Shown here piece by piece: positions 1 to 64,000 of a DNA stretch of 64,000 nt (the first letter of the stretch is position 1; every line of letters begins with the position of its first letter). The notes under the pieces were generated by a model. That model made no database searches. It saw nothing but the letters and a program-made list of their open reading frames with translations, and was not told the origin of the DNA. The DNA comes from Crocinitomicaceae bacterium (GTDB lineage Bacteria; Bacteroidota; Bacteroidia; Flavobacteriales_D; Crocinitomicaceae). The stretch lies in assembly GCA_021740745.1 (NCBI GenBank), contig JAIOZF010000001.1:62001-126000 (forward strand), given 5' to 3'. The position numbers and the translations under genes were made by a program.

Positions 1-111
1 TTGTGAAAGACCTGTATAGATGACAAGCTCTTCTGTGTTTAGTACTTTCTTTTGAGCAAGCATTTGTTTTGCGAGATTCGAATATAAATCCGATGTGAAA
101 TTTTCTTCCAT
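1..111 (-). CDS. Partial CDS (5' end only): helix-turn-helix / excisionase-like protein
   Basis: Reverse translation from ATG at 111 gives MEENFTSDLYSNLAKQMLAQKKVLNTEELVIYTGLSQ, resembling the N-terminus of Bacteroidota excisionase/HTH_17 proteins ('LNxEE..xYTGLS'). Truncated by window edge. Confidence 0.55.
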   Translation of the reverse strand, partial: MEENFTSDLYSNLAKQMLAQKKVLNTEELVIYTGLSQ

Positions 112-666
112 TTTTGTTTCGATTTAAAGATGAGACATTGGCGCCTGTAATTGAATTCGAAGCAATGTTATGGAAGGTTTTTTTAATTGAAAATATGGAC
201 GAAAGAGCATTTTGCGTATTGTCCATGTTTTTCTCCTTATTTTTTTCTCTATTGGCTTTTACAGTGTTCTTAACTTCTTAAAAAGAATTGTTTTTTTAAT
301 GAACGTTATGTGTTTTGTCCATACAAAAAGACTTAAGACGGTTTAGTTCCTTAATTACGTAAGTATAATTTGGTTAATTAGAAAATTCCAAAGGGGAATG
401 AAATAGATGCGATCCCTTTATAGTTATTAATTATTATCCATTAAATCACGAAAAAATAATGCATGACAATGACACCATTTCATAGGAAATAGGATATCGC
501 CTGATGATTATTCTAGCAGATTTTTTCAGAATTTATTTTGCACCGAAACTCCCACTCGTATTCCACACAAATTGTCATTGCATTATTGAAATCTTCTCGA
601 CATTTTACCAACAATTCTAAAATTTCCATACCATCAAATTGAAATCGTAGTTGTAAAATCATTTTA

Positions 667-699
667 ATTTAACCGATGAAATAATTACATTGGTTAAAT
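667..699. promoter_or_regulatory. Imperfect inverted repeat upstream of the 712 CDS (possible operator or RBS hairpin)
   Basis: atttaaccgatg (667-678) / cattggttaaat (688-699): 12-bp arms, one mismatch, 13 nt before the ATG. Confidence 0.35.
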
Positions 700-711
700 A
701 ATTTAAGCGCA

Positions 712-2007
712 ATGAGGGATAACGCCAACTATTCAAAAAAAGAAAATGACGATTTAGAAGGAACACCCAGATATACTTCAAACTCAAAATTAGGTATAGG
801 CGTTACTGAACACCTATTTAATAAATCAATGAGAGACTTAACAAGTATTGGCGCAATGTCTCAGCTAGCAAAGCAACAAAACGCAATTAGAGAAATGATA
901 AAGATGCCCATTTCAAATACTTTAAAGGCATTATCCGCAGCAAGTATCATTTCAGAAATGTCAAAACATCAAAACGCTTTGAGGGAGAAGTATAATCACA
1001 TATTTAGCTTTCAAGACGCAATTCGAGAATTGTCCAAATCAGCACTTAGAGACATTTCGGATAATTCTGCATCATCCATCATTCTGGGAGGATCTGCAGC
1101 AAGCGCTCTTGCAAGACTAAAATATGAAAATTCTGGTGGGTTCAATCCCACCTCTTCCGCATTGAATTTTATAACATCTAATCCCAACTTATTCAACAAA
1201 CAAGTTTCAATCTTCGAAAAGCTAAACAAACATTTTCATGAGATAAATCAATTGAGTACTCCTTCATGGTTGGAACAAATTAGTTCTACTAAGGATTACT
1301 CAAAAGCAACTGCACTTTCTGCATTTGAAATTATAAGCGCAAACACACTTAGTCAAATCATAGGTGAATATCCTGACGAGCAGAATATTGAAAATCCGGA
1401 GGATGAGCTTGATAAAATGAGTTCGCTTATTCAAGAAAATAAGGCGTTGAAATTAGAAATAGAAAAGCTCCTAAAAAAAATAGCTTGTCCAACAAAGAGT
1501 AAAAGCTTAAAAAAACAATTGGCAGAACTTGAAGAGCCAATCAAGCAATTTTCGCATTATGTTCATCTGAACTTATTCAAATGCTCTGAAAAATGGACAT
1601 TAAGGACAACACACTATTTCATTTCTCTAGTGAGTTATCTTATTATTAGCATATATCTTTCTAAAAAACTAGAAAACCTCTTTTTTACTGATACTTCACC
1701 CACCCAAACAATTTTCAACAATAATGATGTAAATATTGACAACAGAAGAACCATTAATGTCTACGGATTTGACAACACTACCTTATGGGGACTAACTTCT
1801 AAAGATCTCAAGGTTTACCAAAGAAAAAGTGTGAAAACTAATTGCATTGGAATGGTTCTCTTTAAAACAACAGTTAGAATTTTAAGAAAGAAGGGGGAAT
1901 GGCTTTTTATTGAATCGGTAATTACCAAGTTCGACAAAAAAACCAAAGAGGAAGTCGAATTCGTTTCGAGAGGATGGGTCAAAAAAGATGCAATAGTATT
2001 TGAGTAA
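712..2007 (+). CDS. Hypothetical protein with repetitive N-terminal helical region, one TM segment and SH3-like C-terminal domain
   Basis: 431-aa ORF. N-terminal recurring 'QNAIREM / QNALREK / QDAIREL' motifs; TM 'YFISLVSYLIISIYL'; C-terminal 'GMVLFKTTVRILRKKGEWLFIES...SRGWVKKDAI' resembles bacterial SH3. Confidence 0.6.
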   Translation: MRDNANYSKKENDDLEGTPRYTSNSKLGIGVTEHLFNKSMRDLTSIGAMSQLAKQQNAIREMIKMPISNTLKALSAASIISEMSKHQNALREKYNHIFSFQDAIRELSKSALRDISDNSASSIILGGSAASALARLKYENSGGFNPTSSALNFITSNPNLFNKQVSIFEKLNKHFHEINQLSTPSWLEQISSTKDYSKATALSAFEIISANTLSQIIGEYPDEQNIENPEDELDKMSSLIQENKALKLEIEKLLKKIACPTKSKSLKKQLAELEEPIKQFSHYVHLNLFKCSEKWTLRTTHYFISLVSYLIISIYLSKKLENLFFTDTSPTQTIFNNNDVNIDNRRTINVYGFDNTTLWGLTSKDLKVYQRKSVKTNCIGMVLFKTTVRILRKKGEWLFIESVITKFDKKTKEEVEFVSRGWVKKDAIVFE

Positions 2008-2016
2008 AAATAAAGG

Positions 2017-3000
2017 ATGAAAGATCATCATAAAACAATCGATTTTACCGATGCCCTCCGTTATGGTATACCGGTTCATATTAATGAAGTGCAGAATGGT
2101 ATAAAATGCAATTGTATTTGTCCGTCTTGCAAGCAACCTCTTGTCGCTTACAATAATCCCAAGAACAAAAAGGCACACCACTTTCAACATCAAAGTTTAA
2201 GTAATTGTAAAAACTACTACGAAACGATGATTCACTATTGGGCTAAAGAAATTATTAATGAACAAAGAGAGCTATCCGTTCCAAATCATGATTTTGAATT
2301 GAGCGATTACGCAAGGGGCTATACAGATTATGAATGGAGCAAAGATTTTCCCAAGGAAAAGATAACTGCTGCCAAAGTCGAATTCGATAAAATTCTTATT
2401 GAAAAGCATCAAGACGGCATTAAACCCGATTTAATATGCTTTGTAAAGAATAGGAAAATTCATGTTGAGATTGCTGTGACACACTTTATTGATGAATTGA
2501 AAGCTATTAAAATAGAGAATCTCAATGTCACTAGTTTAGAAATTGATTTATCAACTGTTGATCGTTCATTACAAAAAGAAAAATTGAAAAATATTCTTTC
2601 CAATGGAAATATTGAGCGAATGACATGGTTTAACAACAAGGCAATAAAACAGAAAAAAGCGTTAAGCGATCAACGGAAATCAACTATCAGAATATTCATT
2701 CTTTCAAATATGATTGAAAAAAAAGTATATGGTAAGGCCAAAAATGTTTATAAATGCCCTTTGTTTAAAACTGAACACGACGTTACACTTCATAATTGTG
2801 AGAGATGTCAATATCTAGTATACACGAATGAAATCTACGAAGGATCACAAGAACAATATGACAACAAAGAAACAATTTACCCCAAAGTAAGTATTAATTG
2901 TATTGGTCACATTGCTTCAAAATTTGATGCTCTTCTAATTGCCAACGAGATAACTGTTAGAGAAAATAAAGCCTTCAATAGAGGAGTTACTTCAAGGTGA
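2017..3000 (+). CDS. CoiA-like protein (Zn-binding N-terminus plus putative PD-(D/E)XK-like nuclease)
   Basis: 327 aa. 'CNCICPSCKQPLVAYNNPKNKKAHHFQHQS..NCKNYYETMIHYWAKE' resembles the CoiA N-terminus; 'GIKPDLICFVKNRKIHVEIAVTH' resembles a nuclease core. Starts 9 nt after the upstream gene. Confidence 0.6.
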   Translation: MKDHHKTIDFTDALRYGIPVHINEVQNGIKCNCICPSCKQPLVAYNNPKNKKAHHFQHQSLSNCKNYYETMIHYWAKEIINEQRELSVPNHDFELSDYARGYTDYEWSKDFPKEKITAAKVEFDKILIEKHQDGIKPDLICFVKNRKIHVEIAVTHFIDELKAIKIENLNVTSLEIDLSTVDRSLQKEKLKNILSNGNIERMTWFNNKAIKQKKALSDQRKSTIRIFILSNMIEKKVYGKAKNVYKCPLFKTEHDVTLHNCERCQYLVYTNEIYEGSQEQYDNKETIYPKVSINCIGHIASKFDALLIANEITVRENKAFNRGVTSR

Positions 3001-3245
3001 AATCTATTTAAGAATAAACTGAGTTACTGAAATCTGGGGCAAATCTCAAAATAAAACCAAGTTCCTTCTCTGACATAGAATTCCAAAATATATATTTTAT
3101 TTATGATATTTCCTTCTTATAATGACATTGTGTTTATTTGAGCAAATTTCAAGTTATTGATAAAAAATCAAAAGAAACTTGCATATTAAAATCTCTCAAG
3201 AAACTGCCATGAGCAGGCTTTCCAGCACTAATTAGACCAAAAAAA

Positions 3246-5462
3246 TTATGCTGCTCTTTCAATATGGATAACTCTTGTTACATATGTATCTCCTGTTTCG
3301 TTCAATATACTATTATATGGATCTCCTCCACCTAATTCATCTATTATCTCAATAACAACCGCAAAATCCTGCTCAAATTCAGAATCTAATTTACCTCTAA
3401 CCCAACAACGAACACGTAATTCCCATTCTCCACAAGAATATGATCGGGTAAAGGTTTTTTCGATTTGTTGAATCGGACTCCAAAAAGCCTCCGTTTTATC
3501 GTCAGCACTAAAGGAAACACGTTTTTTATTAGACGACGCATCCAGCTTGTCTAATGCAATGGATACTTTCGATTGAACATAATTTACAGGATCTCTAAAG
3601 TTGACAGGTGGGTTGGAAACAACTGTGATTTTTATTTTTAGTTTGCTTTCAGGATTCTCACTCGCTAACATAGCTGGAATATGAAACTTGAGAATCTTGA
3701 ATTGATCATTTTTTACTTTTCCTTCAAACAGGTAAGATGCAGAATGATTTACAGCATTTACCGCTCGTTCATAATTAGGCGCACCAAATCCTACTTGATA
3801 TTCTTTCCCAATTCCTAAAACAGGATGATGGTCAATAATGTCAGTAAAGTGAATTAGCAAAGCTTTAATTAGATTTACAGATTTATCTGTATAATATTTG
3901 AATAATCTAGCTGCTATTTGGCTAACAATCGGAGCTGAAAAGCTAGTCCCGTTGTCTGTTGCTAAATGTCTCCCTGAATGGAAAAGTCCGCTAGCAGAAA
4001 TTCTAGCAAATGGAGCGTAATTAGACATTAAATTTCCACCGTGATGTACAAGCTCAGGTTTTAGTGCTGCGTTTACTCCTGGTCCACGTCTCGAAAATGG
4101 AGATAGCTGGTTATTCCGAGAAAGGGACCCAGGGTCACTATATTTGGCATATGCACCTACTGTTAATCCAAGGACACTTTCTGCAGGAGAACAAATTCGT
4201 GCTTGAGGTGAAATAAAATGATCACCTGGAAATTCTCCAAGCGAGGTTCTAATATTGCCTGAAGCAATAATAAATAATAGATCAAATTCTCTTGAAAGAG
4301 CATCTATAGAATACGCTGATAGAGAATAATTATAGTCATCAATAGGAGTGTTTTCACCCAAAGAAAGGTTAATTACTCGAGCTTGACCTTTATATGCCTT
4401 TGCTACAGCGTTTAGTATTTCACTCAACTGCGTCCTATTTGGACCAATAATCCTTTCTACACCGTCAAGATCCGTTGTTACTCCAAATACAGCAACATCA
4501 ATAATATTACAATAGGATTGTACATTTCCAGAAGCGACTATTCGATCTAATTCATCACCAAAAGAAACTCGGCTTGCCACAAACGTTCCATGATTATATT
4601 CAGGAACTGTTGCTCCCTCTGGAAGTGACTGAGCTGAATGTACTACACAATTTTGCATTATACCTGAAAGCGATACACCGGAATCAATAATGATTACAGA
4701 TGGATTTTCTGAATCATATACAACATTAAGTTGCTGGGTTATTTCAATTGAAGGAATGGATTGGGTAATAATTGACGGTGGGTTAAGCTCTACGGATTGA
4801 ATTAGATTAAATGTGTCACTAATATTAATAATTTTCTCAACTTCAGTCGAAATCGATATTGCACAAAAGAGATCATCGAATACTAATTTTTGAATCTTGT
4901 GAGCCTCTACCTGGTATTCGCTTTTTAATAAACCTATTATCAAATCCATTTTTTCCTCATTTGCCTCTTCATGAAGATTAAGAATAGTGTCAATTGAATT
5001 GTTTTCGCTATCTAAATTCTGGAAGCGAAATTTATCTTCGGAGGCAACTGGGGAAAGACTCTCTATGTATTTAAGATATGATTTAAGTGGATTTTTCGGA
5101 TCAGAAGTATAATTCCTAATCTTTTCGTTCAACTCGCTAAATTCATTCTTTTTGATAGAAACAATTCCTTTGGATTCATTTAATGGATCAATACTCGTAA
5201 CATGAATTCCCAAATGCTCTAAAGAACTTTTGATGGCTTTCAATGGAACATTATCAGGAGCTTGGATTTTAGAATAAACATTAGTGCTGTAAACAATATC
5301 CTTTTTGGTTTCTAAAGCAGTTCTTAATTGAGAAATTTCCCCGTAAATCCGTCTACCGTGTGATGAATAATTCTCTCTTACAAAAGTAGTTCCGCCGCTT
5401 CCTTTTCTAACTGTTTCGTTAGCCGTTTTTGAAGTAGGGATAAAAAAATGTGGTCTGTCCAT
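3246..5462 (-). CDS. S8 (subtilisin-like) serine peptidase with about 240-aa N-terminal extension
   Basis: Asp motif 'VIIIDSGVSLSG', His motif 'NHGTFVAS', 'IIASGN', Ser motif 'NGTSFSAPIVSQIA'. Confidence 0.9.
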   Translation of the reverse strand: MDRPHFFIPTSKTANETVRKGSGGTTFVRENYSSHGRRIYGEISQLRTALETKKDIVYSTNVYSKIQAPDNVPLKAIKSSLEHLGIHVTSIDPLNESKGIVSIKKNEFSELNEKIRNYTSDPKNPLKSYLKYIESLSPVASEDKFRFQNLDSENNSIDTILNLHEEANEEKMDLIIGLLKSEYQVEAHKIQKLVFDDLFCAISISTEVEKIINISDTFNLIQSVELNPPSIITQSIPSIEITQQLNVVYDSENPSVIIIDSGVSLSGIMQNCVVHSAQSLPEGATVPEYNHGTFVASRVSFGDELDRIVASGNVQSYCNIIDVAVFGVTTDLDGVERIIGPNRTQLSEILNAVAKAYKGQARVINLSLGENTPIDDYNYSLSAYSIDALSREFDLLFIIASGNIRTSLGEFPGDHFISPQARICSPAESVLGLTVGAYAKYSDPGSLSRNNQLSPFSRRGPGVNAALKPELVHHGGNLMSNYAPFARISASGLFHSGRHLATDNGTSFSAPIVSQIAARLFKYYTDKSVNLIKALLIHFTDIIDHHPVLGIGKEYQVGFGAPNYERAVNAVNHSASYLFEGKVKNDQFKILKFHIPAMLASENPESKLKIKITVVSNPPVNFRDPVNYVQSKVSIALDKLDASSNKKRVSFSADDKTEAFWSPIQQIEKTFTRSYSCGEWELRVRCWVRGKLDSEFEQDFAVVIEIIDELGGGDPYNSILNETGDTYVTRVIHIERAA

Positions 5463-5518
5463 AGTGAATAGTGACTTGCTAGGCGCTTGAGCACAAATAT
5501 GTTAAATAATATTAGAAC

Positions 5519-5563
5519 AACAACCTGTATCCTCTTAGATAATTCAAGAAGATACAGGTTGTT
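5519..5563. repeat. Strong hairpin between the DUF6527-like gene and the subtilase gene
   Basis: aacaacctgtatcctctt (5519-5536) / aagaagatacaggttgtt (5546-5563): 18-bp stem with one mismatch, 9-nt loop, no clear T-tract. Confidence 0.8.
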
Positions 5564-5578
5564 AATTGTAATACGGCA

Positions 5579-5959
5579 TTAATCTTGAGCCCACTCAACT
5601 TTCCCTTTACGAATGAAAAAGTGGCTTTTACAACCTACGGTGCGCCATACAGATGGAGAAATCGTTATTTTGTTTCTATCGGTATTATACCTCCATAAGG
5701 GCTTTGAGTCTTCTAAAAGATTTAATTCAATAATTGAATCGCAACCACAAGGGCAAACAAAACTAAGCGATTCATCAATGTACCCTTCGTTGAGGATGTA
5801 AATACAATCTTTATTAGGTAATTCCGGAATTTCACTAATGATAGAAAATCGGAACTCTTCACTATCCTGTTCTGGAACTTGAACTTTCCCGGAACAAGCA
5901 GGAGGTGCCGGTCTAAAGAAACTTCTAAGCCAGTACCATAATTTCATTAACAACTTCAT
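5579..5959 (-). CDS. DUF6527-like putative metal-binding protein
   Basis: 126 aa with 'SFVCPCGCDSIIELNLL...ISPSVWRTVGCKSHFFIRKGKVEW', matching remembered DUF6527 pattern. 4-nt overlap (ATGA) with upstream E1 gene. Confidence 0.7.
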   Translation of the reverse strand: MKLLMKLWYWLRSFFRPAPPACSGKVQVPEQDSEEFRFSIISEIPELPNKDCIYILNEGYIDESLSFVCPCGCDSIIELNLLEDSKPLWRYNTDRNKITISPSVWRTVGCKSHFFIRKGKVEWAQD

Positions 5960-7353
5960 GATAATTCTGGCATTCGTAAAAATGGCGAACAGTCACCGCG
6001 GCCAGTCCATTTTAGGGAAACATCGTCAGTTTCGAAATCTTCTTCTGGAGTATTTTCAATACATCCTCCACAAAAATCCATCATTACTTTAGCATAGTCG
6101 CCTGGTCCTTCATCCTTGAAAGGATGAAGTCGATTTAGAAGTTCGTTGACCGCCATACTGCTGATTTGCATATTTATACTTATCACGGCTGGACTATTTA
6201 CATTCGCATTATGTACATACCCAACTTTTTCCCGTTCTGCGAATTCTTCAGGCATCTGACGTTTAAGACCATCATCAAATAAACGTTTGTCGGTATAAAG
6301 ACCTCTGCTCATTAAAGACGACTTACCAGGTTGGATATAATGGACACTTGCAACTATGCTTTTAATACCGCCAGTTCCATCAGCATCTAATCTTACACCT
6401 ATATCGAAGTATGGAATCAAATAGAAATTAGAAAGCTGGGAAAGCAGATGACGACCGTCAACACTATCCATACAGCCGATCAAGACGTCGCATGTTATCA
6501 ATTCCTTCAATAGATCTAAATTATCATACAAATTAACCGCATAAGGTGTAATCTTTGTTTTCAAGCCTTGGCTTTTGACAGCTTCTGCAATTACTTCTAC
6601 CTTTGATATTCCCACGTCAACCATTCTAGAATTAACAATTCTATTGAGGTTCTTAACTTCAATTTCATCTGGATCCATTATGACAAGTTCTCCAACCCCT
6701 AGTCTAACCAATTGTTCAATAGTTGGACTTCCTGTTCCAGAACAACCAACGACACCTATTTTTAATTGTTTCAGCTTGTTATAAGTTCCTTCCCCAAATG
6801 CCTGTATTGTACGTAAAGAAAATTCATCCGTATGATTTTCTTTATCTCTGCCCCATATAAGTATTTCATCTCCAGAAACAGATATCTTACTGACCATTTC
6901 AGAATTTAAATCAGGGCCAAATACTCTGGCAAAGATCTCTCCAGTTGGAAGCATAACTGCAGACATATGAACCCCATCATAATCACACCATCCAAAAACA
7001 GATCTGAATAGGTCATGATCTGATTGATCATCAGTTTCAGAAAAGTCCGGGTATCCAGTTGGGTGCGAATGAATCTTTAGAATTGCCATATTCTTTTTAG
7101 CTGCTTCTTCCAATACTGGAACGAGCCTGTCGGTTTTCCAGTTTACATGCACTGGTGTTCGCTCACACTCTTCATGTGGTATTGGAACTAATTTATGTGT
7201 AAGTAGCATAGAGGTCTCTTCGTGCTCGTACCTACCACATAGTACAATCGCAACGGCTTCCTTCCCATCACCAGGGAAAAGATGTTCTTTTATAGAAGAA
7301 TAGTGGTTGCCCGATAATCTAAGCTGAAACTCCATGGTACGGGCGTTTATCAA
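5956..7353 (-). CDS. JAB/JAMM peptidase - E1-like (ThiF) fusion protein
   Basis: N-terminal JAMM 'KIHSHPTGYPDFSETDD' (HxH-x7-SxxD); C-terminal E1 nucleotide-binding 'IGVVGCSGTGSPTIEQLVRLGVGELVIMDPDEIEVKNLNR' and 'DVLIGCMDSVDGR'. Confidence 0.9.
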   Translation of the reverse strand: MINARTMEFQLRLSGNHYSSIKEHLFPGDGKEAVAIVLCGRYEHEETSMLLTHKLVPIPHEECERTPVHVNWKTDRLVPVLEEAAKKNMAILKIHSHPTGYPDFSETDDQSDHDLFRSVFGWCDYDGVHMSAVMLPTGEIFARVFGPDLNSEMVSKISVSGDEILIWGRDKENHTDEFSLRTIQAFGEGTYNKLKQLKIGVVGCSGTGSPTIEQLVRLGVGELVIMDPDEIEVKNLNRIVNSRMVDVGISKVEVIAEAVKSQGLKTKITPYAVNLYDNLDLLKELITCDVLIGCMDSVDGRHLLSQLSNFYLIPYFDIGVRLDADGTGGIKSIVASVHYIQPGKSSLMSRGLYTDKRLFDDGLKRQMPEEFAEREKVGYVHNANVNSPAVISINMQISSMAVNELLNRLHPFKDEGPGDYAKVMMDFCGGCIENTPEEDFETDDVSLKWTGRGDCSPFLRMPELS

Positions 7354-8056
7354 ATTCCTGCAATAACCATGTATCTACTAGTGGTACATGAGTTCCCAAG
7401 TTGTCAATTCCTGGTCGCCAGGGGTTAACTGGTGTTCTATGACGTGACCATCGCTGAAAAATACGACCGTCAATATTCATGTTAGCCAAAGCTCCTATCG
7501 GTTGCTGATCTGTTCTCTGAAGAGGAGGATAAAAATAAGCCATATCCAACTGGGCTGTAGGATAACCTGGACTCATTAACACAGCTACAGTAACATTTTC
7601 AAAATTATATCCCTTTGGAACAGAATAGCCGTGAATAAGAACCCAATTCTGGTTTCCTTGCTTAATGGTTTCCCACTTCAGACCAAGTGTATCCAAGTAC
7701 TCTTGATCTTCCTCAAGCAGAGTGAATCCCCTCTGCGGGGATTCACCTTCTGTTTGATCACATGCAAGTGTTTTGAACTTTTCAACACCAGGTTCAGTGA
7801 AACAAACCACCTGATCGTTTTTGATTGTCACAACTCTACCATCCTTAAATTTCTGGCGGAGTTGGTATCGCTCAGGTGGAGTTTCTCCTGTTAGAGATAA
7901 AATCTCTTTCCCTGTCATACACTCTTTATCAACAACATAGTTCTTACGGTCAATTAGAATGCGATATTTTTTGCCTTTTGGGGCGGTGTGTCCGCATTTT
8001 GCACACCATTCGAGATCAATTATCTCATCGTTTAAACTGAAATTCGGATCCATCAT
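7319..8056 (-). CDS. Ubiquitin-like (Multi_ubiq-type) - E2-like (Prok-E2_E-type) fusion protein
   Basis: N-terminal CxxC (WCAKCGH), Ubl-like 'KKYRILIDRKNYVVDKECMTGKEILSLTGETPPERYQLRQKFKDGRVVTIKNDQVVCFTEPGVEKFKTL', then 'WVLIHGYSVPKGYNFENVTVAVLMSPGYPTAQLDMAYFYPPLQR...DGRIFQRWSRHR..VNPWRPGIDNLGTHVPLVDTWL' (prokaryotic E2-like). Overlaps the E1 gene by 35 nt. Confidence 0.85.
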   Translation of the reverse strand: MMDPNFSLNDEIIDLEWCAKCGHTAPKGKKYRILIDRKNYVVDKECMTGKEILSLTGETPPERYQLRQKFKDGRVVTIKNDQVVCFTEPGVEKFKTLACDQTEGESPQRGFTLLEEDQEYLDTLGLKWETIKQGNQNWVLIHGYSVPKGYNFENVTVAVLMSPGYPTAQLDMAYFYPPLQRTDQQPIGALANMNIDGRIFQRWSRHRTPVNPWRPGIDNLGTHVPLVDTWLLQEFDKRPYHGVSA

Positions 8057-8143
8057 CTACAATTTTAATGGATGTAACATTCCTCCGATTCTTTAAGATA
8101 GCACGGGAGGCTACAACTATCCAGACAGGATAGTTCCGTAAAC

Positions 8144-8174
8144 TTGCAGGGTTTAAAAAAAACACCTTTATTTG
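8144..8174 (+). promoter_or_regulatory. Putative Bacteroidota promoter of the small transcript
   Basis: TTG at 8144-8146, 20-nt spacer, TTTATTTG at 8167-8174 (one mismatch to TAnnTTTG). Confidence 0.4.
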
Positions 8175-8179
8175 CATAC

Positions 8180-8284
8180 GAAACTAGAAGGGAAGCAACA
8201 AGGTGATAAGCCTTGTGAGGTCTACGAATCTTTTATCCCTTAATAACTCAGTCATCTGCGCCAACAGAAGGCTGAGTTTTTTTG
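8180..8284 (+). ncRNA. Putative structured small RNA divergent from the Ubl operon
   Basis: AAGGGA (8188-8193)/TCCCTT (8236-8241) enclosing ACAAGG-tgataag-CCTTGT (8198-8216), followed by an AACTCAG/CTGAGTT hairpin with 7-nt T-tract ending 8283. No convincing ORF. Confidence 0.4.
8245..8283 (+). terminator. Intrinsic terminator of the putative small RNA
   Basis: aactcag (8245-8251) ... tctg/caga inner stem ... ctgagtt (8272-8278) then TTTTT. Confidence 0.7.
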
Positions 8285-8349
8285 TTTTATCGGCTTATAC
8301 TTTTTTCTTTAAAATACATAATCAACTAATTACAAATGCAATATTAAGC

Positions 8350-8423
8350 AATCTAATTCTATCAAGCAAGAATTTGATAAAATTTTCTATGTAAATTTTT
8401 CTCTTGCTTGATAGAATTAGATT
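8350..8423. promoter_or_regulatory. Perfect 22-bp inverted repeat upstream of XRE gene (probable operator)
   Basis: aatctaattctatcaagcaaga (8350-8371) / tcttgcttgatagaattagatt (8402-8423), 30-nt spacer. Confidence 0.75.
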
Positions 8424-8434
8424 ATGTATCTTTG
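8404..8434 (+). promoter_or_regulatory. Putative promoter of the XRE/ImmA operon
   Basis: TTG (8404-8406), 20-nt spacer, TATCTTTG (8427-8434), exact match to Bacteroidota -7 TAnnTTTG, 22 nt before ATG 8456. Confidence 0.7.
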
Positions 8435-8455
8435 TTGTAACAAAAACAGGATGTT

Positions 8456-8797
8456 ATGGAAACTCTAGGAAAAACACTGAAAAGCGCTCGAGAAGGATTG
8501 TCTTTAACTCTAAGAGAAATTGAAACAGAAACTGGTATATCGAATGCTTATTTAAGTCAATTAGAAAACGAAAAGATTAAAAAACCATCTGCAAGTATCC
8601 TTTACAAGTTAGCGGCTGCTTATAAGATTGAGCTTAATGATCTTCTTCGTGCGGCTGGTATAATTACCCAACGTCTAGAAGAAAAAGATGAAATGAGTGA
8701 ATTGGAAAAAGAAATTGCTTTTTATAAAAGCCATTTATCAGAAGATGAACAACGACAAGTTGTTACATTTATGAAATTCTTAAAAAGTCAAGGATAA
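8456..8797 (+). CDS. XRE-family HTH transcriptional regulator
   Basis: 'LGKTLKSAREGLSLTLREIETETGISNAYLSQLENEKIKKPSASILYKLAAAYKIELNDLLRAAG' is a classic HTH_3. Confidence 0.95.
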   Translation: METLGKTLKSAREGLSLTLREIETETGISNAYLSQLENEKIKKPSASILYKLAAAYKIELNDLLRAAGIITQRLEEKDEMSELEKEIAFYKSHLSEDEQRQVVTFMKFLKSQG

Positions 8798-8798
8798 A

Positions 8799-9680
8799 GT
8801 GCTTAATTCGCATACCAAAAAGGATATTGAAAAGATATCCATGGATATCTTAAAATCATCTCGTTCTTTAGATGTATTTCCTACACCGATTGATCAAATT
8901 GTTAAATACTCAGATTTGATAGTTGCGGGAGGTATTGACGTAAAGTCAATTCAAAACAGATTTAAAGACTTTTTTCTACCTGAAGCTCTAATCTCTGGAT
9001 TAAGTAAAATCCGCGGATTCCTTGATCGATCTGAGAAGTTAATCTATTTGGATTTGACTCAAAATAATGGAAGACAAGGATTTGTGAAGCTTCATGAAAC
9101 TGGTCATAATGTTCTTCCTTGGCAAAAACTAATTCTGCAATTTGTAGATGATGATAACACATTGGATGCAACAACTAAAGATGAATTTGAGGCCGAAGCA
9201 AATTATTTTGCATCAGCAACTCTGTTTCAAAATGATCGATTCAATAGAGAATCAAAAAAGTATGAATTAGGCATTCCTGGAGCTTTACAACTTGCAAAAC
9301 ATTTTGGTGCTTCAGGTCACGCCGCCTTAAGACGATATGTAGAAATAAATGATGCACGCTGCATGCTACTAGTAATTGAAGGACTTTCTCCTAAAGGCAT
9401 CATTTTGAATGGAAAGTTGAGGAATACTTTTTACTCTTCATCTTTTTTAAATGAATTTGGAAAAATCACGATGCCAAATAACTTTGATTTCAAATGGTCA
9501 TTTATGCAGGATTATTGTTTCGGCAAAAGAATGAAGTTGGATGGTTCAATTGATTTAATTGTAAATGGAGAAATGATAGAATTCTGTTATCATTTCTTTA
9601 ATAACTCTTTTAATGTATTTGTTCTAATTTTCCCGAAAGGAGAAAATAAAAAAACGAAAACGAAAATCATCATTCGATGA
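8799..9680 (+). CDS. ImmA/IrrE-type (M78-like) metallopeptidase
   Basis: 'GFVKLHETGHNVLPWQ' HExxH motif, later 'EFEAEANYFASATL'; immediately follows the XRE gene. Confidence 0.85.
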   Translation: MLNSHTKKDIEKISMDILKSSRSLDVFPTPIDQIVKYSDLIVAGGIDVKSIQNRFKDFFLPEALISGLSKIRGFLDRSEKLIYLDLTQNNGRQGFVKLHETGHNVLPWQKLILQFVDDDNTLDATTKDEFEAEANYFASATLFQNDRFNRESKKYELGIPGALQLAKHFGASGHAALRRYVEINDARCMLLVIEGLSPKGIILNGKLRNTFYSSSFLNEFGKITMPNNFDFKWSFMQDYCFGKRMKLDGSIDLIVNGEMIEFCYHFFNNSFNVFVLIFPKGENKKTKTKIIIR

Positions 9681-9687
9681 TAAATAG

Positions 9688-9711
9688 AAGAACCCTTCTA
9701 GACGGGTTCTT
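9688..9711. terminator. Bidirectional terminator between convergent genes
   Basis: aagaaccc (9688-9695) / gggttctt (9704-9711). Confidence 0.7.
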
Positions 9712-9729
9712 TAAAAGAAACTTGCCTAA

Positions 9730-10533
9730 TTAAGGTTTAGTAGGCCTTTTTATATTCTCATCTTTCTGGTAATCTAGTATTTTACCTATCCTTTCTGCCC
9801 TAAACCAACGTTTATTAATTTGATGTTTCTTTCCATCTGGAAATTCCATATAATCTGAAATAATTTGGTTCATAAATTCAGTTAGTTCAGGCCCTACCCC
9901 TTTGGTTAATTTATCTTTGAACTTAGATAAATCAATGTTATATATTTCACAAATAAAAGCAACCATAACTAAATAATTAGAGTCGGAATTTGTACAATTC
10001 CCAATATAATTAAGTGATATTTTATCACCGGGATTCGGCTTTTCTTTTTTAACCATATTGCTAAATGCTTTTAAACTTGATTGCAAAGTTCCTCTTAGTT
10101 TATATTCATTATGTTGATATGCTATCTCTGAATCAGCATATTCAGGTAAAGTTATTTCCAGAATTTTCATTTCTAGTTTTTGATTTCTTTTTTGAATCAT
10201 TAGTTTTTTGCCCTTTTCACTCCAAAGAAATATCATGAAAGCGAAAAGAAGTCCTGATGGGATGAATGAATTTAATGACAACACATTCAATTTGTCAAAA
10301 TAAAAAATAAGTGCCCAAATTAAAATGTAAGCACATGAAAAAATAGATAGGATAATTTTAGTGTATCCAATCCTATACCTCTCAATTAAATCCATTTTTA
10401 ATTTTTCCTGTAAAGTTGCATTTTCAACACTTTCCAGTTTTCTATATAAAACAACAATTAGAAAAGGAATCCACGGAAGAATCAACACAAATATGGATAT
10501 TACTATGTACATTTCACTCTTCATAAAACTCAA
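9730..10533 (-). CDS. Hypothetical membrane protein
   Basis: 267 aa, N-terminal TM 'IVISIFVLILPWIPFLIVVLY' and further hydrophobic segments; start overlaps the integrase end by 20 nt. Confidence 0.65.
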   Translation of the reverse strand: MSFMKSEMYIVISIFVLILPWIPFLIVVLYRKLESVENATLQEKLKMDLIERYRIGYTKIILSIFSCAYILIWALIFYFDKLNVLSLNSFIPSGLLFAFMIFLWSEKGKKLMIQKRNQKLEMKILEITLPEYADSEIAYQHNEYKLRGTLQSSLKAFSNMVKKEKPNPGDKISLNYIGNCTNSDSNYLVMVAFICEIYNIDLSKFKDKLTKGVGPELTEFMNQIISDYMEFPDGKKHQINKRWFRAERIGKILDYQKDENIKRPTKP

Positions 10534-11590
10534 TTATTGGTAACGAATTAATTGCTTTATCTTTCAATTCTTCTATGTGATTCAAATACTTCACTGTATG
10601 CAAAGTGCTTGTCTGACCCATACAATCAGACACTGTCTTTAAATTTGCTCCATTCATTAATAATAAAGTGGCATAACTGTGTCTTGCACAATAGAAAGTA
10701 ATATGTTTGTCAATACCTGCTCTTTTTACCCAAGAATGCAGATTCTTATTAATCCCATTTGTTGTCAGGTTCACTTCAAAAACTAAGTCTTTCTTCAGCC
10801 TTGGTGGTCCAGCTAAATTAAGTATCTGTTGGCTTAATGGAATATTTATTTCAATTCCTGTTTTTACACGTCTAGTATTTAATCTTCCCCCAGCCAAATT
10901 TTCCCAATAAAGCTCTTTCAAATCAGCAATGCCTAAACCAGTATATGAACAAAACAAAAACATTTTTTTTACCAATGGATTGGGGCATGGGGTCACTGCT
11001 AAAAGACGCAATTCGTCTGCTGTTAAAACTTCTTTACGAAGTGTACTTTTATTGTTCCCATTTTTATAAATAATTCCTTGAGCTGGATTGATTTTCAAAT
11101 AACCTTCAGACACTGCCGCCTTGACAACTTTTTTGAAACGAGAAAAATAATTTTTTGGAGTTTCTCCAGACAAACTAACTTCATCTGATCTTAAATAGTC
11201 TAAATAATCTTCACAAACTTTTGTAGTCAATCTTGATACGCCAAATCGTTGCCCGCCGACAAAGTTGGCAAAATGCCGCACCGCGCAAATTATCATACGT
11301 TTATCTTTGCTTTTGTATTTTAAGATGTAGCTTTCACAGTATTCAAGGAAATCTATCTTGTTTCGGTGCTTTGGAACATAATCTGTGCCTCCAGCAATCA
11401 ATTCAAGTTCAATATTGTTTCGAATCTGTTTTGCAATATCCAGTTTTTCTTTTCGAGAATTGCTATCATCTTTTTTTGAATTTATTATAATGTTCAAAAA
11501 TTGATAGCTTCTTTCTCCGTCATGATAAATATCTAAATACAGACTTTTTCCACCACTCTTCAATTTCTTTTCTCGCAAAATTACTGACAT
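10514..11590 (-). CDS. Tyrosine recombinase / phage-type integrase
   Basis: 358 aa: SAM-like core-binding region, 'YTGLGIADLKELYWENL', 'HSWVKRAGIDKHITFYCARHSYATLLL', 'LNHIEELKD'. Confidence 0.9.
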   Translation of the reverse strand: MSVILREKKLKSGGKSLYLDIYHDGERSYQFLNIIINSKKDDSNSRKEKLDIAKQIRNNIELELIAGGTDYVPKHRNKIDFLEYCESYILKYKSKDKRMIICAVRHFANFVGGQRFGVSRLTTKVCEDYLDYLRSDEVSLSGETPKNYFSRFKKVVKAAVSEGYLKINPAQGIIYKNGNNKSTLRKEVLTADELRLLAVTPCPNPLVKKMFLFCSYTGLGIADLKELYWENLAGGRLNTRRVKTGIEINIPLSQQILNLAGPPRLKKDLVFEVNLTTNGINKNLHSWVKRAGIDKHITFYCARHSYATLLLMNGANLKTVSDCMGQTSTLHTVKYLNHIEELKDKAINSLPIIEFYEE

Positions 11591-11652
11591 ACCTTTTATT
11601 CAAAATGAGTAACACATGAGTAACAAATATATCGAATTTATAGATGGTTTAT

Positions 11653-11721
11653 GACGGCTCGTTAAAATAAATATACTTATAATGTCTTCAAATAGTAATC
11701 TTTAGCATAATATAAGCCGTC
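11653..11721. repeat. Short inverted repeat between integrase and att-like site
   Basis: gacggct (11653-11659) / agccgtc (11715-11721). Confidence 0.4.
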
Positions 11722-11731
11722 ACAAGAAACA

Positions 11732-11755
11732 CGGTTCGATTCCGGCCCGGGGTAC
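11732..11755 (+). other. tRNA 3'-end fragment (T-arm/acceptor), probable attachment site
   Basis: cggttcgattccggcccggggtac: TTCGATT T-loop and acceptor-like 3' strand. The T-stem 5' side (cacgg) does not fully pair with ccggc, and no D/anticodon arms precede it, so it is not an intact tRNA. Confidence 0.65.
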
Positions 11756-11810
11756 TAAAAACCAGAGTGAGAAACAAAGCGAGAGCGTTGTTCCGAACTC
11801 TGGTTTTTTT
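11750..11810 (+). repeat. Copy 1 of 61-nt direct repeat (tRNA tail + terminator)
   Basis: gggtactaaaaaccagagtgagaaacaaagcgagagcgttgttccgaactctggttttttt; 59/61 identical to 12249-12309. Confidence 0.95.
11756..11810 (+). terminator. Terminator hairpin (copy 1)
   Basis: aaaaccagag ... ctctggttttttt. Confidence 0.75.
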
Positions 11811-11879
11811 TCTTCATTCTCATTCTGCTTCTCGCAATGAAAAAATTAGTATCTTAAATGGAAACCTAATTCATTTTCT

Positions 11880-12224
11880 ATGTTTGATTTCCAAAATCTG
11901 GCAGTTTACAAAAAAACGAAATTGTTTCATGTCAATTGCAAAAATATCATCCTCGAAAAAAAGCTGGACAGATTTGTTGTTGACCAACTTGGACGAGCCT
12001 CATTTAGTGTTCCTCTAAATATTGCTGAAGGAAGCGGTAAATTTTCCAAAGCTGACAGAAAAAACTATTTTACGACTGCAAGGGCTTCTTTATTTGAATG
12101 TGTTGCAGTTCTGGACATTCTTAAAGATGAGGGAAAAATATCGGAGTCAGATTTTGAAAGGATGCTAAAGGATGCCGATGAGCTTTCAAGAATTTTATAT
12201 TCTATGATTAAAAATCTGACTTGA
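11880..12224 (+). CDS. Four-helix-bundle (23S rRNA IVS / S23-type) protein
   Basis: 'MFDFQNLAVYKKTKLF..VDQLGRASFSVPLNIAEGSGKFSKADRKNYFTTARASLFECVAVLDI' matches this family's hallmarks (NIAEG.G, F...A..S..E). Confidence 0.9.
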   Translation: MFDFQNLAVYKKTKLFHVNCKNIILEKKLDRFVVDQLGRASFSVPLNIAEGSGKFSKADRKNYFTTARASLFECVAVLDILKDEGKISESDFERMLKDADELSRILYSMIKNLT

Positions 12225-12248
12225 TATGATCGACAATACAAACATTCA

Positions 12249-12309
12249 GGGTACTAAAAACCAGAGTGAGAAACAAAACGAGCGCGTTGTTCCGAACTCT
12301 GGTTTTTTT
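12249..12309 (+). repeat. Copy 2 of 61-nt direct repeat (tRNA-tail-like gggtac + terminator)
   Basis: gggtactaaaaaccagagtgagaaacaaaacgagcgcgttgttccgaactctggttttttt; 2 mismatches to copy 1, offset 499 nt. Confidence 0.95.
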
Positions 12310-12347
12310 GTGTATTACAATTTCATTTCAAACTTTACATAAACAAA

Positions 12348-12368
12348 AACGCCCCTAATTGAGGCGTT
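12348..12368 (-). terminator. Intrinsic terminator of the 12373 gene
   Basis: aacgcc-cctaattga-ggcgtt hairpin with A-tract on the + strand 5' side. Confidence 0.6.
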
Positions 12369-12372
12369 TCAT

Positions 12373-12570
12373 TTATCCGTTGTAAGCTTCGCACTTTTGG
12401 TGCTTCACTTTTTTAGCACCTTTCTTTTTGTTTTTCTTTTTATCGTATTTCACTATACTAGTAGTTGAAGAATCGATAACAGGAGCAGCGAATGAAGTTA
12501 AACTCATTCCTACCAACGTCGCAGCAAAAAATAGATTTTTCATAAGGAGAGATTTTATAGTTTGAACCAA
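12373..12570 (-). CDS. Small secreted hypothetical protein
   Basis: 65 aa, signal-peptide-like N-terminus, Lys-rich C-terminus. Confidence 0.5.
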   Translation of the reverse strand: MVQTIKSLLMKNLFFAATLVGMSLTSFAAPVIDSSTTSIVKYDKKKNKKKGAKKVKHQKCEAYNG

Positions 12571-12806
12571 TTTAATGCTTGTTTAACTTATAAACAAACA
12601 AAAGGTTACATTCTTAAGCAATTATTTTTGTTTTTTAAAAAAAAGATATCATTGCTTAAAATCAGCAAAAATTTAAATTGCTATATGGATAGAATACTTA
12701 ACAAGCCAGCATATCATTGACTTGACTATATTTCGATGGAATAATAATCGAAATAACTACAGATAAAGGAGATGAAATGCTATTCAATAATTACAAAAGA
12801 ACAAGT

Positions 12807-13439
12807 TTAAGCCTTCTTTAAAAATCTAAACAATTTCCATTTCCCGCGCAATGAGGTTAAGCGAAAATCATCTAATTTTTCGTTGACTCCTTTTAAATTA
12901 AATATTTCTAGTAATTTAAAAGTGCCACGAGCGACTTTGAAATCCAATTCATCTTTAAAAATTGGAATAATCGCAAGAAAATAAATTGTTTTATCTCCTA
13001 ATTCAAGAGGTGACAATTCTTCTTCCAAGAGAATAGGATCAACCAAGAAGAAATGATTTTGCTTCATCAATCCTGAAAGTGGTTTTTTATCCGCTCCGCA
13101 AGGCATGCTGTGTCCGTGACCATACCACGTTTGTTTATCAAATACGTGTTTTGCCAAGCGTTGAATCCACGGGAATACCCAATTCGTGTTTGGATTATCT
13201 GTATCAGCTAAATCCCAGTAACTCGGTAAGCAAAAATACAATTCAATAAATTCTCTGCCTTTTACCTTTTCAGGTACGGGCATTTCATATGAACTTAAGC
13301 CGTTGGTCATTAAAATTGTAACTGGACTTTTTAAATCTAGTTTGAGTTGGATCAATGGCAATTCTCCTTCTTTACCTTGAATTTCAGTAATGGCAGATTC
13401 GCCAAAACGACTTATTAATGCTGAAAGTAAAGTGGACAT
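12807..13439 (-). CDS. Suppressor-of-fused (SUFU) domain protein
   Basis: 'PVPEKVKGREFIELYFCLPSYWDL...NWVFPWIQRLAKHVFDKQTWYGHGHSMPCG'. Confidence 0.75.
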   Translation of the reverse strand: MSTLLSALISRFGESAITEIQGKEGELPLIQLKLDLKSPVTILMTNGLSSYEMPVPEKVKGREFIELYFCLPSYWDLADTDNPNTNWVFPWIQRLAKHVFDKQTWYGHGHSMPCGADKKPLSGLMKQNHFFLVDPILLEEELSPLELGDKTIYFLAIIPIFKDELDFKVARGTFKLLEIFNLKGVNEKLDDFRLTSLRGKWKLFRFLKKA

Positions 13440-13458
13440 ATTCTTTAATTTGAAAATT

Positions 13459-13515
13459 CGAAGATTAGAAAATTCAAAGATTTGAGAATCAAATTCTCAA
13501 ATCTTTAAATCTTCG
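13459..13515. repeat. Large intergenic palindrome
   Basis: cgaagatt (13459-13466)/aatcttcg (13508-13515) enclosing perfect 14-bp aaagatttgagaat (13476-13489)/attctcaaatcttt (13493-13506). Confidence 0.85.
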
Positions 13516-13520
13516 AATAA

Positions 13521-14375
13521 TTACTTCTTCTTAGTTTGGCTCCATTCTTCGATAGACGCTTTGTTCATGTCTACATAAGCTTGGTTCTCTGCTTTTTCAG
13601 CTGCTGCCATTGAAATTTTAGCTGTTTCGATTGCTCCTTTGAGATCACCCATTTCCGCCTGAATAAGTGATTTTAAACGCACGTACCAATAAGTGCTTTC
13701 ACCGCGCATTTCGATTGCTTTCGAAACCCATTCAAATGCTTTTTTTAGGTCTTTCTTTTCATTGTAATAGAATTCTGCAGAAGCATAATAATCACCAGCA
13801 GATGGACCAGCCATTACTTTGTCAATTGCTGCAGACATCTTAAAAGCAGTTGGAACATTAAAAGCTAAGGTTGCTTTCGTTTTATCCCAATTGAAAGTAA
13901 GATTCGCTGATTTAGTAGTAAGATTATCCAATGAAATAGTGAATGTTTCTACAACATCGCTCATATTTGTTACGGCAGCTGTTGTTCTTAAAGCTACTTT
14001 CTTTTCATCCCATTCTTCCGGTGTTCCCCAGTTCGTGATGTCCGTATAAAAAACAACTTCCCAACTCTTTGCGGTAGGCTTAACAAAAATCGCATAAGTC
14101 CCTGCTTTCAAGGTGTCAGTTCCAAAAAGCACAGCATCAGAAACGGTGAATTTTGTGTTTTCATTCGCTCCTGTTCTCCACATTTCATTGAATGGAACAA
14201 CATCTCCAAAAACAACTCTGTTGTTCTTAGATGGACGAGAATATTCTACTTTAACATCAGTTAAACCTACTTTTTGTTCCAATTTACCAACTGGACTTGC
14301 CATTGGTCGCTGTAATTGAGCCATAGCAACTGAACATACAGAAGCCAACAACATTACAAGTACTACTTTTTTCAT
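13521..14375 (-). CDS. DUF2911 domain-containing secreted protein
   Basis: 'RPMASPVGKLEQKVGLTDVKVEYSRPSKNNRVVFGDVVPFNEMWRTGANENTKFTVSDAV'. Confidence 0.85.
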   Translation of the reverse strand: MKKVVLVMLLASVCSVAMAQLQRPMASPVGKLEQKVGLTDVKVEYSRPSKNNRVVFGDVVPFNEMWRTGANENTKFTVSDAVLFGTDTLKAGTYAIFVKPTAKSWEVVFYTDITNWGTPEEWDEKKVALRTTAAVTNMSDVVETFTISLDNLTTKSANLTFNWDKTKATLAFNVPTAFKMSAAIDKVMAGPSAGDYYASAEFYYNEKKDLKKAFEWVSKAIEMRGESTYWYVRLKSLIQAEMGDLKGAIETAKISMAAAEKAENQAYVDMNKASIEEWSQTKKK

Positions 14376-14562
14376 TTTCTATCAATTTAGTTCTGCTAAA
14401 TTAACACAAATGAATGAAAAAGGTTTTTGAAATCTAATTAAGAGAACATGTGGGTTCCGCATATAGCTCCAATAAAGAAGGCAATTAGCGAAAATAACAA
14501 CCCAAGCATTGCAAATTTATTCTTTTTGAAAACCGGAACTATACACAATAGGAAAGGTACAA

Positions 14563-15045
14563 TCAAGCAGTTGCGATTATTAATGCATCCCAAAAATCTT
14601 TGGTTGAAATAAAACACCCTTGAACTATCATTTGATGAATTTCACTGTTTCGCTCTTTCGTGTAGTGTTTTTCAGTTTTGAAAAATGAGAGTTGATCAGC
14701 CTGTTTCGCTAATGCTTCATGGATGTTTTCTGGTGTTGATAAATCAACAGATGTATCTTGTTTCCCTTGAATTGAAATCAACTCAATTTTCGCTTCATTG
14801 AAATGAAAAACTAGGCAAGCTTCAGGTGAGCGGTGCTCTAAATATTCAATTTTAGAATACACCTTATCTAAAACTGTATCACTAAATAATTCAACTAACT
14901 GAATGGCCTTGGATGGATTCACTTTATTCATGTGTTCCCATTCTTCGGCATGAACACCATTTACGATTAAAAAATGTTTCAAATCATCAGCTAGAAGCTT
15001 CAACTCATCATCTGTTAAGCAACGGTATTTCATTTCTGTTTTCAT
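14563..15045 (-). CDS. Conserved hypothetical protein (possibly DUF6495)
   Basis: 'MKYRCLTDDELKLLADDLKHFLIVNGVHAEEWEHMNKVNPSKAIQLVELFSDTVLDKV'. Confidence 0.55.
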   Translation of the reverse strand: MKTEMKYRCLTDDELKLLADDLKHFLIVNGVHAEEWEHMNKVNPSKAIQLVELFSDTVLDKVYSKIEYLEHRSPEACLVFHFNEAKIELISIQGKQDTSVDLSTPENIHEALAKQADQLSFFKTEKHYTKERNSEIHQMIVQGCFISTKDFWDALIIATA

Positions 15046-15050
15046 TCTAA

Positions 15051-15716
15051 TTAAGATCTCAGTAAAAAATCGGCAAAACGCAAATCAGTTGGAGTAGTAA
15101 TTTTAATGTTTTGCTCGTTCCCCTCAACTAAATGAATCGCATATCCTGCTTCTTCGACCAAACTGGCATCGTCTGTTATTCCTTCATGAAATGATTTTTG
15201 GTAGGCAACCAAAAGGATGTCCTTTTTGAAACATTGGGGAGTTTGCACAATTCGAAACTCACTCCGATTGACGGAATTTGATTCATTTTCTCCAACTTTT
15301 CGAAGGGATTCTTTCAGGTCTAAAACAGGTATAACTGCACCAAACTCTTGCACCCCGTTCCAACAATTCATAAGTGTCTTTTGATCAACAAAAGGTCTAA
15401 CGCCATCATGTATGGCAACGTAATCTCCTTGACAATAATTCAAGGCATTTTGAATAGAATGGTAGCGTTCCTTTCCTCCATCCACCACTTGGTGAGGGAG
15501 ATTAAATTGATGTTTGGCGCATAACGTTGCCCAATATTCTTGCCACTCAGCAGGTAAGGTTAAAATTAATTGTGCTGATGGATCAAAATCATGAAAAATG
15601 CGAAGGGTATGCATTAACATTGGCAAATTATTCAATTCTAAGAACTGTTTAGGCAAATCGCCTCCCATTCTTTTTCCTATTCCACCTGCGGTAATAATAA
15701 CTGAAAATTTGTTCAT
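15051..15716 (-). CDS. ispD: 2-C-methyl-D-erythritol 4-phosphate cytidylyltransferase
   Basis: 'VIITAGGIGKRMGGDLPKQFLELNNLPML', 'VAIHDGVRPFVD', 'TDDASLVE'. Confidence 0.93.
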   Translation of the reverse strand: MNKFSVIITAGGIGKRMGGDLPKQFLELNNLPMLMHTLRIFHDFDPSAQLILTLPAEWQEYWATLCAKHQFNLPHQVVDGGKERYHSIQNALNYCQGDYVAIHDGVRPFVDQKTLMNCWNGVQEFGAVIPVLDLKESLRKVGENESNSVNRSEFRIVQTPQCFKKDILLVAYQKSFHEGITDDASLVEEAGYAIHLVEGNEQNIKITTPTDLRFADFLLRS

Positions 15717-15745
15717 TGTTCAAAAATAAGCAATCCTCCAATCGT

Positions 15746-16174
15746 TTACCAAAGCCAAGGAATAATTAATGCAAAATAGCGAAGAAACTTGCCAATAATC
15801 ATTAAAACAATAACGGGGAAGAATGGTGCTTTAAAAAATCCGAGTGCCAACAACAATGGGTCGCCAATAAAGGGTAACCAAGAGATGAATGCCAACCAAC
15901 TTCCATATCGTTGAATGCGCTGTTCAAACTTAATGACGTTTTTTTCTTTAAATCCTACTCGTTTCAACCAAAGAGGATTACCAAACCAACCGATAAGATA
16001 ATTGGTAGAACCACCTAAAGAATTCCCTAGAGTAGCAATTAAAAGGCAAGTGATTGGATCAAATCCGGCCGCCAAAACAAGCAACAAAATTCCTTCGGAT
16101 GCAATCGGAAGTATCGTTGCAGATAAGAAACTAGCTAGGAATAAGCCAAAAAAGGAAATCTCAAAATAGTCCAT
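15746..16174 (-). CDS. DedA/YqaA-family membrane protein
   Basis: 'FLSATILPIASEGILLL...LGGSTNYLIGWFG...RYGSWLAFISWLPFIGDPLLLALGFF'. Confidence 0.8.
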   Translation of the reverse strand: MDYFEISFFGLFLASFLSATILPIASEGILLLVLAAGFDPITCLLIATLGNSLGGSTNYLIGWFGNPLWLKRVGFKEKNVIKFEQRIQRYGSWLAFISWLPFIGDPLLLALGFFKAPFFPVIVLMIIGKFLRYFALIIPWLW

Positions 16175-16205
16175 AAAAAAAGGGCCGACAAAGTCGACCC
16201 TTCAA
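16175..16205 (-). terminator. Terminator of the 16224 T9SS gene
   Basis: aaaaaaagggccgacaaagtcgaccctt hairpin. Confidence 0.7.
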
Positions 16206-16223
16206 AAGTATACAATGAAATGA

Positions 16224-18056
16224 TTATTTCTTGATAAACTTCTTGGTTACTACTGTTTCGTTCGTTGAAACTGTTACGTAATAAACACCCTGAGTGAATG
16301 ACGCAGCATCAAAAGATACAGTGTGACCACCAGCAACTTGTGTTCCGTTGTTAGCTGTATAAACCACTTTCCCTGCGATATCAACTACTTCAATTGTTAC
16401 ATCAGTTGCGTTAGCAAGATTGTAATTGATAGAAGTAAGACCTGTTGTTGGGTTAGGGAATACATTGCTAATTGATACAGCAGCAGCATTTTCGTTGATG
16501 TCAGCTGTTGGTTGAATGTTCAAACGAACCATTACTGCATTTGGAGACGCTAAGAAGAAACCAGTTCCATCAGCAGCAAATCCTTGTACAATGCCTTCTT
16601 CAACTGGCTGAGCAGTTCTGAAGCGCACATCAGCAGTCGCGCCACCAGTATGACATGCAACAACTAATAATAAATCTCCAGCAGTAACATTGATAATGTT
16701 CTCCATAGGAAGTTTAATACTCGTTCCGTTTGTTTGCGTAGTAATTGCGAAATAAGGAGTTGTTCCTAAATATTCCCAATCAGTTCCGTTATCTCTCCAA
16801 ACTTCACCAAAAATTTCTTGACCAACGTTTGATGCTGTTGTAGTAACACCAATGTACATTGAATCAATTTTGTCATCTGCCATAACTTCCATCACGTTAC
16901 CAATTTTCAAGGCTTGATTAGCTTGAGAAGAAAGGTTACTTATAAAACTAGAAGGAACATTGTTATCTACTGCATAAAGAGAACGCGTAATTGCAATTGC
17001 ATCAGTAGAAGCATTATCTGCTGGAGTAGCATCTGTTTGTGTTTGACTAAAAGTATAAGTCAAGGCATAGTTTGTTGGAACTGTAGCTGGAGGAGTCCAC
17101 AAAGCAGTAACTAGAGAATCAGTTGCACCTGCTGCAAGTGTTGCTGTTGGAGAAGCAACTGTACCACCGCTATTATTTGCTGCAACTGTCAACATAACAT
17201 TTGTTTGTGCAGTTCCACCATCGTTACGAACTTCACCAGAGAAAGTGATTGGCGAAATTTGGTTAACTGGAATTGAATAGTATGGAATTTCATTAACCCC
17301 TGAAACCATTACTCTGTTCAAAGATGTGATATCATTATCATTTGCTTCAATTAATGATACGTCATCTATTTGCCAGTGGTAGTGAGTTGTACCAGCAGCA
17401 CCATCCCATGTGAAACGAAATTGGAAGTTACTTAAGTTAGTTGCTGTTGCAAGGAATGTAGTTAAATTAACTTTTGCCTTCGTTGTTGCAGAAGTAGCAT
17501 TCACTACAACTCCTGGTACAGTTACATCGAACTCTGTAGAAGTTACGAAACCATCCGTTGAAACCTCAACCTTGGGATAAAATGTATTATCACAACAAGT
17601 TCTATAACGGTGTTCAAATGATAACAAAGCATTCGTAATACCTGTCATATCAACTACAGGAGAAACTAAACTCGCTACATAACTTGTGTAAGGTCCAGCG
17701 CCAGGGTTGTTTAAATCTGCATCAAACATGGCAAAACCATTTGCTTGTGTTGTAGATTGAATCTTTTCTGTAGCTTGAGAGTATTGTCCATTTGGACCAT
17801 TCAAATCAACTGCCCAAACGGAACCGTTAGCACCTGCAGTAGTCCATGCGCCAATACCAGCAGCGAAATTATCTGAAAATAAAACATCACCAGGAGCTTT
17901 TGTGAAAGCATGTACGGGAGCTTTTTCAATTGAATTTTCACTTTGAGATAATATTTGCTGAGCCTCTTGGCGCTGAGCATTGCGAATCAAGGTTTGTTGA
18001 CCGAATGCTAATGATCCGATAGAAACCGCTGAAACTAATAAGTAAACTTTTTTCAT
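16224..18056 (-). CDS. Secreted protein with T9SS type A C-terminal sorting domain
   Basis: C-terminal 'VFPNPTTGLTSINYNLANATDVTIEVVDIAGKVVYT...GVYYVTVSTNETVVTKKFIKK'; signal peptide. Confidence 0.85.
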   Translation of the reverse strand: MKKVYLLVSAVSIGSLAFGQQTLIRNAQRQEAQQILSQSENSIEKAPVHAFTKAPGDVLFSDNFAAGIGAWTTAGANGSVWAVDLNGPNGQYSQATEKIQSTTQANGFAMFDADLNNPGAGPYTSYVASLVSPVVDMTGITNALLSFEHRYRTCCDNTFYPKVEVSTDGFVTSTEFDVTVPGVVVNATSATTKAKVNLTTFLATATNLSNFQFRFTWDGAAGTTHYHWQIDDVSLIEANDNDITSLNRVMVSGVNEIPYYSIPVNQISPITFSGEVRNDGGTAQTNVMLTVAANNSGGTVASPTATLAAGATDSLVTALWTPPATVPTNYALTYTFSQTQTDATPADNASTDAIAITRSLYAVDNNVPSSFISNLSSQANQALKIGNVMEVMADDKIDSMYIGVTTTASNVGQEIFGEVWRDNGTDWEYLGTTPYFAITTQTNGTSIKLPMENIINVTAGDLLLVVACHTGGATADVRFRTAQPVEEGIVQGFAADGTGFFLASPNAVMVRLNIQPTADINENAAAVSISNVFPNPTTGLTSINYNLANATDVTIEVVDIAGKVVYTANNGTQVAGGHTVSFDAASFTQGVYYVTVSTNETVVTKKFIKK

Positions 18057-18131
18057 GTTTTGATATTATTAGGAATGTAACAAATATAAGGTATTAGAAT
18101 TTAAATATACAAACAGCTAAAAAATTAACGA

Positions 18132-18905
18132 TTATTGGTCCTTTAGGAAAGGTAACTGTTGACGAATCTCTGTAAGTTTATCATACTTTAATTCAAGTAC
18201 TAAAACTTCCTCTTGATTCGGGCAGCATTCTGTTTTTTCACCAAGTGGATCTATCAACATGCTATCGCCACTATACGTTAATCCTTTGCCATCTTTTCCT
18301 ACTCTATTCAAGCCTATTGTATAACATTGATTTTCAATTGCGCGCCCAGTCAACAAGGCTTTCCAATGGGAAGATCGTTTCTCTGGCCAATTAGCAACAT
18401 ACAATAGAACGTCATAAATTGGTGAACCGTTGGGAGCAATTCGATTTCTTGCCATTTCTGGAAAACGCAAGTCATAACAAATTTGTAAATTAAATTTCCA
18501 ACCTTCAAAATCAACAATGACAGCTTTATCTCCGGGAGTGAAAAAATTGTCTTCTCCAGCGAGTCCAAATAATTTACGCTTGTTATATGTAATTACTTCA
18601 CCACTTGGTTTTACAAATACGCCTCGATTATAAAATGAACCATTTTCCTCCATAATCATGGAAGTATAAATTGCGGCTGATTTTTTCCGTGAAATCAATT
18701 TCAACCAATTCAATGATTCAGAATCACTTTCACTTTCAGCCAAAACCTCCACGTTCATTGAAAATGCGGTTTGGAACATTTCAGGCAATAGAATTAAATC
18801 AACCGGTTCTATGGAAGTGATTAAATCATCAAAATGAGCAAGATTCTTCGCTTTATCCTCCCAAGTTTGATTCGCTTGAACCAAGGCAACTTTTAAATTT
18901 CGCAT
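18132..18905 (-). CDS. Nitrilase-family amidohydrolase (omega-amidase-like)
   Basis: 'LILLPEMFQTAFSM', 'YNKRKLFGLAGE', 'LQICYDLRFPEMAR'; start at internal Met preferred over ORF start 18953. Confidence 0.88.
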   Translation of the reverse strand: MRNLKVALVQANQTWEDKAKNLAHFDDLITSIEPVDLILLPEMFQTAFSMNVEVLAESESDSESLNWLKLISRKKSAAIYTSMIMEENGSFYNRGVFVKPSGEVITYNKRKLFGLAGEDNFFTPGDKAVIVDFEGWKFNLQICYDLRFPEMARNRIAPNGSPIYDVLLYVANWPEKRSSHWKALLTGRAIENQCYTIGLNRVGKDGKGLTYSGDSMLIDPLGEKTECCPNQEEVLVLELKYDKLTEIRQQLPFLKDQ

Positions 18906-20020
18906 AATCTCTTCGCAGCATTGGTTAATGTTTCTGTGTCCTTCGCAAAACAAAAACGAATTAATTTTTGATCTTTCCCTGAAGCGTTAAAAACGGACAT
19001 CGGTATCGATGCTACACCATGCTCAATAACCAATCGCTTGGTAAATTCAACATCTGATTCATCCGAAATGTGTGCGTATGAGGCAACTTGAAAATAAGAG
19101 CCTTCAGAAGGAAGCAATTCAAATCGACTTGTTGAAATTAATCTTCTAAACAAATCTCTCTTGTCTTGATAAAAAGCACCCAATTGTGCGACATCTACTT
19201 TGTCTAAATATTGGCTCAAAGCAACTTGTGCAACGCTGTTCACACAAAAAACTAAAAACTGATGCACTTTCTTAATTTCAATCATTAAGGCAATCGGGGC
19301 AACGATGTATCCAACTTTCCAACCTGTAATGTGAAATGTCTTACCGAAAGAAGAAACAATAATACTGCGTGAACGAATTTTTTCACGCGTATTCACAGAA
19401 ATATGTTTCAATTCAAAGGTAATGTATTCATAAACCTCATCTGAAAGGACTAATAATTGGGGATATTTATCGAGTAAAATTTCTAGCTGCAGGAAATCAT
19501 TTTCTGTCCAAATTCGACCAGAAGGATTGTGAGGATTATTGATAATAATCATGCGTGTTCTTTCATTCACAGCATCATTGATTCGCTGCCAATCGGGCAT
19601 AAATGAACCATCCAATTGAATGCGAACTGGCTTAGCTCCTGTTAAAATAATTGGCGGTTCATAACAATCATAACTTGGATCAAGGATAACAACTTCTTCG
19701 TTTGTGTTAACCATTGCTTGAATGATCGCGAAAATCGCTTGGGTTGCTCCAGCTGTTATTAGAACTTCATCACTTGGATGTATAATTCGGTGATATTGTC
19801 GATTTACTAACTCAGCAATTTTTATTTGTAAGGGAGGATAACCGCCCATTGGAGCATATTGATGAACATTATCTGAAGCAATATTTTTTAAGATATCAGT
19901 TAATTGCGTATCAACTGGAAAATTTGGAAATCCTTGAGATAAATTAATGGCACCGTGTTCATTTGCCAATTGTGACATTATAGTAAAAATGGTCGTTCCA
20001 ATATGCGGTAATTTCGACAT
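18893..20020 (-). CDS. PLP-dependent aminotransferase (methionine/kynurenine-glutamine type, class I)
   Basis: 'NLSQGFPNFPVD', 'NNPHNPSGRIW', 'LSDEVYEYITF', 'SSFGKTFHITGWKVGY'. Confidence 0.9.
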   Translation of the reverse strand: MSKLPHIGTTIFTIMSQLANEHGAINLSQGFPNFPVDTQLTDILKNIASDNVHQYAPMGGYPPLQIKIAELVNRQYHRIIHPSDEVLITAGATQAIFAIIQAMVNTNEEVVILDPSYDCYEPPIILTGAKPVRIQLDGSFMPDWQRINDAVNERTRMIIINNPHNPSGRIWTENDFLQLEILLDKYPQLLVLSDEVYEYITFELKHISVNTREKIRSRSIIVSSFGKTFHITGWKVGYIVAPIALMIEIKKVHQFLVFCVNSVAQVALSQYLDKVDVAQLGAFYQDKRDLFRRLISTSRFELLPSEGSYFQVASYAHISDESDVEFTKRLVIEHGVASIPMSVFNASGKDQKLIRFCFAKDTETLTNAAKRLCEI

Positions 20021-20142
20021 TTCTTAGTTTTTTGTAAAAATAAAGCAAACAATTCACTTTGATTCTGTCAGTGTTAAAATTTCCTTAAAATGTTTAAGTT
20101 TGCTGATAATTCATTAATATTGGAATACTTAATTCGAAAAAA

Positions 20143-20580
20143 ATGAAAAAATTAAATCTAGTTATTGCTGTATTTTGTACCATGTTTACCTTATCAGTTT
20201 CAGCTCAAGTAAAGAAACAAGTAACAATGGAAGAGGTAAATGGTGAGAAAACACTTACTATTCGCACAAATGAAAATGGAACTGAAAAAGTGGAAGTATT
20301 AAAAGGTGAAGCCGCTGACAAGAAAATGGCTGAACTTAACACAGCAGCTTCTTCAAATAAGATGACAGAACAAATAATTGTTGAAGAACACAATGATCAA
20401 AAAGTAGTTAAAGTAATTAGAAACAACAATGGTGTTGAAACTATTGAGGAGTTTAAAGGTGAAGCTGCTGAGAAAAAATTAATAGAAATTGAAAAAGCAA
20501 ATACGGCTCCTTCACGCTCTAAACCGCAAAAAATTGAAAGTAAAGGTTCTATCAAACGTATTGAACCTGTAAGAAATTAA
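20143..20580 (+). CDS. Secreted hypothetical protein with internal repeat
   Basis: Signal peptide; internal duplication 'EEVNGEKTLTIRTNENGTEKVEVLKGEAADKKMAEL' / 'EEHNDQKVVKVIRNNNGVETIEEFKGEAAEKKLIEI'. Confidence 0.7.
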   Translation: MKKLNLVIAVFCTMFTLSVSAQVKKQVTMEEVNGEKTLTIRTNENGTEKVEVLKGEAADKKMAELNTAASSNKMTEQIIVEEHNDQKVVKVIRNNNGVETIEEFKGEAAEKKLIEIEKANTAPSRSKPQKIESKGSIKRIEPVRN

Positions 20581-20600
20581 TTCGATGATCGAATAAACGA

Positions 20601-20631
20601 AAAAGCCGCTCAATTTTGAGCGGCTTTTTTT
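20601..20631 (+). terminator. Intrinsic terminator
   Basis: aaaagccgctcaattttgagcggctttttt. Confidence 0.85.
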
Positions 20632-20644
20632 ATACCTTCGTTTT

Positions 20645-20902
20645 ATGAAAATATATATCCTTACTCTTTTTGTTATCGCTGCTCTTTCCTCTTGTAGTTC
20701 AACAGATCAGCAGTTCTGTGAATGTCTCGCTGTTGGAGATGAATTGAATAATTACTCCGCTGAACTATTGAAAGGTGAAGTGACAAAAGAACAAGCTGAA
20801 GCATTAAAAATAATCAAAGCCAAAAAGAAAAAAGCATGCGCCTCTTATGAAAACATGAGTGGACCAGAAATGCTAAAGAAAAAAAGTGAATGTGCTGAAT
20901 GA
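20645..20902 (+). CDS. Small putative lipoprotein
   Basis: 85 aa, 'FVIAALSSCSS' lipobox-like. Confidence 0.6.
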   Translation: MKIYILTLFVIAALSSCSSTDQQFCECLAVGDELNNYSAELLKGEVTKEQAEALKIIKAKKKKACASYENMSGPEMLKKKSECAE

Positions 20903-20935
20903 AGAAAATTTCAACTCTTTGAATCTTCGGATTCA

Positions 20936-22261
20936 TTAATTCACATTCAAGGCTAAAGCATAAATCACATCCATAGCTTCACAAAAAATCGCAGCTGATT
21001 CAGCCAAAATTTCTGTTGTGTGGGCTTGAGAAACAAAACCTACTTCATATCCGCTTGGCCCTAAATAAACACCTCTGTTTAACAGCTCACGGTGGATGTT
21101 TTTAAAGCCAGTCATGTCAGGATTAATTTCCTCTGCTTGGTGAATACGTTTTTTCCCGTCGAATGACAACCAGAAAATTGAACCAATCGTCACCAACTCA
21201 AAATTGTAACCCTTCGCTTTTGCATGTGTATTAATCGTGTCCACAAATACTTTTGTTCGTACTTCTTGATCTTCGTAAAAACCTGGCTTGGAACACTCAG
21301 TCAATTGAGCAATTCCTGCTGCCATCGCAACAGGATTTCCAGATAAGGTTCCCGCTTGATAAACAGGTCCGTCTGGAGAAACACAGGCCATGATTTCTTT
21401 GCTTGCTCCGTATGCACCAACTGGTAAACCACCTCCGATAATTTTTCCATACGTAACCAAGTCTGGCGCAATTCCATAGTATTCCGCAGCACCCGAGAAT
21501 GCTACTCTAAAACCAGAAATTACCTCATCAAAAAACAATAGAATTCCGTTTTCTGTGCACAATTCACGCAAGGCCAATAGGAACGTTTTTTCTTGCAATA
21601 ACAAGCCATTATTGGCTGGAATCGGCTCAATCACCGCACATGCAATTTCATCTTTGTGTTCTGAAATGCACTTTTTCAATGCTTCAATATCGTTCAAAGG
21701 TAAAACAAGAGTGTCTTTCGCAACATTTGCTGGCACACCTGCACTAGATGATTCACCAAACGTGATTAATCCACTTCCTGCTTTTACCAAAAGTGCATCT
21801 GAGTGACCATGGTAACAACCTTCAAACTTGATGATTTTATCTTTTCCCGTAAATCCTCTTGCCAAACGCAAGGCTGACATTACGGCCTCCGTACCTGAAC
21901 TTGTGAAACGAATTTTATCTATATAAGGATTGCGACTCAAAATCAATTCAGCTAATTCATTTTCCAACCGCGTTGGCGCGCCGAAACTAGCACCGTTTTG
22001 CAAAGCACCAACTATTTTTGAGTAAACAGCTGGGTGATTATGTCCCAAAATTAGCGGTCCCCAACTGCAGCAGAAATCAATAAATTCGTTATCATCTTCA
22101 TCCCAAATGCGACATCCATCTCCTTTTTTAAGGAATAATGGAGTCCCTTCTACCGATTTAAACGCACGTACGGGTGAATTCACACCACCAGGAAAATAAG
22201 TCTTTGAAATTTCAAATAATTCGGCTGAAGTTGAACGTTTAACCGTGTGTTTTGCTGACAT
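20936..22261 (-). CDS. hemL: Glutamate-1-semialdehyde 2,1-aminomutase
   Basis: 'TYFPGGVNSPVRAFKSV', 'FTSSGTEAVMSALRLARG', 'FDEVISGFRVA', 'TYGKIIGGGLPVGAYG'. Confidence 0.96.
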   Translation of the reverse strand: MSAKHTVKRSTSAELFEISKTYFPGGVNSPVRAFKSVEGTPLFLKKGDGCRIWDEDDNEFIDFCCSWGPLILGHNHPAVYSKIVGALQNGASFGAPTRLENELAELILSRNPYIDKIRFTSSGTEAVMSALRLARGFTGKDKIIKFEGCYHGHSDALLVKAGSGLITFGESSSAGVPANVAKDTLVLPLNDIEALKKCISEHKDEIACAVIEPIPANNGLLLQEKTFLLALRELCTENGILLFFDEVISGFRVAFSGAAEYYGIAPDLVTYGKIIGGGLPVGAYGASKEIMACVSPDGPVYQAGTLSGNPVAMAAGIAQLTECSKPGFYEDQEVRTKVFVDTINTHAKAKGYNFELVTIGSIFWLSFDGKKRIHQAEEINPDMTGFKNIHRELLNRGVYLGPSGYEVGFVSQAHTTEILAESAAIFCEAMDVIYALALNVN

Positions 22262-22402
22262 CTTGCTTTATTTTGACTGTAAAATTATAACTTATCTATC
22301 GAGAACAATTAGAAATACGCTTTTCATTTTCAATTAATAAAAATTAAACAATCCAAAGCATAAAAATGTTGAAGGAAATTTCAAACCTAAAACAGCAAAA
22401 AA

Positions 22403-22960
22403 TCATTGAAAAATTTCATCAAAAGCTAGACCAAATTCCGGTGCAGTTAAGTCGGCAAAATGCCATCCTGTCTCGCAGTTTGAGCTAATATTAATTATTG
22501 TTGTTTGACGTTTTTTGATAAGCCCGAAGCATAAGGTTGGTTTTTTGTAAAATTCTATTTCAACTCTACATTTTAAATCAACGAAATTCATTTTATTCCC
22601 AAGACGCTCTTTCAATTTTGCTTTATTCAGCATCAAACAAAGATTTTCAATTGTTTTTCTATCCACAATAGTGTAATCCTCTGCAAATGTAGTGTCTGGG
22701 GTAGTCGGAACTACTGAGGGTTTAAAATGAATCGATTTTACTTCTGAACCTTTAATGCTTTTAACTTCAAGAACTCTTGATTTAATTGCTTTATTGCTCA
22801 ACGGTCCTATGGTGGTAATATAAATAAGCAATAGCCCTACTACAATTGGTATGTATGGAAATAATTGTTTCCAAGCATATGCTCGAGAAAAAAACAAGCC
22901 GAAAAGAAGAAAAAAAACTCCAAGAATCAGCATCAAAAGTTCTTTATTCATTTTGCTCAA
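22403..22960 (-). CDS. Hypothetical membrane protein
   Basis: Two N-terminal hydrophobic segments. Confidence 0.55.
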   Translation of the reverse strand: MSKMNKELLMLILGVFFLLFGLFFSRAYAWKQLFPYIPIVVGLLLIYITTIGPLSNKAIKSRVLEVKSIKGSEVKSIHFKPSVVPTTPDTTFAEDYTIVDRKTIENLCLMLNKAKLKERLGNKMNFVDLKCRVEIEFYKKPTLCFGLIKKRQTTIINISSNCETGWHFADLTAPEFGLAFDEIFQ

Positions 22961-23173
22961 GTATTAAAATGAAAAATTTAATTTTTGTAAAACTACAATA
23001 TTCCTTGCTGATTTTACATCTTGCAGTTGCGCAAATCTTCAACTATTTCAATATAATATGGCACGAACATTTTTAAGACATTTTGTAGGTAAAAAAATTT
23101 TAAATCGACTCTTTCATTCCTTTGCTTTTACACTCCCGATCTTTCATTATCTTTGAAGTGAAATCGAGAGACA

Positions 23174-24454
23174 ATGACCCATTTTGAAAATACACTTGCA
23201 TTTGCGCAAGATTTAGATGCAAAAGATCCCCTTAGATCCTTCAGAGATAAATTCTATTTCCCTACATTTCACGAAAAAACTGTGCGTTATTTCACAGGGA
23301 ACTCATTGGGTTTACAGCCAAAATCAACACGTGAATATGTTTTAGAAGAATTAGATGCGTGGGCTGAGTTTGGTGTTGAGGGACATTTTCTCGCAAAACG
23401 ACCTTGGTTTGCCTACCACGAAAATTTGACTGAAAAAGCGGCAAAAATTGTCGGAGCCTTACCTATCGAAGTGGTAATTACGCATTCCTTAACAACGAAC
23501 CTTCATTTATTGATGGTTTCATTCTATCGTCCAGAAGGAAAAAGAACAAAGATTTTATGCGAAGCGAAAGCTTTTCCAAGTGATCAATATGCGCTAGAAT
23601 CACAAGTGAAATTTCATGAATTGGATGTCGCTGAACATTTAGTGGAAGTTTTTCCGCGTGAAGGCGAACAGTTAATTCGCGAAGAAGATATCCTTGCAAA
23701 AATTGAGGAGTTAGGTGATGAATTGGCGTTGGTAATGATTGGCGGAGTGAATTACTACACAGGTCAGTTGTTTGACATGGAAACAATTACCAAAGCAGGA
23801 CATAAAGTCGGCGCTGTGGTTGGATTCGATTTAGCGCATGCTGCTGGAAACATTAATCTAAAATTGCATGACTGGGGAGTAGATTTTGCTGCTTGGTGTG
23901 GATATAAATACTTGAATTCTTCTCCAGGCGGTGTAAGTGGAATGTTTGTACATGAACGTCACGCTTACAATCCTTCTCTTCCTCGTTTTGCAGGATGGTG
24001 GGGCTATGATAAAGACACGCGGTTCTTGATGCAGCCGGGATTCAACCCGATGAAAGGAGCCGAAGGTTGGCAGTTGAGCAATGCGCCTGTACTTGGAATG
24101 GCAGCACACTTGGCTTCTTTAGATATTTTCGATGAAGCAGGAATGGACCGCATAGGCGAAAAACGCGATTCTATGACAGCCTTTATGGAATTTGTCATCA
24201 ATGACATTTCAGAAAAAAACAAAGAACGTTGCACATTTGAATTAATCACCCCAAGCGACAAAACAAAACGTGGTGCCCAGTTGTCTATTATGGCGAAGGG
24301 TCAAGGAAAAGCCTTGTTCGATGCATTATCGGATTTAGGTGTTGTGGCAGATTGGCGAGAACCAAATGTTATTCGAATTGCTCCAGCACCGCTTTACAAT
24401 TCATACGAGGATTGTTTTTGGTTTGGTCAGTTGCTCGAACAGGCAATACAATAG
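23174..24454 (+). CDS. kynU: Kynureninase
   Basis: 'FRDKFYFP', 'YFTGNSLGLQPKSTREYV', 'GFDLAHAAGNINLKLHDWGVDFAAWCGYKYLNSSPGGVSGMFVHE'. Confidence 0.95.
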   Translation: MTHFENTLAFAQDLDAKDPLRSFRDKFYFPTFHEKTVRYFTGNSLGLQPKSTREYVLEELDAWAEFGVEGHFLAKRPWFAYHENLTEKAAKIVGALPIEVVITHSLTTNLHLLMVSFYRPEGKRTKILCEAKAFPSDQYALESQVKFHELDVAEHLVEVFPREGEQLIREEDILAKIEELGDELALVMIGGVNYYTGQLFDMETITKAGHKVGAVVGFDLAHAAGNINLKLHDWGVDFAAWCGYKYLNSSPGGVSGMFVHERHAYNPSLPRFAGWWGYDKDTRFLMQPGFNPMKGAEGWQLSNAPVLGMAAHLASLDIFDEAGMDRIGEKRDSMTAFMEFVINDISEKNKERCTFELITPSDKTKRGAQLSIMAKGQGKALFDALSDLGVVADWREPNVIRIAPAPLYNSYEDCFWFGQLLEQAIQ

Positions 24455-24509
24455 ATATAAGTATTCAGAATTTGAAAATTCAATAATTTGAATATCTGAA
24501 CCCCAAATT

Positions 24510-24537
24510 CATAACTCATAACTCATAATTCATAATT
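24510..24537. repeat. Short tandem repeat, 7-nt unit x4
   Basis: cataact-cataact-cataatt-cataatt. Confidence 0.8.
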
Positions 24538-24545
24538 CCTTTAAC

Positions 24546-24767
24546 GTGGACGAACTAACAATACAAACACTGATTAAAGCTCAATATTCTGGGGCACTTG
24601 ACCAGTCGTCGACATACATAAATTTGGTGATGCAAACTGTTGCAGTATTGGTGGGAGGAATAGTAATGTGGAGAGCGAGTAATGCTATTCACCGAAAAAA
24701 GCAAAAAGAAAGACAACAAAATAATTACTTCGAAACGCCGTATTCGCGTCACTGGAGAAAAAAATAA
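24546..24767 (+). CDS. Small membrane protein between kynU and kmo
   Basis: 73 aa with TM 'YINLVMQTVAVLVGGIVMW'; ends 6 nt before kmo. Confidence 0.5.
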   Translation: MDELTIQTLIKAQYSGALDQSSTYINLVMQTVAVLVGGIVMWRASNAIHRKKQKERQQNNYFETPYSRHWRKK

Positions 24768-24773
24768 GAACGC

Positions 24774-26120
24774 ATGGAAGAGAAAAAAAATGTAATCATC
24801 ATTGGAGCCGGATTAGTCGGTTCACTTTGGGCAGTATACCTATCTAAAGCTGGTTATTCAGTTACAATGTATGAGCGTCGTCCAGACATTCGTAAAGCAG
24901 AAATTTCAGCAGGAAAGTCAATCAACTTAGCCTTGTCGGTTAGAGGGTGGACAGCCCTCGATGCCGTTGGAGTTGGCGATGAAATTCGCAAAATTGCGAT
25001 TCCAATGAGTGGAAGAGTCATGCATGACTTAGCAGGAAACTTAACCTATCAGCCTTATGGTAAAGAAGGTCAAGCAATTTTTTCTGTCTCTCGTGGAAAG
25101 GTAAACGCTACGATGATGGACATTGCTGAAAAACATGGAAACGCTACCATTCATTATAATCATGATTGCCGTAAAGTTGACTTAAAAAATGGAATTGTTT
25201 GGCTCACAAACACCTTAACGGGTGAAGAAATCGAAGCTAAAGCGGATCTTATTTTTGGAGCAGATGGCGCCTTTTCAGCTGTTCGTTACAACTCTATGCA
25301 AAAGTTAGATCGTTTTCAATACAGTCAAAACTTCATCGCAGATGGTTACCGTGAAATTTTATTACCCGCAAATGCAGATGGTTCATATAAAATGGACAAA
25401 AATGCCCTACATATTTGGCCTAGAGGTCGTTTCATGTTGATTGCACTAGCGAATGAAGATGGATCGTTCACCTGTACGCTATTTATGCCACATGAAGGGG
25501 GCGAAAATGCGTTCGATAAATTAACCTCTAAAGAAGCAGTGGATAATTTCTTTAAGACAATCTTCCCTGATTTCTATACTATGATGCCGAATATTGCTGA
25601 TGCGTGGGAAGATCATCCCTTGTCTGCTTTAGCAATCGTTCGTTGCTATCCTTGGGCACATGGAAAAACAGCGCTTATGGGTGATGCGGCGCATGCTACG
25701 GTTCCTTTTTACGGTCAAGGTATGAATGCCGGTTTTGAAGATTGTACAGTATTAAATAATCTAATGCACAAACATAACCACGATTGGGAAGCCATTTTTG
25801 CAGAATACAGCAAGGAACGCAAACCAGATGGAGATGCTTTACAAGATTTATCCTTGGAGAATTACTACGTAATGCGTGACTTCGTGGCAGATCCAGCTTT
25901 CCTTTTGCGCAAGAAAATTGAGGCAAAATTCAGTGAAATGTATCCTGATAAATGGTTGCCGTTATATTCGCAAGTTACATTCAGCAATATCCGTTACAGT
26001 GTAGCTTACAATCAAGGGAAAGTGCAAAGTGAAATTATGGATCAAGTGATGGAAACTCCTGGGATTGAACAAAAGTGGGATTCTAAAGAAGTGATGGATA
26101 AAATCCTTTCGCTTTGTTAA
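24774..26120 (+). CDS. kmo: Kynurenine 3-monooxygenase
   Basis: 'VIIIGAGLVGSLWAVYLSKAGYSVTMYERRPDIRK', 'GRSINLALS'-like 'GKSINLALSVRGWTAL', 'ALMGDAAHATVPFYGQGMNAGFEDC'. Confidence 0.94.
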   Translation: MEEKKNVIIIGAGLVGSLWAVYLSKAGYSVTMYERRPDIRKAEISAGKSINLALSVRGWTALDAVGVGDEIRKIAIPMSGRVMHDLAGNLTYQPYGKEGQAIFSVSRGKVNATMMDIAEKHGNATIHYNHDCRKVDLKNGIVWLTNTLTGEEIEAKADLIFGADGAFSAVRYNSMQKLDRFQYSQNFIADGYREILLPANADGSYKMDKNALHIWPRGRFMLIALANEDGSFTCTLFMPHEGGENAFDKLTSKEAVDNFFKTIFPDFYTMMPNIADAWEDHPLSALAIVRCYPWAHGKTALMGDAAHATVPFYGQGMNAGFEDCTVLNNLMHKHNHDWEAIFAEYSKERKPDGDALQDLSLENYYVMRDFVADPAFLLRKKIEAKFSEMYPDKWLPLYSQVTFSNIRYSVAYNQGKVQSEIMDQVMETPGIEQKWDSKEVMDKILSLC

Positions 26121-26147
26121 TTGACCAAAAGAATGTAATTTAAGGCT

Positions 26148-27074
26148 ATGAAAAAATCAATTCTGTATTTCTTTTTACTCGTTTTTGCTACTCCACTTGT
26201 AGCTCAAAGAGATTTAACTCCGGGTAAAAACCGAAGTAAAGTTTTTGGTGGTGGTCAAGATTTTCGAACGATTTCGAAACATGGTCTTCAAATTTCATTC
26301 GGTCCAAATTACACTTTGACAAAATCTAAAAACACCATTTACGACGGAACAGACGACACTGGTAGACCAATGAATACGATTATTGATCCATCCGGAAGTT
26401 TTGGAGCATTCATCAATATTGGCATGGCACATTACCGTTTGAAAGAATCGAAATTCTGGGGTAGTTTAGCGAAAAAGAATCCAGATGGTTTTTTTGGTAA
26501 GCGCGTAAAATCAAATTTGTTTCACCGTTTCGATTGGGGATTAGGGTTTGATTACATAGGCGGGAAAGAAAAAACCACGGTTGAATTGTACACCCCATTA
26601 AACCAATTGGTTAGTTCAGATGAATACAAAGGATCATTTTACAATGGTTATCTAACAGCACGTTTTACAGCCGATCGCTTCACGAAGGTTGGAGATAAAT
26701 GGCATTTAGAAACTGGAATTGGTTTCAATTTTAACTATAATATTTTATCGGCACCAGAAGCGCCTTATTTCAGTGAGACAAAGGCACCGCTTCGCTTTCA
26801 AAAAGATTTCATGGCACAAATTCATGCCCACGTTGGAATGAATTACCGCATCCGAAAAGGTGATTACTTGACATTTGGCTTATTCCTACCGATGGTTGGC
26901 GTATATGAAATGAATAAGTTGAAACCTACCATTCAGTGGTTTTCAAGCAACTATTATCCTTTGCATCCTCAAATTAAGTGGATACATCACTTTACGAAAA
27001 AAGTTAAAGGCTGTAATACTCCGGGATCGGAGGAAGACCGCAAGAAAAATGAAGAATTCTTACAAAACAATTAA
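26148..27074 (+). CDS. Secreted/outer-membrane hypothetical protein
   Basis: Signal peptide and beta-rich segments. Confidence 0.55.
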   Translation: MKKSILYFFLLVFATPLVAQRDLTPGKNRSKVFGGGQDFRTISKHGLQISFGPNYTLTKSKNTIYDGTDDTGRPMNTIIDPSGSFGAFINIGMAHYRLKESKFWGSLAKKNPDGFFGKRVKSNLFHRFDWGLGFDYIGGKEKTTVELYTPLNQLVSSDEYKGSFYNGYLTARFTADRFTKVGDKWHLETGIGFNFNYNILSAPEAPYFSETKAPLRFQKDFMAQIHAHVGMNYRIRKGDYLTFGLFLPMVGVYEMNKLKPTIQWFSSNYYPLHPQIKWIHHFTKKVKGCNTPGSEEDRKKNEEFLQNN

Positions 27075-27430
27075 TGAAAAAGATCTTTCACCTGAGTTCG
27101 TGTAGTACCAACCAGAAAATTTTAAAGGAAATTAATCCGGGAAGTGATGTGCAATTGCAGGACATCAAAAACGAGAACATTGATGCTAAAACCTTGGATT
27201 GGTTGAAGGAAAAAGTAGGTTCTTACGAAGCCTTATTTTCTAAAAAAGCCATGAAATACCGTGGTTTAGGCTTGGATAAAATGACCCTCACAGAAGACGA
27301 TTACCGCAAATACATGTTAGAAGAATACACCTTTCTCAAGCGACCATTTATGATCAATGGAGAAGAAGTATTCATCGGTAACTCTAAAAAGGAAGTCGAA
27401 GAAGCCGCTCGATCGTTTAACGCCAACTAG
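27074..27430 (+). CDS. ArsC/Spx-family thioredoxin-fold protein
   Basis: 'IFHLSSCSTNQKILKEI...LKEKVGSYEALFSKKAMKYRGLGL...FLKRPFMINGEEVFIGNS'. Confidence 0.8.
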   Translation: MKKIFHLSSCSTNQKILKEINPGSDVQLQDIKNENIDAKTLDWLKEKVGSYEALFSKKAMKYRGLGLDKMTLTEDDYRKYMLEEYTFLKRPFMINGEEVFIGNSKKEVEEAARSFNAN

Positions 27431-27491
27431 CGCCTGCGGCATTTGACAATTTGATTGCTGCGCGATTTAACGCCTGCGGCATTTGACAATT
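27431..27491. repeat. 40-nt-period direct repeat after the ArsC-like gene
   Basis: cgcctgcggcatttgacaatt at 27431-27451 and 27471-27491, plus partial unit 'gtttaacgcc' at the gene 3' end. Confidence 0.85.
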
Positions 27492-27542
27492 CTAATGCTC
27501 AAATCAAATTTTCAAATCATTTTAATTTTCAAATCCTACCTG

Positions 27543-28469
27543 GTGAACAAGTCACTCTCCGCGCATCTTGCTCTTTTTATGGTCAACACCTTGTATGGTG
27601 CGAGTCATGTATTGGCGAAGGGTGTCATGCCCCTTTATCTCACTCCCAATGTTTTTATACTCTTTCGTGCTCTAGGTGCAACGCTCTTATTTTGGTTAGT
27701 GAAAACCTTTTTTGTGCGTGAGAAAATTGCCCGCAAAGATTTATTGCTCTTAGCAACATGTGGTTTGTTTGGTGTAGCTATTAACCAACTTTTCTTTTTT
27801 CACGGATTGAATTTGTCCTCATCAATAAATTCTGGAATTATCATGGCCGTCAATCCTATTTTGGTGGTCATATTATCCTTCTTTTTATTGAAAGAGAAAA
27901 TCACCTTAGGTCGATCGATTGGTATTTTAATGGGAACCACTGGTGCTATATTGTTAACTCTCACTGCTGGAACAGGCAAAGGCGATTCCATGTTAGGCGA
28001 CTTTTTTCTTTTCATAAATGCAGCCAGCTACGCCGTTTATTTGGTCCTAGCGAAACCGTTGATGAAAAAATACTCCCCCTTGACCGTCATTACCTACGTT
28101 TTTACCTTTGGTGTAGCGTTCATTATTTTATATCCGCCAACCTTAAGCGAATTGGTTGTTACCAACTTTCAGGTCATCCCTTTCGATGTGTGGATTAAAA
28201 TTGCATACGTTGTAGTTGGGGTTACTTTTTTTACCTACCTCCTCACAATGTATGGTTTGAAATACTTGAGTGCTTCCGTTTCGAGTGCCTATATTTATAT
28301 ACAACCTGTACTTGTGATGTTTTTTGCTTACACATTCAGTTCCCTCGGTCTTGCTGATGATTACACTGGCACAATCACCTGGACAAAAATTATGTACATG
28401 TTGATCATTTTTGCAGGGGTATATATCACTTCAGCAAGTTCGTATAGGGCGAAAAAGAATTCGCTTTAG
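27543..28469 (+). CDS. EamA/DMT-family transporter
   Basis: 'NTLYGASHVLAKGVMPLYLTPNVFILFRALGATLLFW', ten TM pattern; GTG start at 27543 preferred over the upstream AT-rich extension. Confidence 0.85.
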   Translation: MNKSLSAHLALFMVNTLYGASHVLAKGVMPLYLTPNVFILFRALGATLLFWLVKTFFVREKIARKDLLLLATCGLFGVAINQLFFFHGLNLSSSINSGIIMAVNPILVVILSFFLLKEKITLGRSIGILMGTTGAILLTLTAGTGKGDSMLGDFFLFINAASYAVYLVLAKPLMKKYSPLTVITYVFTFGVAFIILYPPTLSELVVTNFQVIPFDVWIKIAYVVVGVTFFTYLLTMYGLKYLSASVSSAYIYIQPVLVMFFAYTFSSLGLADDYTGTITWTKIMYMLIIFAGVYITSASSYRAKKNSL

Positions 28470-28533
28470 AAGACCTGAATCTCCGCAATCGCAATCCCAA
28501 TTATGGGTACCACCTCCCATAATACCGAGACCT

Positions 28534-28576
28534 AATTACCAGAAAATGAAAAATTATCAATGAATCATTCATCCTC
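28534..28576. repeat. 43-nt direct repeat copy 1, left of the DUF559 remnant
   Basis: aattaccagaaaatgaaaaattatcaatgaatcattcatcctc, identical to 29078-29120. Confidence 0.95.
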
Positions 28577-28922
28577 CCTTGAGGGAGGACCGAGGTGGGT
28601 GGCAGTTAAATCATTCCGAAAACAAAATACAACATGACACAATTGCTGATGCACATTATCAAGTTGATTCATTACCTCGCCTTCACTAAAGCGCATAATT
28701 TTATACCCTAAAGATTTCAATCGTTCTTGTGTATAATAATCATATTCAGGCTTGAAAAAATGAGAATTCCCGCCAATTTCAATAATCAACTTCAATTCAG
28801 GGATGAAAAAATCAACGATAAATCGGTCTATTGGGCGCTGTCGAAGCACTCTTTCACCATTCAGTTTTCGTTCTTAATTGACGTGCATTTTCCTTTAAAT
28901 TAAGGTTATAATTATTATGATT
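28565..28922 (-). pseudogene. Decayed DUF559 (Vsr-like) endonuclease gene
   Basis: Downstream part 'KLNGERVLRQRPIDRFIVDFFIPELKLIIEIGGNSHF' and upstream out-of-frame part 'NYNLNLKENARQLRTKTEW*' are both DUF559-like but lie in different frames with the 'TxxEKxLWxxLRN' segment missing. Confidence 0.75.
28573..28588. repeat. REP-like near-palindrome
   Basis: cctcccttgagggagg; related cctcctcaaggaggg motif around 29058. Confidence 0.8.
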
Positions 28923-29077
28923 GAACATTAGTTGGTGGATTTTAGAATCTGAATTCTATCTAATTTAATGAAATTAGTTGTAAAATCAAATTGTGGTGCC
29001 AGGTCTCTTTATACTGCATTAAAATTAACAATCCATTGGTGCCACCTCCCTTAATCCCTCCTCAAGGAGGGAAACGC

Positions 29078-29120
29078 AATTACCAGAAAATGAAAAATTA
29101 TCAATGAATCATTCATCCTC
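29078..29120. repeat. 43-nt direct repeat copy 2, right of the DUF559 remnant
   Basis: Identical to 28534-28576. Confidence 0.95.
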
Positions 29121-29218
29121 AAGGAGGGGAAATTGAATTCTCATTCTTCAATAGTTGATATGACCTATTCATCCCATACTTTCAGCTTAATTTCCTATTT
29201 TTGACTAAAATTAGAATT

Positions 29219-30082
29219 ATGCTCTTGTCCATGACTGGCTTTGGGAAAGCAATCGGAAACTTTCAAAGTAAAAAAGTATCCATTGAAATCCGCACATTAA
29301 ACAGTAAATCACTCGATTTAAACGTGCGTATAGCGCCCATTTACCGTGAAGTTGAATCTGAAATCCGCAAAATCGTGGGTGATTCATTAGACCGCGGAAA
29401 AATTGACCTCAACATCAATTTGGACAGCACAGGAGATGTAAAGAACTTTACCATCAACAAAGATTTAGCAAAGGCCTATTATGCCGATTTAAAAGCGGTC
29501 AACAGTTTGATTGGTGAACATACCGACGATTATCTTTCGGTGATTTTACGCATGCCGGATATTTATATCAATGAACGCGAAGAATTAGGTGCAGAAGAAA
29601 AAACATGGATTCTGAACTTGACAAAAGAAGCGGTTGATCACTTGAATGAATTCCGTCGTCAAGAAGGACAAGCGTTGGAAAAAGAATTTTCAGAGCGTAT
29701 TGAAGATATTCGTCGCTGGTTAAACGATGTCCCGAAGTACGAACAAGAGCGTATTGAAGTGATTCGTGAGCGCATCAAAAAGAATTTGGAAGACTTAAGT
29801 GCAAAATACGATGACAATCGTTTGGAGCAAGAAATGATTTTTTACATTGAAAAACTGGATGTTTCCGAAGAAAAAATGCGTTTATCCAATCATTTAGACT
29901 ATTTCTTGGAAACCATGAAATTGCCTTTATCAGGTAAAAAATTAGGTTTTATAACACAAGAAATTGGTCGTGAAATAAACACCCTTGGAAGCAAAAGTAA
30001 CCACGCCGAAATGCAAAAGTTGGTGGTTGACATGAAGGATAGCTTAGAAAAAATCAAGGAACAAGTCCTTAATACCCTTTAA
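29219..30082 (+). CDS. YicC/YloC-family endoribonuclease
   Basis: 'MLLSMTGFGKAIGNF..KKVSIEIRTLNSKSLDLNVRIAP', 'QEIGREINTLGSKSNHAEMQKLVVDMKDSLEKIKEQVLN'. Confidence 0.93.
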   Translation: MLLSMTGFGKAIGNFQSKKVSIEIRTLNSKSLDLNVRIAPIYREVESEIRKIVGDSLDRGKIDLNINLDSTGDVKNFTINKDLAKAYYADLKAVNSLIGEHTDDYLSVILRMPDIYINEREELGAEEKTWILNLTKEAVDHLNEFRRQEGQALEKEFSERIEDIRRWLNDVPKYEQERIEVIRERIKKNLEDLSAKYDDNRLEQEMIFYIEKLDVSEEKMRLSNHLDYFLETMKLPLSGKKLGFITQEIGREINTLGSKSNHAEMQKLVVDMKDSLEKIKEQVLNTL

Positions 30083-30085
30083 AAA

Positions 30086-30664
30086 ATGGCAGCAAAAGGT
30101 AAATGCATTATTTTTTCAGCTCCTTCCGGGGCGGGAAAGACAACGATTGTGCGTGCCTTGATCAATAAACCTGCCTTGCACTTGGAATTCTCCGTTTCTG
30201 CTTGCAGTAGAGAACCGCGACCGAATGAAACAAACGGGAAAGACTATTATTTCTTGGGGATTGCAGGCTTCAAACAGCAAATTGAGCAAGATGCATTTGT
30301 GGAATGGGAAGAAGTGTACACGGATCATTTTTACGGTACACTGCGTTCTGAGATAGAGCAAATTTGGGAAAACGGTCACACTGTAATATTTGATGTGGAT
30401 GTGATTGGTGGATTGAACCTGAAGCGTTTTTTTGGTGCTAATGCACTTGCTATTTTTGTACAACCACCAAGTTATGACGAACTGGAAAAACGCTTGCGTT
30501 ACCGCAGTACCGAAACTGAAGAAAAAATCCAACAACGCATGGCGAAAGCCAAGGCTGAATTGGCGAAAGCAGATGAATTTGATGTGGTGTTGGTAAACGA
30601 TAATTTAGAGCATGCCATTGAAAAAGCGTCCGAATTAGTGCATAATTTCATTCAAGAAAAATGA
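30086..30664 (+). CDS. gmk: Guanylate kinase
   Basis: 'GKCIIFSAPSGAGKTTIVRAL', 'SVSACSREPRPNETNGKDYYFL'. Confidence 0.96.
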   Translation: MAAKGKCIIFSAPSGAGKTTIVRALINKPALHLEFSVSACSREPRPNETNGKDYYFLGIAGFKQQIEQDAFVEWEEVYTDHFYGTLRSEIEQIWENGHTVIFDVDVIGGLNLKRFFGANALAIFVQPPSYDELEKRLRYRSTETEEKIQQRMAKAKAELAKADEFDVVLVNDNLEHAIEKASELVHNFIQEK

Positions 30665-31275
30665 AAGTAGGACTCTATTTTGGAACCTTCAACCCGATTC
30701 ATGTGGGACATTTGGTAATTGCCAACTACATGGCAGAATTTACAGAGTTGGATCAAGTTTGGTTGGTGGTAACACCACAAAATCCTTTGAAGGAAAAATC
30801 TACATTACTGGCTGATCACCATCGTTTGGCTTTGGTGCGTGCAGCGATTGAAGACAATCCGAATTTGAAGGTGAGTGACATAGAGTTTAAGTTAGAAAAG
30901 CCCAGTTACACAACCAAAACTTTGGCTTACCTCAAAGAAAAATACCCAACTACCGAGTTTGCCTTGATCATGGGCGAAGACAATTTGAGAACCTTACACA
31001 AATGGTTGAATCACGATGTATTGTTGAAGAACCATCAAGTGTATGTTTACCCGCGCGTGTTGACCATCCAAGAAGAAGCGGAAATTGTTCAAATTGGCAC
31101 TGAAACAACCAATGCTTACGCTCAGCACCCTTCGGTCATTTTATGCGACGACGCACCCGTTATGAAAGTCTCTGCGAGTTTCATTCGCAACGCCATCAAA
31201 GAAGGAAAAGATGTTCGTTACCTCTTAACGGAACCCGTTCAAAAGTATATAGAGGAGATGAATTTTTATAAATAG
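30661..31275 (+). CDS. nadD: Nicotinate-nucleotide adenylyltransferase
   Basis: 'VGLYFGTFNPIHVGHLVIANYMAE', 'SASFIRNAIKEGKDVRYLLTEPVQKYI'. Confidence 0.95.
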   Translation: MKVGLYFGTFNPIHVGHLVIANYMAEFTELDQVWLVVTPQNPLKEKSTLLADHHRLALVRAAIEDNPNLKVSDIEFKLEKPSYTTKTLAYLKEKYPTTEFALIMGEDNLRTLHKWLNHDVLLKNHQVYVYPRVLTIQEEAEIVQIGTETTNAYAQHPSVILCDDAPVMKVSASFIRNAIKEGKDVRYLLTEPVQKYIEEMNFYK

Positions 31276-31299
31276 GGTTGAGTGTTTAATTAAATTAAT

Positions 31300-32172
31300 C
31301 TACCTCAATTGAGCTTCAATAATTTCATAGACTTCGCTCGCTAAGATTTCACGCTCTATCTTCCATTCACCATTTACTTTTTTAGAAATAATGGCAAACT
31401 TGGTAAGTTCGTTTTCAAATTTTCGGTACTGAAAATCCATTTTGATGTGTTCTTCTCCTTGCTGGTAAATCAGCACTTCTTTAAATAGGTAGTCACGAAT
31501 TTCGCGCAAATGATTTGGGTAAACTGAATGAGAATAATCGCTCCCATAAAAGTCAATACTCACCTTTTTACTTGCGCCTTCGTCAAATCTATACCAAGTG
31601 TATGAATAGAAACGTGACTTGTCGTGCGAGAACATTCTACCAAGTACATTCACTTCTTTGCGCTTTATTGCTTCTCGAATTGTGCCATTCGGATCAAACT
31701 TTTTGAGTGTTTTTGGTGTTTGCGCTAATAACAAGTTCCCCAATTCATCGTATTCCTTTTTGCTCGCTTGAAACTTACGGGTCCACGAATATTCCCGTTT
31801 CAACTTTCCATTCGGGTAATACTCAGTTTCGCTGCGCGCTAAATAATTGTAATCTGCGCTTAATTGACCCGTTGGGAAATACTTGAGCATTCTCCAACCT
31901 TGCTTTTTCACCACAAAAACCTCCGCTAAAACACCACTTTGATAATAGGTTAAAAGTGTATCTATCAGCTGACCGTTTTCAAATTTCCCTTTCATGTGTA
32001 AGGCACCGTTGTCGAAATAACTGACACATTCGCCTTCACATTTAACGGTGTCACAGAAATAATCTGAACTCGGGGGATTACTCACATACATGGCCAATTC
32101 AATTTGCTTGTATGTCTTCTGCGCAAACTGTAAAAAGGGAATCAGGAAGAAGATTAAAAGAATAAGTTTCAT
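31300..32172 (-). CDS. Secreted YwqK/MORN-repeat-like protein
   Basis: Repeats 'YFDNGALHMKGKFENGQL', 'YYQSGVLAEVF', 'YFPTGQLSADYNY', 'YYPNGKLKREY'. Confidence 0.75.
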   Translation of the reverse strand: MKLILLIFFLIPFLQFAQKTYKQIELAMYVSNPPSSDYFCDTVKCEGECVSYFDNGALHMKGKFENGQLIDTLLTYYQSGVLAEVFVVKKQGWRMLKYFPTGQLSADYNYLARSETEYYPNGKLKREYSWTRKFQASKKEYDELGNLLLAQTPKTLKKFDPNGTIREAIKRKEVNVLGRMFSHDKSRFYSYTWYRFDEGASKKVSIDFYGSDYSHSVYPNHLREIRDYLFKEVLIYQQGEEHIKMDFQYRKFENELTKFAIISKKVNGEWKIEREILASEVYEIIEAQLR

Positions 32173-32241
32173 GTAAGTCGTTGACGCTTTACTGATGCAC
32201 TAAAGTTAATGTTCCACAAATTTCTTTGAATAGAAAATCCC

Positions 32242-33660
32242 TTACTTCTTTATCCTATAAATCACCACAATCCTGCTATCATATGGATTGTTGTCTTCGT
32301 AAGTTTTAATGGGGACAAACATTTCTGGGTAACTCAACAGCGAATCTTGCGGAAGATTCATTTCACGCGGACCAAACTGACTGTCCCAAACGAAATAATC
32401 GCCATCGCTGAAAGTTGTTTTCATTTCTTCCTGGAAATTTTTGGAACGGAAAAAATAGGTTCTGGTATTCTCCAACAGTGGATTCTCGCCCAATTCAAAG
32501 GCAATCATCGGGTAATAATAAAAAATGCGTCTCCCTTCAGTATCGTACGTTTTCATTTGCTTCGCCGCGCGCAAAACCTTGTCCTCTAAAGGTGTTGGTT
32601 TAATTGGGAACTTCTTATTTGTTGCCAATACAATCGCAAAAATTAGGGCAATAGCAACCATACCGTACTGTGCCCATTTCACTTTCAAAACAGGCGCTTT
32701 ACCAATGTAATAGATATTCAACAACAAGAAAAGCGGCATCCCCTGAGTTGCGATTCGCGTTAAACCGAGCGAAGCATTTTGTCCTGTTGCCCAAAAATAG
32801 GAATGTGCTGCAACAACACCCACAAACAATCCTCCGGAGAAAAACCACCACTTAAACTGTATGTCTTCGTATCGCTTTTTCACTAATAAATAAACAAATA
32901 CAGCTGTTCCTAAAATGATGGTAAACAAACCTGCATTGTCTAGGTAATTACGGTAAGATAACAAGTAGTGATCCCACGTTCCAACACCATAAATGTCGTT
33001 TTCCATTTTGTAAGGACTCCGAGTGAAATACCACAAAAAGTCCTTGAAAAGAAAATATCCAACGATTGAATAAGCGACAAAACCAGCAGCTAGTAATGGA
33101 ATTTTTTTCCATTGTTTTGCAAAGAGAAGTAAGAAGAATCCAAGCAATACCGCTAATTGTCCCTCACTGCGCATAAATGGCATGAGTGAGATAACGACAG
33201 CAAAAAATATATAGCGTTCCTTAATGAAGAGTAAAATGGCAAAAACGGATGCTAAATTGAAGAGTGGTTCGGTCATTCCACCCAATATCGTGCGACTGTA
33301 ATCTCTCGCCAAGACTAAAAGCAATGGAAATACGATGTGTACGACTTTGTCAATCTTAAAATGATCCAGAATTTTGAAGCCTGCGATAACCGTTAGGGCA
33401 TACACCAAGATATTGAACACCACAACACCTGCAAAGCCAAACTGAGCAAAAGGGGAGGATAATAAAATGAAAAAGGGTTTCCCCCAGTGATTCAAAAAGA
33501 AATCGGCATTTGACCAAGAACCAGCAGAATAAAAATAGTGCATAATTCCATCGCCGGCATCGGCTGGAATAAGCCCTTTTGCATATTTTACGCAGTACCA
33601 GATAATTCCAAATACCAGCGCACCATACCGAAAACTATTCGCTGTTCGATTGTTGATCAT
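32242..33660 (-). CDS. Multi-pass membrane protein (glycosyltransferase-like/hypothetical)
   Basis: 472 aa, multiple TM helices. Confidence 0.6.
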   Translation of the reverse strand: MINNRTANSFRYGALVFGIIWYCVKYAKGLIPADAGDGIMHYFYSAGSWSNADFFLNHWGKPFFILLSSPFAQFGFAGVVVFNILVYALTVIAGFKILDHFKIDKVVHIVFPLLLVLARDYSRTILGGMTEPLFNLASVFAILLFIKERYIFFAVVISLMPFMRSEGQLAVLLGFFLLLFAKQWKKIPLLAAGFVAYSIVGYFLFKDFLWYFTRSPYKMENDIYGVGTWDHYLLSYRNYLDNAGLFTIILGTAVFVYLLVKKRYEDIQFKWWFFSGGLFVGVVAAHSYFWATGQNASLGLTRIATQGMPLFLLLNIYYIGKAPVLKVKWAQYGMVAIALIFAIVLATNKKFPIKPTPLEDKVLRAAKQMKTYDTEGRRIFYYYPMIAFELGENPLLENTRTYFFRSKNFQEEMKTTFSDGDYFVWDSQFGPREMNLPQDSLLSYPEMFVPIKTYEDNNPYDSRIVVIYRIKK

Positions 33661-34316
33661 TAAAATACCATTTCTGGAACGAAGTCCGGCACAACTAAAT
33701 CACCTTCCGTTTTTGACTTGATTTCTTCAACACTCACTCCAGGTGCACGTTCAATCAAATAGAATTTACCATCTTTGATTTCAAGCACAGCCAATTCCGT
33801 AACTACTTTCTTTACGCAACCAACTCCAGTAAGTGGCAAAGAGCATTTTTTCAAGATTTTTGATTCACCTTCTTTGTTCGAGTGCATCATGGCAACAATA
33901 ATATTTTCAGCTGAAGCAACAAGATCCATGGCGCCACCCATTCCTTTCACCATTTTCCCTGGAATCTTCCAGTTTGCAATGTCTCCATTTTGAGACACTT
34001 CCATTGCTCCCAACACTGTTAATTGCACATGTTGACCACGAATCATTGCGAAAGATGTTGCTGAATCAAAGAAAACTGCTCCTTTTGTCGCAGTAATTGT
34101 TTGTTTACCAGCGTTAATTAAATCCGCATCTTCTTCACCCTCGAACGGAAAAGGTCCCATACCGAGAATTCCATTTTCAGATTGAAACTCAACCTCAATT
34201 CCTTCAGGGATATAGTTCGCAACTAAGGTTGGAATACCAATTCCCAAGTTCACGTACCACCCATCTCTTAATTCTTGCGCAATTCGCTTTGCGATTCCTA
34301 TTTTATCTAAAGCCAT
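33660..34316 (-). CDS. scoB: 3-oxoacid CoA-transferase subunit B
   Basis: 'GWYVNLGIGIPTLVANYIPEGIEVEFQSENGILGMGPFP', 'KCSLPLTGVGCVKKVVTELAVL'. Confidence 0.93.
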   Translation of the reverse strand: MALDKIGIAKRIAQELRDGWYVNLGIGIPTLVANYIPEGIEVEFQSENGILGMGPFPFEGEEDADLINAGKQTITATKGAVFFDSATSFAMIRGQHVQLTVLGAMEVSQNGDIANWKIPGKMVKGMGGAMDLVASAENIIVAMMHSNKEGESKILKKCSLPLTGVGCVKKVVTELAVLEIKDGKFYLIERAPGVSVEEIKSKTEGDLVVPDFVPEMVF

Positions 34317-34384
34317 TTCTCAAATTTGAAAATTCTTGAATTTGAAAATTTGATTCGAATCATCAAATTTTCGAATACTCTAAT

Positions 34385-35080
34385 TTATTTTGTTCGCACT
34401 GTGCGTTGCTCAATTCGCTTTTCGAATTTCTCTCCTTTGAAAATTCGTTGAACGAAAATTCCAGGTGTGTGAATGAAATTCGGATCTAATTCTCCAGCTG
34501 GAACCAATTCTTCCACTTCTGCAATCGTGATTTTTCCTGCCATTGCCATCATTGGATTGAAATTGCGTGCAGTTCCTTTGAACACTAAGTTTCCTTCCGT
34601 ATCGCCTTTCCACGCTTTCACAATCGCAAAATCAGCAGTTAAAGCCGATTCTAAAATGTGTGGTTTACCGTTAAAAATACGGACTTCTTTCCCTTCAGCT
34701 ACTTCAGTCCCAAAACCTGCAGGTGTAAAGAAAGCGGGGATTCCAGCACCACCAGCGCGACATCTTTCAGCTAAAGAACCTTGTGGAATTAAATCCACTT
34801 CTAATTCACCAGACAACATTTGTCGCTCGAATTCAGCATTCTCGCCCACATATGAACTAATCATTTTCTTGATTTGCTTGCCTTGTAGCAATAAGCCCAA
34901 GCCAAAATCATCCACTCCCGCATTATTGGAAATACATGTCAAATTTTTTACATTCAACTTTACCAATTGTGCGATCGAGTTTTCTGGGATTCCACATAAG
35001 CCAAATCCTCCTAGCATCAGGGTCATTCCATCTTCGATGCCCACCAACGCTTCTTCAACATTTTTTACTTGCTTATTCAT
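34385..35080 (-). CDS. scoA: 3-oxoacid CoA-transferase subunit A
   Basis: '[19 protein letters not shown]', '[16 protein letters not shown]'. Confidence 0.93.
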
Positions 35081-35082
35081 AA

Positions 35083-37569
35083 TTATATTCCTGGATCAAA
35101 GTCGGTATTATTTTCCGGTGGCGCAGCTGGTTGACCAGTACATTGGAATTGCTTAGGATCATACGAAGCCGGTACATCGAAGTCAGTGGTTGACAATGCG
35201 ATGACTGGATCTTTGTAGACCTTTTGCATGTAATATCCATAAATTGGAAGGGCTGTTCGCGCTCCTTGTCCTTGATCAGTTGATCTAAAACGAACCGAAC
35301 GATCTTCTGCTCCCACCCAAACTCCTGTAACTAATTCTGGTGTAAGTCCCATAAACCAACCATCTGCGTTACTTTGCGTTGTACCCGTTTTACCTGCCGT
35401 TGGCGCTAGGATATTACCCCAAGAACGACCACTTCGCAAACTTCCACCTGTACCACGTGTGATTACGCCCTTCATCATTTTCAAGGTTTCGTAAGCCACA
35501 TTTTCATTCAAAACTTCTTTCGAAACGTTTTTAGCGCTATAAATAACGTTTCCACTTCTGTCTTCAATACGCATAATCGTCGTAGGGCGATTGTAGATTC
35601 CGTTGTTAGCGAAAATACATTGTGCAGCCACCATTTCGTATAAAGATAAATCCATTACACCCAAACACATGGATGGAACCTCATCCTCTGGACGCAAATT
35701 AATATCCACATCTTTCAATAATTTTGAAATGGTTTTCGGTCCAGCGTAACCGCCCATGCGCGACATTACTGCAACCGTTGTTGGATTCGATGATAAGGCC
35801 AAACCATCTTGCACACTTCCTGCAGCTTCCCCACCTGGACACCATCGTCCATCAATGTTTCCACTGGCATCCATCAAATCAACACAATAGGAACCTGGTT
35901 CGAAAGTGGTACATGGTTTCACAACCCCCATTGCCAATGCCGTTGCATAAACAAATGGTTTAATCGTTGAACCAACTTGACGTTTTCCTTGTTTCACGTG
36001 ATCGAAGGCAAAATGATCAAAATTTGCTCCCCCCACCCATGCTTTTACGAATCCAGTTTGTGGCTCAATCGAAACCAATCCAGCGTGTAAGTATGATTTA
36101 TAGTAACGAATTGAATCGTCTGGAGCCATCAAGGTATCAATTTCTCCATCCCAAGAGAAAATACGCATTGGAGTAGGTGTTTTGAAATTTTTCAAAATTT
36201 CGTTTTCTGAGTAACCTTGTGCTTGCAGTGATAAATAACGTTGTGCTCCACGACGAGCAGATTTCATGATTCCTGCAACTTGCTCATCGCTTACAGAATT
36301 CGTGAAAGGCCAGTTTTTCAACCCTTTGTTGTTGCGATCGAATTGCTTTTGTAAATCTTCTTTCAAGTAACGCTCCACTGCCTCTTCAGCGTATTGCTGC
36401 ATGTTCGGATCAATAGTCGTATAGATTTTTAATCCATCGCTGTATAAATCGTACGGCATTCCATCAGTACGTTTATACTTAAACGATCCATCTTCATTCT
36501 TTTCACGCAACAAAGCAGTTACTTCCTTACGAAGTGATTCTCTGAAATACGGCGCCATTCCTTGTTTGTGGTCAACCACTTGATAGTTGATCACCAAAGG
36601 TTTCAATTTCAGTTGATCGTATTCTGCTTGTTCCAATTTAGTGCGCAAGGCTGGATTATTCGCAGCACTGTTCTTCTTCCATTGAAACAATACTTGGTTT
36701 CGACGCTCCAATGCACGAAGTGAATCAGCTGATCTTTTCTCTGCTATCTCATCGTTCGTAATGGCTTCTGGCGCAACGCCTTTTTCTACTGCTAAATTGC
36801 GTCGATAATTCTTGATTTTGTAAGTATAAGGATTATAAAGCGCTGGATTTTTACACATTCCAACTAACATTGCAGCTTCGTCTTTCGAAAGATCAATTGG
36901 CTTTTTATTGAAATAAACCTTCGCCGCATTTTCGATACCTACTGCGTTGTACAAGAAATCAAACTGATTCAAGTACATAGTAATAATCTCTTCTTTTGTA
37001 TAGCGTTTTTCAAGACGTGTTGCGATAATGTTTTCACGTGCTTTTTCATTGACACGTCGTACCATTCTGCCTAAACGTCCACCACCACCTCCGTCAACTG
37101 CTTCGCCATTGGCGCGAGCCAACGCTTCACGTTCACGTTGTTGAACTGTAAATAATAATTTTGCTAATTGTTGAGAAATGGTTGATGCACCACCAGCACC
37201 ACCAACGTTTACTACTGCTCTACCCAAGGCTTTGAAATCGACCCCAGAATGATCCATGAAACGTTCATCTTCAGTTGCAATCAAGGCATCAGTAACAAAA
37301 GGTGAAATTGCTTTGTACTCAACACTCGTTCTATTTACCCTCCAATAACGACCTAATTCCGTTGTTCCATCCTCCGCATAAACAACTGAAGCCAATAATT
37401 CGGGTGGATTGTCCAACATCTCTACCGGAGGTAAATCTTCCTCCGATTGAAGCATTAACAAACTTGCGATAACGATAAATGGCGCGGCTGCCATAGCCCA
37501 AAAAGCAATGTTCAGTCTTTTCTTTGTTTGATCCGAGAACTCAAGCTTACTCTCTCTGCCTTTGCCCAT
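35083..37569 (-). CDS. Class A penicillin-binding protein (PBP1A-like)
   Basis: GT51 '[14 protein letters not shown]...[15 protein letters not shown]'; TP '[13 protein letters not shown]', '[16 protein letters not shown]'. Confidence 0.95.
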
Positions 37570-37618
37570 AATTTACTTTCTTTTGAGGTAAAATTAACGA
37601 ATTATTAAGTACGTACGA

Positions 37619-39016
37619 TTATTGTAAAATATCTCTTCTTTGTGAATCGAGCTTCAGTAAAATGAACATCATTACACTAAAGGACATCATCGAAGATCCA
37701 CCATAACTAAAAAAGGGAAGCGGAATTCCGATAACTGGCGCAAAACCAATGTTCATCCCAATATTTACTGCAAAGTGATAAAATAAAATCATCCCAACTG
37801 CATAAGCATATACCCGATTGAATTTAGATCGCTGTCGCTCCGCTATGACGATAATTCTGAAGAGGACAAACATGTATAAAACAATCAAAACAATCGTTCC
37901 AACAAAACCCCATTCCTCTGCAAATGGACAAAAGATAAAATCGGTTTCACTTTCTGGAACGTGGTTACTTTCAACACTCGAAACAGATGCGTTTTTGTAT
38001 CCTTTTCCAACTAGCCCACCTGACCCCACTGCTGCCATAGCACGATTACGGTTGTAATCTTCTCCGTCTGGATCTTCTTTCAAGCCTAAAAACAATTCAA
38101 TTCGCTCTTTTTGATGTGATTTTAAGCCTTGAAAACCATAGTTTACACCGAAAGCAATTCCAGAACTCAATATAAATCCAATGGCAACTACCAACAAAGC
38201 TCTTTTCCGCTCTCTTTTAGAATATACCAAACGAAGTAATAAAAGAAGGACTATACAAAATATCGCGAGTGACATTACAACGCCATACATTCCGGGAATT
38301 TCCACACCAGGTAAAAAACCGTATTCTAAAGTTTCATTGCTGATCAAAAGAGTAACCAACGAAAGGAAAACCACCACAAATAAGATCGGAATGAAGTGAC
38401 TTCCGACCCACGTTTGCTTTAGTTTTACGCCTGGAATTGAATTAATCATTCCCAATACTAGGGGATCATAAGTAATTCCTTCTCGGTACATCACGAATAA
38501 GAAGGAAGTAAAGACCACAAAAGTTCCAGCATCTGGTTGCATTAAAATCAAGGCCATCGGCACGAGAATAATAGTGTTTGCTATAAATACCGTGCGCAAT
38601 GTTTGCTGCTTGAGGTTTACCTCTGAGATAAATCTTGCGAGCAACAAGCCCGTTCCAATTTTTGAAAATTCCGCTGGTTGAATCCCCATTGTTCCAATTC
38701 CTAACCAAGCACGCGCACCGTTAACTGGAGGCATAAATAATACGATCACCAATAAAACCAAGGTGAAGAGGTAGATTGGAATTGCAAATTTCCGATAGAT
38801 ATCTGCATCTATCAAAAAAACCATTAATCCAAGAAAAAACGAAACACCAATCCAAACAACTTGCTTTCCGTATTTCTGCGAAAAATCTAAAATATTGGGA
38901 TGATCCTCGTTAAAGGCAACAGAGTAAACCGTCATCAAGCCCATTCCCACTAAAAGCAGATAGGCAATGAAAAGTGGCCAATCTAAGTGACCGATGATCG
39001 ATTGTTGCTGTCTCAT
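37619..39016 (-). CDS. rodA: Rod shape-determining protein RodA
   Basis: 'GIQPAEFSKIG', 'MQPDAGTFVVF', 'GIPLPFFSYGGSSMMSF'. Confidence 0.94.
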   Translation of the reverse strand: MRQQQSIIGHLDWPLFIAYLLLVGMGLMTVYSVAFNEDHPNILDFSQKYGKQVVWIGVSFFLGLMVFLIDADIYRKFAIPIYLFTLVLLVIVLFMPPVNGARAWLGIGTMGIQPAEFSKIGTGLLLARFISEVNLKQQTLRTVFIANTIILVPMALILMQPDAGTFVVFTSFLFVMYREGITYDPLVLGMINSIPGVKLKQTWVGSHFIPILFVVVFLSLVTLLISNETLEYGFLPGVEIPGMYGVVMSLAIFCIVLLLLLRLVYSKRERKRALLVVAIGFILSSGIAFGVNYGFQGLKSHQKERIELFLGLKEDPDGEDYNRNRAMAAVGSGGLVGKGYKNASVSSVESNHVPESETDFIFCPFAEEWGFVGTIVLIVLYMFVLFRIIVIAERQRSKFNRVYAYAVGMILFYHFAVNIGMNIGFAPVIGIPLPFFSYGGSSMMSFSVMMFILLKLDSQRRDILQ

Positions 39017-40875
39017 TATTTGTAAGCAAAATTAGCTTCAAGTATCGACTTTTCGCGATCTATCTCCGTGATCTTTCCGGTTAAATACTTTTCAATCATG
39101 AGTCCAGCCGTTGGAGCAGCCCAAAGTCCACCTCCACCTTTTGCATTTTCGATAAACACTGCAATTGCAATTTTTGGTTTGTTCATTGGAGCAAAAGCAA
39201 CAAATACTGAGTGGTCTTCTCCATGCGGATTTTGAACCGTTCCTGTTTTACCACAAACAACTATATCTTTCAGACGCGCTCTTTTACCTGTTCCCCCGGG
39301 TTCATGAACAACTCGACGCATCCCTTCCACAATTGTTTCGTAATGACGACCATCGACTTTTGAATAATGTTTTGTTCTGAATTGTTCCAAAGGTCCTTTA
39401 TCACCAATCGATTTTACAAAATGTGGTGTATAATGCCATCCTCTGTTTGCAATAATCGCAGCAATATTTGCCATTTGGAGTGGTGTCAGCATAACCTCAC
39501 CCTGTCCAATAGAAATAGAACGAATCGTTGAAAATGCCCAGCGGTGGTGACCATACCATTTATCGTAGTATTTCGCATCTGGAATTAATCCAGGACGAAT
39601 ACCTGTAATGTCCGTTTCCAGTCGTTTTCCCAAACCAAAACTATGCATGTAATCTGCCCAAATATTTAAACCAATTTCAGCATCTTCAAAATTACTTCGC
39701 TTCTTCCCTTGTTGAATGATTCTTCTTGTAACAGCGTAGAAATATGGATTACATGAATGCTTAATCGCATCGGCTAAATTCGTAGCGCTCGCATGGTTGT
39801 GACAACCAACGACAGATTTATCGCACACCGCACCAAATTCAGGACTAATTACCCCTTCTTGCAGTCCAATCAATGAATTCAATAATTTAAACGTAGAACC
39901 TGGAGGATATTCTGCAGCTAGAGGTCTGGGATACAAGGGTTTGCTTGGGTCTTTCACCAAAGCAGGATAATTTTCCGAAATATTTCGCTTTCCAATTAAT
40001 AAATTGGGGTCATAGGTCGGAGCTGATACCAACGCAAGAATTTCCCCCGATGATGGTTCAATAGCAACAATACAACCGCGTTTATTTTGCAATAACTTTT
40101 CTCCATACGCCTGAAGAATAATATCAACTCCCAATTTAAGTGCTGGTCCCTGAACCGCTAGGGTGTCATATTTTCCATCGCCGTATGATTCAATGGCATT
40201 GTTGAGTGCTGAGGTAACGATGTATTTGATCCCTTTCTGTCCACGCAATTGTTCTTCATAAAAACGTTCAATTCCAGCGCGACCAATATTATTCCCGGGA
40301 GAATAGAAGGCATCTTTATCAACCTCTTCCCGATTTACTTCTGATAAGTAACCAAGAATGTTGGCACCATTCGCATAAGGGTAGCGACGCATACTAGTAA
40401 CTTCTTCATAAAAACCTGGGAAATTTTCTAGGTGTGGTGCAATGTTCGCCACTTCTTCCAAGGTTAATTCCTTTAGAAAAGGATAGGGTCTTATTTTTTG
40501 GTAGTTGGATTGTTTCTTTCCTGTGTGGCGGTTGAAATACATTCCTTCGCCTTCTACGATTTCTTTGAAACGCTCACGAACCATTTCAGGTGTCCACCCG
40601 ATTAATTTTGCAAACTTAAGGGTGTCAAAATTCTTGATGTTTTTCTCAATCATCATGAGGTTATAGTAGGTACGGTTCGAAACGATTTTTCGTCCATCTC
40701 GATCAAATACTACACCTCTCGGCGGGGTGATTTCTCGGCGTTTTTCAGCAATTTGTTGCGCTCTCAAGGTCCAAGAATCATCAATTACTTGCATGTAAAA
40801 CAATCGCGTAGCATAAATGACTCCCACGATAAGGAAGAAGGCAATAATTACATACTTGCGGGTATCGAGATTCAT
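39016..40875 (-). CDS. mrdA: Penicillin-binding protein 2
   Basis: 'EYPPGSTFKLLNSLIGL', 'SIGQGEVMLTPLQMANIAA', 'CGKTGTVQNPHGEDHSVFVAFAP'. Confidence 0.94.
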   Translation of the reverse strand: MNLDTRKYVIIAFFLIVGVIYATRLFYMQVIDDSWTLRAQQIAEKRREITPPRGVVFDRDGRKIVSNRTYYNLMMIEKNIKNFDTLKFAKLIGWTPEMVRERFKEIVEGEGMYFNRHTGKKQSNYQKIRPYPFLKELTLEEVANIAPHLENFPGFYEEVTSMRRYPYANGANILGYLSEVNREEVDKDAFYSPGNNIGRAGIERFYEEQLRGQKGIKYIVTSALNNAIESYGDGKYDTLAVQGPALKLGVDIILQAYGEKLLQNKRGCIVAIEPSSGEILALVSAPTYDPNLLIGKRNISENYPALVKDPSKPLYPRPLAAEYPPGSTFKLLNSLIGLQEGVISPEFGAVCDKSVVGCHNHASATNLADAIKHSCNPYFYAVTRRIIQQGKKRSNFEDAEIGLNIWADYMHSFGLGKRLETDITGIRPGLIPDAKYYDKWYGHHRWAFSTIRSISIGQGEVMLTPLQMANIAAIIANRGWHYTPHFVKSIGDKGPLEQFRTKHYSKVDGRHYETIVEGMRRVVHEPGGTGKRARLKDIVVCGKTGTVQNPHGEDHSVFVAFAPMNKPKIAIAVFIENAKGGGGLWAAPTAGLMIEKYLTGKITEIDREKSILEANFAYK

Positions 40876-41387
40876 CTTTCTTTAGGCTTCCGAATAAATA
40901 ACATTTGCAGCAAAACAACAAACAGGAATGAAATAGGAAGGCTTAAGAATGTTTTTTGGAGGATGAAAAGAATCGCGTCGATGCGGAACATTTCCAATAA
41001 GAAAAACCAAAAATGGTGAATCAATAAAAGAAACCCAAAAACATAAATAAACCACCTTGGACCCATTTCGAATAAGTTGCTTTCTTTTGATAAATCATAT
41101 CCTTCTCGTGGTGCAAACATTTTAAAAATGATTGGACGAAGGTAAGTGAAGAGAAGAAGAGAAGAAGTATGTAAACCATACGTATTGCAAATTGAATCGA
41201 TGACAATACCCATTGCAAAAGCTAGAAATAACATAGCTATAATACTGAATTCGAAAGGCAGTAAAAAGATAAACAAGGGGTAAACCATAACTTGAATGCC
41301 CAATCCAATTTCAAGTTGATTCAAAACTAATGCTTGAAGCAAGGCAAGAAATACAAAACGAATACTGTGTTTGATTACTTGGTTCAT
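40872..41387 (-). CDS. mreD: Rod shape-determining protein MreD-like
   Basis: 171-aa multi-pass protein between mreC and mrdA. Confidence 0.8.
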   Translation of the reverse strand: MNQVIKHSIRFVFLALLQALVLNQLEIGLGIQVMVYPLFIFLLPFEFSIIAMLFLAFAMGIVIDSICNTYGLHTSSLLLFTYLRPIIFKMFAPREGYDLSKESNLFEMGPRWFIYVFGFLLLIHHFWFFLLEMFRIDAILFILQKTFLSLPISFLFVVLLQMLFIRKPKER

Positions 41388-42229
41388 TTTGGTTTATCTT
41401 CAGGTATCAATGATTCAATTTTTTTTTGCTCCTCTTTTAACAAATTCTTAATTACATAAACGCGTTGAAGCGTTCTGTAATTTTCCGAAAACAACACAAC
41501 TACATCCCAAATAGGCTTGCCTTCGACTGTTCTTAATTTCTCAACTTTTCCAACGGGAATCCCTCTTGGGAAAATTCCTGATCCACCTTTCGTGACTACT
41601 TTCGACCAACGCTTGATTCTGGTATCATTCGATATCCCAGAAATTGAACCGCGACGTGGATGTTTACCATCCCATTTCAACAATCCAAATGACCCATCGC
41701 TTTCAATCATTACATCAATATTGATGTTCTCAGTTAAAACAGATTTTACAACTGAAAAGTGTTCGCTCACATTATGTATTATTCCAACGATTCCTTTGTC
41801 TGAAAACACTCCCATGTCTTTTTCAATTCCTTGCGCAGAACCAATATTAAGTGTAAAGTAATTATTTGCCTTTGTGAAAGTTGAATTAATAACCAAAGCA
41901 GGAATATAATCGTATTGCTGCTTGAAGAGGGTGTCGTTGATTTTAACAAGTCCATTTTCCATACGCACAAAACTCATCGGCAACTGAGAACGAAGGTGAA
42001 TATTCTCTTTTTGCAAAGCGGTGTTGTTCTTACTTAAGTTCAAGTGCTTGGTAACCTCATGCTTTGCAGACAAGAAAGTACCTGCAACTTTTGAAGCGCT
42101 AGTTAAATATTGGGAACGGGGGAAATTTAAATACGTGAAATAGGTATACAGCGCAAATACCTGCATAAACGTAAATAGAAGAAAGACTTGAAACCGCCTT
42201 AAGAAGGCAAACAAATTGCGCATGTACAA
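41384..42229 (-). CDS. mreC: Rod shape-determining protein MreC
   Basis: 'GSAQGIEKDMGVFSDKGIVGIIHNVSEHFSVVKSVLTEN', 'VTKGGSGIFPRGIPVGKV'. Confidence 0.9.
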   Translation of the reverse strand: MYMRNLFAFLRRFQVFLLFTFMQVFALYTYFTYLNFPRSQYLTSASKVAGTFLSAKHEVTKHLNLSKNNTALQKENIHLRSQLPMSFVRMENGLVKINDTLFKQQYDYIPALVINSTFTKANNYFTLNIGSAQGIEKDMGVFSDKGIVGIIHNVSEHFSVVKSVLTENINIDVMIESDGSFGLLKWDGKHPRRGSISGISNDTRIKRWSKVVTKGGSGIFPRGIPVGKVEKLRTVEGKPIWDVVVLFSENYRTLQRVYVIKNLLKEEQKKIESLIPEDKPK

Positions 42230-42268
42230 AAATAAGAAAGTCCCGAGAATTATTCACGGGATTTCAAA

Positions 42269-43294
42269 TTAATCTCTAATCAAGAACTGGTATTTATCAA
42301 TGTTCTTTAAAGCGATGCTTGTTCCTCTTGCTACAGCTCTCAATGGATCTTCCGCAATATGAACTGGCAACTTAGTTTTAGCAGAAATTCGTTTGTCCAA
42401 ACCTCTTAACATCGAGCCTCCTCCAGCTAGGTAAATACCTGTTTTATAGATATCTGCAGACAACTCAGGTGGTGTCATTTCTAAGGCACTCAAAATTGCT
42501 TCTTCGATTTTAGAAATCGTTTTGTCTAGGGCATGTGCAACTTCAGAATAAGTCACGATAATTTCTTTTGGAATACCTGTCATTAAATCACGTCCACGAA
42601 CCGCATAATCTGGTGGCGGATTGTCTAATTCTGGCAAAGCAGCTCCAACTTCGATTTTAATTTGTTCTGCTGTTCGTTCACCAACCAAAATATTGTGTTG
42701 ACGACGCATGTATTCTTCGATGTCATTTGTGAAATCATCACCGGCAATACGGATTGATTTATCACAAACAATACCTCCTAATGCAATTACCGCAATTTCA
42801 GAAGTACCACCACCAATATCAATTATCATGTTACCCATTGGTTCTTCCACATCGATACCAATACCGATTGCAGCTGCCATTGGCTCATGAATTAAGTAAA
42901 CTTCTTTTGCCCCAGCGTGTTCAGCTGAATCTCGAACGGCTCTTTTCTCTACCTCGGTAATCCCTGAAGGAATACAAATTACCATTCTCAATGTTGGATT
43001 AAACAAACTTCTTCCTGGATTAATCATTTTGATCATCCCACGAATCATTTGTTCTGCACTTTGGAAATCGGCAATTACACCATCTTTCAATGGGCGCACT
43101 GTTTCGATTAACTTATGGGTTTTTCCATGCATTTGTTGCGCTTTTTTACCGATAGCCACAACTTTTCCGGTTTGGATATCCTTTGCAACAATAGATGGCT
43201 CATCTACTACAACCTTATCATTCATGATAATAAGCGTATTCGCAGTACCAAGGTCGATCGCAATTTCTTGCGTTAAAAAGCTAAAAAATCCCAT
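42269..43294 (-). CDS. mreB: Rod shape-determining protein MreB
   Basis: 'EIAIDLGTANTLI', 'GNMIIDIGGGTSEIAVIALGGIV', 'GIYLAGGGSMLRGLDKRI'. Confidence 0.97.
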   Translation of the reverse strand: MGFFSFLTQEIAIDLGTANTLIIMNDKVVVDEPSIVAKDIQTGKVVAIGKKAQQMHGKTHKLIETVRPLKDGVIADFQSAEQMIRGMIKMINPGRSLFNPTLRMVICIPSGITEVEKRAVRDSAEHAGAKEVYLIHEPMAAAIGIGIDVEEPMGNMIIDIGGGTSEIAVIALGGIVCDKSIRIAGDDFTNDIEEYMRRQHNILVGERTAEQIKIEVGAALPELDNPPPDYAVRGRDLMTGIPKEIIVTYSEVAHALDKTISKIEEAILSALEMTPPELSADIYKTGIYLAGGGSMLRGLDKRISAKTKLPVHIAEDPLRAVARGTSIALKNIDKYQFLIRD

Positions 43295-43390
43295 TTTGTG
43301 TTCGCTTTCTTAATTAAGTAGTCTATAATGATAATTCCTTTCTTCGTAAAAATCGTCTTTTTGTTACAATTTTCGACAAAAGAATGTTTT

Positions 43391-44920
43391 TTAATGTTTA
43401 AAATGACGGTTACCCGTAAATACCATCGCCAAATCGTTGTTATTGCAATAGTCAATCGACAATTCATCTTTGATTGATCCTCCTGGTTGAATTACTGCAG
43501 TAATTCCTGCATCTTTTGCAATTTCAACGCAATCTGGGAAAGGGAAAAATGCATCTGAAGCCATCACCGCTCCATTTAAATCAAAGTTAAATGACTGTGC
43601 TTTGTGAATTGCTTGACGCAATGCGTCTACACGCGATGTTTGTCCGGTTCCACTCGCCAACAACTGCTTTCCTTTTGCAAGGACAATTGTATTTGATTTA
43701 GTATGTTTTACTAATTTATTAGCAAACAACATATCTTCAACTTCTTGAGCCGTTGCCAACTTTGTGGTTTTTGGCTCTAAATGCGTTTTGTCTTCAACGA
43801 TTAGATCCTTATCTTGCTCTAAAACACCGTTTAAGATTGTTCTAAACTGACGTTTCGGAAGTTGAATCTCTTTTTGAACAAGTATAATTCTGTTTTTCTT
43901 AGAAATCAAAACAGCCAAGGCTTCGTCAGCATATCCAGGCGCAATAATCACTTCACAAAACAAATCGTTCACTTTTTCAGCAGTTGCCAAATCGATTGCA
44001 CGATTCGCGATTAAGATTCCTCCAAATGCACTTACCGGATCTCCAGCCAAAGCATCTTCGTACGCTTTAGATAAACTTGATCTTGTAGCTAATCCACAAG
44101 CGTTATTGTGCTTAAGAATTGCAAAAGTTGGGTCGTCATTTTTAAATTCGTTCATCAAGTTAACTGCCGCATCAACGTCTAATAAGTTGTTGTAAGACAA
44201 TTCTTTACCATGTAATTTGTCAAAAATAGCGTTTAAATCACCATGGAAAATTCCTTTTTGATGTGGATTTTCTCCGTAGCGCAAGACTTGAGATTCTTGG
44301 ATACTTGCTTTAAAAATTTCTTTTTCGTTGTTGTTGAAATAATTAAAAATCTGAGCATCATAGTGCGATGAAACATTGAATGCATCGCGAGCAAAATCTT
44401 TTCGCTGTCCAAGAGTCGTTGTTCCTTCTTGTGTCAATAACATTTCTAAGAAATCAGCATATTGACCTTGAGAAGGAATAATTACGACATCTCTGTAGTT
44501 TTTAGCAGCAGCGCGAATTAATGAAATACCTCCGATATCTATTTTCTCAATAATTGCAGCGTGATCAGCACCTGAAGCGACCGTTGCTTCAAAAGGATAC
44601 AAATCAACAATAACTAAGTCAATTTCTGGAATTTCAAATTCTGCAATTTGATCTTGATCTTCTTTTAAATCTCTACGATTCAAAATCCCTCCAAAAACCT
44701 TCGGGTGGAGTGTTTTAACTCTTCCGCCTAAAATAGAAGGATAAGAGGTTAAATCTTCCACACGTTCAACAGGAATGTTCAATTCTTCAATAAAAGTTTG
44801 TGTCCCACCAGTTGAATAAAGTGTGACTCCATTCTTGTGCAATTCTTGGACGATTGGCGCCAAACCTGATTTATCGAATACTGAAATTAATGCTGAATTG
44901 ATTTTTTTTGAAGTGCTCAT
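43391..44920 (-). CDS. purH: Bifunctional AICAR transformylase/IMP cyclohydrolase
   Basis: 'ALISVFDKSGLAPIVQEL', 'LYSTGGTQTFIEE', 'LRYGENPHQKG', 'KHNNACGLA', 'QPGGSIKDE'; start at internal Met. Confidence 0.96.
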   Translation of the reverse strand: MSTSKKINSALISVFDKSGLAPIVQELHKNGVTLYSTGGTQTFIEELNIPVERVEDLTSYPSILGGRVKTLHPKVFGGILNRRDLKEDQDQIAEFEIPEIDLVIVDLYPFEATVASGADHAAIIEKIDIGGISLIRAAAKNYRDVVIIPSQGQYADFLEMLLTQEGTTTLGQRKDFARDAFNVSSHYDAQIFNYFNNNEKEIFKASIQESQVLRYGENPHQKGIFHGDLNAIFDKLHGKELSYNNLLDVDAAVNLMNEFKNDDPTFAILKHNNACGLATRSSLSKAYEDALAGDPVSAFGGILIANRAIDLATAEKVNDLFCEVIIAPGYADEALAVLISKKNRIILVQKEIQLPKRQFRTILNGVLEQDKDLIVEDKTHLEPKTTKLATAQEVEDMLFANKLVKHTKSNTIVLAKGKQLLASGTGQTSRVDALRQAIHKAQSFNFDLNGAVMASDAFFPFPDCVEIAKDAGITAVIQPGGSIKDELSIDYCNNNDLAMVFTGNRHFKH

Positions 44921-44984
44921 GCGTAAATGTAAAAGAAAGTGCAAAATTAGTCTAAATATCAAGACTTTCAACACTTCTAAAAAC

Positions 44985-45015
44985 AAAAAGGGCCGTTTTT
45001 TCAAACGACCCTTTT
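44985..45015 (-). terminator. Terminator of the 45033 T9SS gene
   Basis: aaaagggccgttttttcaaacgaccctttt. Confidence 0.75.
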
Positions 45016-45032
45016 CAATCAGTAATATTGAC

Positions 45033-47720
45033 TTATAATTTTGTAATTCTTCTCACGGTTTGAGCAGAATTTGTGATCAATTTAACCTGATACATTCCTT
45101 GAGAAAGATTGCTCATATTAAATGAAACAACTGCATTTTCCTTGTTGTCGCCAGTCATTAATAATTTACCTGCAAGGTCATATATTTCAATGTCTACATT
45201 TTCATTACCAATAGAAGTTAAATCCACCATCAATGAAGAGGAGAATGGGTTCGGATAAACCGTAACCGCATTGAACATTTCAGCTTCGCCAATTCCTAAA
45301 TCATTTTGATAGGTAACAGTTACTTGACATGTCTGTGTGTTACCACATTGGTCAACCGCCGTTATTGTTACCACGTTCGCACCGCTTACTAATGCTGAAC
45401 CAATAGCAGGAGATTGTGAGCCTGTTACAACCGTACTAGAACATGTTGTAGAAGCAGTAGCGAAAGCAACCATATTTGGCATTGTTGTGCCACCGGTTGA
45501 AGCAACGATTGTTTGGTTCCCTCCACAAGACAAAGTTAATGTCGAAGCTGGCGCATTTTGAATTAACACTGAATAATCTTCTACTTCACCAAATGAAGAT
45601 GTTCCGCAAGGATTAATTGCACCGTCAGGAGAGTAAGAAATTCGAGCACGCATTTTCAAAGTACCAAGTGTTGCGGTCATCGGTACAGTAAATGTAAATA
45701 CTGGAGACCAACCTGCAGCAACTAATACATAACCAACTTGTTCACCAGCATCTACAAAATCGTTGTCATTATTCCAGTCAATCCAAACAGCTATTTCGTC
45801 ATTTGTGTATGCAGTGTTTGCAGTAGCACCTACAGAAGGTGTTACCGTCACAGAATACTGTGCGCCTCTATTTAAAGTAGTTGACTGAGAAGTGTAATTG
45901 CCATAATTCGTACATACTGTTGTATTGTTAATTGTACTCAAGGTAACATTACTAATAAATTCATCACACGTTGTAGAAGTACCAGCACATGGGCCGGTTA
46001 CAACAGCAACAGTAATGTAATTTGTTTTTGTTTCGGTATCAGAACCTTGTGCATTAGTAGCAACCAATGTTATTGTATATTGACCAACTGTATTGAAGGT
46101 GATTTGTGGATTCTGAGTAGAAGCAGAAGATCCACCTGAATAAGCCCAACCTGTTGCTGGTGAAACTGACCAAGCCCAAGATGTTGGAACACCTGTGCTT
46201 TGATCTGTAAAACTTACCACCGCTCCAGGAGCTACATTTGTTTGATTGGCAACAAAATTTGCAACTGGTGCAACTGGTGTCGTTGGCGTGCATGGATTAG
46301 CTGATCCTAATAAAAGAAGTGTTCCTGTATTAGCAGGGTCTAAGTGTGTTTTCAATTGTTCGTTCGCTGGAGTGCCATTACTAGTCCAGTGAAATGACAT
46401 TTTTCCATAAAAATCTGGAGAAGTAAGTGCGGTGCAATAAGAAGAGCCTCCAGTCAATGTTCCTATGATAACAGAGTTGCCACCGTTTGTTTTGAAGATT
46501 GGAGACCCAGAAGAACCGCCTTCAGTTACACCATGTCCGTTTGAATTTGCTGACCATGAAACTCTCCAGTGAGATTGCAATCCATTTCCATTCCAACCAG
46601 CTGTTACTAGATTTGATGAAAAAGTTGAGATTTTCTTAATATCTCCAGCAGGATGATGAATACTTGATCCAGTATTTGTTACCGTATTATTTGCATCCCA
46701 ACCATTCCAATATGCATTGAAATTTGCAGTTTTTAGCGTAGTGATTGTTGTCGCTTGATTTGCTAATGTTCCCATCTGAAGTAATAAGAAATCTGATCCA
46801 CTTGTTCCACCACCATCATTTGAACTTGATAACTTTACAGAACCTGTGATAAAATAATCATCGAGCGTTCCAGCTGTGCCAGGATTCGTACAATTTGGTG
46901 ATTCGTATTTAAAGTAAAATCTCCATTGGTTCAAATTTGCCGTTGTTGCATTAACACCACAATGCAAAGCTGTCAGCATTAAAGGCTTACAATCTTGTGC
47001 AACATTGTTTACCAAAGAGCCTGTGCACCATCCAGCGCCACCACCTTCAACAACATAAATTCGAGCAACACCTCTTTTTTCATCTTGCCAAGTGTCACCT
47101 ACAGGAGAACAGTTAACATTTACCTCACAGGCTTCCGATTCGTTAATTTTTTGAATCATTGGATTTCCAGTAGAACGGTAATTATAAATGATGCCATTGA
47201 TGAAAATTTCTGACGGACGAGAACCAAAAGGTTCTGTTAATGTCAATACTAGCTCATCACCAAAACACAAAGCCGCGTTTTGATAAAAATGGTCTAGCAT
47301 ATCAGCAGCTGTCATTGGGCGGTGACGCAAAACCCCAGACATATCGGTGATTGTCAACGATGAGTTGTCATACATTTTAAATGTTTCGAACAAGAAGCTC
47401 AAGGCTTCTGCTCCAGGAGACTTGACCTTTAATTGCCACGTTTTGTCACCATTTGGTAACGTTTTCCAAAGACCAGAATTATCAGTAGTGATATTCGTAA
47501 ATTGTGTTACACCAATTCGATATAATTGACCATTTCTGTCTCTTTGTTCGTCTTCTAAGCGAATTTGATCTAGATTTGGGGCTGCAAGAAACGTTTCAGG
47601 AACATTTTTGTCTAAAACGACATTCGCCGCTACAACAGGTACTTTGCCCGAAACATTCTGAGCAAAGGATGCAGTAAACAAAAGGGCTGCAGCTCCGAAA
47701 GAAAGTAAAATTTTTTTCAT
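45033..47720 (-). CDS. T9SS-secreted trypsin-like (lysyl-endopeptidase-type) protease with PKD domain
   Basis: 'WCTGSLVNN', 'LTALHCG', 'VTEGGSSGSPIFKTNG'; PKD 'PVANFVANQTNVAPGAVVSFTDQSTGVPTSWAWS'; C-terminal sorting domain. Confidence 0.88.
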   Translation of the reverse strand: MKKILLSFGAAALLFTASFAQNVSGKVPVVAANVVLDKNVPETFLAAPNLDQIRLEDEQRDRNGQLYRIGVTQFTNITTDNSGLWKTLPNGDKTWQLKVKSPGAEALSFLFETFKMYDNSSLTITDMSGVLRHRPMTAADMLDHFYQNAALCFGDELVLTLTEPFGSRPSEIFINGIIYNYRSTGNPMIQKINESEACEVNVNCSPVGDTWQDEKRGVARIYVVEGGGAGWCTGSLVNNVAQDCKPLMLTALHCGVNATTANLNQWRFYFKYESPNCTNPGTAGTLDDYFITGSVKLSSSNDGGGTSGSDFLLLQMGTLANQATTITTLKTANFNAYWNGWDANNTVTNTGSSIHHPAGDIKKISTFSSNLVTAGWNGNGLQSHWRVSWSANSNGHGVTEGGSSGSPIFKTNGGNSVIIGTLTGGSSYCTALTSPDFYGKMSFHWTSNGTPANEQLKTHLDPANTGTLLLLGSANPCTPTTPVAPVANFVANQTNVAPGAVVSFTDQSTGVPTSWAWSVSPATGWAYSGGSSASTQNPQITFNTVGQYTITLVATNAQGSDTETKTNYITVAVVTGPCAGTSTTCDEFISNVTLSTINNTTVCTNYGNYTSQSTTLNRGAQYSVTVTPSVGATANTAYTNDEIAVWIDWNNDNDFVDAGEQVGYVLVAAGWSPVFTFTVPMTATLGTLKMRARISYSPDGAINPCGTSSFGEVEDYSVLIQNAPASTLTLSCGGNQTIVASTGGTTMPNMVAFATASTTCSSTVVTGSQSPAIGSALVSGANVVTITAVDQCGNTQTCQVTVTYQNDLGIGEAEMFNAVTVYPNPFSSSLMVDLTSIGNENVDIEIYDLAGKLLMTGDNKENAVVSFNMSNLSQGMYQVKLITNSAQTVRRITKL

Positions 47721-47791
47721 AGTTAAAATTCTAGTTATAAGTAGTTTTTACAGTTTGTACAAATATATAACTTTACACGAAAAAATAAAAA

Positions 47792-48484
47792 ATGATAAAA
47801 ATTTGTGTAGTTGAAGATGAACGAAGTTTAAGCGATATGATTCGCATGAACTTGGAGATGGAAGGCTATACAGTTGAAATATTCAATGATGGTCAAGCAG
47901 CCTTTGATAAAGCTCAGGAAATTGGTCAATTCAATTTAGTTTTGCTCGACGTCATGCTTCCAAAGGTTAGTGGACTTGATATCTGCGATGAAATTCGCAA
48001 AACAAGTAAAGTTCCAATTTTATTTTTATCAGCAAAAGGAACAACATCCGACAAAATTGCTGGACTAAAAAAAGGCGGAAATGACTACCTAAGTAAACCT
48101 TTTGATTTAGAAGAATTATTGTTGCGAGTTCAAATTCTACTGCAAACTGCTTCTCCCCTTAATGCAACAACAGAAACCGCATTGGTCATCGGGAACAAAA
48201 CCGTTGATTATACTAATTTTGAAGTAGAGGATAAAAACACTGGTGAAACATTACGTCTTTCCAAACGAGAAATAGATTTATTGCAGTTCTTTGCAGAAAA
48301 TGAAGGGCGTGTAGTTTCCCGAGATGAAATTCTTGACAAAATCTGGGGGAAGGAACAATTTCCAACCACACGCACCATTGACAACTATATTTTATCCTTC
48401 CGTAAACTTTTTGAAGAAGATCCTAAAAATCCGCACTACTTTCATTCGATCCGCTCTGTAGGGTATAAATTCACGAATGATTAA
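47792..48484 (+). CDS. OmpR/PhoB-family response regulator
   Basis: 'VEDERSLSDMIRMNLEMEGY', 'LVLLDVMLPKVSG', 'SKREIDLLQFFAENEGRVVSRDEILDKIWG'. Confidence 0.95.
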   Translation: MIKICVVEDERSLSDMIRMNLEMEGYTVEIFNDGQAAFDKAQEIGQFNLVLLDVMLPKVSGLDICDEIRKTSKVPILFLSAKGTTSDKIAGLKKGGNDYLSKPFDLEELLLRVQILLQTASPLNATTETALVIGNKTVDYTNFEVEDKNTGETLRLSKREIDLLQFFAENEGRVVSRDEILDKIWGKEQFPTTRTIDNYILSFRKLFEEDPKNPHYFHSIRSVGYKFTND

Positions 48485-48515
48485 AAAGAAGTTAGAAGTA
48501 TTAACTTTGCATGCT

Positions 48516-48956
48516 ATGGAGAAACAACAAACGGAGCAAGAAAAACAATTACGTTACGATTCTGCTTATTTAAAAATGGCTGAATCTTGGTCAAAATTAT
48601 CACATTGCAAGCGCAAACAAGTTGGTGCTATTATCGTTAAAGATGAAATGATCATTTCGGACGGGTACAATGGAACGCCTGCTGGATTTGACAACTGCTG
48701 TGAAGACGATGATGGAAATACACATTGGTATGTTTTACATGCTGAAGCGAATGCCATTTTAAAGGTTTCAAAATCAACAAATAATAGCAAGGGAGCGACC
48801 TTGTATTTGACACTTTCTCCCTGTAAAGATTGTAGCAAACTAATTTTGCAGTCAGGAATTAAACGCGTGGTTTATATGAATTCATATAAAGATACAGAGG
48901 GAATCGATTTCTTAGTTGACGCAGGAATAGAAACACAACAAATTGATATAATTTAA
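48516..48956 (+). CDS. dCMP deaminase family protein
   Basis: 'KRKQVGAIIVKDEMIISDGYNGTPAGFDN', 'LHAEANAIL', 'LYLTLSPCKDCSKLI'; start at internal Met preferred. Confidence 0.9.
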   Translation: MEKQQTEQEKQLRYDSAYLKMAESWSKLSHCKRKQVGAIIVKDEMIISDGYNGTPAGFDNCCEDDDGNTHWYVLHAEANAILKVSKSTNNSKGATLYLTLSPCKDCSKLILQSGIKRVVYMNSYKDTEGIDFLVDAGIETQQIDII

Positions 48957-48957
48957 G

Positions 48958-50544
48958 ATGAGTAAATCAAATAGAGCCTATTTATTGCCAACCATTTTTG
49001 CTGCATGTATTGCAGTAGGAATTCTAATTGGAAATTTATTTGCGGCTAAAGACAATTCTTTTTCGGCTAGTGCTGGGAGTGAAAAATACCAAAAGATTCA
49101 AGACATTATCGACATTATTGATCGCAAATATGTTGATACAGTCAATGGGGAAAACCTATTTGAGCAAACGATTGCTGATATGTTGCATAAATTGGATCCA
49201 CACAGCAATTATATTCCCGCTCGTGACTTAGCGCGCATCAATGAGTCGATTAGTGGACAATTTGGTGGCGTTGGAATTCGCTTTTTCATTATTCGAGATA
49301 CGATTTGTGTCACAAATGTAGTGCAAGGCTCTCCTGCTGATTTTGTAGGTGTAAAGGCAGGCGATAAAATCATTGAAATTGATGGTAAAAAAGTCGCTAA
49401 AAAGAAAATTACCAATGAAAAAGTGATGAGTTCACTTAAGGGGAAACCTCAAACTGCTGTTAGCGTTCGACTTTTACGCGATGGAAAAATTATTAATAAA
49501 CGAATTGTTCGTGATTTCATTCCAATCTATTCGGTTGTTGCTGCTTACATGGTCGATAAAGAAACAGGCTATTTGAAAATTGAAGAATTTTCTATGACAA
49601 CAGCTGAAGAATTCCGTAAAGCCGCACTTTGGTTGAAGCAAAAAGGAATGAAAAAAATGATTTTGGATCTGCGCAATAATGGTGGTGGTGTTTTAACTTC
49701 AGCTACAGATATTGCCGATGAGTTTTTAGAAGCAAATATTCCAATTGTAAAAACTAAAGGTGAGCATACAGGTTCACAAACCTACCGTGCTACAGCTAAA
49801 GGGATTTTACATTCGACGCAAGTAGCAGTGTTAATCAATTCCTACTCAGCATCAGCAAGTGAAATTTTAGCAGGAGCATTGCAAGACAACGACCGAGGCA
49901 TTATTATTGGCCGACGTTCATTTGGAAAAGGATTAGTTCAAGAAGATGTCAATCTTAGAGATGGAAGTAACTTACGATTAACGGTTGCACGTTATTATAC
50001 TCCAACTGGAAGATGTATTCAAAAACCTTACACAGAAGATTTTGAAGATTATTACAAGGATCAAATGGATCGCTATGACAACGGTGAATTGTACAAACCA
50101 GATAGCACATTGTTTGTTGATTCCTTAAAATACAAAACACCAAAAGGAAAAATCGTATACGGTGGTGGCGGAATCATGCCAGACATCTTCGTTGCTTTTG
50201 ATTCAACAGGAAATAGCTGGTACTACTCAGATTTGCGTTTTTCTTCTGCCTTCCAAGCTTTTGCTTTTGATTATATTGCTGATAAACGATTCAACTGGAA
50301 ATCAGCTGCTCTATTTGAGAAAGACTTTAAAGTAACGGATGAATTACTAGAGCGTTTCGTGAAGTTTGCCGACAAGGAAATGAAGGTTAAAATCGACCGA
50401 GCTGGGTTGAAACATAGTAAGGTGTTGATTGCACAAAATTTAAAGGCAGAAATCGCCCGTCAAATATGGTTGGAAGATGGATATTATCTGGTTTTTAACA
50501 AAACAGATAAAGAAGTGCAACGCGCAATAAAAGAAATTAAGTAG
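48958..50544 (+). CDS. S41-family C-terminal processing peptidase
   Basis: PDZ 'GSPADFVGVKAGDKIIEIDGKKV'; 'MILDLRNNGGGVLTSATDIADEF', 'INSYSASASEILAGALQDNDRG'. Confidence 0.94.
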   Translation: MSKSNRAYLLPTIFAACIAVGILIGNLFAAKDNSFSASAGSEKYQKIQDIIDIIDRKYVDTVNGENLFEQTIADMLHKLDPHSNYIPARDLARINESISGQFGGVGIRFFIIRDTICVTNVVQGSPADFVGVKAGDKIIEIDGKKVAKKKITNEKVMSSLKGKPQTAVSVRLLRDGKIINKRIVRDFIPIYSVVAAYMVDKETGYLKIEEFSMTTAEEFRKAALWLKQKGMKKMILDLRNNGGGVLTSATDIADEFLEANIPIVKTKGEHTGSQTYRATAKGILHSTQVAVLINSYSASASEILAGALQDNDRGIIIGRRSFGKGLVQEDVNLRDGSNLRLTVARYYTPTGRCIQKPYTEDFEDYYKDQMDRYDNGELYKPDSTLFVDSLKYKTPKGKIVYGGGGIMPDIFVAFDSTGNSWYYSDLRFSSAFQAFAFDYIADKRFNWKSAALFEKDFKVTDELLERFVKFADKEMKVKIDRAGLKHSKVLIAQNLKAEIARQIWLEDGYYLVFNKTDKEVQRAIKEIK

Positions 50545-50561
50545 TTCGAAATTCAGATGCT

Positions 50562-52136
50562 ATGAAGTTCATCCCTCTATCTGAGCTGAAACAACTCACC
50601 GCTGCATATGGAAATGTGTTGGAGGAAGATGGGAAAATGAACATTATTGAACATTACACTGCTCAACAAAATGATAACGGAACGTATTCGTCCATCGAGA
50701 TTGTTGAATTAGTGCGCTCACTCACGGCCGAAAAAATCGTTTTTTACGGTTGGATAGATCAGAATAACGATTTGGTTCAACTGCTAAAAGGAAAACTTCC
50801 AACTAAGGAATTTAAAGACAGTTATTTTTGGTTGGAACATTCTCTTTTTACCAATTTCAGTGCTTTTCTGACTCCTTTTTTGGTTAAAACCTGTTTAACA
50901 TTCAGAGATGAGCAAAGTTTGTTACACCTTGAACGTTTATTTTCTTTCTTGCCCTTGATGCGAATTGATGAACGAATGGTCGCAGAACAAGAATTGTTCA
51001 AAAACATTGATTCTTTAACCAAAGAACTATTCGTTCTGTCAGATAAAGCAAGAAATGAAAACGAACTACTTTCCTTAACCGAGCAAATTTGTAGTACTGA
51101 AATAATTGCTGTCATCAATCATTTATCTCGTTCATCCTATCATTTAAAAGTTGGATATATTGATAAGGTGTTGAATTTGTTTGACCATCCTCATTGCACG
51201 CCTCGTTTGGGCTATCGAATTGTGACAAAGCTTCATGCACTCGATTTAAACCCAGAGCACCAAGCGAAATTAAAGAATATCGAAGCTGAATTAAAAAGTG
51301 GCCAACTTTTACAAGGTAAAATAAAACCAAAACGCAGAGTTAATTACCGACAAATTGTCTCGTTAACGGTATTAGTTGGTTTAATTTTTCTAGCATATAC
51401 TGTATTTAATACGAAAACTGAAGTCCCCAATAATGACGATTTAAATACGGCTTCTTCCTTCGAAAAATTCACTAAAGAAGAACGCATGCAGCTGGATTCA
51501 TTACTTCGTTCAACAAGAGGCTCGATTGATGAAAATCAAGACGACCGTGATAAATACTTGTGGTCACAGGGAAATGGAACTAGTTTAACACTTCGTTCAT
51601 CTTTACAAAATAATCGAATGGAGGAATTATATGCCGACTGGCTGATAGATGGCATGTTGCATGAAAATGGCGCTTATGATTCTTGTGGAACGGCGAAAAA
51701 TAACGCAACAAAATTCCTTTTTCCGGGTGTCAAAAATGCAAGTGAATTGATTGGCAAAGAAGATGTTTACATTCAGAACAACTCTGAATACAGTGTTTAT
51801 GTCTTCATTTTTGATGATTATAAGAATGGAATGGTTTACTCACAACTCTTTAAAAAGAGTGAAACGATTCATCTAAAATTGACCACAGGAAACAATTTAT
51901 TATTTGTTGCCGGAAAAAACATGGTTAAATATACTGTACCTAAAAATGCGAGTAATGTTCCTTCTCAGCGCTTTGATCACCATTTTTGCGAAGTAGATGA
52001 TAACTTTAAAGAATCTTTAAATACCATTTATAAATTGGCAAAACCAAAAAGGGGTCAAAACAAGTTGATGCTTTCTGGGGACAGTACAAATTATTTCGTT
52101 GTTGCTGATCTCTATGGAATTCTTGAAACCAATTAG
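50562..52136 (+). CDS. Hypothetical protein with single TM
   Basis: 524 aa, TM 'IVSLTVLVGLIFLAYTVF'. Confidence 0.55.
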   Translation: MKFIPLSELKQLTAAYGNVLEEDGKMNIIEHYTAQQNDNGTYSSIEIVELVRSLTAEKIVFYGWIDQNNDLVQLLKGKLPTKEFKDSYFWLEHSLFTNFSAFLTPFLVKTCLTFRDEQSLLHLERLFSFLPLMRIDERMVAEQELFKNIDSLTKELFVLSDKARNENELLSLTEQICSTEIIAVINHLSRSSYHLKVGYIDKVLNLFDHPHCTPRLGYRIVTKLHALDLNPEHQAKLKNIEAELKSGQLLQGKIKPKRRVNYRQIVSLTVLVGLIFLAYTVFNTKTEVPNNDDLNTASSFEKFTKEERMQLDSLLRSTRGSIDENQDDRDKYLWSQGNGTSLTLRSSLQNNRMEELYADWLIDGMLHENGAYDSCGTAKNNATKFLFPGVKNASELIGKEDVYIQNNSEYSVYVFIFDDYKNGMVYSQLFKKSETIHLKLTTGNNLLFVAGKNMVKYTVPKNASNVPSQRFDHHFCEVDDNFKESLNTIYKLAKPKRGQNKLMLSGDSTNYFVVADLYGILETN

Positions 52137-52176
52137 TTAAAACTCATTATATTTAGCATTCTAAAAAAATCATACG

Positions 52177-53391
52177 ATGAAAAAAATTATCATTTCTCTG
52201 TCCTTTGTTAGTTTAAGCATATTCAGTATTGCACAATTCGGATATACTGCTCCCCCAAGCAATGCCGAAGGAAGTACATATCAGTTTACAAAAATTGCAA
52301 AGCTTGATGCTACACCAGTTGAAAGTCAAGGAATCACGGGAACATGTTGGAGTTTTTCAGCTTTATCATTTTTTGAATCAGAATTAATTCGTCAAGGAAA
52401 CCCTACACCTGATTTGTTATCCGAAATGTTCATTGTACGTAAGGCATACGAAAGTAAGGCTGAGAAATATGTGCGCATGGATGGAAAAATCAACTTCTCA
52501 GAAGGCGGAGCTTTTCATGATATTCCTTTTGTGATTCGCAATTACGGTATTGTTCCTAAAGAAGTTTATTCAGGATTGAACTATGGCTCTGCAACGCATG
52601 ATCACAGTGAATTGTTTAGTGTTTTGAATGGTGCCATGTCAGGATTATTAACGCACATGCAGGGAAGCAGAAATGGTTTAACACCATCTTGGTCAACAGC
52701 TATGAACGGAATTTTGGATGCATACTTAGGTAAAGATTTGAAAGAATTTGAATTCAAAGGAAAAAAATATACGCCTAAATCGTATGCTAAGGCAATCGGT
52801 TTAGATATGGACCAATACATTTCATTGACATCATTTACGAATCACGAAATGAATGCACGCTGTCAATTAGCGATTCCAGACAACTGGGCTTGGGGAGATA
52901 GCTACAATGTTAATTTAGAAGATTTATTTAGTGCTACCGAATACGCTTTGAAAAATGGATTTACTGTTGCATGGGGTGCGGATGTTTCTGAAAAAGGTTT
53001 CTCTTTCAAAAATGGATTAGCGATTGTTCCTGAAGATCCAACTACAATTGAAGTAAAAGGAAAAGACAATAAAAACTTCTCAGATGCTGGAGCGGATAAA
53101 AGTTCAAATGCCTTTCTAACGCCAGGTAAAGAAGTAGTGGTGACTCCTGAAATGCGTCAAGTTGGGTATGACAATAAAACAACAACAGATGATCATGGAA
53201 TGCACATTGTTGGTTTATTTAAAGATCAAAACGGGACAAAGTATTACTTGGTAAAGAACTCTTGGGGAACAAGCAATTACCCTGAAGGATATTTATATGT
53301 TTCCGAAGCTTATTTCAAGCTAAAAACCATCAATATTTACGTTCATAAGGAAGGCGTTTCACCTGCTATGAAAAAGAAACTTTCTTTATAA
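52177..53391 (+). CDS. C1-family (bleomycin hydrolase/PepC-like) cysteine peptidase
   Basis: 'PVESQGITGTCWSFSALSFFESEL', 'DDHGMHIVGLFKDQNGTKYYLVKNSWG'. Confidence 0.92.
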   Translation: MKKIIISLSFVSLSIFSIAQFGYTAPPSNAEGSTYQFTKIAKLDATPVESQGITGTCWSFSALSFFESELIRQGNPTPDLLSEMFIVRKAYESKAEKYVRMDGKINFSEGGAFHDIPFVIRNYGIVPKEVYSGLNYGSATHDHSELFSVLNGAMSGLLTHMQGSRNGLTPSWSTAMNGILDAYLGKDLKEFEFKGKKYTPKSYAKAIGLDMDQYISLTSFTNHEMNARCQLAIPDNWAWGDSYNVNLEDLFSATEYALKNGFTVAWGADVSEKGFSFKNGLAIVPEDPTTIEVKGKDNKNFSDAGADKSSNAFLTPGKEVVVTPEMRQVGYDNKTTTDDHGMHIVGLFKDQNGTKYYLVKNSWGTSNYPEGYLYVSEAYFKLKTINIYVHKEGVSPAMKKKLSL

Positions 53392-53463
53392 TAGATTGAA
53401 TTAAAGGTACTTATTTTTTGTTTCGACGTTTTTTTCCTACATTTGGCCATTCAAAACACATGA

Positions 53464-53757
53464 ATGGACAGATTAACTCCAGCAGAAGAGCAAGTGATGC
53501 TAAAATTATGGACACTCCAGCAAGGAAGTGTTCAAGAGATTGTTGATTTGTATGTTTTGCCTAAACCGGCTTACAATACAACATCAACTATTGTCCGAAT
53601 ATTAGAGCGAAAAAAATTCATCAAACATAAATCTGTTGGGCGTGGATACATCTATTCACCAAAAATTTCTAGAGAAAAATACCGTGAATATTTAATAGAT
53701 CACCTCCTTAAAAATTACTTCGATGATGACAAGGTGGAGTTCAAGAAAATGATTTAA
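53464..53757 (+). CDS. BlaI/MecI/CopY-family repressor
   Basis: 'LTPAEEQVMLKLWTLQQGSVQEIVDLY..PAYNTTSTIVRILERKKFIKHKSVGRGYIYSPKISREKYREYLI'. Confidence 0.92.
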   Translation: MDRLTPAEEQVMLKLWTLQQGSVQEIVDLYVLPKPAYNTTSTIVRILERKKFIKHKSVGRGYIYSPKISREKYREYLIDHLLKNYFDDDKVEFKKMI

Positions 53758-54833
53758 TTACTCGTTTTTTGATTCCGTGTTATTAAGGCATAAACGACAA
53801 AAGATGCCAGCCAATGTTCTCCCATATAGTCTCCGTCAACAATAAACGGTAAGGAATAAGCTAAATGGTAATCAGCCACTTTTTCAAGGTGAGCTAAGCG
53901 TTTATCACTCGACGCAATTTGATATAAACACCATGATCTACTGAAATTTAATCCATCCAAATGCACCAATTTACCATCCGTTCGATCACTTACCTTCCCT
54001 GGTTCCAATTTAAATGAACGCTTATAAAGTTGGGGAAGAAACTGTTTGAGCCATTTCGAATAGTCCTTCGCATTTAAAACGCGCTGCATCAATTCTGCTT
54101 CTTCAAAAGCTGGTGACAGAAAATCATACCCACTCGGTTCAAATGTTAAGGGATAATTTCTATCCGATAAGTAAAACTCTTTCGCACGTTTTTCGATTAA
54201 TAATTGAAAGGATGTATCATTGATTGATTGCGCATAATCGTGGGCAAAGGATAAACCAAAAGCCGTGTTAACATGCTCTCCGGTTCGAATGGCATATACT
54301 AATTTAGGTAAGTAAACTTTGTATTTCGACACAATCAAATCAGTCAGAGGTTGTAAGTTTTCCTTCCAAATCTTAGCATCTTTATCATCCCATGAATTCA
54401 ATTCTTCTTGCAATTTCAGTAACCAAGCCCAACCATATGTCCGCTCGAACGATTCGTTGAATTTTGTAGTAAAAAACTGGGTTTCTTGTAATATCTTAGC
54501 TTTTGTAAACTGCTCGTTAAGCTTCATTCGAATGGTATCGGCATTGGAAAGGTTGGGGAAACTTTTCAGTAAACGTACTAATAACCAGTGGCCGTGGACC
54601 GATGAATGCCAATCAAAACAACCATAAAATGTAGGGTGTAAATCTGATGGTTCCTTTAATTCTGCAGAAGAATTCAACACTTGTCCCAGTTTATTTGGAT
54701 ACTCTTGCTGCAAACACTTTAGGGGTAGTTGACTTAAATAATGTGCTTGTTGCTCACCTAATTCGATTTTACTTTGAGCCAATGACTTAAAGCCAAATGA
54801 CACAACAATCAAAAGCAGCATGAACTTTAACAT
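53754..54833 (-). CDS. DUF2891-family protein
   Basis: 'LHPTFYGCFDWHSSVHGHWLLVRLLKSFP', 'ERTYGWAWLLKLQEEL', 'HVNTAFGLSFAHDYA'. Confidence 0.85.
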   Translation of the reverse strand: MLKFMLLLIVVSFGFKSLAQSKIELGEQQAHYLSQLPLKCLQQEYPNKLGQVLNSSAELKEPSDLHPTFYGCFDWHSSVHGHWLLVRLLKSFPNLSNADTIRMKLNEQFTKAKILQETQFFTTKFNESFERTYGWAWLLKLQEELNSWDDKDAKIWKENLQPLTDLIVSKYKVYLPKLVYAIRTGEHVNTAFGLSFAHDYAQSINDTSFQLLIEKRAKEFYLSDRNYPLTFEPSGYDFLSPAFEEAELMQRVLNAKDYSKWLKQFLPQLYKRSFKLEPGKVSDRTDGKLVHLDGLNFSRSWCLYQIASSDKRLAHLEKVADYHLAYSLPFIVDGDYMGEHWLASFVVYALITRNQKTSN

Positions 54834-54835
54834 AC

Positions 54836-56002
54836 TTATGCCCTATTAAGAATCAAATTCATGGCAAATTCTCGAGCAATTCGATCACTCTCAACATAAT
54901 CTTCGTATTCGGGTTGTTGAATCGTTTCACAACCCAACATCGTTTTTTCGTTGATTTCAGCAATTTCCAAAAAGTCAATTTTATCTTCTAAGAATGCCGC
55001 AACAGCAATTTCATTGGCAGCGTTTAATAAACAAGCTGCTGTTCCTTTCATTTCCATTGCTTGGTAGGCCAAATCTAAATTTCTAAAAACAGAACGGTCA
55101 GGTTTTTCAAAGGTCAATTGAGGGTAATCCATGAAATTGAATCGTGGAAAATTTGTTTTAAATCGCTGCGGGAATGTCAATGCGAATTGAATGGGCAATT
55201 TCATATCAGGTAAACCCATTTGAGCCTTCATACTTCCATCTTCAAACTGCACCAATGAATGCACAATTGATTGCGGATGTACAATAACGTCAATTTGATC
55301 TGGTTGTAAATTAAACAACCACTTCGCCTCAATCACTTCCAATCCTTTGTTCATTAAACTCGCTGAATCGATAGTTATTTTTGCTCCCATCGTCCAATTT
55401 GGATGTTTCAATGCTTGCTCCTTTTTAACTGATTTTAATTGATCAAGTGTCCAACCTCTAAACGGTCCACCAGAAGCCGTCAAATAAATCTTTTCAATTT
55501 TATTGTGAAATTCTCCAACTAAGCATTGAAAAATTGCTGAATGTTCAGAATCAACAGGATAAATATTTACCCCATTTTCTTTTGCTCGTTTTGTGACCAA
55601 TTCTCCCGCCACTACCAGCGTTTCCTTGTTCGCAAGTGCAATTGTTTTCTTTGCGTCAATTGCTCGTAAGGTCGGTTTCAATCCAGCATAGCCAACCAGC
55701 GCAGTAAGAACAGTGTGCACTTCTGTTGATTCTACCACTTGACAGAGTGATTCTTCTCCGGTGTAAACATGAATCCCTTCATCGAAAAGTGCATCCTTTA
55801 CTTTTTGATATAATGATGTTTCAGAAATAACAACCGTATTCGGCTTGTATTTCAAGGCTTGTTCAATCAGCAAATCAGCATTTTTACCTGCTGTTATGAC
55901 TTGTAAATCAAAATATTCTGGATAGGCTTCAATTACTTCAAGTGCCTGTGTTCCGATAGATCCAGTTGATCCCAGAATTGCAATACCCTTTTTTTCACTC
56001 AT
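54836..56002 (-). CDS. dxr: 1-deoxy-D-xylulose-5-phosphate reductoisomerase
   Basis: 'IAILGSTGSIGTQALEVIEA', 'ALANKETLVVAGELV', 'PVDSEHSAIFQCL', 'LTASGGPFRGW'; start at internal Met. Confidence 0.96.
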   Translation of the reverse strand: MSEKKGIAILGSTGSIGTQALEVIEAYPEYFDLQVITAGKNADLLIEQALKYKPNTVVISETSLYQKVKDALFDEGIHVYTGEESLCQVVESTEVHTVLTALVGYAGLKPTLRAIDAKKTIALANKETLVVAGELVTKRAKENGVNIYPVDSEHSAIFQCLVGEFHNKIEKIYLTASGGPFRGWTLDQLKSVKKEQALKHPNWTMGAKITIDSASLMNKGLEVIEAKWLFNLQPDQIDVIVHPQSIVHSLVQFEDGSMKAQMGLPDMKLPIQFALTFPQRFKTNFPRFNFMDYPQLTFEKPDRSVFRNLDLAYQAMEMKGTAACLLNAANEIAVAAFLEDKIDFLEIAEINEKTMLGCETIQQPEYEDYVESDRIAREFAMNLILNRA

Positions 56003-56222
56003 ACTACAAAAATACGACTTTCTCGAAAGCCTTTGAATAATCAAACAGAATCTTTCAATAGAAACAAGAAGTTCAAGGTTTTGTTTTTTAAGAAATTCGT
56101 CAACCAAAACAACTATTTTTTTAAAAATAGAATCAATTAACCAGCGTTTAACGTTTATTAGTTAATCGAACGACCCACTGATTCAGATTTCTAAAGTATC
56201 TTTGTCGTTCATTTCCATTTAA

Positions 56223-57173
56223 ATGAAAGTAACAGAACACTTAAAAACAGCAAAAGAGACACTATTCTCATTCGAAATTCTTCCCCCATTAAAAGGTAAG
56301 AGTATACATTCAATCTATGATGGTATTGATCCCTTAATGGAGTTCAAGCCTAAGTTTGTGAATGTTACGTATCACCGTGAGGAGTTCATTTACAAGGAAC
56401 GCGACAATGGTTTGTTAGAGAAAATTGCCATTCGTAAGCGACCAGGAACGGTTGGTATTTGTGCTGCTATCATGAATAAATACCATGTTGATGCAGTACC
56501 TCATCTAATTTGTGGTGGATTTAGTAAAGAAGAAACAGAAAATGCATTAATCGATTTGCAGTTCTTAGGAATTGATAATGTGCTTGCTTTGCGAGGTGAT
56601 TCAATTAAAACAGAAGCAACATTTAAACCACACAAAGAAGGTCATAAATATGCAGTTGATTTGATTCATCAAATTTCCGATATGAATTCGGGGAATTATA
56701 TGATGGATGATATTCAATTGGAACCTACAGATTTTTGTATTGGTGCTGCAGGATATCCAGAAAAGCATTTTGAAGCAATGAATCTGACAACAGATATGCA
56801 CTACCTAAAAGCAAAGGTTGATGCCGGCGCTGAATATGTTGTAACGCAAATGTTCTTTGACAATCAGAAGTATTTTGATTTTGTTGATTCTTGTCGTGCT
56901 ATCGGAATTACAGTGCCAATTATTCCAGGTTTAAAACCAATTAAGACCTTAGAACACATTACTTTTTTACCGAAGTTTTTTAAAATTGATTACCCAGAAG
57001 CGTTATCAAAAGAATTGTTGAAATGTAAAGACAATAAGGAAGTTGAAGCGCTTGGAATTGAATGGGGGATTCAACAATCAAAAGAATTGAAAGAAAGAAA
57101 TGCTCCTTGTATTCACTATTATACTATGTCGAATTCATCAATGGTGAAGGCGATTGCGAAAGAAATTTTTTAA
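56223..57173 (+). CDS. metF: 5,10-methylenetetrahydrofolate reductase
   Basis: 'FSFEILPPLKGKSI', 'VNVTYHREE', 'CIGAAGYPEKHFEA', 'GAEYVVTQMFFDNQKYFDFV'. Confidence 0.94.
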   Translation: MKVTEHLKTAKETLFSFEILPPLKGKSIHSIYDGIDPLMEFKPKFVNVTYHREEFIYKERDNGLLEKIAIRKRPGTVGICAAIMNKYHVDAVPHLICGGFSKEETENALIDLQFLGIDNVLALRGDSIKTEATFKPHKEGHKYAVDLIHQISDMNSGNYMMDDIQLEPTDFCIGAAGYPEKHFEAMNLTTDMHYLKAKVDAGAEYVVTQMFFDNQKYFDFVDSCRAIGITVPIIPGLKPIKTLEHITFLPKFFKIDYPEALSKELLKCKDNKEVEALGIEWGIQQSKELKERNAPCIHYYTMSNSSMVKAIAKEIF

Positions 57174-57182
57174 TCCAATCTT

Positions 57183-57719
57183 ATGAAGCTACTCACATTA
57201 TTTTTTGCCTTAGTTCTTTCGATTTCTTCTTGGGGACAGATCGAACAGCTTAATTTAAAAAATGCCTTGGTTGTTGGACAAATGGACAAATCAGAAGATC
57301 GTTTTTCAGTAGAAATAAACATAACTGAATTACTGACAAATGCAGGTGTAAAAGCGAGTCCTTCATTGAACGTATTGAAACTAGGCAGCAGTGCCGAATT
57401 GTTGACGACGGATTCTATCAAAGCTCTAGTAGCTTCTAAAGGATTTGATACCTATTTACTTATTTCAATTCGCGGATACGACAAGAAATTCAAAGCAACG
57501 AATAGTAAAGATGACTTGGCAACTGCACTAGGTGCTGGTAATTTATTTCAACTATACCGTGATGAGGTTACTTCTGTAAGTTTTGAATTCATGTTCTTTC
57601 GTAACAATGTTATGGTGGCAAGTGATATCATTCGTTGCTCCAATGTATCCAATCGCGATGCGGTAGTTAAAAAGTTACGAAAAGCAGTTTCAAAGCGCAT
57701 TACAAAGACGTGGAAATAA
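57183..57719 (+). CDS. Secreted hypothetical protein
   Basis: 178 aa with signal peptide, 10 nt after metF. Confidence 0.55.
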   Translation: MKLLTLFFALVLSISSWGQIEQLNLKNALVVGQMDKSEDRFSVEINITELLTNAGVKASPSLNVLKLGSSAELLTTDSIKALVASKGFDTYLLISIRGYDKKFKATNSKDDLATALGAGNLFQLYRDEVTSVSFEFMFFRNNVMVASDIIRCSNVSNRDAVVKKLRKAVSKRITKTWK

Positions 57720-57727
57720 CAACATTT

Positions 57728-58306
57728 TTACTTCCCTAGTAACTTCGCAACGTATTTTCCAATAATATCAAATTCTAGGTTTACACTATCTCCCACCTTC
57801 AATTGGTGAAAATTTGTGTGCTCGTATGTATATGGGATGATGCAAACCGAAAAAGATTTTGGTAATGAATCAACTACTGTCAAACTTGTTCCATTTATGG
57901 TGATTGAACCCTTTTCTACAGTAACTTGGTCAGTAATGTATTCAAATGTATATTTCCAACTTCCGGATTGATCTTCGATATTCACACAAGTGGCAATAGA
58001 ATCTACGTGACCTTGCACAATATGTCCATCTAAACGACCATTCATTTGCATACAGCGCTCAAGGTTCACTTTTGTGCCGATTGTCCAATCTTTCAAGTTC
58101 GTTTTATCTAAAGTCTCTTGAATCGCTGTCACCACATAGTGTTGTTGGTCAATTTCTACTACCGTCAAACAACAACCATTGTGAGCAACGCTTTGATCAA
58201 TCTTTAACTCGTTTGTAAATGGCGCTTCTATTGTGAAATGGATGTTCTTATCTTCCTTACGGATAGATTTTACGATCCCCAATTGTTCGATGATTCCTGT
58301 GAACAT
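57728..58306 (-). CDS. ribE: Riboflavin synthase (alpha)
   Basis: 'MFTGIIEQLGIVKSI', 'VAHNGCCLTVVEI', 'LDGHIVQGHVDSIA', 'GSITINGTSLTVVD'. Confidence 0.96.
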   Translation of the reverse strand: MFTGIIEQLGIVKSIRKEDKNIHFTIEAPFTNELKIDQSVAHNGCCLTVVEIDQQHYVVTAIQETLDKTNLKDWTIGTKVNLERCMQMNGRLDGHIVQGHVDSIATCVNIEDQSGSWKYTFEYITDQVTVEKGSITINGTSLTVVDSLPKSFSVCIIPYTYEHTNFHQLKVGDSVNLEFDIIGKYVAKLLGK

Positions 58307-58358
58307 ATTTAATTTTTTACAAAGATAATGGAATGTTATTCAATGACTGAATTGACGC

Positions 58359-59573
58359 TTAATTATCCAGTCTTTTCAACAAGAAAGAATAACGCGTTCC
58401 GCTGATATCAGAAATACGCTCCGCTTTTCCGTCCATTTGTTCGGTAAGCATTTCGATTAATTGAAGTCCAAATGAATTATCAGAGGCTACTTCCTTCCAT
58501 TTACCGTTGTCGATATAAACCAACTCTAACGAATCATCTTTGTCGTAAATTCCTATAAAAATGCGTCCGAAATCTTTAAAAGCATGTTTCAATGAGTTGG
58601 AAACCAATTCACTTATTAAGAGTGCTAAAGGTACAATTGAAGAAGATCCAATATGTTTTACTTCAGCGTTTACGATTTTCTCTACGGGAATTTGCACTGA
58701 AGAAGACCGAATTAATTCATCTACCAAGGTCGAAAAATAATCTGAAATATCGAGTTCAGCTAAATTCTCAGCTTGATACATTTTTTGATGAATCAAGGAC
58801 ATCGTCATTACACGGTTTATGGCATCCTCAAAATGAATTCGATCTTCATTTGAAGGCAATTCATTTGACTGTAAGCGCAACAAACTAGTAATTACTTGCA
58901 AATTATTCTTTACGCGATGATGGATTTCTTGTAATAAAACAGTTTTCTCTTCATTCTGAGAAACAATCATTTTATTCTGTATACTCAATTCATCATTCGC
59001 TTCCATGTAACGATTCTCAATAAACTCGGTCGAATGAATCGAATTGCACAGGAAATACCCAATTACTGAAATACACAATAAAAATTCGGCAATAATTGAC
59101 CCAAGCTGCAGACTTGTTAAGGGGTACGTGACAGATCTCGGAATATTTAGAAAGAACCAAATATAAATAACACCAAAAACCGTTATGAAGGTTAGAAGGA
59201 TATTTCCCCATTTCATTCCAACGTTGTAGTACACAAAAATCAATATGGTAATTAACCAAATTGGCTCAATGATTAGAGGGACATCATGAACAATAAAAGG
59301 AGAAATTAAAATCAAAAAAGCTGCCGAAAAGGCTACAACAATTGAAACCAGTTTATAATTGAAACTTGATCTCAAATATAATATTCCGCCAAAAAATACT
59401 GCTGCACCAATAAAGTATTGAAGAGCATTAAGCTTACTTACAAAAAGGGAAAAGATTCCGAACACACTAAGTGCAATCGACATGTAAACCATTATTTTCC
59501 ATGCTACGCTGAAACGTGCAATATCGTAGAAATTGGTAAAGTTCGTTTCGGGAAACTTAAAAATATTCGACAT
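58359..59573 (-). CDS. Sensor histidine kinase (HisKA_2/HWE-like), membrane-bound
   Basis: 'LLQEIHHRVKNNLQVITSLLRLQS', 'LALLISELVSNSLKHAF'; multiple TM. Confidence 0.9.
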   Translation of the reverse strand: MSNIFKFPETNFTNFYDIARFSVAWKIMVYMSIALSVFGIFSLFVSKLNALQYFIGAAVFFGGILYLRSSFNYKLVSIVVAFSAAFLILISPFIVHDVPLIIEPIWLITILIFVYYNVGMKWGNILLTFITVFGVIYIWFFLNIPRSVTYPLTSLQLGSIIAEFLLCISVIGYFLCNSIHSTEFIENRYMEANDELSIQNKMIVSQNEEKTVLLQEIHHRVKNNLQVITSLLRLQSNELPSNEDRIHFEDAINRVMTMSLIHQKMYQAENLAELDISDYFSTLVDELIRSSSVQIPVEKIVNAEVKHIGSSSIVPLALLISELVSNSLKHAFKDFGRIFIGIYDKDDSLELVYIDNGKWKEVASDNSFGLQLIEMLTEQMDGKAERISDISGTRYSFLLKRLDN

Positions 59574-59939
59574 ATAGATTTGATAGCAAACAAATGTATC
59601 AAAAATCTAGGGATTTTCATTTCGAACATTATCCATAGAAAAGAGATTATCTGGTAAGATTTTGTCTTTTTTCTTGGTTCATTAACCATCTACATTTGAA
59701 TAGATTGTAAATTTTTGTATCGATTTATTAAAAATTTCATGATTTAAATTTCAAGATTATATTGTTGTAATTCAATTACTTATCCAATTATAACCGTTTA
59801 CATCCAACTGTTATTCGACAGTAATCAATTAATGACCAGATAAAATTTTGAGATGCCCACAACTTTGCATCGTCGAATTCAGGAAATGACTTCTGAAGGG
59901 TAACAAAACAAATTTTTCAAACTTTTAATTATTACAAAC

Positions 59940-60293
59940 ATGAACACATTAAGAAACAAAGTGAGTTTGATCGGACGATTAGGTGGACAACCTGAAGTAA
60001 CAACATTTGACACGGGACGTACCTTGGCACGTTTCACAGTTGCAACCAACGAAAACTACAAAGACAAAAACGGGCAATGGCATGAGAACACCCAGTGGCA
60101 TACAGTAAATGCCTGGGGTAAAATTGCTGAGCGAGTTCAAAAAAGTCTGCAAAAAGGACAAGAAGTGATTGTAGAAGGAAAACTCGTTCACCAATCGTAT
60201 GAAACAAAAACAGGCGAAAAACGCTACGGTACAATTATCGAAGCAAGTGAATTTCTTCTTTTGACACCAAAAGCTGACACAACAAAAAAATAA
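59940..60293 (+). CDS. Single-stranded DNA-binding protein (paralog 1)
   Basis: 'MNTLRNKVSLIGRLGGQPEVTTFDTGRTLARFTVATNENYKDKNGQWHENTQWHTVNAWGKIAERV'. Confidence 0.93.
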   Translation: MNTLRNKVSLIGRLGGQPEVTTFDTGRTLARFTVATNENYKDKNGQWHENTQWHTVNAWGKIAERVQKSLQKGQEVIVEGKLVHQSYETKTGEKRYGTIIEASEFLLLTPKADTTKK

Positions 60294-60350
60294 AACCTAA
60301 CCACTAACAACTAGGGGTCGAAGTCCCGGCCCCTTTAACAAAACAACAAC

Positions 60351-60662
60351 ATGAATCACGTAAATTTAATTGGAAAAGTATGTTCAACACCTAAAATAGT
60401 TGAACTTCCTAACGGAAAGAAAATAGCACAATTCACCATGTCTACAAAAGAAATGTACTTGGATGAAAACGGGAAAACACAGACTCGCAGCAATTGGCAC
60501 CGACTAACAGCTTGGGGAAACTGGGTTAGAGTTCTAGAAGAACTAGGAACCGAAGGTATGAACTTGGCAGTTGAGGGCAAATTAGTAACTCGCTTCTACC
60601 AAAACCAAGGAAAGAAAAACTTCATTTCAGAAGTAGAAATCAATGACTTAGTCATTTTGTAA
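60351..60662 (+). CDS. Single-stranded DNA-binding protein (paralog 2)
   Basis: 'MNHVNLIGKVCSTPKIVELPNGKKIAQFTMSTKEMYLDENGKTQTRSNWHRLTAWGNWVRVLEEL'. Confidence 0.88.
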   Translation: MNHVNLIGKVCSTPKIVELPNGKKIAQFTMSTKEMYLDENGKTQTRSNWHRLTAWGNWVRVLEELGTEGMNLAVEGKLVTRFYQNQGKKNFISEVEINDLVIL

Positions 60663-60713
60663 AAAACACATCGATCAATTTTTTAACAATCACACACATT
60701 TAATTTCAATCAC

Positions 60714-61040
60714 ATGACAACAATTCGAAATCACGTAACACTTATTGGCAACATCGGATCTGCAGCAGAAATCACTCAATTCGACAATGGAAACAAAGTT
60801 GCTCGCTTTAACTTGGCAACTGACAAAAACTTCCGAGCGAATGATGGGAAAATCAAAAGTTCAACAGAATGGCACCGCATTTTTGCCTGGGGTAATCTAG
60901 CTCAATTCATTGAAACGTATGCAGAAAAAGGAAAAAAAGTAGCTATTCACGGCAGGTTAGTAAACAGAACGTATTTGAGCAAAGAAGGCAAAAAACGAAA
61001 TGTTACGGAAGTAGAAGTACGTCATATTATCGGTTTATAA
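60714..61040 (+). CDS. Single-stranded DNA-binding protein (paralog 3)
   Basis: 'IRNHVTLIGNIGSAAEITQFDNGNKVARFNLATDKNFRANDGKIKSSTEWHRIFAWGNLAQFI'. Confidence 0.9.
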   Translation: MTTIRNHVTLIGNIGSAAEITQFDNGNKVARFNLATDKNFRANDGKIKSSTEWHRIFAWGNLAQFIETYAEKGKKVAIHGRLVNRTYLSKEGKKRNVTEVEVRHIIGL

Positions 61041-61061
61041 ATCCAAATCGATATGCAGTTA

Positions 61062-61092
61062 AACGGTCGCTCATTGGGTGACCGTTTTTTGT
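61062..61092 (+). terminator. Intrinsic terminator after the ssb cluster
   Basis: aaacggtcgctcattgggtgaccgtttttt. Confidence 0.8.
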
Positions 61093-61094
61093 TG

Positions 61095-62537
61095 CTAATA
61101 ATTGCGATAATCATTCCACAACTGACTTCTCAAACCAATTGTTGGTAGGTACTTTAAATCGCCTGTCATTGTATCATAGCGCAATTGATTTTCAAAAAAA
61201 GCTTGTAAATCTGAATGACGGTGTACCTTAAATGCAAGCGTTGCCATTATTCGCAAACCATTATTTCCTTGACCTTGACCTGTAAAATGTCCATATTCAT
61301 ATGGTCGATTGGTATAAGGTTGGTACAAATTTCCACCATAACTCAAGCCATTTTTATCTTCTCCTTTCAAAAAGTAACTTGCGAATGCTTTTACGATCCA
61401 TCGTTTGTGTTGAAACTTCACCTCTCCAAGAATTTCCATAAAATTCGAAGCATAAGGATGAGCAAGCGTGTTTCCTTGGTTTCCGTAGTTCTGTCCTTCG
61501 TTCAAATGTGCATAGGTGTATGGACGAACAGCATTGTATTCCAAACGATAAAACCAATGTGATTTATTCGTAGCGAATCGACCTTTAATTCCAAGTTGGC
61601 CTCCATATTTGTTGGCCCACCATCCCGTTTTAGCTTTGTATTCAGTTAATGAAAATTCATCTAAAACAAACTGGCCATACAACATATGTTGCTTGTATTT
61701 CGCACTAAAACTCACCCCCAACAATACATTGTCTGAAGAACCCAATGCATATTCTTGAGGTCGATAAAAAATAACTGGATTTAAGTATTCTACATCGTAT
61801 CCTCTATTCAACAAGGTATCCTTTGGTTGGAAAACGACGGTTTCAAAAATTCCAATATTCAACCATTTTGTAGCATTTAAACTAATGTGATGAGTTGCTC
61901 CATTCTTCCGCTTCCAATCCGTACCCACTTCTTCTCTAAAAAATTGATACAACACACTGTACTCAACACGCCAAAATTGAGCGCGAATCTGTCCAAATGG
62001 ATGCGGTTTACCATAATCACTTAAAAACAAACTTCTATTTCCTTCACCTATAAAATTATGGTCAAGCCCTACCTGAAAATTAAAAATTCGGTTCGGTGTA
62101 TATGATAATCTACCGCGCAAATCCGCATATGAATAACTGGTCGAATCGGCGTTATACCAATAAGCTTTTGAATGAAACAAGGAGTCACCCGATCCTATAC
62201 CTCCCATAAAACTCGCTCTTAAATACCACTTTTCAGAAAAAGAACTTTCTAGGTTCAATCCTCCACCAGTTCGATACTGACTCGTTTCATTGTATCGGTA
62301 ATTCAAATCTGCAATTGGAGTGATATGTGCAAAATATAACTGTTCATTCAAACCAATATTTATCAGTCCGTCGATTGGTCGTTGCGCTCGTATTGATGGT
62401 TTTACTGAAGAATGGTGTTCAAGCGATAAAGGAACAATCGAATCCGTTGGCATTTCTTCATACAGTACAGCTACACCTCCTTGACCAAAGGAGATTAACG
62501 AATTTAAAAATGCTATGAAAAGTAAATACCTCATCAA
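61095..62537 (-). CDS. Outer-membrane beta-barrel protein (RemB/Wzi-like family)
   Basis: 480 aa, signal peptide, alternating beta pattern; 'GLDHNFIGEGNRSLFLSDYGKPHPFGQIRAQFW' shared with the next ORF. Confidence 0.6.
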   Translation of the reverse strand: MMRYLLFIAFLNSLISFGQGGVAVLYEEMPTDSIVPLSLEHHSSVKPSIRAQRPIDGLINIGLNEQLYFAHITPIADLNYRYNETSQYRTGGGLNLESSFSEKWYLRASFMGGIGSGDSLFHSKAYWYNADSTSYSYADLRGRLSYTPNRIFNFQVGLDHNFIGEGNRSLFLSDYGKPHPFGQIRAQFWRVEYSVLYQFFREEVGTDWKRKNGATHHISLNATKWLNIGIFETVVFQPKDTLLNRGYDVEYLNPVIFYRPQEYALGSSDNVLLGVSFSAKYKQHMLYGQFVLDEFSLTEYKAKTGWWANKYGGQLGIKGRFATNKSHWFYRLEYNAVRPYTYAHLNEGQNYGNQGNTLAHPYASNFMEILGEVKFQHKRWIVKAFASYFLKGEDKNGLSYGGNLYQPYTNRPYEYGHFTGQGQGNNGLRIMATLAFKVHRHSDLQAFFENQLRYDTMTGDLKYLPTIGLRSQLWNDYRNY

Positions 62538-63988
62538 AAATCCGTGTAGCGATTGTTAATACCTGTTCGCAATCCAACAAAAATGTGCTGCGCGTTTCCA
62601 ATGCCCACATTTACATCTGAACGTAAATTGATACCTCCGAATAAATTCAAATTTATTTTTCGGTTCAAACGGTAACCCAATTCACTTGTTAATAGAACAA
62701 CTTTTCCCGTTTCGAAATTGTCTATTTTATTAACCGGTAGCAAATCAGTAGAAGCGTAATTGGACAAAATGTATACTATTGTTTTGAAATCGATGTAGCA
62801 CCTTTTCCATTCATAATTCGATCGAACAATAAATTCATGAAAAGAATTCCCCTTGACATGAGCCATTGGTAAATTGTAATGACTATAATTCAACCGTGCA
62901 TTACGCGAATGATACATTCCTTTTGTTACTGAATTAAATTCAACTTGCAACATGAAATCTTTCAAGCCAAAGTAATTGAATCCCCTAAATCCAAGCTGCA
63001 TTGCTGCATTTTTAGTATTCAAATCCCCCAAGGCAATTTGACCATAAAAACGGTTGTTATCATTCAGCGCAAACGAAATATTGAAACCGAGAACTGAGTT
63101 TATCTGATCTTTTGAAAGGACAAAAGGTGCAATAAGAGGAATAGGATTATAAAACAAAGGATTCACTTTTGTTGATGTGATTGAATCTCCTTTCGACCAA
63201 ATGATGCCTTCAAAAAGACTAAAACTCCATTTCTCACTTGGCTGAAAAGTAAGGTAATTGTTCGAGTATCCCTTAGTTTCGTAATATGCTTCAACGGTTG
63301 TACTTGCGGGTTTTCGCATTAAGTTAATCAAACGAGTTCTCAAGGCGTTGAACTGCCATTTTTTCAAAAACTGAGTACTTACGCGATAAAATGGAGAAGG
63401 TACACCATTATCAGATAACAAAATCGATCGATAACCATCACCTATAAAATGACTTGAATTCCCTGCTGATAGATGCAACCATTTCGTTGGTTTATAGACA
63501 ATGTTACCAACGGCATAGGCATAATCAAATCCATCTACCTTAAAAGGCTTTGTTCTCGCACTACCTGGCACAACAGCATTTTGGGTGTTGTATTGTCCTG
63601 TTGACTGATTTGGATACAATTCACCAAGCTCACTATAATAGGCTGATTCATATCTGGAAAACCGCGCTTGATTCTCATAAAAAGAGGTGGAAAACGAAAA
63701 ATTCTTAAATAAATCACCTTCAACGAAAATTCCTCTTGTGTTTTGAAACAACCTTCTACTGCTCGTATCTTTTCGATCTGTTCCTACACAGAAATCTAGA
63801 ATCGGTGAAATTGATAGGAAATAATAATCCCCCTTCGCTTCAAATAAATGCTTCTTAAACAGTGTTTCAGTTAACTCATAATATTGTTTGCTTGAATCTC
63901 TCAGCGCATCGTTAATACTAAATTGAGATTCGAAAACCGGTAAAAAAGAACCATTCGGCACAACTTTATTCGCAAGATGAATGTGCAT
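62534..63988 (-). CDS. Outer-membrane beta-barrel protein, paralog of the 61095 product
   Basis: 'SAGNSSHFIGDGYRSILLSDNGVPSPFYRVSTQFLKKWQFNALRTRLI' parallels the neighbour; 4-nt overlap. Confidence 0.6.
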   Translation of the reverse strand: MHIHLANKVVPNGSFLPVFESQFSINDALRDSSKQYYELTETLFKKHLFEAKGDYYFLSISPILDFCVGTDRKDTSSRRLFQNTRGIFVEGDLFKNFSFSTSFYENQARFSRYESAYYSELGELYPNQSTGQYNTQNAVVPGSARTKPFKVDGFDYAYAVGNIVYKPTKWLHLSAGNSSHFIGDGYRSILLSDNGVPSPFYRVSTQFLKKWQFNALRTRLINLMRKPASTTVEAYYETKGYSNNYLTFQPSEKWSFSLFEGIIWSKGDSITSTKVNPLFYNPIPLIAPFVLSKDQINSVLGFNISFALNDNNRFYGQIALGDLNTKNAAMQLGFRGFNYFGLKDFMLQVEFNSVTKGMYHSRNARLNYSHYNLPMAHVKGNSFHEFIVRSNYEWKRCYIDFKTIVYILSNYASTDLLPVNKIDNFETGKVVLLTSELGYRLNRKINLNLFGGINLRSDVNVGIGNAQHIFVGLRTGINNRYTDF

Positions 63989-64000
63989 TCGGTCTTTAAA

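What the first reader, a model, noticed from the sequence alone, without database searches (positions are those of the whole stretch)
3246..8056. Ubiquitin-like conjugation operon: Ubl-E2 fusion, JAMM-E1 fusion, DUF6527-like protein and subtilase on a mobile island
Seen in sequence: four co-directional genes. The first three overlap (35 nt and 4 nt), which suggests translational coupling. Motifs: Multi_ubiq-like plus Prok-E2_E-like domains in one protein; JAMM HxH-x7-SxxD plus a ThiF/E1 Rossmann motif in another; a CPCGC...GCKSHF protein; and a complete S8 catalytic triad. Established: bacterial Ubl/E2/E1/JAB operons (Bil/Bub-type, first outlined by comparative genomics) include anti-phage systems. 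Inference: this is a compact defence variant with fused components and a subtilase.
Basis: partly seen in the sequence, partly recalled or inferred. Interest (0 to 1): 0.88.

Follow-up and report, generated by a model that had tools for sequence, protein, structure and literature searches.

The report
Ubiquitin-like operon beside IetS-like protease
This is a known kind of bacterial ubiquitin-like tagging operon (a 'Bub' operon) on a mobile island; what looks new is that such operons repeatedly sit beside an anti-phage-type protease, and that a group of them starts with an undescribed folded RNA.

Summary
Four intact minus-strand genes lie at 3246-8056: Multi_ubiq/Prok-E2_E fusion, JAB-E1 fusion, DUF6527 protein and a subtilase with a complete triad. 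The first three are a textbook Bub operon (operon type 6e of Iyer 2006; Citrobacter BubB and BubCD are solved), with the known Bub regulators CapH+CapP divergent upstream. The E2-like domain lacks the catalytic cysteine. That part is a new member of a known kind.

The subtilase is not part of the standard operon. It is an IetS relative (PADLOC E=1e-89) without its IetA ATPase, 116 bp downstream, behind a terminator-like hairpin. In 79 Bub loci from public genomes, 78 have Ubl/E2, 78 DUF6527, but only 10 have an IetS-type protease within 6 kb (9 with IetA). Ten is far above chance, and the E1 tree needs at least 6 changes, so the association arose repeatedly. In three phyla IetA-IetS-Ubl-E2-E1-DUF6527 look like one operon (22-26 bp gaps).

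It recurs in front of 13 other Bub operons and matches nothing in Rfam.

Defence function is inferred, not shown.

The parts
7319..8056 (-). Ubl-E2 fusion (BubA-BubB type): Multi_ubiq Ubl domain + Prok-E2_E domain without catalytic Cys
   Evidence: Pfam; PDB 9eav/9eae Citrobacter BubB E=4e-29; no conserved Cys in the E2 domain, S204 and the WSRH motif invariant in 21 relatives
5956..7353 (-). JAB-E1 fusion (BubCD type); probable start ATG at 7335 rather than TTG 7353
   Evidence: Pfam; PDB 9ea4 Citrobacter BubCD E=4e-74 over residues 13-464; JAMM residues 80/80
5579..5959 (-). DUF6527 protein, predicted zinc site C-x3-C-x36-C-x2-H
   Evidence: Pfam; C69, P70, C110, H113 invariant and C71, C73 nearly so in 49 relatives; AF2 pLDDT 87, no significant PDB fold match
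5513..5567 (-). hairpin between DUF6527 and the subtilase, terminator-like
   Evidence: fold: MFE -35.6, z -4.8, 0 of 200 shuffles as low
3246..5462 (-). IetS-like S8 subtilase without an IetA partner; triad D260/H291/S507 intact
   Evidence: PADLOC IetS E=1e-89; NCBIfam IteS 232 bits, below its cut-off of 900; relatives; Foldseek matches subtilases E=1e-19
8066..8296 (-). conserved structured leader RNA upstream of Ubl-E2 (core 8194-8294): two-part hairpin with TGGC loop, a small hairpin, and a hairpin whose loop can pair with the 5' GCYGAT end
   Evidence: no Rfam family
8350..8423 (.). perfect 22-nt inverted repeat between the divergent genes; candidate CapH operator
8456..8797 (+). CapH-type HTH (XRE) repressor
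   Evidence: Pfam HTH_19 E=1e-14; homologues divergent to Bub operons in L016, L019, L029, L101
8799..9680 (+). CapP-type metallopeptidase (IrrE/M78, HETGH)
   Evidence: Pfam Peptidase_M78 E=1e-9; PADLOC capP E=1e-20
10514..11590 (-). tyrosine recombinase of the mobile island
   Evidence: Pfam Phage_integrase E=1e-16 and Arm-DNA-bind_5

Best explanation
The core (5579-8056) is a Bub operon. The JAB domain is expected to free the Ubl from its E2 fusion and to reverse conjugates. The ThiF-type E1 adenylates the Ubl C-terminus. The cysteine-less E2 passes it to targets, by my recollection through ester rather than thioester intermediates. DUF6527, a predicted zinc protein, is the best candidate for a target-recognition or helper subunit. 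CapH+CapP would keep the operon silent until DNA damage. A folded leader RNA of about 225 nt sets expression of the conjugation genes. The IetS-type subtilase is a recurrent accessory that acts in the same response, most likely by cleaving or degrading proteins that the pathway has marked or activated. In most linked loci an AAA ATPase (IetA) would feed it; in this small subfamily it works without one. Shown here: gene content, motifs, regulators, RNA structure by covariation, recurrent linkage. Inferred: enzyme chemistry, regulation, the link between tagging and proteolysis, any role against phage.
For: Domain and structure matches. Layout identical to Bub operons from several phyla. CapH+CapP divergent here; CapP within 4 kb in 28 of 79 related loci, in line with published Bub regulation (PMC13373217). 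IetS within 6 kb of 10 of 79 Bub loci against 0.014 expected from its genome frequency; P about 3e-9 even if defence islands raised the density 50-fold. At least 6 label changes forced on the E1 tree, and several IetS lineages involved. IetA-IetS-Ubl gaps of 22-26 bp in Planctomycetota, Verrucomicrobiota and Acidobacteriota. One IetAS clade and the same leader RNA occur with both JAB-type (L028, L044, L066) and DUF6791-type (L115) Bub operons. The lone S8 clade (100/99 support) has 3 members: two beside Bub in different gene orders (window, L032), the third cut off at a contig end (L113).
Against: 69 of 79 Bub loci lack the subtilase, and of the Bacteroidota IetS loci inspected in full only L115 has a Bub operon, so each works alone somewhere. 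In the window the S8 lies behind a hairpin and could be a separate unit. Only two lone-S8/Bub pairs are known. No wet evidence. Published work has not shown phage protection by Bub operons.
Confidence: 0.5

Rival explanations
1. The subtilase is an independent lone IetS-type defence gene that shares the mobile island with a Bub operon; the two do not work together.
For: Terminator-like hairpin and 116-bp gap; most Bub loci lack S8; IetAS exists without Bub in L114, L116, L117, L118, L121, L122; defence genes cluster in islands.
Against: Association about 700 times above genome-wide expectation, repeated on the E1 tree; operon-like 22-26 bp gaps in three phyla; both lone-S8 genes with usable context lie beside Bub; the leader RNA starts 9-36 nt after the IetS stop in five loci.
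Confidence: 0.38
2. The S8 gene is a decaying remnant of an IetAS pair that has lost IetA.
For: No dedicated IetA in the genome; the best AAA matches are other AAA proteins.
Against: The 738-aa frame is open with the full triad; two relatives at 37% and 32% identity also lack IetA, so the lone form is old and maintained.
Confidence: 0.07
3. The operon is a general DNA-damage response or plasmid/island maintenance module and not an anti-phage system.
For: Phage protection has not been shown for Bub operons; the authors themselves raise global stress response as an alternative (PMC13373217).
Against: Linkage to IetS-type genes, family resemblance to Bil and CBASS, and location on mobile elements next to Abi genes.
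Confidence: 0.3

Closest known systems
Bub operons (Gong 2025; Ye 2026; PDB 9EA4, 9EA5, 9EAE, 9EAV) = operon type 6e of Iyer, Burroughs and Aravind 2006 (PMC1779556)
   Same: Ubl, cysteine-less E2-like domain, JAB-E1 fusion, small zinc-binding DUF6527 protein in this order; CapH+CapP beside it; on mobile elements
   Different: single Ubl fused to the E2 (a reported variant); S8 subtilase downstream; structured leader RNA not described in anything I could read
IetAS anti-phage pair (PADLOC IetS; NCBIfam NF042956)
   Same: S8 subtilase of the same length and domain layout, intact triad
   Different: no IetA; about 25-36% identity; far below the NCBIfam cut-off; beside a Bub operon
Bil (BilABCD) and type II CBASS Cap2/Cap3
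   Same: E1/E2/JAB-based conjugation of small proteins
   Different: here the E2 domain has no conserved cysteine, the JAB is fused to the E1, and there is no CD-NTase or other known CBASS effector among the flanking ORFs

Membership tests
Bub / type 6e operon | Multi_ubiq Ubl domain(s) | tested here: met
   PF14452 E=8e-9, above cut-off
Bub / type 6e operon | Prok-E2_E domain lacking the catalytic cysteine, fused to Ubl or separate | tested here: met
   PF14462 E=1e-36; BubB structure match; no conserved Cys in 21 relatives
Bub / type 6e operon | E1 with N-terminal JAB (or the alternative domain X/DUF6791) | tested here: met
Bub / type 6e operon | small metal-binding protein, C-x3-C-x(35-38) then a second Cys/His pair | tested here: met
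   C69-x3-C73-x36-C110-x2-H113; PF20137. The order of the last pair (C then H) is opposite to the printed signature.
Bub / type 6e operon | Ubl conjugation activity | not testable with these tools
   needs biochemistry
IetAS | IetS-type S8 protease | tested here: met
   PADLOC PDLC02197 E=1e-89
IetAS | NCBIfam IteS equivalog cut-off (900 bits) | tested here: not met
   232 bits
IetAS | partner AAA ATPase IetA | tested here: not met
   none beside the gene and none in the genome above the level of other AAA proteins; assembly 96% complete
Bil | E2 with catalytic cysteine and separate E1 and JAB proteins | tested here: not met
   no Cys in the E2 domain; JAB and E1 fused
CapH+CapP regulated immune operon | divergent HTH and IrrE-type peptidase pair | tested here: met
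   8456-9680
Rfam family (leader RNA) | match to a described RNA family | tested here: not met

The most novel reading that the evidence does not exclude
Bub conjugation and IetAS form one pathway in some bacteria: a ubiquitin-like tag, an AAA ATPase and a protease unrelated to the proteasome, i.e. a separately evolved tag-unfold-degrade system encoded in one operon, with an undescribed regulatory RNA between or ahead of the modules. In the lone-S8 branch the protease acts without the ATPase.
Probability: 0.25. Interest if true: 0.88.

Novelty: new variant of a known kind. Interest (0 to 1): 0.62.

Why it matters
What happens to proteins tagged by Bub pathways is not known, and neither are the substrates of IetS. 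Repeated physical linkage of a tagging operon to an ATPase-protease pair makes a direct, testable proposal: tagged proteins are the substrate or the trigger. If true, bacteria built a ubiquitin-to-protease route independently of the proteasome. The covarying leader RNA adds a second handle, since regulatory RNAs on bacterial immune operons are rarely described.

Tried and rejected
A special compact fusion variant: rejected, Ubl-E2 and JAB-E1 fusions are common among relatives. S8 as a standard operon member: rejected (10 of 79). Missing IetA elsewhere in the genome: only other AAA proteins found. Leader as a protein-coding or known RNA: no Rfam match; the sequence-only motif search found it only in near relatives, profile and covariance searches were needed. 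RNAalifold on the raw alignment mis-registered the first hairpin; stems were then located per sequence. Viral contigs: no relatives of the Ubl-E2 or lone S8; 37 pattern hits for the leader were chance. DUF6527 fold comparison gave no significant match. The S8 model has low confidence (pLDDT 62); only its subtilase fold is used. Promoter-like and terminator-like scans were near shuffle level and not used. The key Bub papers (PMC12885553, PMC12145246) are not held.
Full report
OBSERVATION. The Ubl-E2 protein matches Multi_ubiq and Prok-E2_E; the second matches Prok-JAB and ThiF; the third is DUF6527; the fourth is a Peptidase_S8. The overlap of Ubl-E2 and JAB-E1 is probably 17 nt, not 35, because relatives begin at the equivalent of the ATG at 7335. 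The subtilase is separated from DUF6527 by 116 bp containing a hairpin with a long uninterrupted stem (MFE -35.6 kcal/mol, z -4.8), so translational coupling does not extend to it.

CORE OPERON. Genes 1-3 are a Bub operon. The E2-like domain aligns with solved Citrobacter BubB (E=4e-29), the JAB-E1 protein with Citrobacter BubCD over its whole length (E=4e-74). Iyer et al. 2006 (PMC1779556) described this layout as type 6e: Ubl domains, sometimes fused to an E2/RWD-like domain without the cysteine, JAB-E1, and a zinc-finger-like protein with C-x3-C-x(35-38) spacing. The window has C69-x3-C73-x36-C110-x2-H113. JAMM residues are invariant in 80 relatives. The E2 domain has no conserved cysteine; S204 in the WSRH motif is invariant in 21 relatives. 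From memory, Ye et al. 2026 reported ester rather than thioester intermediates; I could not read that paper.

REGULATION. Divergently upstream are an XRE-type HTH (8456-8797) and an IrrE/M78 peptidase with HETGH (8799-9680; PADLOC capP E=1e-20). This is the CapH+CapP pair, which according to PMC13373217 controls neighbouring immune operons in response to DNA damage; there 219 of 544 Bub operons had CapW or CapH+CapP. A perfect 22-nt inverted repeat at 8350-8423 is a candidate operator.

NEIGHBOURHOOD SURVEY. A genome scan with the E1 alignment gave 79 distinct loci, the best of 374 candidates. Profile searches of all six frames: Ubl/E2 in 78, DUF6527 in 78, CapP within 4 kb in 28, IetS-type protease within 6 kb in 10, IetA in 9. 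IetS occurs in 19 of 396 sampled Bacteroidota genomes, which predicts 0.014 loci by chance; P(>=10) is 6e-26, or 3e-9 if density near Bub is raised 50-fold. This null uses Bacteroidota density for all phyla and is rough. On the E1 tree the label needs 7 changes, at least 6 forced by supported branches. Three loci have IetS-Ubl gaps of 22, 24 and 26 bp (L063, L077, L062). L115, found through its IetS and not through Bub, carries IetA-IetS followed by triple Multi_ubiq, DUF6791-ThiF and DUF6527. In the other direction, L114, L116, L117, L118, L121 and L122 have IetAS without Bub.

THE LONE SUBTILASE. The window S8 forms a supported clade with L032 and L113 (100/99; 37% and 32% identity), all without an adjacent IetA. 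L032 has it directly upstream of a Ubl-E2 gene, the window directly downstream of DUF6527, and L113 is cut at a contig end. A search for IetA in the three genomes finds only AAA proteins at about 125 bits or less, against about 370-500 for true IetA in my profiles. So the loss of IetA is old and the linkage to Bub survives rearrangement, but it rests on two cases. The structure model is low in confidence and only confirms a subtilase fold.

LEADER RNA. Comparing intergenic regions showed a conserved element of about 225 nt immediately upstream of Ubl-E2 (window 8066-8296). A profile from six seeds found it in L033, L029, L035 and L034, which were not seeds. Its parts: a 5' GCYGAT(AA); a hairpin with outer stem, internal loop, inner stem and TGGC loop; a small hairpin; and a hairpin GAGG[CTTATCA]CCTC. 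The loop of the last can pair with the 5' end, and this pairing co-varies: TGATAA/TTATCA (L029, L034), TGATCAA/TTGATCA (L015), TGATTCA/TGAATCA (L028); it is weak in L044/L049 and poor in L066. A covariance model searched over 1.6 Mb in 84 sources gave 14 matches, including the seeds, and every one lies just upstream of the Ubl gene of a Bub operon. The independent hits are L115 (E=6e-10, in the DUF6791-type operon) and L067 (E=0.024, weak). Pair counts: 44 two-sided changes against 16.5 in shuffles and at most 16 in slid controls; 15 of 18 pairs with two-sided changes. The alignment is fitted to the structure, which favours it, but the stems were first seen in single sequences. No Rfam family matches. 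In genome searches only the window's own copy was found: 1 of 126 relatives and 1 of 134 genomes of the phylum sample, with strict filters. In five IetAS-linked loci the core starts 9-36 nt after the IetS stop, so there it sits between the two modules.

MECHANISM. Most likely: DNA damage or infection relieves CapH; the operon is expressed under control of the leader; JAB frees Ubl; E1 and the cysteine-less E2 conjugate it; DUF6527 assists; the subtilase acts on the products. Steps after transcription of the genes are inferred. That the subtilase belongs to the same response is supported by repeated linkage only.

NOVELTY. The core is a new member of a known kind. The recurrent IetAS-Bub linkage, the IetA-less branch and the leader RNA are, as far as I could check, undescribed; the two main Bub papers were not readable here, so prior description cannot be excluded. 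Overall: new variant of a known kind.

Noticed in passing
window 8066-8296, minus strand; also L015, L028-L031, L033-L035, L044, L049, L066, L115 (weak L067): Undescribed structured leader RNA in front of Bub operons, with strong covariation, a possible pseudoknot and no Rfam match.
   Followed up: yes
L115 5149-11132: IetA-IetS followed by the same leader RNA and a DUF6791-type (JAB-less) Bub operon: the same IetAS clade combined with another Bub type.
   Followed up: partly
L032 3305-11733: Chryseosolibacter histidini has two different Bub operons back to back, with an ECF-like sigma factor gene, a 99-aa ORF and the lone S8 between them.
   Followed up: partly
IetA proteins in alignment A4: IetAs of L044, L028, L066, L115, L019, L062 and L077 carry a C-terminal extension (HTH-like by weak Pfam hits in L115) that is missing or short in the four IetAs taken from loci without Bub.
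   Followed up: partly
window 712-3000, plus strand: Two genes of unknown function converge on the subtilase: one weakly CoiA/restriction-nuclease-like (2017-3000), one without a significant match (712-2007).
   Followed up: no
window 9730-10533, minus strand: Probable membrane protein with a weak SLATT-like match (E=0.004), between CapP and the integrase.
   Followed up: no
L017 8619-10028: JAB-E1 frame of the Mesorhizobium sp. 131-3-5 Bub operon contains an in-frame stop, possibly a broken copy.
   Followed up: no
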